Positions 1-64,000 of a stretch of 64,000 nucleotides of DNA are shown here, in pieces (position 1 is the stretch's first letter; each line of letters opens with the position of its first letter). Below the pieces are notes generated by a model that was not told the DNA's origin, did not search any database, and saw only the letters and a program-made list of their open reading frames with translations. The position numbers and the translations under genes are program-made. The stretch comes from Thysanoteuthis rhombus. Taxonomy: Eukaryota > Mollusca > Cephalopoda > Oegopsida > Thysanoteuthidae. The stretch spans positions 2,358,003 to 2,422,002 of the forward strand of contig OY735234.1 in NCBI GenBank assembly GCA_963457665.1. Reading direction: 5' to 3'.

Positions 1-42
1 TAAATAAAAGTACTGTCAGCAACATGAAACTTGCACTATAAG

Positions 43-242
43 AAGTTAAAACCCTCAAAGTTTTTTTGGTAGTATTTACAGTGACTAAATAAGAGCATCA
101 TTATTCACACTGCAGATGACAAACCAATAATCAACGTGGGATATGCTTGAGAAGAAATGGATTATTCGTTTGCCGTCCGACCAATGCTGCATATATTGAG
201 TCATTGTAAATAATGCCAAGAAAACTTTGAGGGTTTTACTTT
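43..242. mobile_element. 200-bp foldback MITE with about 50-bp inverted repeats
   Basis: The left arm AGTTAAAACCCTCAAAG (from 44) and its continuation to about 92 return as a reverse complement at about 193-242 (ACTTTGAGGGTTTTACT). Identity holds through GTATTTACAGTGACTAAATA on the left against CATTATTTACAATGACTCAA on the right. It has no coding capacity, so it is a non-autonomous DNA element of unassigned superfamily, sitting in the EXO1 intron just before the first exon seen here. Confidence 0.7.
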
Positions 243-621
243 CCTGTGGTCTGAGTTACATGTTGCCAATATTTGTAGTTATCCAGAAATAAATATTTAA
301 ACAGTGTCAAATCTTTTTGAAACACTCTGTATGAGATTACATAGATTGGATTATAAACAGAACCAGCTAAAATATTCTTCAAAAATGAGCTGTAGAAAGA
401 ACTGGTTGAAATGTTCTTGGTGAATAATGAAGATGGGGATTGTAAAAAAAAAAAGACAACGAAACAAAACTTGAGCGTGATTTCGTCTTTTTTTATGCAG
501 TCTTGGTGGTTATTTTTGTTTTGTTCTCTTATCTTATTTTTTCTTATCTCATAAAATATCAATGCAATCTTACTTATTGTATCGTACCTTTCCATGACTA
601 TTTTTCTTTTTCTTTTGTCAG

Positions 622-802
622 GTACCTAATAACACCAATTTGGGTCACCTACATTTGCTTAGTGTGTGGGACAAAAACTATCAAATTCGTCCACAAGTAC
701 CCCTAAAATCAATCCAGCCTCCAGAGCGTCCCAATTTGAAGGGTAAAGAAATAATCACCAGTGTCAATGTTATTAAACATTCTTTGAAGCGTTCTCGGGA
801 AG
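622..802 (+). CDS. EXO1: EXO1 exon a (SVWDKNYQIRP segment)
   Basis: The exon follows a strong acceptor (pyrimidine tract ending TTTTGTCAG at 621) and ends at the donor GTAAGT at 803. It is 181 nt, starts in phase 0 and ends in phase 1. It encodes residues 1-60 plus one base of residue 61, beginning VPNNTNLGH and ending KRSRE. SVWDKNYQIRP lines up with human SIWHRNYSPRP, just after the nuclease domain. The basic stretch IKHSLKRSRE resembles human IVKRPRSAE, which I recall as part of the nuclear localisation region. The preceding exon must lie before the window. Confidence 0.85.
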
Positions 803-935
803 GTAAGTGGAAAAATACTTGTAAATGCTAAAAGAAAATTGGTTAAGAAAAAGTATAAGAAAGTCCCCTGTGATCATTATATTTTTCACATTTTTAAAAA
901 AAATATGTAGTAGATGTAGTTCTCCATCGCAGCTT

Positions 936-996
<61 letters not shown>

Positions 997-3900
997 CACT
1001 AACAAACCAAGGCTGTGGTAAAACAGCTACTGCGCTCCATGATAAAGAAAATTATGAACATATATAAAACTATAATTACATGCACCAAAAACTTGAAATT
1101 CTGTAATAAAATAGTTATGTCAACCCATTGAAATAAGATTGATCAGATTAAAAGAGGCTTGTGTGACACATGGTTGTGCATAATTTGTGACTATATATAA
1201 ATTGCCATATATTTCATATATAATGAATTAAAGATTAATATATATATATATATATATATATGTAAGGTGTTACCAAAATGTTCAGTGAATCCAGCAGCAT
1301 GAATATGAACCAAATGTAGTACAGAATTTCGCCACTACCCTTTGTGAAGTCACTGTATACATGCTGAAGAGACTACTTCGAAGAAGATGATATATACTTG
1401 GTGTTAGGTCAAGACATTTTGGGATATTGCGTAATAGTCAGTTCAGAAACCTGAGTTTGAATTTTGTCTGAGACTGCTTCTATTCACTTGGTATTAATGG
1501 CTTTGCAAAAGGTATGAATCCACCATCCTGTGCTCTATCTTATTGCCCAATATCTTGACTAAATGGCCTCTCTTATCAATGGCATGCATGATGGTTGGCA
1601 GAGAATAGTGGGTGAGTGAGCATTTGGCCCAATTCCTCTCATATTTTTATTTATCACTTACGAAGTAGCAGCAAAAACTATTACACCCATTACAAACCTT
1701 GACAATGGCCAATCACCTTATGTAATTCTACTTGTTGGGATATCCAGTGTTGCACAAGAAAAAAATTCAAATAAAGCAACATAGAGAAACAAATATCTTA
1801 TGGAGATTTGATAAAATGAAATAATGGGGGAGGTTGTGCACTTGCATACACCCCCTCCCCCGTTTTGCCCATATGTGTTCCTGCTGGCCTGCGCAGCCCT
1901 TAAACCTCAAGAAATTACCTTTTCTTGAATCTTGGGATTCATATGCTCACTTGTAGCATTATTAGTTCATACGTCAGAATACATCGGCATTGTATTTAAA
2001 CAGTGTCCATGTTTTATTGTTGTGTTGGGATTACGGTTTTTGCTTTAAAAAAATGTTTTATTGTTTGGTTAATATCAGATTCCTTAAAAAATACTTTCTA
2101 ACTGATATAAGCACTGAGATAAAGACAAATTTACTATCCGTGGATTTCCTGCAATGAATGTCAAGAAAGGGTTAAGCATTATGGTTATATTGTGAATAGA
2201 CCCCTCCACCCCCCCCCCAGAAAAAGTACTAAACAAAACATTCATTTCACTTCTTCGTTTGAAAGCGCATAAAATTAAAAAAAAAAGTTTTTAATTTTCT
2301 TCATCGGAGCTTGAACCTGGTCTGCCAATTCCATTTTTCTTGACTTTAACCATTGGACCATTATCATTACGAATAATTTGGATGAAAATAATGTTTTTTT
2401 AATTTTTTTTTTGCTGTACATTTTAAAATAACCTAAACTAAATGTAATAAGAAATGATCAGTAAATCGCTAGAAAAAAGTTCAAGAAAGACTGAATCATG
2501 CAAACACTCTACATTGTTTATATATTTTCTGTTGGGACTTGAGAATTTTATTTAGTTTTTTCATATATATAGAGTTTTAAAAAAATTACCACTTAAATTT
2601 ATCCTGTCACAATTTGTTTCAGATAAATTCCATGATAAGACTCAAGAAAAGACATTAAAATACCCATTTCCCTAAGTGATTCAACTACATGACAAAGGAA
2701 AAAAAAATCTATGGAAGAATAATGGCTTAAAAAAAAAAAGAAAAAATTCCCTGCACTATCAGAGGTGATTGCAGAAGTAGTTTCAAATGGTTCTTAAGCG
2801 AACGTTTTATTGTCCTTGCATAGATTGCTTCACTTATAACTGGCAATGCAGTCCACTGTGTATTGCACAGAGTTTTATTTCAAATGATTAAAAAACTGCA
2901 GATACTTTTAGAGATAATATCTTTGGTAAAGTTGCCAGTGCAGTTAATGTAAGAACTTAGCAAAAATTCTCTTCTGCTTAATCATTTATGAATTGCAAAT
3001 TGTTTGTTTTTGTTTATTTTTTTAGTTTGAGTGTTTAATTGCTCAACTATGTTATATAGGATAATTAATCTATTGTTTTTATTGTTCTTGTACATTAAAA
3101 GTTTTTTCTTTTCTTTTAAGAGATGTCATCTAGTGTACTGTAAATAAGATAGACATTCAATTGAAAACAAAATTAATGCAAATGTTACACTTTCCAATGC
3201 ACTGGTATTTTAACTATGGATCCTGTCTTCTGAAGCTTGATAAGGACACTTCAATTGTTTGGATGAGTTACAATGAAGAGTAGTCCATCAAATACCTTTG
3301 TTAACCATATGTCTTTCAGTTTTGCATACATAATAGATTTACATTCTTTATTTTATAATTTGTTCATCATTTCTCTTTGAAGTGGACTTGATAATTTGCA
3401 AGTGTCAGATTTTAAATCATTAACACTTTTGTAAAAAGAAAAGTTGTTTCTTCTTCCATCTTTATCTATCTATGTATATTTAGGATTGAGTGTATGAAAA
3501 ATTGATTCAGATGTGTATTAGCTCTATCTCTGTGTATGTATGTATTTAAGTATGATTTGAAAAAAACAAAAACATTAACTACAAAGCACTTAGAGAGTGC
3601 AGACTTCTGCTGATGCCATTTTTTCTAAAAACTGAATGACGATCAGATCATATATAGCTAAGATACAGGGAGGATAATAATTCCTGGATCTGTACCAATA
3701 CATAATCGATTTTTTTTCAGCCTATGAATCACCTTGCCACAAAATGTCATTGAAATTCATTGAGAACTTTTGGAGGTATTGTGTGGAGGAACAAGCAAAA
3801 ATGTGTTCATATTGGACTTGATTTACTACTAACTAAAAGGGGAGTCGTACATCTGGCAGACTCTCAAACCACAAGGCTTTGTGCCAAGGCAGAGTTGGTG

Positions 3901-6831
3901 TCAATGCACCAAGAACTGTCCTAATGAGAGGACATGCTGTTGACCAATTATGACTATATAACATTGTTCACAAAAGCTTTCATTAGGTCGTGAATTAATT
4001 TATTTGCATTCCAATATCTTGCGCCACAAGAATCACAGAAATTCCTTGTGGCAAGGCCAGGGATTTCTCTTCAGTTGCAAGCTTACGCTATATCCAAGTC
4101 ATAGAGCTCCAAAAGCAGCTAAAATGAAAAAACAAGCTTGCAGATTGAGTGATCAGCAGTATGTCTTTTCAGATGGACAGTTCTAGGTACACTGCCGCCA
4201 ACTCTACCTTGGCACAAAGTCTAGTGATGTGGATAGTTGCCAGATGTACAATGACTTCCTTCTGCCTTTTAGTTGGAGGGAAATCAAGTTCAACCGAAAC
4301 ACACTTTTGCTTGTTTAATTCTATTTTGCATTTTTGATCTATAGATTTCTTTTTTCCATTGTATATGAATACGTAGGAAAAAGAAATAATCTCTTAAACC
4401 CCCTGGAAATTCAACTAATCTTTCCTTACCCTTTGCCTAGCCTTCCAGAACATTTAAGAACTTTTTGAGGTATAGTATGGACAGATAGCTTGAAGTAGAG
4501 GAAGTATAAGTAAAAATTCTGGGATCAGCCCTAAAATTCAATTCTTTCTCAGCTGTTGAGCCACTTTACCACAAAATCTCATTGAAATTTATTGCAAACT
4601 TTTGGAAAAATTACTTAGACAAACAAACAGACATAAATGAATACATATACCTCTTCCAATTTTGTTGGCAGAGGTAAATGATAATAATATGGGTGTTATA
4701 GAGAAGGAGAATCAGAAAATATATTTAAAAGAATAACAAGGGAATCAAAGGTACAAATTTACATTGAGTTACCTCCCTTGAAATTGAAATCCAACCTTTT
4801 CGACTGTCGTCTTTTTCATGACTTGTTTGCTGAAGAATAATAAAAGGTCTCTGTTGATCAGAAAAAAATCTGGATCTACCTGAGAATTTAATCAATTCTT
4901 ACTTAGCCCATAGACTAGCCTTCTAAAAAATTTCATTGAAATTAGCTCGGAGCTTTTGGATGTATTGTCTAGACAAGCAGATAGATGGACGACACTAATG
5001 AATACATATACCTCTTCCAACTTTGTTGGCAAAGGTAATAATTGTTATGTACTTATATTTGTTTGACAAAGCAAACTCTGGCACAAGTAATGAACTGACT
5101 CACCAATTATGATTTTAAGATGGCCATTGTTCTTTGACTAGTGCTTTTATGTTTATATATAGATATATGAGTACTTTTTTTCTTGAAAATTGAAAGCTTA
5201 ACTCAATATAATAGTACATAAAAATAGGTATTGTTCTTACATACTGTTACACTTAGTCAACTTAATTTCCTTTAGCATAAAATATAGTTTGTGTTTTGTA
5301 TATGTGGATGCAAATATGTAAATTGTGATGATACACCATGGAATTTCTATAGGTTCTATTCATTTTTTTTTTTCTCTACAGTTGAAGCGAGTCCTGATAC
5401 CAAATCTGATTTGGAATTCTCTTCATTGTATTCTACTGAGAATACTCCCTCCAAGAAACATCGTCCATCAGATGAAAAAGAAAACATAGAAGAAGAAGAA
5501 AACATAGAAGGAGATTGCTCTGTTGGGATTTTAACGTCACTGCTTGATGAAGAAGATGTGGGCAGAAATGATGATTTTGAAAGTGTAAACTCTGATAGTT
5601 CAGGAAATTGTTACACGTCTATCAAAGATGATGACAGCAAAGCTCCAGCCAGTATCACTGAAGAGTTAAGCGAAGAGGATCCGCATTCCATAGCACTTAC
5701 TGAAAAATCTTTGGTTTCTGAAGGTATAGATTCAGATTTGATTAAGCCTTCCGGTGAGGATTTTACTGTAAACTCAAAATCAGATGGACTCTGTCGAAAC
5801 CGTTTTGCAGTTCATACAAAGAGTAAAGAAAGGTTCAATATTAATGCTACAAAAGTTGAAGTGAAAAGCCGGTAAGTAACATTGATATTACTCAGTCACC
5901 GAGAAGAGAATTACTTCCTTGCACTCGGAAAATTGGTTGAGGAAATAATTGAACTTTTAGAATCATATTCATTTGTTACTTCTTTGAAATTATGGAATGG
6001 TCCTGAAGCAATAATGAAAAATATATTTTGTCTGAGGGATTTATTTGTGGTATCGGATTTGAATACAATTAATGTCCAGTTAACAAATTTATATAATTGG
6101 TTTGATCAAGTAAGGGCTACTGAAAAAAGAATTGAATTGTCTGAACATTTTCAGAACTATTTTGTCATCTTTTTTTCTTAACATGAAAGTTCTGATCTTC
6201 TGCAGCTGTTGTACTTCGTAAATTTACAAGTGGATGATCACAAAACATCATTAGAGTATTCGTATGATTTATTTTGGTGAACATATCCTGTAGTCTAGTA
6301 TTTATTCTTAGTTAGATCGAAATGATTAGTAGAAAGCAGTATATTTTGGTATGAAATAAATGTGCCAAGTATGCCCTCCCCACAAACAGTTGGCACTATG
6401 TAGCAAATAACACAACCCTATAACGAACATCATTATTATAGAATATTGTAATACGAATGTGTAGGGGATCTATGTACAAATAATGTGTTTGTTCTCTTCC
6501 AATTATTTGTGAATGCCACTTGTATATAGGTAAAAGTAACTCTACCTGATTAAGCCAAAAGATTTACAACTTTTGTGCATCAATGTATTTTAGTAAAATA
6601 AGTGATAATTCTTTTGTGGGTTGATGCACTCAGCAGCTGAAAGAAGTCTCAAAGGTAAAATGTCAGCTGTTGAGTTTTGTGGTTTATTAAGTTTTATCTC
6701 TTCAGATAATCTTTTTTACAGCTATTTTACTCCTATCCCTGTAAACATTATATATATACATATATATAAAAAGACATTATTTTTAAAAGTTATTTTATAA
6801 TTATTCTGACAGATTGAATATCCATTTCTTT

Positions 6832-6904
<73 letters not shown>

Positions 6905-9900
6905 CGTTTTAGATATGTTTTTGTATATCATAAAGAGATGGATATATAATCTGATAAAATCTTTATAAATGTTTTATCTTTATTAGGAACCCTTTTTGAA
7001 TCGGCAGCCCATTTTTACACACTGAATATGCCAGTCGGCCTACTTCATAATTATATATTTGTATGCATATTCACGTATATATTTCATAAATATAAGTGTA
7101 TGTACTTATGTACCATTTGATTCCAGAATATAATTATGTATCTCAGCATTTTCTAAAGTGCACCTTAATCTACCCAGCAATTTCTTATGAAAAAAAAAAT
7201 GGATTCATGCCATTCACTTCAGTTCAGCTTCTGATAATAGAGACAAGAGAACCATCTTATTTTGTAGATAACAGATTATGCCCCAAATGTATGGCATAAT
7301 CCTTCCTGTTAATGAACTACATTTTGTAACCCTACAGATTAAATCATAGACTTATTTTAAAAGTCTAATGATAGGCTTTTATACATTCCTTTGTTATTGG
7401 TGATTACTTTACATATTTTGTATTGTTTCTTAGCTACAATGCTCTTTAACTACTAAATTAAGTTTGGATAGTTTGATCTTCTTATTTGATAGTTCTCAAA
7501 AATAGTATATATTGTTTTATTATTATCTACTCAAGTAATGAATAGATTTTTTCTCTTTCTCTGTTTATAACAATGGACTCTTCAACTTGAAGGTAACAGT
7601 TTTGCTGATAAAAATAACTCCTCTCAACCATTTGAAACATTCGACTTCCACTGAAAAAAATTCAGTTGGTTTTCTTCTAAAAGAATCATCTGGTAGAAAA
7701 TTTAATATATATCCTTGAATTTTCCATTGTAGGATCAACTAAATAGAATTTTATGGTTTGAAAATTTTATTTCATTACAGCTTTATAAAAAGAGTAAGAA
7801 TTTCAATTTTGGTTTGTTGCTGTCTATAACGATTTTTTTTGTTTTTGTTTTTGAGGAAAATGAAAAATCTTTTCTCATAATCCCCAAATCTAAAGCTTTT
7901 ATCAAATCTTTCTGGTATTGATCCATACAGTTATGTCCATTTAAAGCAAATAAACTGGTGACCCATAAAAAGATTTTTCCCTATCAGTATTCACCCAGGG
8001 ACAAAGAAGAGTCTTTCCTTTGTTACAAAATCTTATGCTGTAAAGATGATGAATGAATGCTTGCTTGCAATTTTAAAAAAATAGATGGCTAAATGACTGC
8101 ATTCTACGAGTTGCGAATTTGAGTGTAGGGCTAATTTGACCTCTGGATTAACATAGGATAGATAGTACTAATCTTGAAGGTCAATTAAGGTTCTAAATTA
8201 CGATTTTGGCATATTTTCAAATCTAAAAAAGACAGGTAATTTTTCACCAAATTTTGCATTTGTTTGAAATAAGATTATTTAAAATGTATATATTCATCTG
8301 AGGTCTGTACAGGTCAATTCGAGAGTGTGTGCTTGCCCAACATGACAGGGAGACATGCGCACATCTTCCCTTGTATTATTTTATGAAATCTCTATAAAAT
8401 ATCATTTGCTTTACTATGTTGTTGTGTTCAAAATTGTTTCCTGCGAGAGTATAATGAAGTTGTGAAAGTCCTACGTATTTACTTATCTTTATGCCTATAA
8501 AGATAAACATTCACTGGCTTATTCAAATTTGATTTTACCTGAATGTATCTCACAGCTAACTTAATTCTTTAAAAGTTTTTAATTAGGGATTTCGGACTCT
8601 CTCTATTTATTATCATTTTTGCAAAGCTATAATGTTTATATTCATTTCAGATAAGTAGACCTCTCTTTATCTTTTCCTAGAAGCATTGGTAATTGTTCCA
8701 ATGACTATTTCTGATACGTGTGCCAAAGTAGCCACGTAATCCAAGCTTTATCCCAGAGATTCACCTAAGGCGTAGTGTCAAATTTGGAAATCAAGTGAGT
8801 CTGGAGGAAGATGTTCAATATCAGCCACTTGGGATTAGCCTTTTGGCTAAATGTAGCTACTCTGGTGTGTTCATTGCAAGTAATATGAGAGAATAACTTT
8901 TTGTTGCTCTGGGAATCTGATTCACTAGAGATGGGATGACTTTAGAGAAGAGATTTTTAAAATATACTTTATTATTGCAAAGAATTATTTAAAAAACAAA
9001 AAAAAATATTGTAGACCTATATGAGATTGTAATAATAAGTACCAGCGTTGGTATTCTTGTTTTGTTTCTCATTGGCCTAAAGTTCCATTAATGGTTGAAC
9101 CATATTTACAGGGGTGTACTGGTGGGGGAGTCCCTCCCCATGTTCTTTCAGTTGTCAAATTCCTTCCAGAGATGACAAATTGGTCATCTTTTGGCTAGAT
9201 CTAGCTAATTTTTTTTTTTTCAATACTGCCAATAAAAATTTACGATAACCAATTAAATCTTGTAATCTTAGCCATTTTCGAAGACAGTTTTAGCTATAAA
9301 TAACTAACCATACTTTGCTCTGATTTATCCCCATATTTGGCTTGCATGCTTATTTTGTTGTCAAATTAGAGGTACGTCCATGTGTCTTCATTTCGCAATT
9401 AAAACAATAGATCCAATCAGTTTGAAACCTTGTACAAACGAGTTGATCATTCACCAATTTTGGTTCAAATGAGACTGGGCATTACAATCAATTTGTTGAC
9501 TTACTGTATATTCCTATACATTCATTATCTCTCCATTCTATTCTGTTATTCCTTTTTGCTGATAACCAATCTTCATCTATTCTTGATAACCTAGCTATAT
9601 ATAGTGTTTTGGTTTCCTTTCTATTTTTGGCAACTTTGCATCCAGATTTAGCTTAAAACAAAGCAGAATTAGAGATAGAGTGAATGTAAGGTGATAAAAA
9701 ATATATTCAAAGAGCTTGAGCATAACGGGTAATTACAAAAATGATTCTTTTGCCTCTGTATAGTGAAAAAATTAGTTTGGCTCTCTGTTCACCTTTGTAT
9801 GGAATCTTTCCTTATACTATGTATCTGACATTTGTGTTATTTTCTTGCTCATACTAGCTGAGGTACTGGCATTGCCTGGAGGGGAAAAAGTAATCAATAC

Positions 9901-12668
9901 AGAAAGGTCATTTAGTAAATTATAATTATATATAAGTATGATAAGTGCTTCTCAAGTAGGGATTACAACCCTTCAGGTGGGCTGAAAATGCCAAAATTGA
10001 CCTGGACTCTGATTGACCTCTAAAGGTCACCAGAAGTCAGTGCCACCTATCCTGTGTTCATCCTGGAATCAAATTACCCATGTACAAAATTTTGCTGCCA
10101 ATAAGGTGCAGCAGTCTCCCTTAGTTTTGAAATGGCCTAAATTGACTTGACCCTAAAATTGACCTTAAGAGGGTCAACAGAGGTCAGCAGCACCTCTCCT
10201 AAGTATGTACTGTGGTCAAGTTACCTGTGTTCATGAAATTTGCCTGTATTAAAGTTGACCTTTACTGATCATCAAAAATCAGCATTACCTATCCTATGTT
10301 TATCCTGTAGTCAAGTTAAGCCTTGTACACAAATTAGCAAGAGATGAGGGTGCAGCTGTGTCCTTTAGATTTGCAAATGCCAAAATCTTAGTGCCCCTAA
10401 ATGAACTTTTGAGGGTTGACAGAGATCATCACCATCTTCCTGTATTTATCCTAGGGTCAAGTTAAACTTGTACACAAATTAGCAGGCCATAGAGTGCTGC
10501 AGTTTTCATTAGAATCGAAAATGTCTGCCAAAATTTATTTAGCTTCAAATTGACCTCAAGGAGTCACCAGAAGTCAGCACCACCTATCTTATGTTCATCT
10601 TCCCATCAAGTTATCCTTGCATACAAATTTGCAGCTTGTAGGGTACAACTGTCGAGGAGTCTATAAAACAAAGAAACATTTGTTCTCTTTATAGTATTAT
10701 ATATGATATTAGAATCCTAGCAGATAATTCATAGCTTTTATGTGGAATGTACTTTTGTCGCTTGATGATTTCTTTGTTATGCTAGTGATTAAGGCATAGA
10801 TACTTGGTGATTGAACAACTTTTTTCATATTTTTATTTTATAGAAGATTTATGTTTTTGACTAAAGCATAAACGGAAAACATTATTGAAGTGTGACATAT
10901 TACTATCCAGCATGGACATTATTAGTATAACTCTCAGAGAAATATTCAGTGGGTATATGTACATAACAAAATGGGTTAGTCAGGAATCAAATGGGGATGA
11001 AAATGGGGAAGAGAATAGCTAGACAGAAAAGCAAAGAAGGTTTTGATTTTTTGAACAACATGAATAGATGTACAGAGATTTCTTATCTCTTACACATAGA
11101 TATCCTTCTTTGTATTTGATCAGGCCAAAACGTTCTGTTTTAAGGAGAATCTTTTACAATTGTTGGATTTTGGTTATCTCTGCCATTTGCAACCATTGAA
11201 GACTGTGCCATAACCCATTAACTATGGTAGGAGCAGCTCAATATTCTAAATACTGTGATAACTTTGATTATATGGGTTGGCGCAAAGTAGACTGAACAGT
11301 TTTCTCTGGAACAATGGACCTTTCCGCTTGAAGTTAACGACAGATAAAAATAGAAACAAGCAAAAATGTGGGGCGGAACTCAAACCCAACATTATTTTTA
11401 TCTAGTTTTTAAAAAATTTTTAAAATGTGAAAAATATGCACTGACATCCCATTAGTGAAATCAGGTGCCTCTAGCTCTGGCTGTTCTTCAGTTTTGCGAT
11501 CATGGACAGAAAGGCATTTGATGAATTATAGTAAGTGATAAAAACAATATTACTGAATAACAGTTTATAATGCCTAAAATATACCTGAAAGTTCTGTCTC
11601 TGCTATAATTAACACAAGAAAAAAGACAGCCTTTTCAAACAAAAAGATCAACACAAAAGTAAAATTCTGTCACTGTAAAACTACATAATGCTGAGTAGTT
11701 TTATTTGTCCCATATAGATTTTAGTCTGCCATAAAATTATATTAATATTCACCTTGTTTTATCTGTCAATAATCATGAAAAATTGAATAGGTATCCCAAT
11801 AACATTATTTGTATCTGTATACAAACTTACTCAAGAGAAGCATTTGCTCAGATTCTAAAAGAGTTTCTTTCTTGTTTTTGAATAAGTCTTGAGGAAAACA
11901 TACAAGTCTTTTGAACTGACATTGACTTATATCCTCTTTTGATAAGACCAACGTCAGAGTTGGATCATAGTCAAAAAGCTTGGCATGTTTACTTGGTGTA
12001 CTTATTCAGTTCAGCAGACAAATGTAAGTGTCCCAGTAGATATTTGCACTTTTGTTGAATTGGCTTTAAAAGACATTGCAAAATGGCTGTACAAACAAGG
12101 TGACTCATGTCTCTAATTTAATTGTTTATTTTGGTGGTGTGCACACCCAAGTAAATGAAGACAGGCTCCAATAACAGGATATAAGACATTTGTATTGAGT
12201 GATTCAAACTAGAGAAAGGCCACAAATAAGAGTTAATGTACCAATTAACTGGATGTGGAGTTAGTGGTGTGCAGAAATAGAATTGGTTCCAATCCACGGT
12301 CAACAGGCTGAAGAGATAATTATCTTAGCTTATTAGTCCAACAGCAATTTTTTTATATGAATTTATACAAAGTCATGTAAACTTTTTGTATCGTAATGCT
12401 AAAAAAGAAGAAATTTTTTAATCAATTTTTATAAATAATCCTGAAGTATTGATAACCATGTGTCACGCAAACCACTTTTAATCTGATCTGTGTTATTTCA
12501 ACATATTGTCTTATAATTGTTTATTATATAACTTTAGGTTCTTGTTGTATGTAATTTAGTTTTATTTGTATTCGTATTTCTATTCTATATTTTTGAGTTT
12601 GTCAGCTGTTTTACCGTCACTCTTTTACACTTGTGTCTGTAAATATACATTAGTTTATATATATATAT

Positions 12669-12732
<64 letters not shown>

Positions 12733-12933
12733 TCAAGTATATCTTGCTTTCCAAAAGAAAGGAGAAATAGCTTTCAGCTTGTCTTTGCAGTGAGTCATTA
12801 TGGAGACAGTGTACACTCTCTTCTCTCTTCTACACCCCAGTGTTCTGTTTCTCCCACGATTCCAACCTCTGATGACTCAGCCTAACATACCATCATCACC
12901 ATTTTTGAGGTCTGGGAATGCTTTGAAATTTCC

Positions 12934-12977
<44 letters not shown>

Positions 12978-15900
12978 TATTGATGGTGATTGCTTTTTTG
13001 CTTTATGCACTTTCAGCCTTGGGAAGTTTTTTAAAAAAAAAGCTATACTTTCAGATAATTGAGAAGATCTGTGCACACACTTATGCTTACAAGAACTTAG
13101 ATATCTTCCATTGGGTCATATTGGTTGCTCTTTCAATCGTTATTATTCCAGTTTGGGAAACGTGAAAAGGTTACAGAGGAAGGTACAAGGTGAATGGAGT
13201 GGGTTGAAATGACCTCTATGCAAACTAGAAGTCAGGAACTGCTGGATGATGAGTGATTGATCTTAGCACCTATTTTGCTGCATTACCAACAGTTCTGACA
13301 CAATGTGTTGAATATTCTTGTACAACCGTCTATGATATCACAATCATCAGGGATCAGGGGTAGTTTATCTACAATCTGCAAGGATAGCCTGGCGCACTTT
13401 TTCCAAGTTCCCTGGTGTTTTGCTCGTTGATGTTCATCTAGAATGGTTATTGTTTTTGATGGATGTTCGTCCTTCCTTGAAACACTTAAAAAACATTCTG
13501 CTTTGAGACATGGCATTGTCTCCAAAGGCTTCCTAGAGAGTTTCTGCAGCTGTCTTGTTGATTTTGAAGCGGTAAGATGCCGGTTCTGAACTCCATGAGA
13601 TCAGCTATTGCAAAAACTGCCAATGCACCTTAGAAAGATCTTACAAAAGTGAGTGTAACTCAGCAACACATCCATTTATGTACATGGCCGTAGACACACT
13701 GACACAGATAAGGGTGATGCTGGCTCCACCTAATGGTAGAAGGCCGAACTGTGTATGTTTTGCTCCCATAGTTCAAATTACTGGAGCTTTTGGGTAGCAC
13801 CTTGTATATAACTAGTTTATAAATTTTTGTTCTTTAATGAAAAGGCTGAGGAACTATTGAATTGTTTGCTGCTGTTTTTCTAATAGATTATGAAGTTTAA
13901 CATTTTAATGGTTGCTTTTGTAGACAATGTATTTCTCAAAGACATTTGTTTCCATGATAATTGTAACCAATAGAAGTATATGTATTTTCTAAAATCATAC
14001 AGTTGTTGTTCATTGGTGAATTAGCAATGGGTTGGGTTAGTGACCATTACAAACATTCCACTCAGGAATTCTTTTCTGTCTTATGAACTTACCTCATGTA
14101 ATGTTATATTTAATTGCTCTTCAGAATTAGGTTTTGCTGCTAGGTGAATTGTATCTATTGAAATTGGTATTTTAAAATTTTTCAAAAAATCAGAATATTT
14201 CTTCCTTTTAATCAGTGATTTGATTTTGTTTGTAGTCTGTAAGAAATAACATGAATCAGGTTAAGAATACATTATGCTTTTTGGTGATAATTTCTGAATG
14301 ACACTTATTTTACCACTGTTTTATAGTTCATGCCTTAAATCAAACTAAAATTATTTTTTCATCTTTCAAACTCTGAAAATACTGAACTACATAATCGTTA
14401 CTTAAGACCATTCTCCATCCATAGTTTGTAACTCAGTACAGGGTTTTTGGTCTCCTGTACCATGTCATAGTTTTCACTGGTGTATCTCAGGAGTCATAGC
14501 CTGACAGAGCCTATCCCTCTCCAGGTTTTATCCATCCTACTCTTTATGCTGAACATCTTGCAGAGAGGCAGTACCATTTTTAAAGTCTTTGGTCTGATGT
14601 ATCATTGCACAGGGTCTGGAAAAGCACTGAAACACAGTAATGCAACATACCTGCTCATTGGGAGGCAAAAATGATTAAAACCAAAATGGGAAAGTTACAT
14701 TTCACTGTTAGTGAGGATATAAGAATGCGCTCAAAAGCTTGTAAAATGATGAGGAGGATGAAGAATGAGAGATCTAAAGTAACTTTTATGGATAGATAAA
14801 CACTGAATGCAGAAAGTCTCATTTAGTTCTTCACTGATTGATTGAATCAAAATTTCAATTAGAAACAATGTGCAACATTTTGTACCATTTAACACAATTT
14901 ATCAACACAGAATTCTGCATTATGAAGCACAAAATCACTTTATCACACTCTGACGTTGAGTACCAACTTTAAAGTCGTTGTTATGACTTGCCCACAACCT
15001 ACCAAATGGAGGTGAGAATTTTACCACTGTACCACAGTGATTGGTGAGAACAGTGTAAACATCATGAAAATTGGAGAAACACTGACTCCATCTATTAAAT
15101 TATAAGTCAATCAAACTTTGTCCTTCACCTTTGTATAATAAATATTTTAAAAAAGATTAATTATTTTATGCTAATGACATGCTAAATTTTAATGTCAAAA
15201 TCAAGAATATTGCTTATGTGATGTGATAAATTTCAAAGACTTTCTGTTATTCAAAATAAATATCATATAACATTCGCTTTCTTTCTGAACCTTTTTGGTA
15301 AATGAATCCTAACTGTATCCCACTGTGAGTGGGAGATATTGATGTAACAAATAATATATCATTATTAGCTTAGTCCTGCCATTCATAAAACATGTCTTCT
15401 ATGCTTCCATCTTGATTATATTGTGTTTAATTATATACAAATGTGTAGACATAGTTATATGTATGTGTATATATGATATATATATATATATATATATACA
15501 CACAAAGTTGATGATTTAATAATAATGCTCCTCAAAGAAAAGTTATAGTTCCAAATCAAGGAATATGATAACTATCCAAAATCTGTGTCCATGAAATAAA
15601 TTACTTTAACCATCAACACTTCTCCAAGTGCAGCATCATCAGATAACTTTTTCCAGTTAGAGGTCAGATTGAATTATAGCCAAATCTGGATCAGTTGCCA
15701 ACTTTATTGTAGCAGCTAGTTATTTTGGCTGAATTTAAAATGTTTGTATTCAGAGCAAAAATATTGACATCCACTGAGGTCTAGAAATAACCGAGACATT
15801 GTGATCCTTGCTCTTTATTGAATATTGATAATTCTGTGGTGTTCACTGTGAAAGAATCAACAGAAATCTCAATCGGGTTTTTCAAGGTCATGAAACTTTA

Positions 15901-18900
15901 TAAATTGTCGGAGATTTTAAGATTTTGAAAAATTGTTCAAAATGTCAGTGAATGTCAGCTCAATAATGGTGGGAAAGCACTTTTTCTTTCTTTACATTTA
16001 AAAATGCAAGTCTTTGGGAGAAGCATATTGTAGCTTTTCAAAATCTTACCATATTTTGTAGAATTATAGGTTAATGTCATATTTTCTGATTTTTTTTTTC
16101 CATTATATGTTTGAATAAAAAAGTGGTCAGGGGTAACTGAATGGGATGTAGGAGGCCATCAATTACCTGCATGTTGACTTATCTATTGTCAGGGAATTTT
16201 TAACTGTCAAGTTGACAAGAACCCTATTGTACTGCAGACAATTTTTTGACAAATAAAATTTTTTAAACATTCAAAAAGTGATATTCATAAAGACTTTTAT
16301 AGGCTAGAATTGAATAGGTTTAAGCTGAAAATAGGCATATGAGTTTCCACATCCTTGTACTCTTAAGAATCGTGAAATTTACAACTGTAAAATTATATGT
16401 CTATGAATTTCCCGTTGTAGTTTAGAAAACTGTCTTGAAACATAGTTATTTTTGATGTTGATATTTATACATAAATAACATGAAGCCCATGCTAAGACTT
16501 CAATAAGATTTGAATCCAATTCGAATTGTTATGTTGAGCCCTAATAATGAAAATCTGTATTCTGGAATTCAAGAGTGCTTGACCATTCTGACTGAAAGTA
16601 TGATAAACTATACATAGTTGATATACAGCCTGTAGAGGGCTATTCTTGGTGCATAGTCATAAACATCATTATGGAAGATGACTATAAGAACAGATATGCT
16701 TATCGAAAAACCCATGTTTTAGTTCATTTAATGTACCTCAGAAATACACCTAAAGTGCTAACAGAATACTTATTCTAACTTATTCTAACTTACATATTTT
16801 GGAATTGCCTGATAAATCAATTCGGACCAAGTCAGATAAGGTATAATTGGTGGAACAAACTCCTTTTGCTATAAAGGGCATATGACCAGTTCGATACAAT
16901 GGATTAAAATCTTCAAAATAGCATACTTGTAAATCTTGTAGATAAAGCAAAAGCCTATATGTTCTCTGTGTATTCTGGATTTTACAAGTACTAGAAAGCT
17001 ATGAGATGTTGACCACTTGCCTTTGAAATCAAACTTTTTCTTGATGGTGTTGTAAGAAGTCTAACTGAAATTTGAGCTCAAGACATTTCAGCTTATAGTC
17101 GTAAGTTCTGATAACTTAACCAAACCTACTTCGGAAGTCTGCTGTCTACATCAAAGTTGAACAAAGCTTCTATCTGTTTTTATAAACAGATTTCAAACTT
17201 GTTAAACTTATCTACATAGCACTTGATTCCTTCAACTCAACTCCTTCAGCCACTTTCATAGTTGATATTTGTATTCTGCAGGTTTGGATTCTTTAATCTT
17301 TTCCTGCTCTTTCCACTTTAGCTTCTGATTCCTTGTTTTTCTTTGCTTTGATATTCAAAGGTCACTTTTGTGCAGAAGACTACACTTGGTATGCCCACTG
17401 ATGTGTAAACTTATAGAATAATGGATATAAGATAGAAAATGTAAACATCGCTATGGCGTCCACATTCCAGATAGATTAATCATTTGCTTTGTTAGTTTGA
17501 AAGAGAGACAGAAAGAAAAAAAAATCCAATGACAATGACAATTCGTTTTATTTTTGTCCTTGACAGAATAAAAGCTTTGAAAGATATGAAATATTTTCTT
17601 TACTTTAAAGTATATATTATCTGGTCGACATGAATTCAGTTTTATTTATTTCTATAATTATGCTCTTGGTAGAAAAATTTTATTTAGCCTGATTGAAATG
17701 ACGAAAAAATATTTTTTAAGGGTATTTCTAAAACATGATAATTTTCTTGAAATTTCTATAAATTTGACTAAGCTTTATAGTCCAAGTTATAGCAAGTTTC
17801 ACTGAAAAAAGCATTAAAAATTATGACATTCATTCTAAAAATAATTTTGCCGATAGCTGTGGATAGGTCTTCTAACGATAATAAAAAGATATAATAATTC
17901 AAGATTATAATTTACTTATATAATTATTCATTTACAAGATTATAATTTATCTGTGAATTATCATAGACTCTCTATTGTTATCCTGAAATATGAGATCCAT
18001 AACAATGAGAAAAGTAAGATTACAATTAACTTAATCAATCAAAGATATGATGATGTGTAAGCACCAAAAAGATTTCGAAAAAATGCAGTTTCCAGGTTCT
18101 TTTCATTTGCTCACACTGCAGAAATTCGTAAAGTTATGATTGGAGCATCTCTTTCTAGATTATTTTAAAAAAATGATAAATTATATATTGCTGATTTTGA
18201 GCTAAAAGAAACATGAAATTACATTGTACTTGAGAAAATATGATAAGTACTAAAGTACTTATTCACCAGTGATTGGTCAATCGGTCAATAATTTGATCCA
18301 TTTTTGACAACTGACTCGTTAAACTTTACCAACATTCTATTGTTGCTTCAACAGTCATTCAAGTCTATAATTTTCTGATTATCAATGCCCCATTATAATG
18401 GAGTCAAAGAGAGTCATGCCTACCAAATTGATTATAAGTTACAAGTAATAAAATTTGCAAAGGAACGTGGCAATTGAGCTGCTGAAAGCTCTTTGTGCTT
18501 CCGCCGACAGAGAAATGGTTTGTGACTGGTGAAAACACGTGAAGAATTTGAGCAAGCAGGAAAATCAAAGCACCTTCACAAACCAAATGCCAAATGTAAG
18601 AAACTAGATAACGAAATGAAGACTTGGGTTTGAAATAAGAGAAACTAAGGTTTTTAGTGATAACTAAGAATATGATTTTTGAAGATAAAGTAAGGGCAGC
18701 TGAAGTAAGGGATTTTTCCGATGCTGCAGGCTGGTACTATGGATTCCCTGAAAGAGAACAGATTAGCAATGCAAGCAAGAACAGAAATAGCACAAGAAAA
18801 TGCCCGCTGGGTATGTGAACAAAATTCTTGAGTTTCACAGATATATTATAAATACCAGAAAAGAAACAAATATTGAAAAGGAATTGTTTGTAAACATGGA

Positions 18901-21900
18901 CCAATGACATTTGATGTACTTTCTAATAAGATAATTGATTCTATATTTAATGTTAAAACTGTAAACGTGGAAAATCATATTTTACAGCAGTACTGGCTGG
19001 TCGTACTGATGGTACCAAATTACCATCTTTTCTAGTATTTAAGAGGAAAACCCATTCTAAAAGAAAACATTCTACCAGGAACTTTTATCCATGTTCACTT
19101 GAAGGGCTGAGGATGGTTTACAGCTGTGGCTAGGAGAGACTTGGTCCCAACATGCTGCTGGACTCCTCCAAAAGCTGTTGCTTTTTGTTGGGGACCAATT
19201 TAGATCTAACATATCAAAATGTCAGTAAGGGTAGAGTAAGCAGAATAAAAACAAAAGTATCTGATATACTTGGAGAACCATCATGTCAACTGCAACCCCT
19301 GGATGTATCGAAAAACAAACCTTTCAAAGGGGTATATGCACAAAAATGGAACAAATTGATATCACTTCGACACGAACTAACACCAACAGGTCGGATGAAA
19401 AGGCCTACAATAGCTCTGGTTTGCCAATATATAAATAAATGCTTGCAGTCGAGTTACAACGAAGACAATTGTATGGTCATACAAGAAGTGTGGCATTAGC
19501 AATACCCTTGATTGTACAGAAGATGACCTTTTATATGAAGAAACAAACACTTCTGACTCAGAGAGCATTGATGACCCCAAGGAATGCATAGATGTAGATG
19601 ACAGTAATCATCATTATTATAAGCATTAATGATTTTTTAGGCTTTGAAGATAAGGTATAATAATGTTTTCCGGGACACAAATTTGATAGATCAGAAAGAT
19701 TCATTTTTAGGTATTCACCGGTTGTGAGCTCAAATGTCATGCTGTAGTTTATCTTTCAAAAGTGTTCTGTATCTTTTGTTTCAAAAAAATTTAATTCAAT
19801 CAAAACAAAGATGCCACAATCAAAATTTGGTTATACTAGATGTGGTGTGAATTGAACTCCTGTGTATACTATATTATTCCAACGTAAATTATTTTGATTG
19901 TGAAAAGCTGTATTTGAATATTTCAGCACAAATACATTCTCATTCCTCCATAGTTGTTAACCTACTCATTTGTTTTAGTATTCAATTTTTAGGATTGCTT
20001 AAAATAAGTAAATGAATAGCACTTTTTTTACTGGTGACGCAGCTGATGAAGAATATTGCTAATAAATAAAGATTAAAAAATTGAAAAACTTTTAGAATAA
20101 AGACGAAGAGCCTGAAGTATAGTTTTGAAAAACGGGGCTGAGGATTCATTTTATTACTCAACCCTCATTTTGATTAAAGTTTTTGGAATTTTGTGATACT
20201 TGTCAGCCAGCTGCTACATGTGTCTAAGAAGAGGGAGATTTATCTTTTAATTCTTTTCAAATTTCCTTGTAACTCTTAACCTTTTGTTCCACTCATCTAT
20301 AACAATTCATTAGAAATTTGTTGTGACATAGAAATAATAGGAAAAAAAATAGTAGGATTGGTAAGTCGAGTTTAAATGCTGTCCAAGAATGTTCTCTTTC
20401 CCTTCACACTAATGCCCTTGGGAAAAGTGTGAATCCATATCTCCTCTTTCCAACTATGTGTAAATAGCAGGAAAGACTGGGCTCTGTAGCCTTGAGAGGC
20501 ATCCAGATATATGAAGGTACCTCAGAAAGCTGAGATGGCCTGTGTTGCACTTAGTCAAGGTGCACCACTTGTTAAAAGTGATGAGATGAAGGATTTCTGT
20601 AAGTTCGATCTGCTGCTGTGCTGTTCTGGAGTCTAGGGATGGAAGACGATTCAGATATCATAGGACCTAGAGGAGTTGCATTGCAAATGTTCCCTCACTC
20701 AACTTTGGTAGGGGTGGCGGCACCTTCCAATTTAACAAATGGTCCAAGGGGAATAACTTCAATCAGACATTATTTCCTTTGTATTTGACATTCTATTTAC
20801 TTTGTGTGAATTCAAGAGTTAAACCTCTAGTCTGTCCCAAATGCTGATTTGTTGATGTCTAATACCAGAAATTTGAAAGGGGAGAAATATCTAATTCCAT
20901 ATCAGAGCATAAAACTCTGGCATTAATGCAATAGTTCTCAGTCCTGGGTCATATCCCCCTCTCTCTTTCGACTCCAGGTTTCCTCAATTTCTCCCAATTC
21001 GGTATTGTCATCTATCAATTTTTCACCTTTTTACTTTTACAGTTGTTATTATTGAAACAATTTATTCCTCCCCAATTCCTTCCCTGGCTAAAATTTTTCC
21101 CCTTCAGATTTCAAGTTCCTCTCCTGGGAGCCAAGGGCCACTTGTTTGAGAATAGTGTCAATCACTTGTAAAATCAGTAATCGATAGAATATCTAAAAAT
21201 TTGAGCCACCACCAACCAATAAGTCTAATTCTTGTCTGAATTTTGTTAAACTGGGTGTATTGATTAATGTGTGTGATATAAATCATATGAACGTATAGAC
21301 TAAGAAAATAATCCGACCATACCATATACAGTCATCAATAAGTCTAATGTTTTAAACTACATGACATCCGTATCCTACGTGAAGCAGTAGAGCATATATT
21401 TTTGGATGTGCTCTGTTTTTATAGCAAAATTGTCAATGGAAGAATTTCAACATCATACTCCATGCAAATTATATTATGTTGAAAGCATCTTAGGATAGAA
21501 TCGTGGAAGAGGCCCAATATTTGTCTTCTTCCTGCTCATATGCTTATTTACAATAAATTCTCTTGTAGGTGTATGGCTTTTCCATTTCTACTCCAGGTCC
21601 AAATTATATATATTTAATGTGTCTTATCTTATAATTAGTGTTTCACTTGGAAAATTTATGATTTTTATCTCAATTAGAAGAGAACAATAAATTTGTCCAC
21701 ATGGCTTCATAGCTGAGTGGACTTTAGTTATGTGTATCAAATGACCTACCTGGCAGTCAAATAAACTTGGAAGAATTAACTGATATTAGATATTCCATAG
21801 TATGGACAATGGAATAAGAACAATCTATCCCTGTAGATTGGATAAAGGGTTTGATTTGAAATTTCCAGAAGGTTACTGACTACAGCAGACACCTGAAGAT

Positions 21901-23055
21901 GGTCAGAGAGTGCAATGGCCAAAATGCTGAGACTATAACAACCAATTAAATCAGTGTATGATAATTCCTCATCTCAGAAATTCAGAAGACGATTGTAAAA
22001 ATGTAGTTGCCAGAAAATGTGATTAATATTTCAAAAATTTATGCATCATTAAGTTCTTTTTGTTTTTATTGAATGATATTTTTTTAAAATTTCATATTGA
22101 GAATAGAAAAAAGAATTGATTCGTGAGGTGAAGTTTTACTGGTGAAGCCAGCACTTTAGCTACTTACTTTTAACCAGAAAAACTTATTGTTCCGCTACTG
22201 TAGTCTAATGATACTATTTCAGACAGATTAGTACACTTGGCTGCAAGGAATTATTAGCAGTAAGACTGCAATTAATCTACATAGCATTGGTACAGGCTTA
22301 GCTTGGGCATTCAATTGGTGGAGTGTTTCCCTCTCCCTGCCTCTCTACAGTTTTCATTGGACGCTCAAATTTTACGTTCAGATCAGCGTGTGAAATGTTC
22401 AAGGTTTAGTAGTTGTTCTCGGGCTTGTACATAGATCACAAGTTCTGGACATTTTTGTTTGTGGTTTAACTGCTATGATATGGAGTGTATTTACAAATGT
22501 GATGTGATTGTATTATTTACGTAGCTGTGGGAAACAATCATGGTTGGTATCTTTGATATTTATTCCAGTTATTTTTAGTTTCCTGTTCTGCATGAGTTTT
22601 TTCTAAGAACATTTCTCATGTAGACAAATTACAGAACTAGTGAGTTTCTTTGATTTCTCTTTTTTCTGTTAAAAAATAAGTGATTTATAATTTTATATAA
22701 TTGACATTTTTTTTTTCTTCATTTCACAAGATTCTTGAGGCTGAACCTGTAGTATTAGATATTCCTTGTTGGAAGTTCAGAGCTGATGGCATTTTCTTTA
22801 CTTTTTGGTTGTTAACAATACTAAAAGTTCAGATATTACTGACACATTTTTGTGCACTTTACATGTGAATTTAGGAATGGACTGATTTTTGCTTTGAGTG
22901 CTAGGTTTAACGATTCGCTTTATTGCATTAAACAAAATATGGGTTTAAACATCTATATTTACTTTATTAAGGGAAAGAAAAAACATGTACCCTATAATAA
23001 GGGTAAAGAATTTTATACTCATTGTTAAAATAATACCTGAAAGTAATAGGTCTCC

Positions 23056-23118
<63 letters not shown>

Positions 23119-26100
23119 ACCAATTTTTAATTTACTGCCAAGTTATGTGAAGACCAGAAAAGAGAATATTATTTAATGAAACTTATGTTGAATTTAGATT
23201 GATATAATTATTAGATCTATATTGAAGGAACTCCATGGAAATAGTGCTGCTGTTTTGGCTTTGTTTTTAAGCTACAATTGTTACCTCTGACGTTTACCTT
23301 TGGTCTCTAATAAACCATGGCTTCTCACATAAAATGAAGTGAAGATGATTTTTTTATAAACGCTATAAAACAACTATCGATTTGGTGAGTGCAAGCTAAG
23401 GGCAAATAAAATACTATTTATAGTTCCACAGCCATTTTATGGGCAATCCTCTACACAGAATCAAACAGATCAGCAGTTCGTTATCACCTCCGATTTGTGT
23501 TCTGATTAAAATCTTCTTTAAGGTGTGTTTGCTTGTATTTTTGGTTGTTTTAGCTTCGTACTAATTTATGAGATTTATTTATTTTTGGGTGGCGAACATT
23601 GCTTAAAGAAACAAAGGCAAAAAAATAAAGCGTTCATAATTACTTCATGCGACTTGATGAAGAATCAATAAAAGCTAAATTAGTGTCAAGAAAAGCCACC
23701 AAAATAAGCTGATGGTTCAGTAATCTGATTCTTGTTCAGGCTTGGATTTAAATAGACCTACCTTTCATGCAGGTACATCTCTAAGTCCATAGCCTTATGA
23801 CGATAAAAGCATTTAATTCACATCGCAGATATTTTTCAATGTAAACCCCTTCTTTGTTAATGCACTGAATTTGATGGTAAATATCAATCATGTAGATAGA
23901 ACATTATGCAGGGAACATTTAGATAAAAATTCAGGTAATAAGTATGTTTTAGGCTGTTGCAGTGGCATAGATCAATCTTTGGTTTCATGCTCTATCCTCT
24001 GAGTTTTTGATAAATATTAGGATAAAGGATTTCACTAGAATACACTGTTTTTGTTCTGAGATTTTTGTAGTGATATGATATAGAGATATGATTAGAAGGT
24101 CTTGTTTTTATTAGGCAATGTGAATTTGACTGTGAGCTCTTCGGTTTCCTGTTCAGTGGTCTGAGCAAAATTGTTCTATCAAACATGCTGCGTTAAATAT
24201 GGGTTAGCTCCTCATTCAGTAATTGTTGCTTACTATAATTTTCTTTATTGTATTGGTAAATTGTTAAGACAATTAGAAATTAGCTAACATAAGCACATAA
24301 AGCACTTCTATATCTAGGTATATGTTATTAGGAAATGGGTATATGATCCAACAATGATTATAGATTGCATTATATTATATTGAAACTCTATGAGAAATGA
24401 TCACCTATTATTACAGGGTGAATGTATCTATTTACGTTGTCTAGGCCGAATACATTCACTGTGCAGTTCTGGGAGATCATTTCAAATAGTTTCAATATGA
24501 TATAACGCAATTCATAATCATATCTAAGTATATAAAGTAGTTGTGTATGTCTGTCTGTGTGTTCTCTTATGACTAGAAAAACTACACATCCCAGAGCAAT
24601 TCGAAAGGCATATTTTGAATCAGGATGTCTCAATTTACCTTCTGTACACATTTTAACCGGGTTTCTCAACTTTTCATTTTTTAGCGGGGAATTCAATTTA
24701 CAATGTTAAACTGGATCCTTACTTTGTGTCTGTTAGCATAACAAGTTAGATCCAGAGGTTGTCATGGAAATAATGCACGTGTCGTGTCTAAGGGTCTCCC
24801 TTGAAAATTAGGGTTAGTATTCCACTTCTGCTTTTTGGCAAAGATGACATACTCATGATCCCTTTACTAATAAGTGGTTTGTGTTGAGTAAGTAGAAATA
24901 TACTAAAGAACATATTTTTACTGTGTTGTCAAATTTGAAACTATTTTCGTCCTTTCAATGCTGGGAATTTCTGCTTGTAAATTATAGAGAGTGGATGATC
25001 TGTATTCCAGGACGCCAATCTATCATCACACTGTTTTAAAGTTCCTAAAATACTTAAATGTATGTGTTTTTGAGGGGTCTGTATCATTTTCCTGTCTCTC
25101 AGATTACTGAATATTCATTCTCTTGATGCTAATTGGTTGACTTGGAATTTCCAGAAGACAATTTGAAGGCCTTTCATTGTTTATTATTTACAAGATCACT
25201 GGTTTATATTGTATATAAGATTTATGAATACAAATTTTACAACAGATGCTTTTTTTATTTTTTTTTTATTTCATGAATTGTAATTTTGTAAACATACCCC
25301 CATCTCACTGATGTTTAGAAAAAGAAAGTCAACCAGTGTTTTTGAAGATGCATTGTAAATCCTAAATCTTTTCATAAATAAATTGTACATTTACAAATTT
25401 TTCAATAGATGCCTTTTATTCATGCATCGTAAACATACCCCACATCGCCCTAACTTTAAAAAGAAATCTAACCAGTGTTTTTGTAAATAATAAACCATGA
25501 AAGAAAGGGCCTCAAATTGTCTTGCTTTATTTTTCAGGGTAACCAGAGTTGACCAATGAACAGTCAGTAATCTGAGATTTGGGAAAATGCCACTGTTTTC
25601 TGAGTAATAAACTAAAATCCACATTTCTTTGGTGATTATTTGGGAATTCCTGTTCCTGGTTTGGTAGTCATGAAGTTTGGGATAATGAACATTTGGGCGG
25701 GGTATAAACTTGGGAGCCAATTGAACAAAATAAAAAAAGGCATATTGATTTCATACTGCTGTTCAGTCACCTTTTCATTAGGAATCGATGATCCATTGAG
25801 GAGATTAACCACCTGTAAAGTGGTTTATTTGTAATCTATTATTAAGTAATCTGAGCCCATCTCACTAGCAAGTATCATTCTATATTTCGTGTAAAAGGTT
25901 CATTCATTATTTGTTATTAGATGCATCATTCAGTCACTAAATTAGCTATTGATTCTATTTTTTCACTAGATCTGTTATTTTCCATTTAATTATAAGTTTA
26001 CCTTTACTTGTTTCCTATTATTATAATTTATTTTGGTAGCAGTCAATAATTAGAAACTGTCAAAGTAGGTTTCTTCAATTTTTAAGTAGGTCTGGTGAAG

Positions 26101-29100
26101 TATGTACCTTGCATTCAGGCTGCAATGTTAAAGTTAGAGGGCTGAAAATTTCAACATTTACTTCTTATCTCTAGGAAGAAATGTTTTATTTTTGTTTTTT
26201 TTTAAAGTTCCTCTTAAATAAGTTTTCACTGGGGCGGGGTCAATTGACAATTCAAGCTTATGCTAAATTGGTCCCCTAGTTTGTGTCAATCTGTGTTCCC
26301 TATTCTGGTGATTATTGAGTTTTGGGTTATGTGCTTCATCCATATTGAGTATTTCAATATATTTAGAAATACTACCTGTTTTTATGGGTATTAAATTCAG
26401 TGTGTACTTTTAAAAGTGCTTGAATTTACAAATGAGAAAGTGTTTCAACATATTTAGAAATACCAGTTGCTTTTAGAAATATTAAATGCAGTTTAGATGG
26501 GTAAGCTTTGCACTTTTAAAATAGCTTAAATTTCCAAATAAGAAAGTCTTAGTCACCTCCAAGTGACTGCAAACTGTATAGATTCTTCAGGATGAGCTAT
26601 AACTTTTTATAAGTCCTTTCTCATTCCAAAAAAAAAAAAACAAACTACTGTTTATACTAATATGTATGACGGAATTTTGAAAAAATGCTATGCAAATATT
26701 ACACTGTGTCCAATGCACTGGTTGATGACTAGGTGGCTGTTCACCAAAGCTTTTATAGGGCTTGGATGAGTTATTACAGTGCAATATCCCAAAACATAGA
26801 TTCTGCTTCAAGTATTAAGGGGTTGACTGTGTATTGCATTTCTATAAGCACTCTTTTTGAAGTAAGTGGTTTTATAAGTAATTTTCACAATATTCAAAGC
26901 CAAGAAAAATTACATTCAATGTCTTTGCTGAATGTTTATAGAATAGTATAGATCTTCGCTTATTCCTCTTCAATCAAATATACAATGAAATCCTATGCTG
27001 TTCAGACATAAATCTTGTCTGACTGATGAATTAGAAAAAATAGTTGAGGGAATGACATCATCTTCTTTACATTTATTTAACAAAATCATACTGCGCTGAA
27101 TTTTTTTTTAGCAAACTGTGTAGTTATTAATATACAACTTCAATGCAAAATATGTGTAAAATGACATCTAAATGAATGTGTCATTTTAGTTAATGCTGTT
27201 GGGCTTCATGATATTTATAATTAGAAACTGTCAGTATAGGTTTCTTCAGTTTCCAAGTTGGTCTGGCTGGCTATGTATATGTGTATATATGATGTGTAAA
27301 GGCTGTACCATTGAAGCTAGAGGGCTGAATATTTAAACATTTACTCCTTATGTTTAGAAAAAATGTTTCTTTGGGTTTTTTGGAAAATTCCCCCCAAAAT
27401 AGATTTTTAGTGGGGGCTTCAATTTGCCATGTATTTTTTATACTAAATCAATCCCTTAGATTGTGTCTGGCAGCATTCATGCTTGTTTTTTTTGAAAATT
27501 CTGAAGTTTCTAGAGATAGCTGCTCAACAAATGGCAAGAGAAGTAACTTATTCATTGATCACCTCTTTGTCCAAATTTTAATTGATCACCCTCAACACGG
27601 CATGTTGGTCACGTGACAGTTTCTAGTAAGTGACTAAAAAGACCTATTTTTTCACTATCCATTTGATATATTCCTCAGATCACGTAGAGCAATTAATCTA
27701 AAAATGGCATTTTGTGCATTGATCTCACAGACTTATTAGTAAAAGCTCAACAAAAATAAATTTGCACTTCATTGTTGAAACTATGAAGCAAAGTAAGTTC
27801 ATATATAGGTATGATGCCAGATAGGTGACTGTGTAAGTTCCGATTTTCCTTATTTCGTACTAGTGTCTTAATACATGAAAATATATTTCTCAATCAAAAA
27901 AAAAAGATTTCTGGATCCACCCCAAAATCTAATCAATTGTTTGTTATCTTATGGCCCACCTTCCATAAAATGTCATTGAAATTCATTGGAAACTCTTGGA
28001 GGTATTGGGTAGACAAACATTAGCAAATACATATACCTCTTTCAACTTCGTTTGCAGATGTTAATAACAACCCTAGATAATCATATTTTCTTTGTTGCAT
28101 TGTAGTTTTCACTCTTTTTTCTATTATGGTTTGAAATTTTATTGTTATTCTCAGCTTAGTGAGAGGCGCATGCTATTAATCAGACTAATTCATTTAATTA
28201 GTGAGTATTATATTTTTGAATTTATAAAAGAAAGGGGTGTGCCAACTTGTGGAAATTCGAAAATCATTATTTTAGTCCAAGTAACTAATTAGTTATGTCT
28301 CATCCTGTGAGTATATCTAAGATTTAGTTACAATTTTTTAACAGCAATGGAAGTCGACTTCTATGAATGCCAAAATTTTTTCATTCAGACTGAATCTGAA
28401 TAAGTTCATAGTGTTCAGAGCATGGCTTGAGAAAACCAGTCCGTGTCCATTTTCAGAGTGTCTTTTTTTAATTTCTTAACAGCTTTACATTAGTCTTTTT
28501 TTTTTTTAATCCATTGATAACCAATAGTCTAATTACAGAAGCAAATGTTGCCTAAGAAATAGTACCAAAAATCGTGTGAACTTCTTGTTCCATCAAGTAT
28601 GCATATCTGATTATTGTGTATTATCAATGTTTTGGCCATTGTACTTTTCATTTCACCGTGGTAGATTGTTCTCAATCTGCTGTACATGCCAGCGAATATT
28701 TCATGTCTCTAAATTCTTTCTCATTAATTTGTCCTTGCAATATCATTTGTCTGACGCTGAACTAAATTATATGGCTTTTTTGGCAAATGTCTTGTGAGTT
28801 CAACAGCTGAAACGTTATGGCTATAAAAGTCAAGATGAGGTGCTATCTTTGCAAAGATGCATTTAAAGCCATTTTGATATGGGCAATTTTTAAATGCTAA
28901 AAGTAGCTAGATTTTTACAGTTATTCAAATTTAAATACTTCACCCAACAATAAATTTATAAAAGATTTTTTTAGAAATATTGTTGTATTAAAGACTACTA
29001 GGTCTCAATTGTAAACATCAATAAGTGTGGAATGTCAGGTATATGGAGTCAAGTTTGAGGTGTAAAATCATCTTCCATTTAACTATAGAGTTCCCTTGGT

Positions 29101-32100
29101 TAAAATGGCCAGGCATATACTGGACCCCCTCTGGCTAGAGGGTGTGTGTTCAATTCTCACTGGGATTGCTTTTTATTTTCTGATTGCATTATTTAATTGT
29201 TGCCATAGGATTAAAGTTGATTCAAAATTGTGATGAATAGTAACTGAAAGTTAGGATGAAGATAAAAAGCTAGTCAAAATTAATAATAATATTGCAATAT
29301 TCCATCCAAGAATAGATTTGAAGAAAATTTGTAAAAAGATACTGTTAAATCAAATAAATTGAAAAAATATACACCTTTACATTATACATGTAACTCTTGG
29401 ATAATTTCATTGGTCATTTTTGAAATTTAGTATTAATGCTAATACAGAAGAAATGAAATCCATACAGTTACCTGGCAATTAAATCTACTAAATAGCTATT
29501 TAGAAAAAAAAATATAGCCACTTTTAGCCATAAGAATGTCCCATATGAAAATGACTTCATTGCAATGATAGCCAGATGAGGACAGAAGTCCAAGTTAATA
29601 AGTGAGTAATAATCATTATTTCTGTATATCTGATGCTGAACATCTATTTTTGAATAAGAGTAATGGCAATATTAAAGATTTTAATTCTGCTGCAATTAAA
29701 GTCATTATTTTAATTTCATCTCTATGATTAGATAGCTGTCACCATAATGTCTGGCCAAGATTTATTCGTCAGTGGTCAGCTGAGAAATAACTTGACTGAG
29801 GTGTGGAATTTTCTTTTCTTTTCTAAATATTCTTCCCATAGCAGAATTGAATGAAGGTGTTATGGATCATAATTCAGAAGCAATTCAATTAAAGCCCCCT
29901 TTGCAGTACGTCTTTGTTTATCTGTAAACAATTCCATTATTGAGTCAAAGTTTGGTTGTTCTCATCAATCTTGTGAATTTACATCTGTATCTATAATTAC
30001 GCAAATTTGCTTGTGTCACCTATACATTTATAAATGAAAAAGGATATCTGAAAATTCCACCCACATATGAGAATTTCACCCAAATATTTGGAAAAAAATG
30101 GTTGTCTTACTAACAGGTCCAGGTTGAGCAAGTGATTTAACTGATATAAATTTTATGGAGTTATGATAGCTATCACAATACATTCGAAAACAATCTGTTC
30201 GAACAAAGTTAAAACAAAATGTTCCTAATGTCATCAAATGACAAACACTGAACAAACATTTTGGCCAATCTGATATCATCGTTAATGTGTAATTCTAATT
30301 ATCATTAAATGTAAATCCTCAATTTATTGTGGTCATTATTTGTGTTGTTATATTGAATGACACACTAACTGCAATTTGAAATTTGTTTTCAAGTTTTGAT
30401 TTTTTTCTTTCTTGAAAAGAAAATAGTCTGAAATTTGTTTTAAAAATAAATATTACTCATTCTACTCATTTCAAACCAGAAATAAGCTGTTGTAGAAATG
30501 AATTGTTACTTTTTATTGGTAATTATACAAATTACGTCTTATCTGTTCATTAAAATTAATATGTATTCAAAAAGTCTGTAATTAAGAATCTTCTATAACT
30601 GCTTTGGTTGCTCAACTAAACTGAAAAATATTCCTCACTTTTTGTTTTAAATAGTCTGGAAAAACATTTTTTACATTGAATGCCTTTCTGTTGTCAAAAC
30701 AGGTCAAAGATCAAAGTAGGGAGGGCATCCTATCTCTTTGTTGTTGTTGACAGATATAGCAAATAACCAGTGCTGTCTGGTGACGGCTGAGAAGAAGAAT
30801 GTATGGATGTCAAAATGGACATAATTACACTTTCCTACCTATTATTTTCATTTGTCCACGATCACCAACTACCAAACTTGAAAAAAAAAAAGTTTTGACT
30901 TTAACAACTTGAAGTCTTTATGCCAATAAAATACAAATATCGATAGTCTCCTACTGTGAAAAGAACAGCTAAAAGTAAATCATTTTTTATAAAAAATGAA
31001 AAAATAAGCTTTCAAATGAACTGTACTAAAGATATAAATCTAGAGATTAAGTATACCTTAGATAATACCTATTTATAATATGCTAATCAATAATAACACT
31101 TGAAAAAGATGACTAATCCATGCATATTGAGACTTTAACTACAGATTTCAAAACTACTAATGATGCGATATGTACTGATTGGTTTTAGTATGTGTACTGC
31201 ACTGTTCACCGTGGGTCTTAGTCCCCGTGGCTGAATGGTTAAAAGCATCAAGGTGTTTACTGGATCCCCTTTGGCTAGAGGGTGTGAGTTTGATCCTCAC
31301 CATGGGCTTGCTCTTTATTTTCTGAGTGTGCTGTTTAATCATTGCCATAGGATTATGGCCTGATTCAAAGTTGCGATAAAAAGCAACTGAAAGTTAAGAT
31401 GAAGATAAGAAGCTTGTTGAAATGATTAATAATGTTGCAATACTTCATCCGGGAATGAATTTGAAAAAATTTAACTCTATAGTTAGAATAAACACTGTTG
31501 AAACTTTTTTTTTCAAAATACTGTCCAATCATTCAATTGGATCTAGTAATGTATACATTTAATTTAGATTAAGCTTTTGCTGAATTATGATGAATTGGAA
31601 TCAACATTTTACTTGTTGCTTTCAATAAATGATTTCTTCTGTCTTCCTATACGTTCCTATATGCTGAAGCCTAAGTACACAGTTGAAGATGGTACAGACA
31701 AGCTTTGTCGTTTTTGCACCTTTCTAGAATACCATTTAGAAAGAGAGTTAAAGAGCTCTGAGATGAAAAAAATCGTTTTCAGTCAAGGAACAAAGTAATT
31801 TATTCTAATTATGCAATTCATTTAAAAAATATTTTATCATTATGTAAGGGGAAAAGACATTAGGAATCTAGAAAATACATGGATGTTCCTCCAGAATTAA
31901 TTAGAATTGCACTGATCTGAAAAATAAATTCTATCTCAAGTCGAAAAACCATGAAATTATGTAATAAAAAAACCAATGACTTAGTCACGCTGATGGTTTT
32001 AGCTAACTGGTTTTTAAACCCGTATAACCAAATAATTACCCTAAATTGTTGTTCGAATTATTATTATAATACATAATTAAGCAAAATCACACGGATGATT

Positions 32101-35100
32101 TTTCTGAAACAGGATACAGATAAGGTTCATTTTCAACATATAATGAACTATGATGACTTTGATCTCATTGTTTTACCTTCCCTGTTCCTCCAGAGATGAA
32201 CAGACTCCGCAAACAAAAAAGATTACAAATGGGAAATGTGAAGGATGCATTATCATTGTCATCTATGAAGTTCTCATGACAAGAAATCTATTGAGATGTT
32301 TATTTCCACTCAGTCCACTCTGATAACAATTCATCATCATCAGCCTTTTAGCATCCGTCAATAGATATAGACCTTCCCCAAGGTTTGCTATACCTCTATC
32401 ATGGGCCTTGCAGAGCCAGTACTTTCTGAATTTGTCTAGCTCATCACACCATCTTACTTTCTGATGGCCACGATTGTGCGTATGATCTCTGGGGACCCAT
32501 ATTGTGAGTTGTGATGTCCAGTAGTTGTCTGACATTCTTGCAATATGTCCAGCCAATTGCTTTTTGAGTTTTCTAATTGTTTCTATCATATCTCAGACTT
32601 CTGTCCTTTCTCTAATGTACTCTCCTGTGGATGTTGCATGGTTCTCAGTTTGAGGGTTAATCTTTTGCTTAGATTTTATATTCCAGTTCTACAGGTGACT
32701 ATCGGGAGGATGTTTTCAGTTAAATGATGAAAAGATATAAAACTGTGATAAAAGATCTTATTTTTTCAACTTGACCAGCAGTTGAGAAAGCTTAGAAACT
32801 TACATACCAACGAGGGAGTTTATTTGACTGAGTCAAGGGGTCGATTTGAATCTTACAGGCTTCTTAGTTGAGAATTTTTCAGTTTATCAGAAATTATTTA
32901 TTGATAATAATAAAGCCCCATTGGATGTCCAGATTTTGAAAATCCAGTCCTATATGAATTTCGGTACATCACCAATAATTGTTTAATTGTTGCTGTAGGA
33001 TCATGGTCCTGATCTGATAAGTTGCTTTGTCTAATAGAGGGATTGAGTTGTCAGTCTTTTGAGGTTTGGGTACAGTGAATAGCTAGAACATATCTCTCCT
33101 AACACTGGTCAGTATGTCTATTTTATGAAGCTGGATTCTTGCCGCCTCTTGTGACCACATGACCAATTGAATCCACCAACAGTAGGTGTGATAAACAACA
33201 CTCACAAATCAAGTGAAAAAAAAACACAAGATTGGCAACTGTATGGTGAAAGCACTGGACACTTTCAAGGATCTAAACACATTTTTATGTATTTGGAAAA
33301 TTTTATAACACACTTTTGAGATAGTTGTGGCACACAGTTTGAGAACCTCTAACTTAAAGAGTTGAAGATTTCCTTCAGTTAGTTAAGTGTCTTTTCAGGA
33401 TACACTGAAGTGAAAAAAATAGCAAGGTTTCAAATGTGAAAATGAAAAATTGTGAAGGTGGTTGTATACATATAACATTTGGGTGTGGTCGGCTGGTAAA
33501 ACCATTCCATTTCCTGGGCCTAATTTTTCCTAATATTTTCCGAAGTTTTGCTTAGTCAGAACTGGGTGTGGCGTCTTTGACACTGACCCTCCACAATCTC
33601 TTAACTGATTCCTATCTTAATTCTACCCTACTGCCCTCTCTATTTTACCCTTCCCTTATCTGCAATTTTCTCCTGTCTGGCTTTGTTATTACTGTCCAGC
33701 CTACCCATTAGTGATTTAGGGCGGTTATGTAAGTGTTGCTATCTGCACTTGGTGGTGTGGATGGTGGGGGGGACCAGAAAAAGGGATGGAACTCTGTTTA
33801 GGATATTTGTAAGTAGAGATGTTATAAGTTGAGCATAGCTCAAATCTCAACTCCTCTCCCATACATATTTTCTTGTATGTGTATGCTGTGTAATAATACC
33901 TTCCTTTATGCCTTTTTTTTCTCTCTTGTCTGCAGGTTAATGTAATGCATTGTCAACTTTAATATAATTTTAGGCAAGAGAAATTGAACGGGTGGATAGC
34001 ATTGCTTTGCTCATGGAGGCCAAAAAAAGATGCATAAAAAAAAAATTTGATTCATATAACATTTCTTTATAGATCAGGAGGCATTCTAAAAGAGGAAGTA
34101 GATATGTATCCAAATAAGAAAGCACTCAGAGAGTGCATATGTCTGCCAATGCCATTGTCACTAAAAAAACAAATAAAAATCAGTTTATACATAGCTACAA
34201 TTCAGGGTAGGTCACTGTAAAAATTCCTGGATCAGTCTCTAAATTTAATAAATAATTCCTTATCTTGAGGCCTACCCTTTCAGAAAATGTCATTGAAATT
34301 CTTTGAGAACTTTTGAATGTATGAATGCATGAAAAAACAAGAACTGAAAATTCAATGAGACATTCACTATAAAGTTTAAATGCCATTATATCTAGATCAT
34401 ATGACACCAAGAAGTGATAATTCTAAGAAGCATGTTATCAAGAAATAGGTTTCTATCAAGTTTCAAGTAAACTTGACTCAAAACAGCTGAAAAAACCGAT
34501 TCTAAATCATAAATTTTGAAAGCCATTATTGCCAGATTATGTGATCCTGAGTGGAAGATTTATCTTGTCAAGAAGCATCTTATCTAGAGACACCTTTCTA
34601 CCAAGTTTCAAGAAAATCTAACTTGAACAGTTGGGAAACAGAATGAGGACAAACCTGAAGATTGACAGTCAGGCAGCGCCTCTTGAAGATCTGAAAATCC
34701 TGGATTCTCCCCCAAATTTAATTATTTTTTCGTAATCCTTGGCCTGCTCTTACAGAATATTTCATTTATATTCATTAAGAACTTTTGGAGTAAATACATA
34801 TACCTCTGCCAACTTTTTTGTCTTCTTTGCATATCATTGCTTACATGGATTGAACAATGTCTTGTATGAGTCAATTTTTTTTTGTCTTGATGCAACCAAA
34901 TGTATTCTTTTTGCATTATAGTTTTTTGCTTTCTTTCTGTTTTTTCTACTTTCTCCCTCTAAATATCCTTACACCTTCTTCTAATCCTGTACTTTGTTTC
35001 TCTCTCATTATTTACCTCATGCATTTTCTTTTCATTCTCTTTCCTTTCCTTTTCTGGTTTTGTCTCTCCTTTTTTTTCTGTTTTTGTCTCTCCTTTTTTT

Positions 35101-38100
35101 TTCTGTTTTTGTCTCTCCTTTTCTTTGTTTTTGTCTCTCCTTTTCTTTCTGTTTTTGTCTCTCCTTTTCTTTCTGTTTTTGTCTCTCCTTTTCTTTCTGT
35201 TTTTGTCTCTCCTTTTTTTTCTGTTTTTGTCTCTCCTTTTTTTTCTGTTTTTGTCTCTCTTTTTTTTTCTGTTTTTGTCTCTCTTTTTTTTTCTGTTTTT
35301 GTCTCTCCTTTTTTTTCCTGTTTTTGTCTCTCCTTTTTTTTCCTGTTTTTGTCTCTCTTTTTTTTCTGTTTTTGTCTCTCCTTTTTTTTCTGTTTTTGTC
35401 TCTTTTTTTCTGTTTTTGTTTCCTTTTTTTAATTCTTTCTGTTTTTTTTGTTCTCTCTCTAAATTGATCCTTTGTTTGCACCTGGTACCAACCTAACTTA
35501 TTTTCAAAGATCACTGCCGAACAAATGGTGAGAGAAGACCCTATTCATTGTTAACCTCTTTTTTCAACTTTTTAATTGATCACCCCTAACATCACATGCC
35601 GCCTAAAGATGCTGATCATGTGACAGTTTCTATTTGGTGACTGACTAGACCTATCATTTAATTTCTTCATTCCTTCTTTATCTTCAACCTTTCCTCTCCT
35701 CCTACTTGCTTGGTCACGTCCTTGAAATGAAGTGCAAAGATCAGTTCAAATTAAAGTTGCTAGATTCTTGTCTCTGAATTTTCAAAACCTTCTCATTGAC
35801 CTCTAATATTCATTGTTGTTATTACATCTTCACCTATGCATATAAAGTGGGACATTCAAAGCTCTTATTATTTGTCAATGACAATGACAGAACTTTACAG
35901 GATGAATCTAGAATTAGCCTCTCTAAATGATTGTTTTCAGAATCCTCTCTTCCTCTCCTTTCACTCAATTATTATGTTGCTTCTGTAAGTGACACGCATT
36001 TTATTCTTGACTGGGCTTTCAGATGATAGACTAAAAACATGAACCAGAATAGACGTAAACAGCTTGCATTGATTCTTGATTTGGATGCACTGCTAAATCT
36101 TATAATAATAGACATTTGCCTTGAGTGATTGAAACAATTTTTCTCTCTGAAAATTGTGTTTTATCCCAAGAAAACAGTTCTGTGCTTCAGATATTTCATT
36201 GGCATAGGTTTTAAACTGTATTCCCGAAGAGTTCCATGAATCTGGAAGCAAAAAAGTTTTTCTTTTCTTGTTCTGGTCAAAAACTAACATCCATGATTTT
36301 AAAATGCAGAAGCCAGAAGAGGAATTAAAACTGCTTTTTTCATTGGCCTGACCATAAGCTGGGAACAAAGACCTACTTCTGACTGTGTTTACATTTAGAA
36401 ATGTACGGAAGCCTAAAAAAAAAACATTGAGTTGTATTTTCCCTTTCTCGCTGACTAGAAACTCAAATTGTGATTATTTTTTTGCAGTAAATATATTTAT
36501 ACCGGAAGAAATGAATTTAATAGTTTAAGCAAATAATTTATTTCCGGGTTAAATATCAGTAGGCCCCGTAGACCTTCTGCCAGAACTAGCTGAAAATCTA
36601 AGCAATAGTTAATTTATTGATATTATAAAGGCTTGCACTTGAAAAATCAGGAAGTCTCCTGTTTCCTCCCTCCGAATGCCAATAAAATGATTTGAATTTA
36701 ATTCTTTTTTTTCAATAAAACTGTTTTGAATTCTGTATTCTTTTAAGTCTTTAAAGCTGAATATCACAGGTACTTATATGATGAAGTTATTAGTGTAAAA
36801 TTTGGCCGTTTCTGAATCACTTATTGAAGTCTTAGCAATATTATCTAGAAATAAAAAGGCCAGTAAAGTGTATGATATCTAATGTTATAGATTTTGTTGG
36901 GTTATTTATGGTGCATTTTTCCTCTCCCAGTAAACTCCTTTTCATAACAGTGTCAATAGCAAGTTTTACAAGACAGAGTTGCTTGCCCAAGATGGACTGC
37001 CTTACAGGGCTAGAGGGCTCAAACTGCCCTGCGATTTACCCTAAGCTGGAGATTCATGCCTCTTTCAAGGGTATTAGTGTGTAGTGGGTGTAAGCAGCCT
37101 TGGCTGAAATTTCAACTCGGTTTACCGATTCAAATTAGGGAAAACATTGAATTGGCCACTCTATTTGTATGCCATATATGTACACCAAAGCTCTTATCTG
37201 TCTTTACTCACTTCTAGAAATACTCAATGTAATCCTACAAAGTTTTCTGAGGGTATGGATATGACCCCAACTAATGTTTATAGTAAATTTTCTAGGAGAT
37301 AACCCCCTCCTCCTGCCCTATATGTTTTTAGGGAGATGATCGATTTACAATCAAAATCAATCTTGAAATTGACATATTTTGTGTTCCGCAGCACTCCCTT
37401 ACCATTGACATTGGCATTCAAGGAGGGTATAATTATTATCTACAATTGAACACTGAAACAAGTGATTACAAAGAGAAGAATGAAAGGGAGATATTAATAA
37501 GCAATGTCTACAAGGACTGTTATTACTTATTTATACAGTTGGAATATGAAAATTGAAAGTCTAATTCTTTTATTCTTAGTTGATTATTTACAGTCTATAA
37601 TTGATAAGTAAGGAAAACAATTACTTAAAGAAGAATCTGTTGGATTTAGTTTTACTAAAAAGATTAACATGTTATTATATATCATCACATTAATAATAGG
37701 TGTTACTAATTTTGGCAAACTTATTGCTAGTTTAGAAGTACCACTATTCAGAACTACTTTTGTCAGCTTAAGTACAACTGCCAACTTCTGAATATTACCA
37801 CAATCGCATAATTTGACTAATGTTTTTTTTTTTTTATTATCTCAATTGTACCAACAGATGGTTGTTCTCAAATACTAAGATCTTTTTAATATTCTTTAGT
37901 CTCTACGGTCATTTTGGACTAACAACGCCCAAATATTGCGCTGGTATTTTTTCCCGATAATCTTAGATAAAAGATCTATTTTTTTATGGATAATTTTTGA
38001 TGATTAGTTGTGGTACATGTACTGGCTACGGAGATTCATTTATGGGAGGTATGGATATTTAATTAACCTTTCCTGATCAGCAACTGCTTTGCATTGCTTT

Positions 38101-41100
38101 TCACAAACAGGACAAGTCAATAAAGATGCAGTCAAGTCATTTGAGCATTAACTGTAAATTCATGATAGTTACAAATGTAATTTATCTGGCATTATTTATT
38201 GTATCTACTCGTGTATTGCCTATGAATAGAAAAATCAAACCATCAAATAATTGTACTCCTATATCTACATTTTGAGTATCATTTCCTCAAGTAATTGTCC
38301 TGAGAAAAAGTTAAAACAATAATTTTTTTCATCATCATCATCATCATCATCAGTCTCTTGATGTCCCTTATTAGTTATAGACCCTCTCTAGGATTTGCCA
38401 CATTTCTCTTGTGGATGTTGCGGAGCCAGTACTTTCTGAATTTGTCTACTCCATCTAGTATTCTGCCGGCCTTGGTTATGCATTTGATCTCTGGAGATCC
38501 ATGTTGTGAGTTGTAATGTCCATTGGTTGTCTGCCATTCTGGCAACATGACCAGCCCATTGCCATTTGAGTTTTTTTAATGGATTCTATGATGTCTTGGA
38601 CTCCTATTTTCTCCCAGATATATTGTGCTGTCTTGTGGTCTCCATGTCAGGTTGAGCATAATTCTCTCATGTGCACATTGCTTGGTTCTCAGTTTGCGGG
38701 TCTGTCTCTTGGTTAGGTTCCATGTGTCAGCACCATAAGTTACCATCAGAAGGATGCATTGGTTGTATACCTTTCTTTTGAGAATAAATGGGATCTTCTT
38801 GTTTTTGAAGGTTGAGCTTGCTCTGCCAAAGGCTTGCTATCCTAGGTTGATTCTTTGGACTTTCTATATATATATATATACATGACTGATTCTGTGTTTG
38901 ATTGATTTAAATTTTTTTTTTGTGCAATCATCAAGTCCAGCAGAATTCAAAATATTAAGAGGGAGAAAATGGTTAGTTCTGAGGAGAGCGAAGAGGAAGA
39001 GAATTTTTTTCTTTTCATATATTGTAATTAAAAACCTGTTATATTCTACAAAAATTACAAAACATTACACCATAAAATTTTCTGTGTGCACAAATGTGAC
39101 CCCTGGAAACATTTTCAGCTAATTAGTTTATGAAAATCACTCCCCAGAATATGAATGGGAGTTAGGGGGTTGATTTACAATTTTGTGTCAGCTTTTCTGT
39201 TTATTTTCTGAGACAGCAGTATTTCTCTTAAGTCAAAAAAATCCTCTGATATTCAACACTGGCATTAAAGTGTTTTTAATTTGCTCATTTCTTTTTGAAT
39301 TAAAAAAATGCAAGAATGAACGCATGACTAAAAATATAAAAGGATGTTTTAAATGAATGAATTTGAATTAGAATTAAACAATTCTTATTACTTTTTTTTT
39401 TATGTATCTCAAGATTAACGAAACTTTTGAATTCAAATTTTCAAGTCACATTCATATGATATTTAGGTAATTTTTTGATGGTTAGTTCTGTTACCTGTAC
39501 TGGTTATGATCTGTTCAATGGTCACATTTTTATAAATGTGTGTGTGGAATTCAAAAAAAACAAACTCATTTGATTTTCATCAATAGATTTATCAAATTTC
39601 TCATTTTTTCAAATATTCAATTATTTGCAATACAAGGTTTGATTTGAATAAATATGAAAATTTGCAATTGAGGTTGTAATAAACCTCACGTCCCTTCTCA
39701 CTCGATGTTGAGAATAGGGTAGAAAAAAAATATGAAAGAAAAATGAAAGTAAATACATAAATTTCAAGGTTATTTTTGCTTATACGTGTTTTTAAAAAGG
39801 TTAGCTATAAAATGGCTACTTCGTTGAACTTTGGCAATCAAAATGGCTGGGTTTTAGGTGATAGTGTGCGGGGTTACTCTTACAGTTATGACATATAGTT
39901 CAGTTTTACTGGTGGGTAGGATGGGGGTAGGGTTGGGTTATGAGTTGGGGGGGGGGTTGTTACAAAAGATTTGATTTCAAGACTCAAGACAAAACAATCA
40001 AACAGTCGTTGTGTAACGGAAAGGCAATTTCATTTTCAGTCAAAGAAGACGCAATGTAATTCGTTTTAATGACCCAATTTATTTTAAAGAAAGAATTTTA
40101 TTTTGTTTTATAAAATTATGTAAGGAAAAAAGAAACTATAGAAAATATATTGATGCATCTCAAAAGTTAATTAAAATGACGGGGTACCGAGAATAATAAT
40201 TCTATTTTAAGCTGAAGAAGAAACTAAGTGAATTTAAATGATTCAAACGTAGCCGTGTTGGTAAGGTTAAATGGAAGAAGCCATTTTGTAGCTAACCATT
40301 CTTAAAAACCCGTATTAGTAAAAATAAACGGTTCAAATCGTATTTACATACCCAAATCTTGTGCTGGTATTTTTTAGATAATTAGGTCTGGTACATATGC
40401 TGGCTATGGTGATTCATTTATATGAGGTATGGATATTCCATTTACCTTTCCTGATCAGCAATTTCTTTACATTGCTTTTCACAAACAGGTAAAGTCAATA
40501 AAGATGCAGTTAAATCATTTAAACATTAACAATGAATTAAAAGTTAATTAGAATGACAGTATACTTAAAATAATGATTCTATTTAGAAATATATATACAA
40601 TCGGGAAGGTCAGTTTTGTCTATTAATTTTAAATTCTGATAGTAAATAAGTGAAACGTTTTGGTGATAAGATCTATCAAAAATAATTTACGTTGTTCAAC
40701 CAGAAATTACAGATTTATCCAGCTTATTTTGAGGATCAACATACATTAAAAATGACTTAAGCTGTTCAAACTGAATTTGCCAATTTACACCGCTTATCTA
40801 AAGGATTACCTTCTGCTTATTTAAAAGAATTTTTTTTTTTTACAGCAATACACTACTTTCTGTTAGGGCTGGTATTTCAGCTAGTACATATATTAATAAC
40901 TGGGAAAACTCTATTTGTCTGTCTTCTATTAATGGCCAAACAGTTTGATGTAGACCTAATAAATTTGGTTCACAAACTGATTGGATGCAGGGGAAGGTTT
41001 TAATGTAAAATGATTATAATGAAGTCGATTCTCACTAGAAGAGAAGCCAAGCTTCCTTTGCACAGCAACCAAAATAATTTTACATAATTACTGTAAACAC

Positions 41101-44100
41101 AAACCCCTTCCAAAACCAACGTTGCTAAAAATGAACCTTGATGCACCTGAATAAAAACGATGTTTTCCACATTTTTTCTGATTACAGAATGAGTATGTGA
41201 CATACTAGGCTGAATAAACTATTGTTTGTAAACATCCTGAATGAATGTAGAATAGTCTAAGTATTGGTTTCAATAATGCTTAATAAATTCTGAATAAACC
41301 ACTGTTGGCAGACATATATATATATATTCAGGGTGTCTGATGTTTTACAAAAATTCGAGGACTGAATAGATATCCAGCAATTAGGCATAACTTGACTTTG
41401 ATGAAAACAATACTTACCTGCTCACTATCAGCGCTAAGGAATCGTTTTACTGACATTATAACCAGCTGCAATCTAAGTCTTGACCTCTTACCCTATGTAG
41501 ACTAGTACTTCAGCTAGTATATGTATAATTTTTATTTTGTGTGTGTATCCTATTATGATTAGGACTTTCATGCTGGTTCATTGATTTGCTTGTATTAAAA
41601 TCCCATGAAATAGTTACAACTGACTCTCAAGCTGTTTACAAATATAGCCTTATGAATTAAAAAGTGCTTTGTTATTTGTCTATATTTTTCAGAATATACC
41701 AAGATAGTAAATTAAAAAAATTATATGCATTTTTAAGAGGATTTCACAGGATGCATTATTCACATAAATTCCATAAAGATATGTATGAAGCACGTCATTT
41801 TTTTCCATTATGAATTTGGGTAAAACTAAACCAAAATCTGTTACTGAAAAAAGTTGGGACAATTTTATTATCATTTGCTAACTACAAAAAAACTCAGTAG
41901 TAGTAAGTGATGTATAATTATCTTGTCTACTAAATATGTAAACTATTAATCCCCGTTAAAAAAAAATTCATGGATATATTTGAATTTCTATGAGATGATT
42001 TTTTTTTTCTTTAGAAAAGAAACTACTGAACTCATTTAAGTGAAAGCATCCATTGTTTCAGATTGTCAGTTGGAGATACTTGAATTAGTAAAATTGTCAC
42101 CTTCAAATGGAAGAGTCCATTGTTATGAACAGAGAAACGAACAGAAAAAGTCACACTGTTCATCGTATAGAGTTGAACATTCAAACGAGCAATTACAAGC
42201 AGAAGAATAAAGGGGAGATATTAAAAGCATTGTCTACAAGGACTGTTATTACCTATTTATAAAGTTGAAGAATAAAAATTAAAAGTATAATTCTTACAGT
42301 TTATTATTTACAGTATCAGTAATTGATAAGTAAGAAAACAATCCATTAGATTTACTTTTACTAAAAATTAGAATTTTATCATATATTATCACTTTTATAA
42401 TAGGTGTTATGGATTCTAGCAAAATTATAGCTAGTTTAGTAGTACAAAGATTCTGGACTACTTTTTTCCACTGCCAACTTCTAAATATTACCACAATCAT
42501 ACAATTTGAGCTAGGCTCTTTTAAAAAAAATCTCAACTGTACCAAAGGAGAATGGTTCTCAAATACTAAGATCTTTATAATATTTTTAGGTCTCTATGGT
42601 CATTTTGGACCTACAATGCCCAAATCTTGTGCTTGTATTTTTTTGATAATTTTAAATAAAAGATCATTTGAGCATTAATCATAAATCCATGATTGTTACT
42701 AATGTGATTTATTTGGTATTATCCAATATACTTACTCATTTATTGCTTATGTAATAAAAAAATCAAACCTCCGAATAATTGTACTTCTATATCTACATTT
42801 TGTGTACCATTTCCTCAAGTAATTGTCATGAAAAGTTGAACCAAAATTAGCATTCATTCAAAATGATCAAAGAAATGATTCTGGAAAAAGGTGAAATATT
42901 TTTTTTAATGCTTCTCCATCTTTTTTATAAATGATTGATTCTGTGTTTTTTTGATCTAAATAGGTTTTTTGCACAATCATCGAGTCCAGCAGAATCCAAA
43001 ATGGATATAACTTCACCAGAGAGGCCTAAAGTCGACAAACTTGCTTTCAAGTCCCCCAGTCAGTATAAGTTTGAACGCAATCGATTAAGCAGTATGGAGA
43101 AGAACTCTTTGTCAATTTCCAGTGAAGAAATTATGCACAAAGGGCGGACTTCATCAAATGCTTCTGCTTTTTCCTGGCGACAACAACAATTTGCACGTAA
43201 CCAAAGCATGGACAATTTTTCTGCTCTGAAGAGTGGTAGCCAGCAGACAAATTTGAACCAACAGTTCCAAATGCCAGGCTTTCAATGCAATCCCCTTGTG
43301 CGGCATAATTCAGATGGTGGCAGTCGTATTGGTGGAGGTCGTGATGGTAACAATCGAAGTATGCCAGTGCCAGAGAATGACAACTACGCAACAAGAAATC
43401 AGGATAATGACTGTGGCCAGTCAGATATTAACCAAAGTGTTACAGCAAGCACGTTTTTTAACATGTCTCGGTGCCCGTCAATGAATCTGAGTGAGAGCCC
43501 AGGTTCACAAGATGATGATGGTGAACCGGGCTCACAGAAGCACACTCCAGTTAACTCTCCTATTGATTCTTGGATAGGATCAACAGAGGTGAGTGATATT
43601 TTGTGATCATTTTGAACTGAGGTAGTTTTTTTTTAATTTTTAGATGAAGCTTTTCCACTATTTTTATTTATTTCACTAGTTTAACTTTGTGATAAGTATA
43701 TAGACAATTTTATAGGAACTTTTTTTTTGCTTGGCACTGATTTTGCTCGGTACTGAAACAAACAGCCTTGGATCATGTAAATGAATAAAGAATGAGCATG
43801 TTTGAATGAACTCATGTCCACCTAGGAAGCCGCTTTATATGTATACCACTGAGCTAATGACTCTATCATAGCAAAGCAGTAGTCCGAGTGCACTGATATT
43901 ACCCATTTCTTTATTTACATTCCATTCATAGGCATAGCTAGAGATTTGGGGGGCCCAGGAAGCTTGGCTCCTTAAGATGGCCCCTCCAACATTTAGTTAG
44001 TTATTGTATAATCTCAGTAGGTGAACTGGTATTCATAATGCTTATAGAGGCCCACTTCAGGTAGGGGCCTGGACATATTTTAAAATAGCCCCCAACAACT

Positions 44101-44778
44101 CCCTCAATTTTGCCTCTATCGTCACCTCTGATCCTTTTTTGGGGAAAAAGTATCCCTTCTTTTTGATCCTTGGAGGGATGGGGACTCTCGTTACTATTGA
44201 ACCCTTCGCTTTTTGAACTCTTGAAGGGGGGGAGTTTCCTTTAATTTTTTTACTCTCCAAAAGTGAGGAAAGGCTCTTCACTTTGACACCTGAAAAGAAC
44301 AAAAAGTCACGCGTCACATTTGATCCTTTACAGAGACGAAAAAGTGTCCCTTGACTTTCAACCCCCCTCAAACCTGTTAAAAGGTGGAAAAAAGTTTTTC
44401 ACTTTGGATCACTTAAAAATGGAAAGGAGTTTACCTTTACTTTTGACCCTTATCTATTATGGAGAAAAATCTCCCTTCACTTAACTTAACTCAAATAGCA
44501 GAAAAGTTTCCCTAAACCTTTGATCCCTTCACTTTTGACTACGTAAAACTGGAAAAATAAGGAATCAAAAGTGAAGAGCGACAAATTCCCTCCTTTAAGG
44601 TGTCAAAAGTGAGAGTGAACTTCTTTTTCGCCTTCAAATGGTCAGAAGTGAAACCAAAATTTTTTTTCCGTTTGAGACGCCTTAAGTGAAGGGATACTTT
44701 TTTCAAGGTGGACTGCTTTTGTCCTTTTTATTTCAGTCCTCAAATATTTTACCCAGCGTGGATGGGTACTTTAGCTGG

Positions 44779-44825
<47 letters not shown>

Positions 44826-45277
44826 CATTATTTTCTCAGATGAAAGATGTTTGGCTTGAAATAATTATGGCATCTATTTATCAAATTTCTGATTACATCA
44901 CAATGTTAAATTCTATTTTTACAACATCATCGTGTGATGACTTGGAAAAGTGTTACAAAACTGTATTCTGTTAATCTTTCCTGAGGTTCTGCAAAATGAA
45001 GTGACATTTTTGTATACCTACACATATGCCTTCGTATTCTATTTATCTAATGTGATTATTATTATTATCTATAATATTAACACATTATGTCTCTTGAAAG
45101 TTATGTTGAAATCAAAAACATCTTGGTTAATTACATGGCATGAACGCTGTTCAGTGAGTAGTCATTCCTTAATAAGATTTGTTTTTACTTATCCATTCGC
45201 ATGTGTATTTTCTATTTAAGTCTATACACATTTGGATAATTCCATAAATGAGGCCAATTTTTTACATACTTACATAC

Positions 45278-45347
<70 letters not shown>

Positions 45348-45995
45348 AGAACAGAAAGTAGTTTTTTGAAGGGGTTCTCTAGAAAATATAATCACCCAAA
45401 AGTGTTGTCTGAATAGTTGAAGTTGAAAGACCTCTGCTGTAGGTCAATAAACTCTTCTACCATTTAAACAAACAGCACAAAATTGGAATATGAAAAAGTA
45501 GCTTCGGATGAAATTTGATCTTGCATTCCATCCATGAATGCTTTGTTTACTCCAGTGATCAAAGTGCTTCCAGTTTCACACTATTTGGTCTAGTAATGAA
45601 AAAAGTGGAAATGCTTTATCTATTAAGTAATTCTAGTATTACTAAGTAGCGAAACAAAGATGGTGCAGAGAATCGGATATTAGGCTTGTGGCAAAGTGAC
45701 TACAGATTTGTGCACAAGTCTCTCTTATTTATTCTATGGTCTCTTATAGCTTCATTTTTTCCACCTCAATCCAATATCTTGAAAATTAATCTTACAATGT
45801 TTGCCAAAATCAAAAGAGTCTGAACAAATTGTCTTATTCTCCTAGATTTTTTGTGAGTAAATGTACAAGTGAATTCAAGACAAAATAGTATATCTGTGAA
45901 AGAATCCATTATCTTTTATTGTTTTATTATCTGTTTGGCCCGTTTATGGACTACAGTTTCGACCATTCTTGCTTTCCTCATCACATGTTTGGAGT

Positions 45996-46070
<75 letters not shown>

Positions 46071-49000
46071 TTACACACACAAATACAAACATTCTCTGAA
46101 CATTCTAATTAAAAAAATCTCTATGACTCTAGTTGACAGTATTTCTAGAATAAAATCATTGATAAAATCCCATGACCCTAAAAACCTTCATTAAAATCTT
46201 TACCTGGAGCTAGCAAGACATTTAAATGGATTGAAAATACTTTTTTTAGTTTTTTCAGGAGGGGTTCTTTTATCAATCATTATTACATTTAAAGAACCTC
46301 TTTGCCATCATTGACCAATGTTTCAAGTGGCCTTGTTCTGTATTAATTGAAATTCTTAAAAGTCTAGTGCAGCACTTGTCTTGATTTGGCGCCAGCTCTT
46401 ATTCAGTTACTGTTCCAGTGTTTAAAAACTATTTCCATCAGATGATTTCAAATGAAAGGTATGAAAGTAGTTGTGAAAAACATTCTTGCTGGTAGACCAT
46501 TTTTAATTTTGACTACTACTTATTTATCTTGCAAATATGAAAGTGAATGTAGTCAAAAATTAATAATAATGGTTTACAATACTTCATCTAATAAAAAATA
46601 AATAGTAAAAATTCTTGCAGGTAATCAATATTTCTGTTCTTTTGATGATGTCAAATATAACAGAATTAACCTCTTATTTGTTAACCAAACAAGAGAAATC
46701 AATAATTTTTTTGTTAATAATATGCCATTCTGGAATTGTGCAACATGAAGAAAAAACAGTCTGTATTGGAAAGGAGAAAGCACAAAAAGACAATATTTGA
46801 GTGATTGTGCAAAGTGCTCCGTGAAGATCAATCAGGGGGGGGGTAGAAACCTGGATGTCTCAGGAATATCTGCTATCAATGCTGCTTTTCTTTGCTGTAA
46901 GAAGAGGAAAAATGATTATCACTGATATTTTGGAGGGAAATAATGGTTTCAGTTCTTAATGGTCACTGAGAGGAAGATCTATATCACCAGTATATTTAAA
47001 AGATTGCTTTCAATAAAGCAAAAAATCTTGAAATATCCGTACTTCAAATAAATGAATCCTTATAGTTTGTATGTATACCAATTCTAATTCATCAAAAAAT
47101 TATCTGTGAAAGATAGATCTTCTCTCTAATATCATCTGATTTGGGCATTGTTGGTCCAAAATGATCACAAAGACACAAAAAGCAGTTTTTAGATGGTGTT
47201 TAGTGATGAACTCATTCAAATTCTCAAAGTTGTAGCCCCCGGAATATGACCAAGAGTGTTTGGAGATACATTGATACATACACTCTAAGAGAAAAGAATC
47301 TGTAATGAACTTGGCTGGGCTATTAGTGAGGCTACAGTGATTTGATCTTGAAAGAAAGAGAATTAATAGTGGAATGACTTTGCTGAAACAAAAGATGAAC
47401 AGTACTCAGTAATTTCCTGGCTGTCTCTTTGTTCGTGTCATGCAAACAAAACCTCCTGTCGACGATTTCTGAGTGTAATAATTTCATTTTCATTATTGCT
47501 ATATACAGAGGAGGTTACTTATTGTGATCACTTTGGGACAAATTCTTTTAGATAACAATAACTGGCGGATAACATTAAGCAAAGGATATACAAACTGGAA
47601 CAATTTATATTCATTATGCTATTAATTATTATCAAACATGAAAAAATATTTTAAAGTTGTCAATTAATTTTGAATAAAGTGACTGATTTTAATATCAGTT
47701 ATCACATGATAGTATTTTCATTGATTATGATAAATTGTTTTCCCTGTATATAAAACATACATCAAAAAGAAATCCCTGAAATTTTGTGTAGAAAAGTAAA
47801 AAAAATGTATGAAATATTTCTCTTTGAGTACCTAAGCTGAGCATTTCTAAAATTCTAGTTGTAGTTCATAAGTTGATAAGTTCAATGAGTGTTTTTTTTT
47901 TTTTTTTTGGTCACTTTCAAAGCCATCACTCAAACTGACATGACTTAAAAAAAGACTTACATCAATGTGGCAATCTAAAACACTCCCCACTGAACTGATT
48001 GACTGGTTATATTTGGGTCAATTATTGATTACTGACTGACTTGTGATTAAATTTACCAAAAATATTGCAAGCAATTCTCTATCGTCATTTTTATTATTGT
48101 TCTGATAATAAAGTCTTACTATTTTTAAAATTCCATACGAGTTTGCAAGTGCATATGTGAATGTATTTATAAATATCTGTGTGTCTGCTTGTATGTGATG
48201 TTACTGTGACTTTTAGTAACATCTTCATAAATCAAATATGTTTGGGAAATATAGCTCTGGAGAACCAGTTGGGAGAATGACAAGTTTTTTTAATCAATTA
48301 CTTGATATCACTTACTCAGCAGTTAGTTTCCCCAACATTGGCTGGAAATGTGTCTGATTATGGTCTGAGTCTCTTATGATGCAGTTAATTCATGTATGAT
48401 TTTTTATGTAATACATTATAGTCTAGAGCAGGAGTTCTCAAAGTATCTCTTCCAGCGTACTTGTTCGACCTGTCTAGCAGTGTATCCCTTTGTGGTTGGG
48501 TGTTGTCCTCTTGAAAATAACAATCAGTGCAAATGGTTTGCAGCCACAAAACATGTTGGGATAAGATTTAGATCATTTTCAGAGGTCAAATTGCATCAAA
48601 GAAGTATGGCCCTATATGCCAGTAGACGAAATTTACTTTTGGGAGAAATCTGGCATTACTTTCAGGATACCCTGTAATATTACTTTGCTGATATGAAATC
48701 TAGAAGAAAAATGGAGGCTAGATACAAATCTTTAAATACTGAAGTAGAGTAAGTCTTTTTTTTTGTTATTAATAACTTTGTAGAACTGATCCCCAAATGA
48801 ACAGACAGAAGATGCCATTAATATCAAAAACCATACGTTACACTTTGAATCAGAATATCTACTATCCTGACAATTTATATTTACTGTATAATAATTGACT
48901 ATTTACATCTAAGATGAACTAAGCTGGATAATTATTTTTGTAACTGCTGGTGAATGGGAAAACCAAATTTATTTTTCTTAGGAATACAACACAAATTATT

Positions 49001-49870
49001 TTGGATAAGATCACTAATGGATTATCCCCTCCTTTTTTTTTCGTCTCCTGTTTTATACATCGTTACCTATCAAGTGCAGTTGGTATATATATCTTTGGTG
49101 AAAATATCAAATTAAATAGTAACTTTATTCTACAAGAACCTGCATTCTTCTCACATGACCTATTATTTGTACTATGCATCCTATTTTTAATGGTGATGGG
49201 AAAATGTCTTCATGAATTAGAGATTAGTGATAAAATTGGTTGCTTCCTCTCTGCATTTATGTAATAGAATTAAATTGTTATTTGAATTAATGTTGCATCA
49301 TCATCTTAGTGTCCGTCGTTGGACATAGACCTTCCCCAAGATTTGCTAGACCTCTCTCTGAACTTGTCTAGATTGTCATGCTATCTTACTCTATGTTGGC
49401 TACACTCTCACATACGATCTCTGAGAATTGATGTTATGAGTGGTGATGCCCAGCGGTTGTCTGACATTCTAGTAACATGCCAAGCCCATTGCCATTCGAG
49501 TTTTACTAATGGTTTCTCTGATATCTTGGACTCCTCTACTTTCTCTAACATACTGTGCTATCTTAGGATCTTTCCATGTTAGGTTAAGCATAATCCTTTC
49601 ATGTGCATTTTGTATGGTTTTCAGTTTGAAGGTTGATCTTATGAAACCTGAAATATCTGTTCATCCTCTGACCTTTCAGTGTCAGCCAGTGATTTAACTC
49701 ATTTTCAGTTTTACTGTTTCATTTACAAATTTCAATTGTTGTGAAGAATTGAAAAACTCTCTGCTGCTCTTTAGTCATCTGTCAAATGAATTGTCTTTTT
49801 ATTGATGTCATTCTGTTAAGGTCTGTGAACATAAAAAAAATACACACACACACACACATTCATTCATATG

Positions 49871-49924
<54 letters not shown>

Positions 49925-52900
49925 CCCTGCATGCCTACTGTATATATTGATAAAAAAAAAACTATGCAAATATTACACTGAAATGCACTGGAATTATAAT
50001 AAGGGGTCCCTGTATTGAAGCTTGGTATAGATGACGATTGAGCTTTTGACGAGTTAGTTTAAATACCTGGTTTTATTCATTATCAAATATTTAAGTTATT
50101 TTAGCCAGTCTATTTCTACAAAGATAGATCAATAATTCTGCAGCGTGACATATAGTTATTAGGTGAATTTTGATCTGAAATTTTCACTGTTGGTCTATGT
50201 TATTGATATTCACTTCTGGATAAAGTGCATTGACAAGGAAAAAGATTATGTAAAAAAAATAAATATACGTTGTGTAAAAAAAAATAATTTCTTCATCAGT
50301 AGGCTATGGACTTACTGATGAACCTATGTATACATCTGTTAAAATACTTTAAAAAATTTCTTTTCATATCTGTACATATCTATCAGTAAATGTCTCTTGA
50401 GTTTTCTATCTATGTTTATATTTATTTATATACATGTTTTCTGTTTCCATTTGTTCTTCAACTGTTGCAGGCTGGGAGATCTCTCTCTGTTGATCTTTAT
50501 CTCTGTCTATCTCTGTCCCAGATTTTAAAACATTCTCTTAGCATCACACCAACATTGTAAGCTTCATATCATAGTATTCAATAGCTTAGCAATTAGTACT
50601 GCATCAATATAATCCTAATAAAAAAAAGATTTTTACAGCTTGCATGTATGCTTGATTTTTGTATTTTTCTTATGTTTATAGTGCCATGTTTTATTTTATT
50701 ATCTTTTTGATTTTATGGGTTCAAAGAGCAAAGATAAATCCTGTTTAATTCTTTGTATGACAAATCAAATCTTTTTAGTCCTAAGAAAATGTTATGATAT
50801 TTAACCCTCTAGTTTTTGACAGTTTTGTAAATTTTACTTTGTTTTTTTGAAAGGTTATGTAGGAAGAATGGTTCATAATAAAAAAGTTGGTATAAATTAA
50901 TGAAATGATCACAAATGGCACAAGGTTTATGTTGAAAGAAAATATTCTGAAATTTGCATGTGATGACGGTCATCTTGAATTTTTTGAATTTTTAGTGCAA
51001 CTTTCTTACAATTTCACAAAAAAAAACCCTGCACTTTTTACTTTGAAATGGGGGCAAAAATCTGGATAGCAGTATTTTATTTTAGAATTATGCCAGTATA
51101 TGTGCACCACCTATCCAGTCATATGTACAACAGATTTCCAGCCGTATTGCTGTGTGTAGCATCTACTGACTGAATGGGTGTGTGTTGTCGTGATTCGACG
51201 ACGTTGGCACCTAAAGGTTTAAAAACTGAGTCAATAATGTTTCAAATTTCTAAATTTTCTATTTTTCCTAATGATACTTTACAACTTGCCATGCAAAGAG
51301 TTAAATGAGAGTCCATAAAATCAAAAGTGTTTGTATTTTATTTTCATTTTCATTGTTTTTTGTTTGTCTGTTTTTGTTTTTTGGGCCAGGAGCTGAAATC
51401 TCCTTCCAGCCATTCATCAAATCCTGCCATAGGTATGCAGCCATTTTTATTTTGACATTTTAACCCATTAACTGCAGAAGGTGGGGAAGATAAAAGCTCT
51501 GACTCACGGATAGAACTAAGTTGTCATCAATCATAACAAAACAGAAATTTAATTGATTAGTCAAAGAAGTGCAATGATGGAAATTCCTGTCATTTGCAGT
51601 TGATGGGTTAAATTTAATTTCTCCTTTTTAAACTGTTTTTTTTTTCTTGAAAGGGAGACTTTTGAAATTTTGGAAAAAAAAATTGCTATCACAGTCAATA
51701 ATTGAACAACTGTAGAGTCAAAATTTGAAGTCATGAAAAAAAAAAAAAAATTCCATCAAATGAATATGGTGAGAATAAATTCTAACTATGACATCACTGG
51801 TGTCCTCTACTGGAAAACATTTGAGATAGAATAGAAAAACATCTAGAGTCTAGATGTTATTAATGAACGATACCTGTCAAAATGGGGCCTGAAAATAGGA
51901 AAAAAAAGCTGTCTTTCTCCCAAAAATTCAAAAAAGATTTCTAGAAGTTGTCTAGTGTAGTGCTGATGCCAATTTTCAAATCTCTTGACAAAATGGTATG
52001 GCTTGAAACACATAAATGCACAAATAAAATAAAAAAGGCTAAAACCCTTTGCTACTTTTGATAGATACGGTTGTTCAATTATTTTGTATTATAATTGTTT
52101 TTTGTTTTCTCTTCAATCCTATCTTGCTTATTATAATCAGTAGGATTTCAATGTCAGAATTGTGCTTTCTTCCTCTCTGCTTGATATTTAATTTGTTCAG
52201 CATTTTAAAATCTGAGATGATTTCCTGTAACACTTTAAGAGAATGTTCACAGGACTAGAAGTATGAGTTCAATTCTTATCTGAAGTTCCTTCTAACAGAA
52301 CTACAATTCCAAAAACAAATGATGTATTGATGTTTGTAGTGAGCAATTTTAGACTATTGGCATCATTTCTAATCCCAAGAAATATTTCCCACATTTCAGT
52401 GACTATTCTCCAAATAAATAACAACAACATAATACCAAAAAGAGTTGGTCATTCTTGCTATACACTGGCTTAAGGGCATTAGATTTTTATGACTATATTA
52501 GCAGAATGCTCAGTGTTACTCTGGCTAAAATGTAGCTATAAATAATCCAGAGTTGCCAAAGCATAACTGACATAATAAAGCACTATTGGATTCCCAATGT
52601 AAAATTTCTTCCATGCCAGAAATAAAATGGATTTCAATTACGTTTATAGCAGTCCAGTATTTTACGCATTTTTTAAGTTAGCATATTTTAGAAGTACCCT
52701 ATTTCAATATTGCTGGTTATAATGAAATGTTTGGAAGAAGAATGACAGCCATAATCTTTCTCAAATATATATTAGATAGCACACAAAGGGAAAAAAACAT
52801 AGTTCTAATGAGACTTCTTGCTCATGGTTTATTTTCTTACTAAAATAGTTTTATTTGTGTGTGCTTTTTCTCCTTGTTATAGTGACTTATTTTACCAATT

Positions 52901-55900
52901 GATATTATTCTACACATACTAGCAGCTAGGGACTATTTCTCAAAGTAAAGTAACCAAAAATTGAAAATTAATTTCTAAAAAACTGCCAGGAATTAATTGC
53001 ACATTTGTGTATGAACAGGTGATGATTTTGATGGCTCCATTCCCAAAATTCTAATATTGCTTATTGATTAGAATTGAGTTAATATAAGTTACTTGATTAT
53101 TTGATTTGTATATTTTAGGCATATAAAAACATTTTTTCAGTTGGTCTGAATGAAATGATCTATAAATCAGAAATAGTCTGTGGCTATGATATTATAATGT
53201 AAAGAAAACTAATTTATTTATAAGCATGACATAAATTCTGATCTTGAAGACTGAGTCCAATCTTTCACTGAGGCTACTGTATTTAAGCCCAATCCAACTT
53301 CTAATTCCAGTATTAAACGCTTGGAAAATAATGAAGTGGACATTTCTATAAACTTTTCCATATGTCTATTCAACTATGAATAAATCTTTTTTAAATGTAC
53401 ATCAATCAACAAGTTTTGAGCCTTATAGCTATCATTTGTACAATTTTAAAGCAATAAAGAATGACTAAATATTAGTATGTTTTCAGAAAGAGAATGCTTA
53501 TTGAACTAGACAGCACTAAGTGGGAGCATATCTCTGTCATAGCTGTACTCTAACTCGCTCAAAAAAAAAAAAAAATTCTTTTATCTGCCACCAAATTTAA
53601 TCACTTCCCATTACCCACAGTTCAGAAAATTTGATTGAAATTCCTTGAGAAAGACTTGGAGTAATACATATAGCTCTCCAACTTCATGGGCAGAGATGAA
53701 GGAAATAAATAAATACATACCTATGACCACTATATATGAAGTTTATAGTTGTGCATGAGTTATTTCCCTTGCTACGTATTCAATTAATAATGGCTAGGTC
53801 TTAAGCTTAACACTGATTTCAAATCAGGGCCATTTCCCATAGTGGTCTTCTTAAATCGGTTATAACATTGTAGTATCAATCGCTTCTTTATATATATTCT
53901 ATTTCATTCAGTCATTATCAACTTTCTTGCATTCGTCCAACCTCTTTGAATTTATATCACTGGATATTTAATGAACAGTGGTTGATATTCGGCTGCAGGG
54001 GAAAATGATTAGAAATTAATAACTTACAGCAACAGCAGACATTGAAGAACTAGTTTCCAGTTGGCCAGATAAAATAAATTGTATTTTTATACGGAAAAAT
54101 AATATAACTTCTTTTTCATGTGAAAGTTGTAAGGCTATTGTTGATGGAACAAGAAACTTATCCATGTGTAAACAGAATAAGAAACTGATGCATCTTTTTT
54201 CTTTTCTTTCTTTTTTTTCTTTTTTCTTTTATAGCAATGCAGCCTTGCATTCCTCGGATAGATTGACATTTATGTTAGAATGTATGCTTATTGGTGAAAG
54301 TTTTCACATGTTTCTTTTCCGACAGCATAAATACCAGATACATTATTTCTCAGAATTGAAAGCATTATAGTTCTATTTTGATGTTCTGACAATTGCAACC
54401 ATTGCTCTAGTGGAATCAGAAGAAATAATTTTACATGCAATGACAAAAGCAATAGATGTTTTATATTACTTGGCAAATAAATCATTTTCTTATTCTTTCC
54501 TTTTACCTTGACAGCGGTGACAAAAAAAACCAAACACCTTCATTGATGTTTGCTGTGATATACAAGATGGTAAAAGGGTTGGATTGTTTGCTGAATGTTT
54601 GTTAGCATAAAAGGAGACTTTGTCAGAATAAGAATATGTTGCTTATCATTTCGCAATCTGTTAAGCTAGTGTGTGACCTTCCCCAAGTAAAATTTGTTTT
54701 CAAACTTCATATTCTTCAATTCTATAAATTTTTCTAATTCACTATGAAAACACATGTATAAGTATATTTCGTTCCCAAATTTTCAATGTTGGTCAAAAAG
54801 CTTTCAGTGCATATTTGTTTGAATAATCAGAAATCTTACCTTGCACATTGTGACCTACAGACGTTGATGTGCAGAAAAAGCTTCTAATTCATATCTAATA
54901 ATCATCATCAACAGATAAGATTAAAGAATGTGTTGGAAAGAAAATATTGAAGTAAAAGGGAAAAATGCAATAATCAAAGAAAAGAAAAAAAAATTAGAGT
55001 ATTTTCTCACTATTTGTTGTTTTTGAAGAATAAACTTATATTCAAGTATTAACTCTTACATTTATAGACTGCTTGTAATTGAGAGTGGAACTCTTCAATG
55101 ATTAGAAATAAAAATAATGGAACTCCTCTGTGAATGGGATAGAAATTTAAAAAAAAAAAAGTCATCAAACGGTCGAAGGAAGATAATTCTTATCAGAAAT
55201 CGTTTACCTTGATAATGAAGTTCAATTTTTTTATGAATTTAGAACTTGACCTGCAAATTCAATTAGTGAAACTGACAGTATATATTTTTCCTAATAGAAT
55301 CCAACCAACTGTATATTTGTCTCCCCTTTTTCCACTGTAGACAATGCACCTTCCCAATTTCCCAGCACTCCCAAGCCTGCATGTCGTGTGTCCGGCCTTC
55401 CTAAATCAAGAGGGGGTAAAAGCAAACAGTCCAATGCCAGTTCTGGATCCAAGCCTTCTGGACAGCAGAGCATCAAGGACATGTTCTCCAAGTTTGCCTA
55501 TAGTAAAGGGTATGTATTTCCACTTTTTGCTTCCTATTCATGCTTTATACCCACCTATCCACTTAACATTTTATTTCATTTCATTGGAAAGGTTTCCCTT
55601 CTGTAAAGAATTGGATAAATATATTTATGTTTTCATAATGTTTATATTGTTCATTATTGTATATATATGATGATATATTTCTTCTAAATACTCTCCGTGG
55701 ATTTTAAATATGTATTTTTCCTTGGTTACTTTTTATTGTATTTTTCATTGATTGTGAATTCTTAGTCAGCTAAAACGCATTATTTGATTTTATTCAATGT
55801 TTTGGCTGTACTTAAATACATCGATTTTTTTTTAGGGATTTATTTTAGTTTCATTTAAAATCTTATTCCAGTTATTACATTCTGTGTTTGGACTGTGTTA

Positions 55901-56041
55901 GTATCATTATAGACATTGGATTAATCATATATGCTATTTATCACCTTGAGTGATTGTTATAACATTGAGTCATTTTAAAACTTTATTGCTCTTGCAAGTC
56001 TGGAGATTTAAGTATATCATTTTTTTTTTCCCCCTAGATGA
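622..56041 (+). CDS. EXO1: Exonuclease 1, C-terminal half (partial gene, 5' exons outside window)
   Basis: EXO1 is a nuclear 5'-3' exonuclease and flap endonuclease of the FEN1/XPG family, acting in mismatch repair and DNA end resection. The coding join is 622-802, 5382-5871, 42964-43588, 51390-51432, 55341-55509 and probably 56038-56041. Phases agree at every junction (1, 2, 0, 1, 2), giving about 503 residues, numbered here from V at 622. Landmarks compared from memory with human EXO1: SVWDKNYQIRP (human SIWHRNYSPRP), RNRFA (RNKFA), KSRFF (RSRFF), SAFSW (SCFSW), ELKS (QLKS), SGLPK (SGLSK), and QQSIKDMF (QIKLNELW). The FEN1-like nuclease domain is not in the window. The tail is hydrophilic, probably disordered, with many S/T-P and five SQ sites, as expected of a regulatory tail targeted by CDK and ATM/ATR kinases. 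The ordered series of matches makes the identity strong; the exact C-terminus is less certain. Confidence 0.88.
936..992. repeat. (TA)n microsatellite
   Basis: About 28 TA units with a single TACA interruption near 953. Confidence 0.95.
1238..1261. repeat. (TA)n microsatellite
   Basis: Twelve uninterrupted TA units. Confidence 0.9.
2295..2372 (-). mobile_element. tRNA-like SINE head (SINE family 2), partial
   Basis: Read on the minus strand it shows an A-box-like GGTCCAATGGTTAAAGTC and a B-box-like CAGGTTCAAGCTCC about 30 nt further on, the layout of an internal RNA polymerase III promoter. The GGCAGACC/TTCAAG segment also appears in the longer antisense copy at 56396-56640. Only the head is present. 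Confidence 0.5.
3183..3290 (+). repeat. Interspersed repeat family C, copy 1
   Basis: It shares TTACACT..CCAATGCACTGG, then GAAGCTTG and GATGAGTTA, with copies at 26693-26790 and 49968-50070. It is about 100 bp and non-coding. No terminal repeats are recognised. Confidence 0.5.
3586..3800 (+). mobile_element. Interspersed repeat family R1, copy with 5' palindrome
   Basis: It starts with the hairpin GCACTTAGAGAGTGC (3586-3600) followed by CTGCTGATGCCATT, then TTCCTGGATCTGT, CCACAAAATGTCATTGAAAT and GAACTTTTGGAGGTATTGTG. The same blocks occur in the same order at 34122-34345 and 63075-63475. It is non-coding, and the far 3' hairpin is missing here. Confidence 0.65.
4540..4675 (+). mobile_element. 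Family R1, 3' part with terminal hairpin
   Basis: The blocks CTCATTGAAATTTATTG, AACTTTTGGA and AATACATATACCTCTTCCAA are followed by TTGTTGGCAGAGGTAA. The last 26 bases form a stem (CCTCTTCCAA pairs with TTGGCAGAGG). Part of another degraded copy lies just upstream at about 4430-4500. Confidence 0.65.
4860..5040 (+). mobile_element. Family R1, 3' part with terminal hairpin
   Basis: It holds TCTGGATCTACCTGAGAATT, CATTGAAATTAGCTCG and GAGCTTTTGGATGTATTGTC, and ends with the stem CCTCTTCCAAC/GTTGGCAAAGG at 5011-5036. It is the third R1 copy in the same intron. Confidence 0.65.
5382..5871 (+). CDS. EXO1: EXO1 exon b (acidic linker and RNRFA box)
   Basis: The exon starts after TTTCTCTACAG and ends before GTAAGT at 5872. 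It is 490 nt, entering in phase 1 and leaving in phase 2. It encodes residues 62-223. The first two thirds are acidic and serine-rich (EKENIEEEENIEGD, TSLLDEEDVG), typical of a disordered linker. Near the end GLCRNRFAVHTKSKE matches human RTRNKFATFLQRKNE. The exon closes with VEVKS plus CG of an arginine codon, so the first half of the KSRFF box is here and the phenylalanines are in the next exon, 37 kb away. An in-frame TAA overlaps the donor, so unspliced RNA would stop at once. Confidence 0.88.
5876..6181 (+). other. Unexplained open reading stretch in intron, same frame as EXO1 exon
   Basis: Directly after the TAA at the exon b donor the EXO1 frame is open again for about 100 codons. The peptide looks protein-like rather than low-complexity: LGKLVEEIIELLESYSF, LKLWNGPEAIMKNIFCLRD and NLYNWFDQVRATEKRIELSE suggest amphipathic helices. 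There is no good ATG, and the acceptor-like TTACTCAG at 5895 is only 24 bp from the donor, too close for an intron. I recognise no family. It could be an alternative exon, a fragment of another gene or mobile element, or chance. Confidence 0.3.
6837..6902. repeat. (TA)n microsatellite
   Basis: Thirty-three uninterrupted TA units, one of the longest runs in the window. Confidence 0.95.
9984..10653 (+). repeat. Diverged tandem array, five units of about 115-145 bp
   Basis: Units start near 9984, 10129, 10246, 10374 and 10518. Shared blocks are AAATGCCAAAATT, TTGACCT, AGAGGTCA or equivalent, TCAGCACCACCTATCCT, ATGTTCATCCT, TCAAGTTA, TGTACACAAATT, AGGGTGCAGC and TTTAGATTTG. Units differ by substitutions and deletions, so the array is old. 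No reading frame persists. Each unit starts with divergent TGACCT and AGGTCA words. Confidence 0.8.
11276..11360 (+). repeat. Possible mariner-like end or dispersed repeat
   Basis: GGGTTGGCGCAAAGTA resembles the terminal sequence of mariner-type elements. The following CAATGGACCTTTCCGCTTGA with GATAAAAATA echoes 7571-7620. I found no matching inverted end nearby, so this is a weak call. Confidence 0.25.
12657..12722. repeat. (TA)n microsatellite with CA tail
   Basis: About 30 TA units with one ACATACAT interruption, grading into ACACACAC. Confidence 0.95.
12937..12975. repeat. (AT)n microsatellite
   Basis: Nineteen AT units. Confidence 0.9.
14983..15050 (-). other. Degenerate tRNA-Gly-like sequence
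   Basis: On the minus strand TGTGGTACAGTGGTAAAATT and CTCACCTCC closely follow the 5' half and anticodon region of tRNA-Gly (typical GTGGTTCAGTGGTAGAATTC, CTCGCCTCC). The T-arm is degenerate (GTTGTGGGCAAGTC) and the acceptor stem is not closed. It is a tRNA pseudogene or a SINE head, not a functional tRNA. Confidence 0.4.
15477..15498. repeat. (TA)n microsatellite
   Basis: Eleven TA units followed by CACACA. Confidence 0.9.
18398..19629 (+). pseudogene. Decayed pogo/Tigger-type DNA transposon transposase
   Basis: This is a Tc1/mariner-superfamily transposase relic of the pogo group, a cut-and-paste DNA transposon. In order it shows a helix-turn-helix N-terminus (YKLQVIKFAKERGN at about 18430-18475), a linker with FEDKVRAAEVRDFSDAAGWY (about 18680), a first catalytic Asp in NMDQ (near 18896), a second in LLLFVGDQFRS (19193), and a third in CQLQPLDVSKNKPFK (19302). 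The C-terminus reads ELTPTGRMKRP, KKCGISNTLDCTEDDLLYEE and SDSESIDD, ending at the stop at 19627. The second and third Asp are about 36 codons apart, as in this group. At least four frame changes and several in-frame stops (for example TGA after KERGN at 18475) show it is dead. I could not identify terminal inverted repeats. Confidence 0.85.
20395..20550 (+). mobile_element. SINE family 2 body, sense copy
   Basis: CACTAATGCCCTTGGGA, CTCTTTCCAACTATGTGTAA and AATAGCAGGAAAG match, in the same order, the reverse complement of 56396-56640 (CACTAATACCCTTGGAA, CCTCCAGCTATGGGTAA, ATAGCAAGGCAG). The tRNA-like head is absent or too degraded to see. Confidence 0.5.
20928..21158. mobile_element. hAT-like MITE
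   Basis: The left end ATAGTTCTCAGTCCTGGGTC and the right end GGGCCACTTGTTTGAGAATAG are rough inverted repeats of the TTCTCAAAC type common at hAT-derived MITE ends. There is no coding sequence. Single similar ends also occur near 33330, 48430 and 62890. Confidence 0.45.
23059..23115. repeat. (AT)n microsatellite
   Basis: Twenty-eight uninterrupted AT units. Confidence 0.95.
24645..24750 (+). mobile_element. Diverged relic of TIR family B
   Basis: TTTTAGCGGGGAATTCAATT, ACTGGATCCTTACTTTGTGT and CTGTTAGCAT parallel TTTTAGTGGGGGCTTCAATT, AATCCCTTAGATTGTGT and CTGGCAGCAT in the family B copy at 27222-27640. Only the central part is present. Confidence 0.4.
25083..25594. mobile_element. Foldback MITE with about 110-bp inverted arms and internal duplication
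   Basis: The left arm (about 25083-25206) has TCTCAGATTACTGA, ATTGGTTGACT, AAGACAATTTGAAGGCC, TTTATTATTTACAAGAT and CACTGGTT. The right arm (about 25465-25594) carries the same words in reverse complement, the outermost being TCAGTAATCTGAGA. Between them a stretch beginning TACAAATTTT and ending AACCAGTGTTTTTG is tandemly repeated (about 25229 and 25391). It is non-coding. Confidence 0.8.
26046..26300 (+). mobile_element. TIR family B, left part
   Basis: It begins TTAGAAACTGTCAAAGTAGG with TTTCTTCAAT, GTAGGTCTGG, GAGGGCTGAAAATTT, TTTCACTGGGGCGGGGTCAA and GGTCCCCTAGTTTGTGTC, as in 27222-27640. The right half is missing. Confidence 0.65.
26348..26548 (+). repeat. Two-unit tandem duplication, about 100 bp each
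   Basis: Unit 1 (TTTCAATATATTTAGAAATA, TATTAAATTCAGT, ACTTTTAAAA, GCTTGAATTTACAAATGAGA) is repeated as TTTCAACATATTTAGAAATA, TATTAAATGCAGT, CACTTTTAAAA and GCTTAAATTTCCAAATAAGA. It is a diverged duplication and non-coding. Confidence 0.65.
26693..26790 (+). repeat. Interspersed repeat family C, copy 2
   Basis: GCAAATATTACACTGTGTCC, AATGCACTGGTTGATGA, AAAGCTTTTATAGGGCTT and GGATGAGTTA match the copies at 3183 and 49968. Confidence 0.5.
27222..27640 (+). mobile_element. TIR family B, near full-length copy
   Basis: It begins TTAGAAACTGTCAGTA and ends CACGTGACAGTTTCTAG, inverted repeats of about 12 bp. Interior blocks are GAGGGCTGAATATTTAAACA, TTCCCCCCAAAATAGATTTT, AGTGGGGGCTTCAATTTGCC, CAACAAATGGCAAGAGAAGT and TTTTAATTGATCACCCTCAA. 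It has no convincing transposase and is a non-autonomous element of about 420 bp. Other copies: 26046, 35505, 56885, 57360 (+) and 59165, 60510 (-). Confidence 0.75.
27895..28066 (+). mobile_element. Family R1, 3' part
   Basis: TTTCTGGATCCACCCCAAAA, CATAAAATGTCATTGAAATT, CATTGGAAACTCTTGGAGGT and ATACATATACCTCTTTCAAC are followed by a degraded terminal stem (TTCGTTTGCAGATGTTAATA). Confidence 0.6.
29085..29340 (+). mobile_element. tRNA-derived SINE family 1, copy 1
   Basis: It is collinear with 31220-31480 over about 250 bp. Shared blocks: GGTTAAAA, ACTGGA..CCC, TGGCTAGAGGGTGTG, the B-box-like GTTCAATTCTCAC, TTTATTTTCTGA, TTGCCATAGGATTA, GCAACTGAAAGTTA or similar, and GCAATATTCCATCC. The tRNA-like head is more degraded than in copy 2. 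Confidence 0.7.
31220..31480 (+). mobile_element. tRNA-derived SINE family 1, copy 2
   Basis: The head GTCCCCGTGGCTGAATGGTT is an A-box of the tRNA-Ser/Leu kind, and GTGAGTTTGATCCTCAC (31284-31300) is the B-box. The extra stem-loop CCCCTTTGGCTAGAGGG between them looks like the long variable arm of a class II tRNA. A tRNA-unrelated body follows, with TTGCCATAGGATTATGGCC and GCAACTGAAAGTTAAGATGA. Such tRNA-derived SINEs are known in cephalopods. Confidence 0.75.
31800..32035 (+). mobile_element. MITE family G, partial copy
   Basis: AAAATTATGTAAGG-like sequence, AATTAATTAGAATT, ATTCTATCTCAAG and the right end GCTAACTGGTTTTTAAACCC match the right half of the family G element at 39772-40330. Confidence 0.5.
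32331..32720 (-). mobile_element. LINE 3' end (RTE-like), copy 1
   Basis: On the minus strand it encodes the C-terminal tail of a non-LTR reverse transcriptase: KKQLAGHIARMSDNYWTSQL, TIWVPRD, RGHQKVRWCDEL, then NLGEGLY. This is the GHxARMxDxRWT..W.PR..RRxGRPxxRW pattern common in RTE-like LINE proteins. The 3' end is a short GATGATGAT tail (TCATCATCAT on + at 32333). It is 5' truncated and also lacks about 50 bp inside relative to the 38326 copy. Confidence 0.75.
32981..33032 (+). mobile_element. SINE family 1 body fragment
   Basis: TTTAATTGTTGCTGTAGGAT, CATGGTCCTGAT and AAGTTGC match the body of the copy at 31220-31480. Only about 50 bp remain. Confidence 0.45.
34122..34345 (+). mobile_element. 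Family R1 with 5' palindrome
   Basis: The hairpin GCACTCAGAGAGTGC (34122-34136) is followed by TGTCTGCCAATGCCATTGTC, then AAATTCCTGGATCAGTCTCT, AGAAAATGTCATTGAAATTC and GAGAACTTTTGAATG. It preserves the 5' end best; the 3' hairpin is absent. Confidence 0.7.
34682..34822 (+). mobile_element. Family R1, 3' part
   Basis: TCCTGGATTCTCCCCCAAAT, TTCATTTATATTCATTAAGA, ACTTTTGGAGT and AATACATATACCTCTGCCAA are present, with the final stem half lost. Confidence 0.6.
35050..35425 (+). repeat. Polypyrimidine minisatellite, about 16 units of 23-25 bp
   Basis: The unit is CTGTTTTTGTCTCTCC followed by six to nine T (some units TTTTCTTT). About 16 units are present, the last two shorter and varied. One strand is nearly pure pyrimidine apart from one or two G per unit. 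All three frames are open on both strands, giving long spurious FLFLSLLF and KKRQKQKK peptides. Confidence 0.95.
35505..35665 (+). mobile_element. TIR family B, right half
   Basis: GATCACTGCCGAACAAATGG, TTTTTAATTGATCACCCCTA, GATCATGTGACAGTTTCTAT and GGTGACTGACTAGACCTA match the right half of 27222-27640 and extend past it. It begins just after the minisatellite. Confidence 0.65.
36975..37140 (-). mobile_element. SINE family 2, antisense copy
   Basis: It runs collinear with 56396-56640: TTGC..CTGCCTTACAGG, CTCAAACTGCCCTGCGATTT, ACCCTAAGCTGGAG, CAAGGGTATTAGTG, AGCCTTGGCTGAAATTTCAA and CTCGGTTTACC. On the minus strand the last block is the B-box region of a tRNA-like head. Confidence 0.6.
37446..38955 (+). 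repeat. Segmental duplication copy A with dead EXO1 exon start
   Basis: Copy A matches 42173-43004 almost end to end once a LINE insertion (38326-38868) and about 150 bp unique to A near 37985-38135 are set aside. Shared blocks include TGTCTACAAGGACTGTTATT, CTCAAATACTAAGATCTTT, GTCATTTTGGAC, CTATATCTACATTTTG and CATTTCCTCAAGTAATTGTC. It ends inside the next exon: AATCATCAAGTCCAGCAGAA at 38926 against AATCATCGAGTCCAGCAGAA at 42975. At the point matching the acceptor (AAATAG) copy A reads AAATTT, so the AG is gone. The copied frame still spells FFVQSSSPAEFK. Confidence 0.8.
38326..38868 (-). mobile_element. LINE 3' end (RTE-like), copy 2, longest
   Basis: The minus strand encodes LTWRPQDSTIYLGENRSP, LKWQWAGHVARMADNQWT, LQLTTWISRDQMHNQGRQNT and RW, the reverse-transcriptase C-terminal domain in a 5'-truncated copy, then a 3' UTR ending in (GAT)n (TCATCATCAT on + at 38330-38352). 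It interrupts duplication copy A but not copy B, so it arrived after the duplication or was lost from B. Stops break the frame after RW. Confidence 0.8.
39772..40330. mobile_element. MITE family G, about 560 bp with 65-bp inverted repeats
   Basis: The left end TTATACGTGTTTTTAAAAAG then GGTTAGCTATAAAATGGCT is mirrored on the right by AGCCATTTTGTAGCTAACC then TTCTTAAAAACCCGTATTAG (40283-40322). The imperfect arms extend about 65 bp. The interior is non-coding and has a G-rich stretch at 39918-39957. The boundaries show possible TTA or TA duplications but are not certain. Confidence 0.75.
40340..40540 (+). repeat. Third copy of part of segmental duplication A
   Basis: CCCAAATCTTGTGCTGGTAT, CATATGCTGGCTATGGTGAT, GAGGTATGGATATTCC, TTTCCTGATCAGCAATTTCT and GTCAATAAAGATGCAGTTAA match 37925-38160, including the 150 bp missing from copy B. 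A shorter echo lies at 39465-39530. Confidence 0.65.
42173..43004 (+). repeat. Segmental duplication copy B (contains live exon start)
   Basis: This is the partner of 37446-38955. It carries the working acceptor and the first 40 nt of EXO1 exon c. About 790 bp of it is intron. One internal block (GTCATTTTGGACCTACAATG) also occurs inverted near 47150, so part of the duplicated segment is itself a dispersed repeat. Confidence 0.75.
42964..43588 (+). CDS. EXO1: EXO1 exon c (FF of MLH1 box, long Ser/Gln/Asn-rich tail)
   Basis: The exon starts after CTAAATAG and ends at GAG before the donor GTGAGT (43589). It is 625 nt, entering in phase 2 and ending on a codon boundary. It encodes R224 (completed), F225, F226 and on to E432. 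KSRFF at 222-226 fits the MLH1-interacting MIP box [RK]-S-[KR]-[YF]-F. SNASAFSW and LVRHNSDGG resemble human CFSW and FRRKSDSP. The rest is rich in Ser, Asn and Gln with several proline-directed serines (TSPERP, KSPSQ, HTPVNSP) and SQ sites, the usual make-up of this phosphorylated region. The first 40 nt have a decayed copy at about 38915-38955. Confidence 0.9.
43804..43875 (-). other. tRNA-like relic
   Basis: The minus strand reads ATTAGCTCAGTGGTATACAT (A-box) and, about 30 nt on, GGACATGAGTTCATTC (weak B-box). The acceptor stem does not pair convincingly, so it is a pseudo-tRNA or SINE head. Confidence 0.35.
44120..44710. repeat. Foldback array of a CCCTTCACTTTTGA motif
   Basis: A motif of about 45 bp, roughly AGTATCCCTTCACTTTTGAC plus CCTTAAAG, recurs in forward orientation on the left and reverse on the right. 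Outer arms: AAAAAGTATCCCTTC at 44144 and GAAGGGATACTTTTTT near 44687. Inner pair: TTCACTTTGACACCT at 44278 and AGGTGTCAAAAGTGAGA near 44598. It is non-coding, a foldback transposon or a rearranged minisatellite. Confidence 0.65.
44779..44823. repeat. (TA)n microsatellite
   Basis: About 22 TA units preceded by GGGTACTTTAGCTGGTATAT, a motif also seen near 40870 and 41500. Confidence 0.9.
45279..45342. repeat. (TA)n microsatellite
   Basis: About 30 TA units with one TACA interruption, grading into TGTGTG. Confidence 0.95.
45999..46080. repeat. Compound (AT)n(GT)n microsatellite
   Basis: Thirty AT units, then GTGTGTGTGT and TTACACACAC, which can fold back. Confidence 0.95.
46553..46600 (+). mobile_element. 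SINE family 1 3' fragment
   Basis: AAAAATTAATAATAATGG and TTTACAATACTTCATCTAAT match the 3' end of the SINE copies at 29085 and 31220. Confidence 0.35.
49297..49655 (-). mobile_element. LINE 3' end (RTE-like), copy 3
   Basis: It is collinear with 38326-38868 on the minus strand: TAGACCTTCCCCAAGATTTG, GATCTCTGAGAATTGATGTT, GTTGTCTGACATTCTAGTAA, CATTGCCATTCGAGTTTTAC and TCTTGGACTCCTCTACTTTC. The 3' tail is GATGATGA (TCATCATC on + near 49298). The copy is short, with the WCDEL region reduced. Confidence 0.7.
49841..49922. repeat. Compound (CA)n and (TA)n microsatellites
   Basis: ACACACACACACAC at 49841-49857, then about 20 TA units at 49877-49917 ending in GTGTGTG. Confidence 0.9.
49968..50070 (+). 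repeat. Interspersed repeat family C, copy 3
   Basis: GCAAATATTACACTG, AAATGCACTGGAATTATAAT, TATTGAAGCTTGGTATAGA and GACGAGTTA match the copies at 3183 and 26693. Confidence 0.5.
50801..51222. mobile_element. TTAA-ended MITE (piggyBac-like), 422 bp
   Basis: The left end TTAACCCTCTAG and the right end CTAAAGGTTTAA are imperfect inverted repeats bounded by TTAA, the target duplication of piggyBac elements. The interior is non-coding. It ends about 170 bp before the EXO1 microexon. Confidence 0.6.
51390..51432 (+). CDS. EXO1: EXO1 43-nt microexon (ELKSPSSHSSNPAI)
   Basis: This short exon is inferred from acceptor GGGCCAG (ends 51389), donor GTATGC (51433) and exact phase fit. The previous exon ends in phase 0, this one holds 14 codons plus one base, and the next exon supplies the two bases that complete GAC. 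The peptide ELKSPSSHSSNPAI aligns with human SQLKSEESSDDESHP at the expected place. Two TTAA-ended MITE-like elements flank it (50801-51222 and 51460-51611, the latter 28 bp past the donor). Homology and phase both support it; transcript evidence would settle it. Confidence 0.75.
51460..51611. mobile_element. TTAA-ended MITE, 152 bp
   Basis: The left TTAACCCATTAACTGCAGA and the right TTTGCAGTTGATGGGTTAA are near-perfect 19-bp inverted repeats including the TTAA. Similar TTAACCC ends at 50801 suggest a related piggyBac-like source. It lies 28 bp downstream of the microexon donor. Confidence 0.8.
53575..53702 (+). mobile_element. Family R1, 3' part
   Basis: CCACCAAATTTAATCACTTC, TTGATTGAAATTCCTTGAGA, AATACATATAGCTCTCCAAC and GGGCAGAGATGAA are a diverged 3' part with remnants of the terminal stem. 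Confidence 0.55.
55341..55509 (+). CDS. EXO1: EXO1 exon e (SGLPK and PCNA-binding box)
   Basis: The exon begins after TTTTTCCACTGTAG and is read in phase 1 from the microexon. It encodes D447 to K502 plus two bases of G503. SGLPKSRGGK corresponds to human SGLSKKPASIQK. QQSIKDMF (488-495) has the spacing of the human PCNA box QIKLNELW (Q-x-x-aliphatic-x-x-hydrophobic-aromatic), followed by KFAYSKG where human has NFGFKKF and then the stop. The likely donor is GTATGT at 55510. If it is not used the frame stays open to a stop at 55604-55606, adding a hydrophobic tail unlike any EXO1 I know, so splicing is preferred. Confidence 0.85.
56038..56041 (+). CDS. EXO1: Probable EXO1 stop exon (last base of Gly503 plus TGA)
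   Basis: A strong acceptor with about fifteen pyrimidines ending CCCCCTAG (56037) is followed by ATGA. Joined in phase 2 to the exon ending at 55509, this completes GGA (Gly503) and then gives TGA, so the protein ends FAYSKG, within a residue or so of where human EXO1 ends (FGFKKF). Only one coding base is involved, so homology cannot prove it. The 3' UTR would start at 56042. The alternative is read-through to 55606. Confidence 0.45.
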
Positions 56042-56395
56042 TAATTTTTTTTTTCATTATTAATAGGGCTTTTTCTTATATTCTCTGTTTTGAATCATGT
56101 AATTCAAGAGAGACCAAATTACCTATAATCAGAAAGTAAACTAAATTTGAACCATCAACTCATTACTGACAAAAATCAGTTGTAATGTATATGTTGGCTT
56201 CTTTTTATTTTTAGGCATTCTATAGTCAAACCATCAATGATAAAACATTGTCTATTCTTATTGACTCCTTGTGATGCTTAGTGCCGCAGTCATCCTGATG
56301 TGGTTTCAGTCACAAGTAGGTTTTAATGGATGTAGTTGCTAGACCCATTCCTAATACTCTTTTAGTTGGGTTTGGAACCAGATATGGCGACTATC

Positions 56396-56640
56396 AAACT
56401 GTAGTTTCTTTTTTTATGCCTGTCTTCTCTTAGATTGGCTGCCTTACCAGGCTGAAGGATTACAACTGCCTTGCTATTTACCCATAGCTGGAGGGAGAAG
56501 TGAATTAGTGCTGATTCCAAGGGTATTAGTGCAAAGTGAACATGAATGACCTTGGCCGAAACTTGAACTCGGTCTGTCAATTCTGTTTTTTGTACTAGTA
56601 ACTGTTATGCCACTCGGTGATTGAAGATCATCTGGCTTAA
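56396..56640 (-). mobile_element. SINE family 2, longest copy
   Basis: On the minus strand it starts with a tRNA-like head (GAGTGGCATAACAGTTACTA, then the B-box-like GAGTTCAAGTTTCG). The body reads CCAAGGTCATTCATG, GCACTAATACCCTTGGAATC, CCTCCAGCTATGGGTAAATA and CTTCAGCCTGGTAAGGCAGC. Relatives lie at 2295, 20395 and 36975. It falls inside the proposed EXO1 3' UTR. Confidence 0.65.
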
Positions 56641-56668
56641 TAGAGGCTTCTTAAAAGCTCATAAAATG

Positions 56669-56674
56669 AATAAA
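56669..56674 (+). promoter_or_regulatory. Candidate poly(A) signal for EXO1
   Basis: This is the first AATAAA I find downstream of the proposed stop at 56041, giving a 3' UTR of about 0.65 kb. The UTR would contain an antisense SINE (56396-56640). In AT-rich DNA this hexamer is common by chance, so the call is weak. Confidence 0.3.
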
Positions 56675-56884
56675 ATACATGTAGGCACATAAAGGCAAAA
56701 GCAAACGTGTGAGGGTTGAGGAATTCTCTCTTATCACAGCTATCCACAACAGACTGGTTTTATCACTGTTGCTGGGTTTAGATTATTTATGTGTTCTAGC
56801 ATTTATATGTATGTATCTATCCATCTATCTGGACATCACCCTGCTGTTACCATTCATAGAGGAAATTTGAAATTTTGTACACAC

Positions 56885-57175
56885 ACTGAGGGAACATGTT
56901 TTTTTTTTTTTTTCAAAATTCCCCTCCAAAATAGATTTTTTGTTGAAAGATCAATATATGATGTAAGTTTATGATGAATTTGTAACTAGTTTTGCTTGCT
57001 TGAATTTTTTTGTTTTTGTTTTATTTTTTTGTTCAAAATTCAAATTTTTTTTAGTGATCACAGTTCAACAGAAGGCGAAAACTTATTCATTTATCACCCC
57101 TTTTTCTAACTTTTTAATTGATCACCCTGACACAGCACACATGGGTGGCAGTGATTCATAATTTCCATTAGAATT
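56885..57175 (+). mobile_element. TIR family B, internal and right part
   Basis: AATTCCCCTCCAAAATAGAT, GTGATCACAGTTCAACAGAA and TTTTTAATTGATCACCCTGA match 27222-27640. The left end is missing and the region between is altered. Confidence 0.6.
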
Positions 57176-57359
57176 CTTTTCTACATAGGCTACTCAAGTG
57201 TTGAATCTGAGTCCAGAATTTAGAAGTTGTAAACCTGACAATGCTTTAATTTACAAATTCTCTTCTAAATTTTATATTGTTCACAAATCAAGATTAAAGA
57301 AAGGAGAATTAACTATATGCATTGTACATTTGTATTGTTTTTGGTATCACTGCACTCGC

Positions 57360-57515
57360 CTTTTGAAAATTTGGACTTTTTTTGATGATCACTGTACAAC
57401 AAAAGACCAGAGAAGTGATCTATTCATTAGTCAGCCCTTTTCCAATTTTTTTAATTGATCATCCCTGACAAGGCATGTTGCCAAAAGACATTGGTCATGT
57501 GATGGTTTCTATTAC
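57360..57515 (+). mobile_element. TIR family B, right half
   Basis: GATGATCACTGTACAACAAA, TTTTTTTAATTGATCATCCC, GGCATGTTGCCAAAAGACAT and GGTCATGTGATGGTTTCTAT match the right half of 27222-27640 and of the minus copy at 59165. Confidence 0.65.
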
Positions 57516-57772
57516 AACTGGTCCTCGACCTACAACTTACCCGACTTGAATCATCCATACAAACAACCAAAATGCATGGATATAAAATCATGTAAATATG
57601 AAAGTCATGCTCCTAAATTTAACAAAATATAAGCAAGCATAAAAAATTGCTTGGTTGTACATGTTTATAAGAGCAAATGTGTATGAAAATTACAGTTGTA
57701 CATTAAAGAACTACCATAAATATTACTTTCCTTTGTTCGTATGTATAAGATTAAGTGAATGAATAAGAGTGT

Positions 57773-57774
<2 letters not shown>

Positions 57775-57827
<53 letters not shown>
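57775..57827. repeat. Compound (GT)n(AT)n microsatellite
   Basis: About ten GT units followed by 17 TA units. Confidence 0.9.
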
Positions 57828-57829
<2 letters not shown>

Positions 57830-59164
57830 GGAATTACACTTCTGAATTAAAAAAAAAAATATTATACTCAATTTGCTGAATGGAACCAGTTACTTGAAAA
57901 TGAAAGATAAATAATAAATTATAATAGAAATAATAAAATGATATTTGTTTGACTTATAACCATTCCTACCAGTTGGAACGGAACCCTGTTGTAAGTTGAT
58001 GAGCAGGTGTATATTGTGATCAGAGTTAGAAAACTAATTTAGATCACTTTCTTAGAAAGATTACTGTTAATTAGATATTTTACCTTTTCTTTGTATTTTC
58101 AATTATTAATATCTTCTGTGCTCAGCAATTATCATGCTAATTACAAGGATTTCAATTTACGCTGTTTTTTTTTCCTGATTTAATCCCAGGATTACTTTGA
58201 TCAAAGCTGATGACTAGATTAGCTGTCATCCTAATTTGATTTATCATACTGCAAGGCTGTTCCAGTTTTGACTTGACCTGATTATTTTTTTTTTTCTCAT
58301 TTGTCACAGTCTCTCGGTCAGTCAATTGGCATTTATTTAATTTAGAAAAAAAATGATCTTAAGTTGATTATTGTTTCAAAATAAAGACAAATTGCATAAA
58401 ACTTCCAGTTTGGTTGAGTAGAACGGTAAGATTAGTAATTATTCGTTAATTAAATGTATCCAATATGTTATACAGGTTGAGCATAAAGTCTTTCCCTAAT
58501 TCCAAACATATAGACGCCATTTTTGAAACTTGAGGATTGCAATGCCACCTGTACTGAAAAGAGAGAGAATTCTATAAATTGGTCTATGTAATTACCCAAC
58601 GTTCAGGTTTCTGTCTTGCATAATTCTCAAGATATGCTTGTACATAATCAGGGAAGGGTTATAGTCTTTGTACTCCCTGTGTGTATTTTATTTGATGACC
58701 AGATTGAATTGGCCTGTGGCATTGAAGACATTGTAACTGGAATTAAGGTTTTAAAAAAATCTTAATTGTTTAAGCTCTATAGATTTTGGTATACATGACA
58801 TAAAATGTTCTTATTGGCCCCTCTTGACCAGCCTGACTTCAGTAAAAACTGTGGCCCGAGAAGTTTTTGCTAATTGATGACATAATTGGGCACTTAAGAC
58901 CTCTCTAAGTCCAGATGCGAGGGAATTTGAAATTCTTGTGACTATCAAACTAATTCAAGTGCTTGACACTTATATCATTGATATTTGAATTTTGCAGAAC
59001 TTTTTGTTTATTTTAATTGAAATACAATTCAAATAAAATGCAATCATTAACATCAGCCTATGTCAGTCAAAGGAAAGGCTGAACTATTGGAAAAGCTGTA
59101 TCCTACATAAGTTATGTGACATGTAAATCAGTGGTAACTAGTGTAAATCATTGGAAGCCAAAAA

Positions 59165-59600
59165 GAAGAAACTGGTCTGGTTAGTCAATCTATAGGAACT
59201 GTCACATGACCAACATCTTTTGGCAGCATACCATGTTTGGATGATTGATTAAAAAAAAAAATTGGAAAAAGGGTGGTCTATGAATATGTTATTTCTCTTG
59301 CCTTTTGTTGGGCAGTGATCACTAAAAAAGTCTGAATTTAAAAAAATAAACAAGTGTGAATGCTGCTGCAAGAGACCAATTCAGCATAGAATTACTTTGC
59401 AAATTGAAACCCCACTAAAAAGCTAGAGTGGGGGGTAAAAAAAGTTGTGTTTTTTTAAATTTTATAATAAGGAATAAATGTTTAAGTTTTCAGCCCTCTA
59501 GCTCCATTTGTGTGGCTTGTACGTATCATATATACATACATACATACATACCCAGCCAGACCAGCTTAAAAACCCAAGATGTTGACAGTTTCTAATAGAG
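59165..59600 (-). mobile_element. TIR family B, near full-length minus copy
   Basis: The left end on + is AGGAACTGTCACATGACCAA and the right end GTTGACAGTTTCTAATAGAG. Interior blocks in reverse order: GTTGGGCAGTGATCACTAAA, AATTGAAACCCCACTAAAAA, TTTTCAGCCCTCTAGCTCC and CAGCCAGACCAGC. It shows that the inverted ends AGAAACTGTCA/TGACAGTTTCT belong to the element. Confidence 0.75.
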
Positions 59601-60509
59601 AAATGTGACTCCCAACTTTCTTGAAAGAAAATAGTCAATTCCATGTGTAAGATCTGTTAAATTTTTCCAACCGTCTCCAAATGTGTACTAAAAGAAATAA
59701 CCAATATAGATATGAATGTGCCAGAAAAAAAAATCATTTATTCTCCACTCCCTAAGATTTGAGTATGATATGAGCTTCAACTTATCCAATTTGTTTGCTT
59801 GTCAATGTAAAAATAGATTTGAATCAAGTTCAGTTCAATATTGTCTGAACTGTAATCACAACTTCACAATCTTGAAACAGTTATTCTCTTAGTGTGCCTT
59901 TTGGGAAAATTAATGATAACTGTATAGTTTATGTATTTGGATGATTAAATAATCTGAATATTTTACTTCAATATTAGTTTTGTACATTGTTGTCTGCTTT
60001 ATTCAAAGATTTACTGGTTGGCCTTCAACCGACCTTATTTTCAACCATTTCCCAACTGACTGTCATTCATCTTTCTCTGGACTACCAACCAGCCTTGGGC
60101 ATCTTGGAACTTGTTCTTGGAACTAATGTAAAGCAGGCCATGTTTAGATAAAATCAATAAAGATTTGGAAGCATTTTAGCTCTATTCTTTCAGTTTTGTT
60201 TCTGAAATACCTTTAAGACCATTATTCTTATGGTACTCTACTCCCATTCGTAGGCTGATTGGGAGCCTTATTGTGTAAATACTTGATGTTATCTATAACT
60301 ATATTTTCTATACATGTGAATTATATTTTTATGTATTGTGTAACAATGTATTGAATGCTCATATACAAATTTAATTAAATCTATTACTAAGATTCTTTAA
60401 ATCTTATTAAAATTATTAAAATTAAAATTATTGAAATCCTATTATGTTAGTATCATCAGATAATAGTTCAGTTTTCTTTTGAGATTAATGCCTGGGTTGT
60501 CAAACAGAA

Positions 60510-60905
60510 ACAAAACAGGTTTGGTTAGTCACTCAATAGAAATTTCATCTGACCAACATATCTTGGCAGCATATCATGTTGGGGGTGATCAATAAAGAAA
60601 TTGTAAAAAAAAAAGGTTATCAAGGAATAAATTACCTCTTGCTTTTTATTGGGTGTTGTTCACTAAAAAAGTCCAATCTAAAAAGACAAAAACAAGTGTT
60701 CACATTTCTGGACACAAATGAAGGTATCAGTCTTGCAGAAACGTGTACATTGAGCCCCCCCACACACACACACTAAAATCATATGAAGGTTGGTGGGGGT
60801 GGAGGGTGAAAAACAAATAAGTTTTTTCTAGACATAATCAGGAGTAAATTTTGAGATTATCAGCAGTCTATCTCCATTAAGGTGGCCTGTATGCATGACA
60901 TACAC
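60510..60905 (-). mobile_element. TIR family B, minus copy
   Basis: ATAGAAATTTCATCTGACCA, ATCTTGGCAGCATATCATGT, TTGTTCACTAAAAAAGTCC and ATTAAGGTGGCCTGTATGCA match 59165-59600. The far end with the second inverted repeat is lost. Confidence 0.65.
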
Positions 60906-61592
60906 ATATGAGAAGTATGGTTCCAAAACGCAATAAGTCGCATTTTCAAAAATTTTACATTTCCACCATCAGAGGTTTGACATTTCATCGCTATTCGATA
61001 TTCCATAAAACATGATATACACCTTGTTTCCCTGCATTATATCAATCCCTTCCATTCTAAAAGTGTCGATAAAGTGTGATTTCTCTGCTCAACCAATCAC
61101 AGTGTGCCAGTCCTGTCATGTAAACATTGAGGGTGGTGCCCTGTGAGAATCAACTGAGTAGGTGTGTTAATTCAATAGTATTTTGATGATTCACTGACAA
61201 CAACTTATCAAAATGTACACTTTACTGGGAAGACGAAAAACCCAAAAGGAGATAATAAAAAAGTAAATTTCATGAACTGGTTGATTTTATTTACACTATT
61301 GAAGTTAGTTTCAAAATGTAAATTATGAATGCAAATTTTGCAATGTAACATTAAATTAAATGAGCAAGCAATGACTTTCTGGTTTTATTTCAACCTCAGT
61401 TTATTATTAAGGTTTAAAACAAATGAGTAGTTTTTATGCTACCACTTTATTGGTAGAAAAAAACGGAATCTTTCTGTTGAAGAAAATGGATTTATTGCAT
61501 TTAGAACGAAGCTCTTTTGGCTGAAGAACCCCATGTCAGGTTTGGTTGATGGTTTCGATCTATACATTTTAAAACAGGCTTACTTATTTCTG

Positions 61593-61593
<1 letters not shown>

Positions 61594-61623
<30 letters not shown>
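61594..61623. repeat. (TA)n microsatellite
   Basis: Fifteen TA units. Confidence 0.9.
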
Positions 61624-61627
<4 letters not shown>

Positions 61628-63074
61628 TGAACAGCTAGATATATACCAACCAGTAACTATGATTGTGAATTTGTGCATGTGTCTGTGTTGTGTATATTTT
61701 TTTTTATATGTACAATAAATATAATTTAGCCATAGAAAACTAAGTATTAATATATTCTAATAATATAAAAATAGTCAATTACTTATAGTTTTAACAAATT
61801 TATGTATACATTAAAAAGGTATCCTGATTGTTGAAAAATCAACGTAATATTGGTCCATGGCTAAGTACCAGTTGTGACAGGCCTATTCTAATTTTGTCAG
61901 AAGTTAGGTATTGGACATTATTTATTATTGAATGGTACTAAACCTGATTATTTTCTATTGTGGAGAAAGTACTATAGGCATATTAAATATATAGTGGGTG
62001 TAACACTTTCCAATAATTGCATAGATTATACACTCTGATTCTAATCAGATGTACCTGGCAATGACACTTTGACCCTAGACTGAGTGCACAGATACTACAC
62101 TGTGATTCTATGCAGAAGTGCAAGGGAGCAACACTTTACAAAAGTAGATAATCCTCTCATTTCTTATGGATACTATGCAAATTAATGCATTTGTATATGT
62201 TTATGCATTTGTCCGTTTTCAAGATTTTTTTATGTGTTCTCAGTTTTGTATTTGTGTGTTTGTACACTTTGGTCTGTTTTTACATCCATCCATATATATG
62301 CATTGGGTGTCTGTTTACACATGATAGATGTGTGTGTGTGTGTTTTCATTCTTGTATCTTTTACACATCTTTTTGCACACATTGTGTATTCACAGAAATA
62401 GTCCTATTAAAATGTAAACAAAAATGTATTTTGTTTGCTGTTTGTTATGAAATCTTAGCTCAGTGAATATTCTTTGACATCATTTGACCCATAAAGATAT
62501 CAACATGTCAAAAACATGTCACTAAAATCAGTCATTACTTAGATTATACTTTGTGGCTGAGGGGAGGATTCTCAAGTCCTGAATTCAGAAACGATAATCA
62601 TATATCTTCAGAATTCCTTTTAACACATGTGAGTACATTCTTCATTCTTGAAAACCATACCAAAAATTGTTTGCTACCATCTGGACATTTGCACCCGCGT
62701 CATGTCTGGTGTGCTGAAAAGTAAATGCTCCCTTATTTTTTATTCTTTTTATTTTTTTGAGCAGTTTCAATAGTTACGCTAATGGAAAATGTTGGGAATT
62801 GCAGGCATTTCTTGCCTAGTTATTTTTGGGTGGTAAGGAATTTGGAAGAGACTGGAATCAGTCGAGGAGGAATGAGATGTAGGATAATTGAGAAATACTG
62901 ATATAGACACATCCCCCTCTTCATCTGTTGCAATGCTTTCATTATTCCTTTGTTTGTAGCAAACTGGTTGGTTTAAGGCATTCTAGCCCCAGTGCATAGG
63001 TAACAGTGTAAAGACAAGAAATTAGTTGATCGCTACTTGAATAATTTACGTTCTCCTCTTCAAGACTAACATGA

Positions 63075-63475
63075 AACTAGAAAAGCACATACCTCCACCA
63101 ATGCCATTGTCATTGAAAAAACCAATCTGGTTGCAGATTCCAGACTTAGTGGAGACAAAAGCTGGTAATAATTATTCCTCAAAGACATATCATCAATAGT
63201 TTGAAGAACAACTGTAATGCGGTTTATCATGGTTATTTATGATGACACCACCGTGATGATGTCATTTGAAAAAAAGAAAGAATTTGTCTTATCTCTCAAT
63301 GTTAAGAGAATCACAAAAAAATCCCGGAGACCCCCCAAATATATTCGATTGTTTCTCGGCTCATGGCCCATCTTTCCATGAAATGTCGTTGAAATTTGTT
63401 GAGAACTTTTGGAGATATTTGGTAGACTGACAGATATGTGAATACATAACCTCTATCCAACTTTGTTAGGAGAGG
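63075..63475 (+). mobile_element. Family R1, long copy
   Basis: CACCAATGCCATTGTCATTG near the 5' end, then CCGGAGACCCCCCAAATATA, CCATGAAATGTCGTTGAAAT, GAGAACTTTTGGAGATATTT and the 3' stem CCTCTATCCAAC/GTTAGGAGAGG. An insertion separates the 5' and 3' parts relative to 3586-3800. Confidence 0.65.
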
Positions 63476-64000
63476 AAAAAAGATGAGAAAATATGAAAAG
63501 CAACAATAAAAAGACACAAATTGTTTTCAATTTCCGAAAGACGTAAAGTTGTCTTTATGTAATCTGTTCAGTCAGTGTTTGATTTCTTCATCTACGGAAA
63601 AGTAATTCCTTAAAAAGAAAATTACTATTCAGTCGATTACTGTTGTAATACCACTGAGTACCTTATTTTAAAGAAAATTTCAATTCTTGAAGGATTTTCT
63701 CAAATCATGTCATTGATAACTACAGCAGATGTCTTTGTAGTTCATTTCTCATCAATGCTCAAACAATTTTAATTAGCATTGTTTTACTGTATTATATGCA
63801 GTTAGTATTCTTCATTACTAATCCGAGAGGTAAAATTGAGTTAGATACTCCCCCCAAAATAAATATAAATGACAACTTTTAGGTGTTCATTGAAAAAAAG
63901 TCCCCTCAAGGTCTTTTAAATTTTTCTATATAATACAGGGGGTTCATAAAAAAATACAACATTTGGAAGGGAAATAACTCTTAGGAAGAAGCTTGAGAGT

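Follow-up and report, generated by a model that had tools for sequence, protein, structure and literature searches.

Duplication of exon borders by tandem duplication is well known (PMC6071210). In class 2 templated sequence insertion (TSI/TSIP), as described in PMC5110952, donors are distant and experimental inserts measure 73-414 bp. Here we analyzed a 64,000-nt window of the Thysanoteuthis rhombus genome in which the end of an EXO1 intron and the start of the following exon are present twice, as the live border (copy B) and as a decayed counterpart (copy A). A is probably a non-tandem duplicate that was copied from B into an older interspersed repeat (TE1) of the same intron. A third partial copy (C), joined to a 46-nt copy of a TE1 segment (R2, copied from R1), lies 1.4 kb beyond A in the same repeat.

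Like the tandem exon duplications and mutually exclusive exons treated in PMC6071210, A duplicates exon and flanking intron within one gene; unlike them, it comprises 39 of 625 exon nt, has no acceptor, is not adjacent to its partner and provides no second complete exon. The likeness to class 2 insertions as described in PMC5110952 lies in a copied stretch with an apparent small deletion (~20 bp at A and ~60-70 bp at C, both estimated from alignments of diverged repeats) and with neither a target-site duplication nor poly(A). However, the donor here is not distant, B being 4.7 kb away in cis and in the same orientation, the copied stretch measures ~0.8-1 kb, and we are dealing with an old event that is fixed in the one assembly analyzed. 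A and C with R2 resemble the template-switch duplications of MMBIR/FoSTeS (PMC2621351) in being discontinuous local duplications, although the scale is far smaller here and the junctions are ~16% diverged, so that microhomology is unreadable. If our reading is right, the locus is a clear case of a splice-acceptor region copied to another place in its intron by a route other than tandem duplication, and this route can be distinguished from unequal crossing-over because the target repeat is still recognizable. This bears on exon-duplication studies in which a pair of similar intron-exon borders within a gene is read as the product of tandem duplication. Overall, A is a well-preserved yet ordinary kind of genome scar.

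Table 1. Features of the EXO1 locus (window positions, except in the first row)
Feature	Position	Strand	Basis or remark
Window	C39:2358003-2422002		host genome 2.73 Gb
EXO1 exon upstream of the intron	5375..5871	+	codon-score scan, donor, joined translation; start provisional
TE1, left part, interrupted by A	37192..37445	+	BLAST to repeat loci, E 5.5e-11 to 3.8e-19; left edge provisional
Copy A (duplicate: intron end + 39 nt of exon, LINE-like element inside)	37446..38953	+	self-BLAST, alignment
Dispersed repeat within the copied segment	~37892..38071	+	at least 38 matches elsewhere (40 of 3210 candidates scored)
LINE-like element, in A only	38326..38857	-	at least 39 matches elsewhere (40 of 14642 candidates scored)
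Pseudo-exon start, corresponding to exon nt 42964-43002, AG to TT	38915..38953	+	alignment, joined translation
Hypothetical 36-nt in-frame cryptic exon	38936..38971	+	T10 + AG before, GTTAGT after
TE1, right part, interrupted by C + R2	38954..40886	+	genome search, repeat-locus comparison
Copy C (second insert; intron segment in a third, partial copy)	40348..40538	+	self-BLAST, genome search
R2 (copy of repeat segment R1, 40162-40207), abuts C	40539..40584	+	38/46 identical
Separate dispersed repeat, with its end at the start of B	41938..42171	+	36 matches, 32 ending 42158-42171
Copy B (live intron end + exon start, presumed donor)	42173..43002	+	self-BLAST, alignment, genome searches
Live EXO1 exon, 625 nt	42964..43588	+	codon-score scan, joined translation; acceptor AAATAG/G, donor GAG/GTGAGT

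The gene is EXO1, as judged from its predicted protein and as the earlier note had held. A family search gave four matches (11 of 11 candidates scored), one of them an XPG_I exon 108 kb upstream of the window and on the same strand (C39:2249832-2249957). It is tied to the window exons by position and strand, and its 42 residues have human EXO1 141-182 as top match (E 5e-17), with RAD2 as the runner-up (4.7e-4). Within the window, the exon ending at 5871 has the phase 2 donor CG/GTAAGT and reads AAAAGCCG/GTAAGT, and the border of the live exon reads AAATAG/GTTTTTTGCA. Their phases are compatible and the joined translation reads ...VEVKSRFFAQSSS, in which the final codons of the former supply the K-S-R and the opening of the latter the F-F of a K-S-R-F-F that fits the MLH1-interaction (MIP) motif, R-S-R-F-F at 503-507 of human EXO1 (PMC12049449; further on the motif, PMC8458276 and PMC9243396). 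Phase and motif suggest that the two exons are neighbors, and provided that there is no additional exon in between, the intron measures 37.1 kb. Because the exons join as K-S-R/F-F, the border copied into A would be the intron border inside the MIP motif. Pfam returned no family for any of four queries, namely the frames of three EXO1 exons and an open frame of the LINE. A regular-expression search for nuclease motifs gave SIKDMF at 55469, which is no nuclease motif, as its sole match in the window, and one chance-like DQ..F.P match on the plus strand of the 100 kb upstream.

The border was said to be present twice, 4-5 kb apart, and a BLAST comparison of 37000-43700 with itself bore this out, with collinear matches between 37446-37981 and 42173-42669 (E 1.5e-108), 38137-38324 and 42664-42848 (E 2.7e-48), and 38877-38953 and 42926-43002 (E 5.6e-19). 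Over A (37446-38324 and 38877-38953) and B (42173-42848 and 42926-43002), which share intron and orientation, 627 of 747 aligned sites are identical, the first 39 exon nt included. Identity is 83.9% in the larger part of the intron (562/670, K80 0.183), 31/37 in the intron stretch adjoining the exon and 34/40 in the exon piece from 38914; read off the alignment, 5 of the 39 sites differ between 38915-38953 and 42964-43002. The exon piece translates as FFVQSSSPAEFK in A and FFAQSSSPAESK in B, and the acceptor TAAATAG/G of B is TAAATTT/T in A. Thus A keeps the exon frame open over 12 codons, has TT in place of AG and loses homology 39 nt into the exon, all in agreement with the previous description (AAATTT for AAATAG, homology ending at about 40 nt). 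By eye, the alignment also places ~60 bp in B (~42849-42911) that A lacks. Further homology was sought in the gaps, in the flanks and in the remainder of the exon, but none of eight pairwise tests exceeded its own 100 shuffles (p 0.12-0.94); this test is weak, having missed R1/R2 (BLAST E 1.4e-7) and, for 36500-37445 against 41300-42172, having been unable to see the repeat homology that was found afterwards.

Genome searches, which pass over simple repeats and very common words, gave matches to the three unique pieces searched at this locus only. Pieces 42173-42575 and 42673-43002 of B, the latter containing the exon piece, match only themselves and A (two of two candidates scored for the former, three of three, including two A pieces, for the latter). 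Piece 38072-38324 of A matches only itself, B and C (three of three candidates scored), 38137-38324 being confined to A and B, and 38072-38160 to A and C. The duplication is therefore local, as had been proposed, and the exon piece was found at no other locus. The segment is not unique throughout, for it includes what is by its genome matches an older dispersed repeat, found in B at 42583-42669 and partly common to B and C, which in a further search, with 40 of 1180 candidates scored, again had at least 38 matches elsewhere. That A, B and C might all belong to a dispersed family that includes the exon piece gains its only foothold from this repeat and has next to no probability, since the other searched pieces, exon piece included, are without other matches with all candidates scored. 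Within the sensitivity of the searches, such a family is refuted as the source of the whole segment.

Immediately behind A, 38954-40347 is an interspersed repeat for which at least 49 matches, its own among them, were obtained with 40 of 924 candidates scored. We compared seven repeat loci, six from the search with 38954-40347 and one (L080) from the search with the repeat that ends at the start of B. In four of the seven, the preceding part of TE1 matches 37192-37413, which lies before A (BLAST, E 5.5e-11 to 3.8e-19); alignments of this left flank end at 37380-37426 and reach ~37440 when the two flanks are joined. Moreover, four of six copies (L079, L081, L084 and L085) have the appearance of an empty site, with counterparts of the A flanks in order, 38-51 bp apart and without A, and with left-flank scores of 98-136, where 200 plain shuffles reached 40-45 at most. 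The left flank scores 59.6 in L082 (40.6 in shuffles) but is out of order, and it is at shuffle level in L083 (39.8 against 40.6). The joined flanks align through the insertion site, where ~20 bp of the repeat seem to be missing. TE1 contains internal sub-repeats, with 39050-39157 matching more than one place in several loci, and the left-flank match could partly be to a sub-repeat, which is the main weakness of the non-tandem argument.

C is likewise an interruption of TE1. Self-BLAST aligned 37994-38160 of A with 40372-40538 of C (E 6.4e-50; 142/167 identical, K80 0.168), and 40348-40383 of C is common to B (33/36). The repeat is continuous across the position of C and R2 in both copies aligned there (L079 and L084). 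Because the 38 other matches scored for the dispersed repeat end by 38071 while C continues to 38160, the unique segment is indeed present a third time in C, and independent insertion of C as a dispersed repeat is ruled out by 38072-38160, which the search found only in A and C. C and the dispersed copies together indicate that B lost ~150 bp, which upholds the earlier view of a third partial copy that retained what the live copy lost. The regular spacing of the copies (2423 and 2268) had pointed to a tandem triplication A-C-B, a reading dropped once A and C were recognized as separate inserts in one repeat. We read A and C as two inserts in the one old repeat TE1, and as the distances are alike (A-B 0.183, A-C 0.168, and R1-R2 0.204 over 46 sites only), they may date from a single period or even a single event.

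How might these inserts have arisen? We propose that a broken or stalled copy of the repeat in the germ line was repaired from B, with ~0.8-1.0 kb of EXO1 (intron end and 39 nt of exon) being copied and pasted, in the same orientation, into TE1 4.7 kb upstream. Some 20 bp of TE1 would have been lost at the paste, and template switches would account for a second, smaller paste in which C was joined to R2. We take B as the donor on the ground that it runs on into the complete coding exon, whereas A stops after 39 nt at repeat sequence.

The earlier note had described the duplication as tandem, and this part of it is not supported: A and B are not adjacent, and in place of a head-to-tail pair with no older foreign flank we found TE1 on both sides of A. 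A true tandem duplication of ~0.9 kb could still have been split later by ~3.2 kb of repeats inserted at its junction. A repeat starts exactly at the end of A (38954) and another ends at the start of B (42171), so that repeats fill the A-B gap, yet insertion at the junction would not put TE1 on the far side of A, in four of seven loci by matches to 37192-37413 and in order in four of six copies, and we consider this history unlikely. A giant target-site duplication around a 3.2-kb element, suggested by the repeat ends that abut both copies, was dropped because TE1 also lies to the left of A. The repeat ending at B was searched with 42172 as the query end; with flanks included, 11 copies end at 42152-42176, and homology of B begins within ~10 bp of its end. 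The proposed repair does not account for this coincidence, which could reflect a break at the repeat end, a later insertion or chance.

Pasting of an unspliced EXO1 RNA by a retrotransposon protein, that is, a class 1 templated insertion, appears quite improbable. The genome is rich in LINE-like elements (14642 first-look candidates), and the insert is sense-oriented with the intron retained. Nevertheless, at the junctions ...TTATCTAC/A and CAAAAT/ATTAAG we saw by eye neither a target-site duplication of at least 5 bp nor poly(A), marks that age could blur; the insert ends inside an exon, and there is a small deletion instead. The lack of these marks argues against LINE-mediated pasting, and the micro-deletion fits the break repair proposed above.

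The claim that a LINE is present in the upstream copy only holds as far as the element's location is concerned, but the element does not simply split the B sequence: since A lacks the ~60 bp that B has, either its arrival was not a clean insertion or B has changed. With 40 of 14642 candidates scored, 39 other matches were obtained, which start at query positions 2-53 of 552 and end at 510-533. Membership in the LINE class is suggested by a fragment beside one relative, which gave RVT_1 at E 0.056, short of the cut-off, a second fragment giving no match. The distance between the element and a consensus of 20 close copies is 0.090, which equals within error the A-B distance per lineage (0.092); those copies, themselves at a median of 0.114 (range 0.096-0.142, leave-one-out), come from the top of the list of 39 other matches, were chosen by closeness to A and are biased low, so no order of events is claimed. 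A looser set of 14 copies gave 0.134, a value by which, if taken, the LINE would predate the duplication. The order of duplication, acceptor loss and LINE insertion given previously is plausible.

A is most likely inert, because the acceptor AG is gone, the original exon end is missing and repeat sequence lies behind. That it works as an alternative EXO1 exon, cassette or mutually exclusive, is very improbable. The frame is open over the 12 copied codons, and an AG after T10 with GTTAGT 36 nt on would yield an in-frame insert; against this, the original AG is now TT, the copy has 39 of 625 exon nt, and the end of such an exon would be repeat sequence. A crude splice rule, requiring T8 or longer, an AG in the next 22 nt and GTNAGT after a further 15-150 nt, found eight such sets on the sense strand of the window, 38936-38971 alone having a length divisible by 3. 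Spliced in, this predicted cryptic exon would read KSRPAEFKILRGRKWFFAQ, the last 18 nt being repeat sequence. That it has been re-used to place 12 residues between K-S-R and F-F, switching MLH1 binding, is a highly doubtful prospect; if true, one half of this cryptic exon would derive from a failed exon copy and the other from repeat sequence.

The EXO1 gene extends over at least ~160 kb here, from the exon encoding the XPG_I nuclease domain (G000:C39:2249832) to a late exon at window position 55500. This latter exon, at 55340-55500, is likely a late or the last exon of EXO1, and its translation reads ...GQQSIKDMFSKFAY, a candidate PCNA-binding (PIP) box by likeness. In human EXO1, the PIP box is placed at 788-795 (PMC12049449). 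Two other XPG_I matches in the same assembly could be pseudogenes, or could reflect read-through past exon ends.

Positions of additional XPG_I matches and LINE-like fragments
Feature	Location	Remark
XPG_I match	G000:C27:51401033-51401212	one internal TAA
XPG_I match	G000:C31:3705075-3705218	one internal TAA
Further piece of copy A's LINE-like element	32331-32712	
Further piece of copy A's LINE-like element	49416-49628	

A dispersed repeat at 41938-42171 ends ~10 bp or less from the start of the homology of the live copy (B) to its decayed duplicate (A) at 42173, and the boundary of the copied tract lies at that of a repeat. The two tabulated pieces of the LINE-like element that lies within copy A are elsewhere in the window. 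Short units are repeated at ~34960-35500 in what looks like a minisatellite, with several frames open on both strands upon translation (patterns KKKERQKQ and SLFFCFCL).
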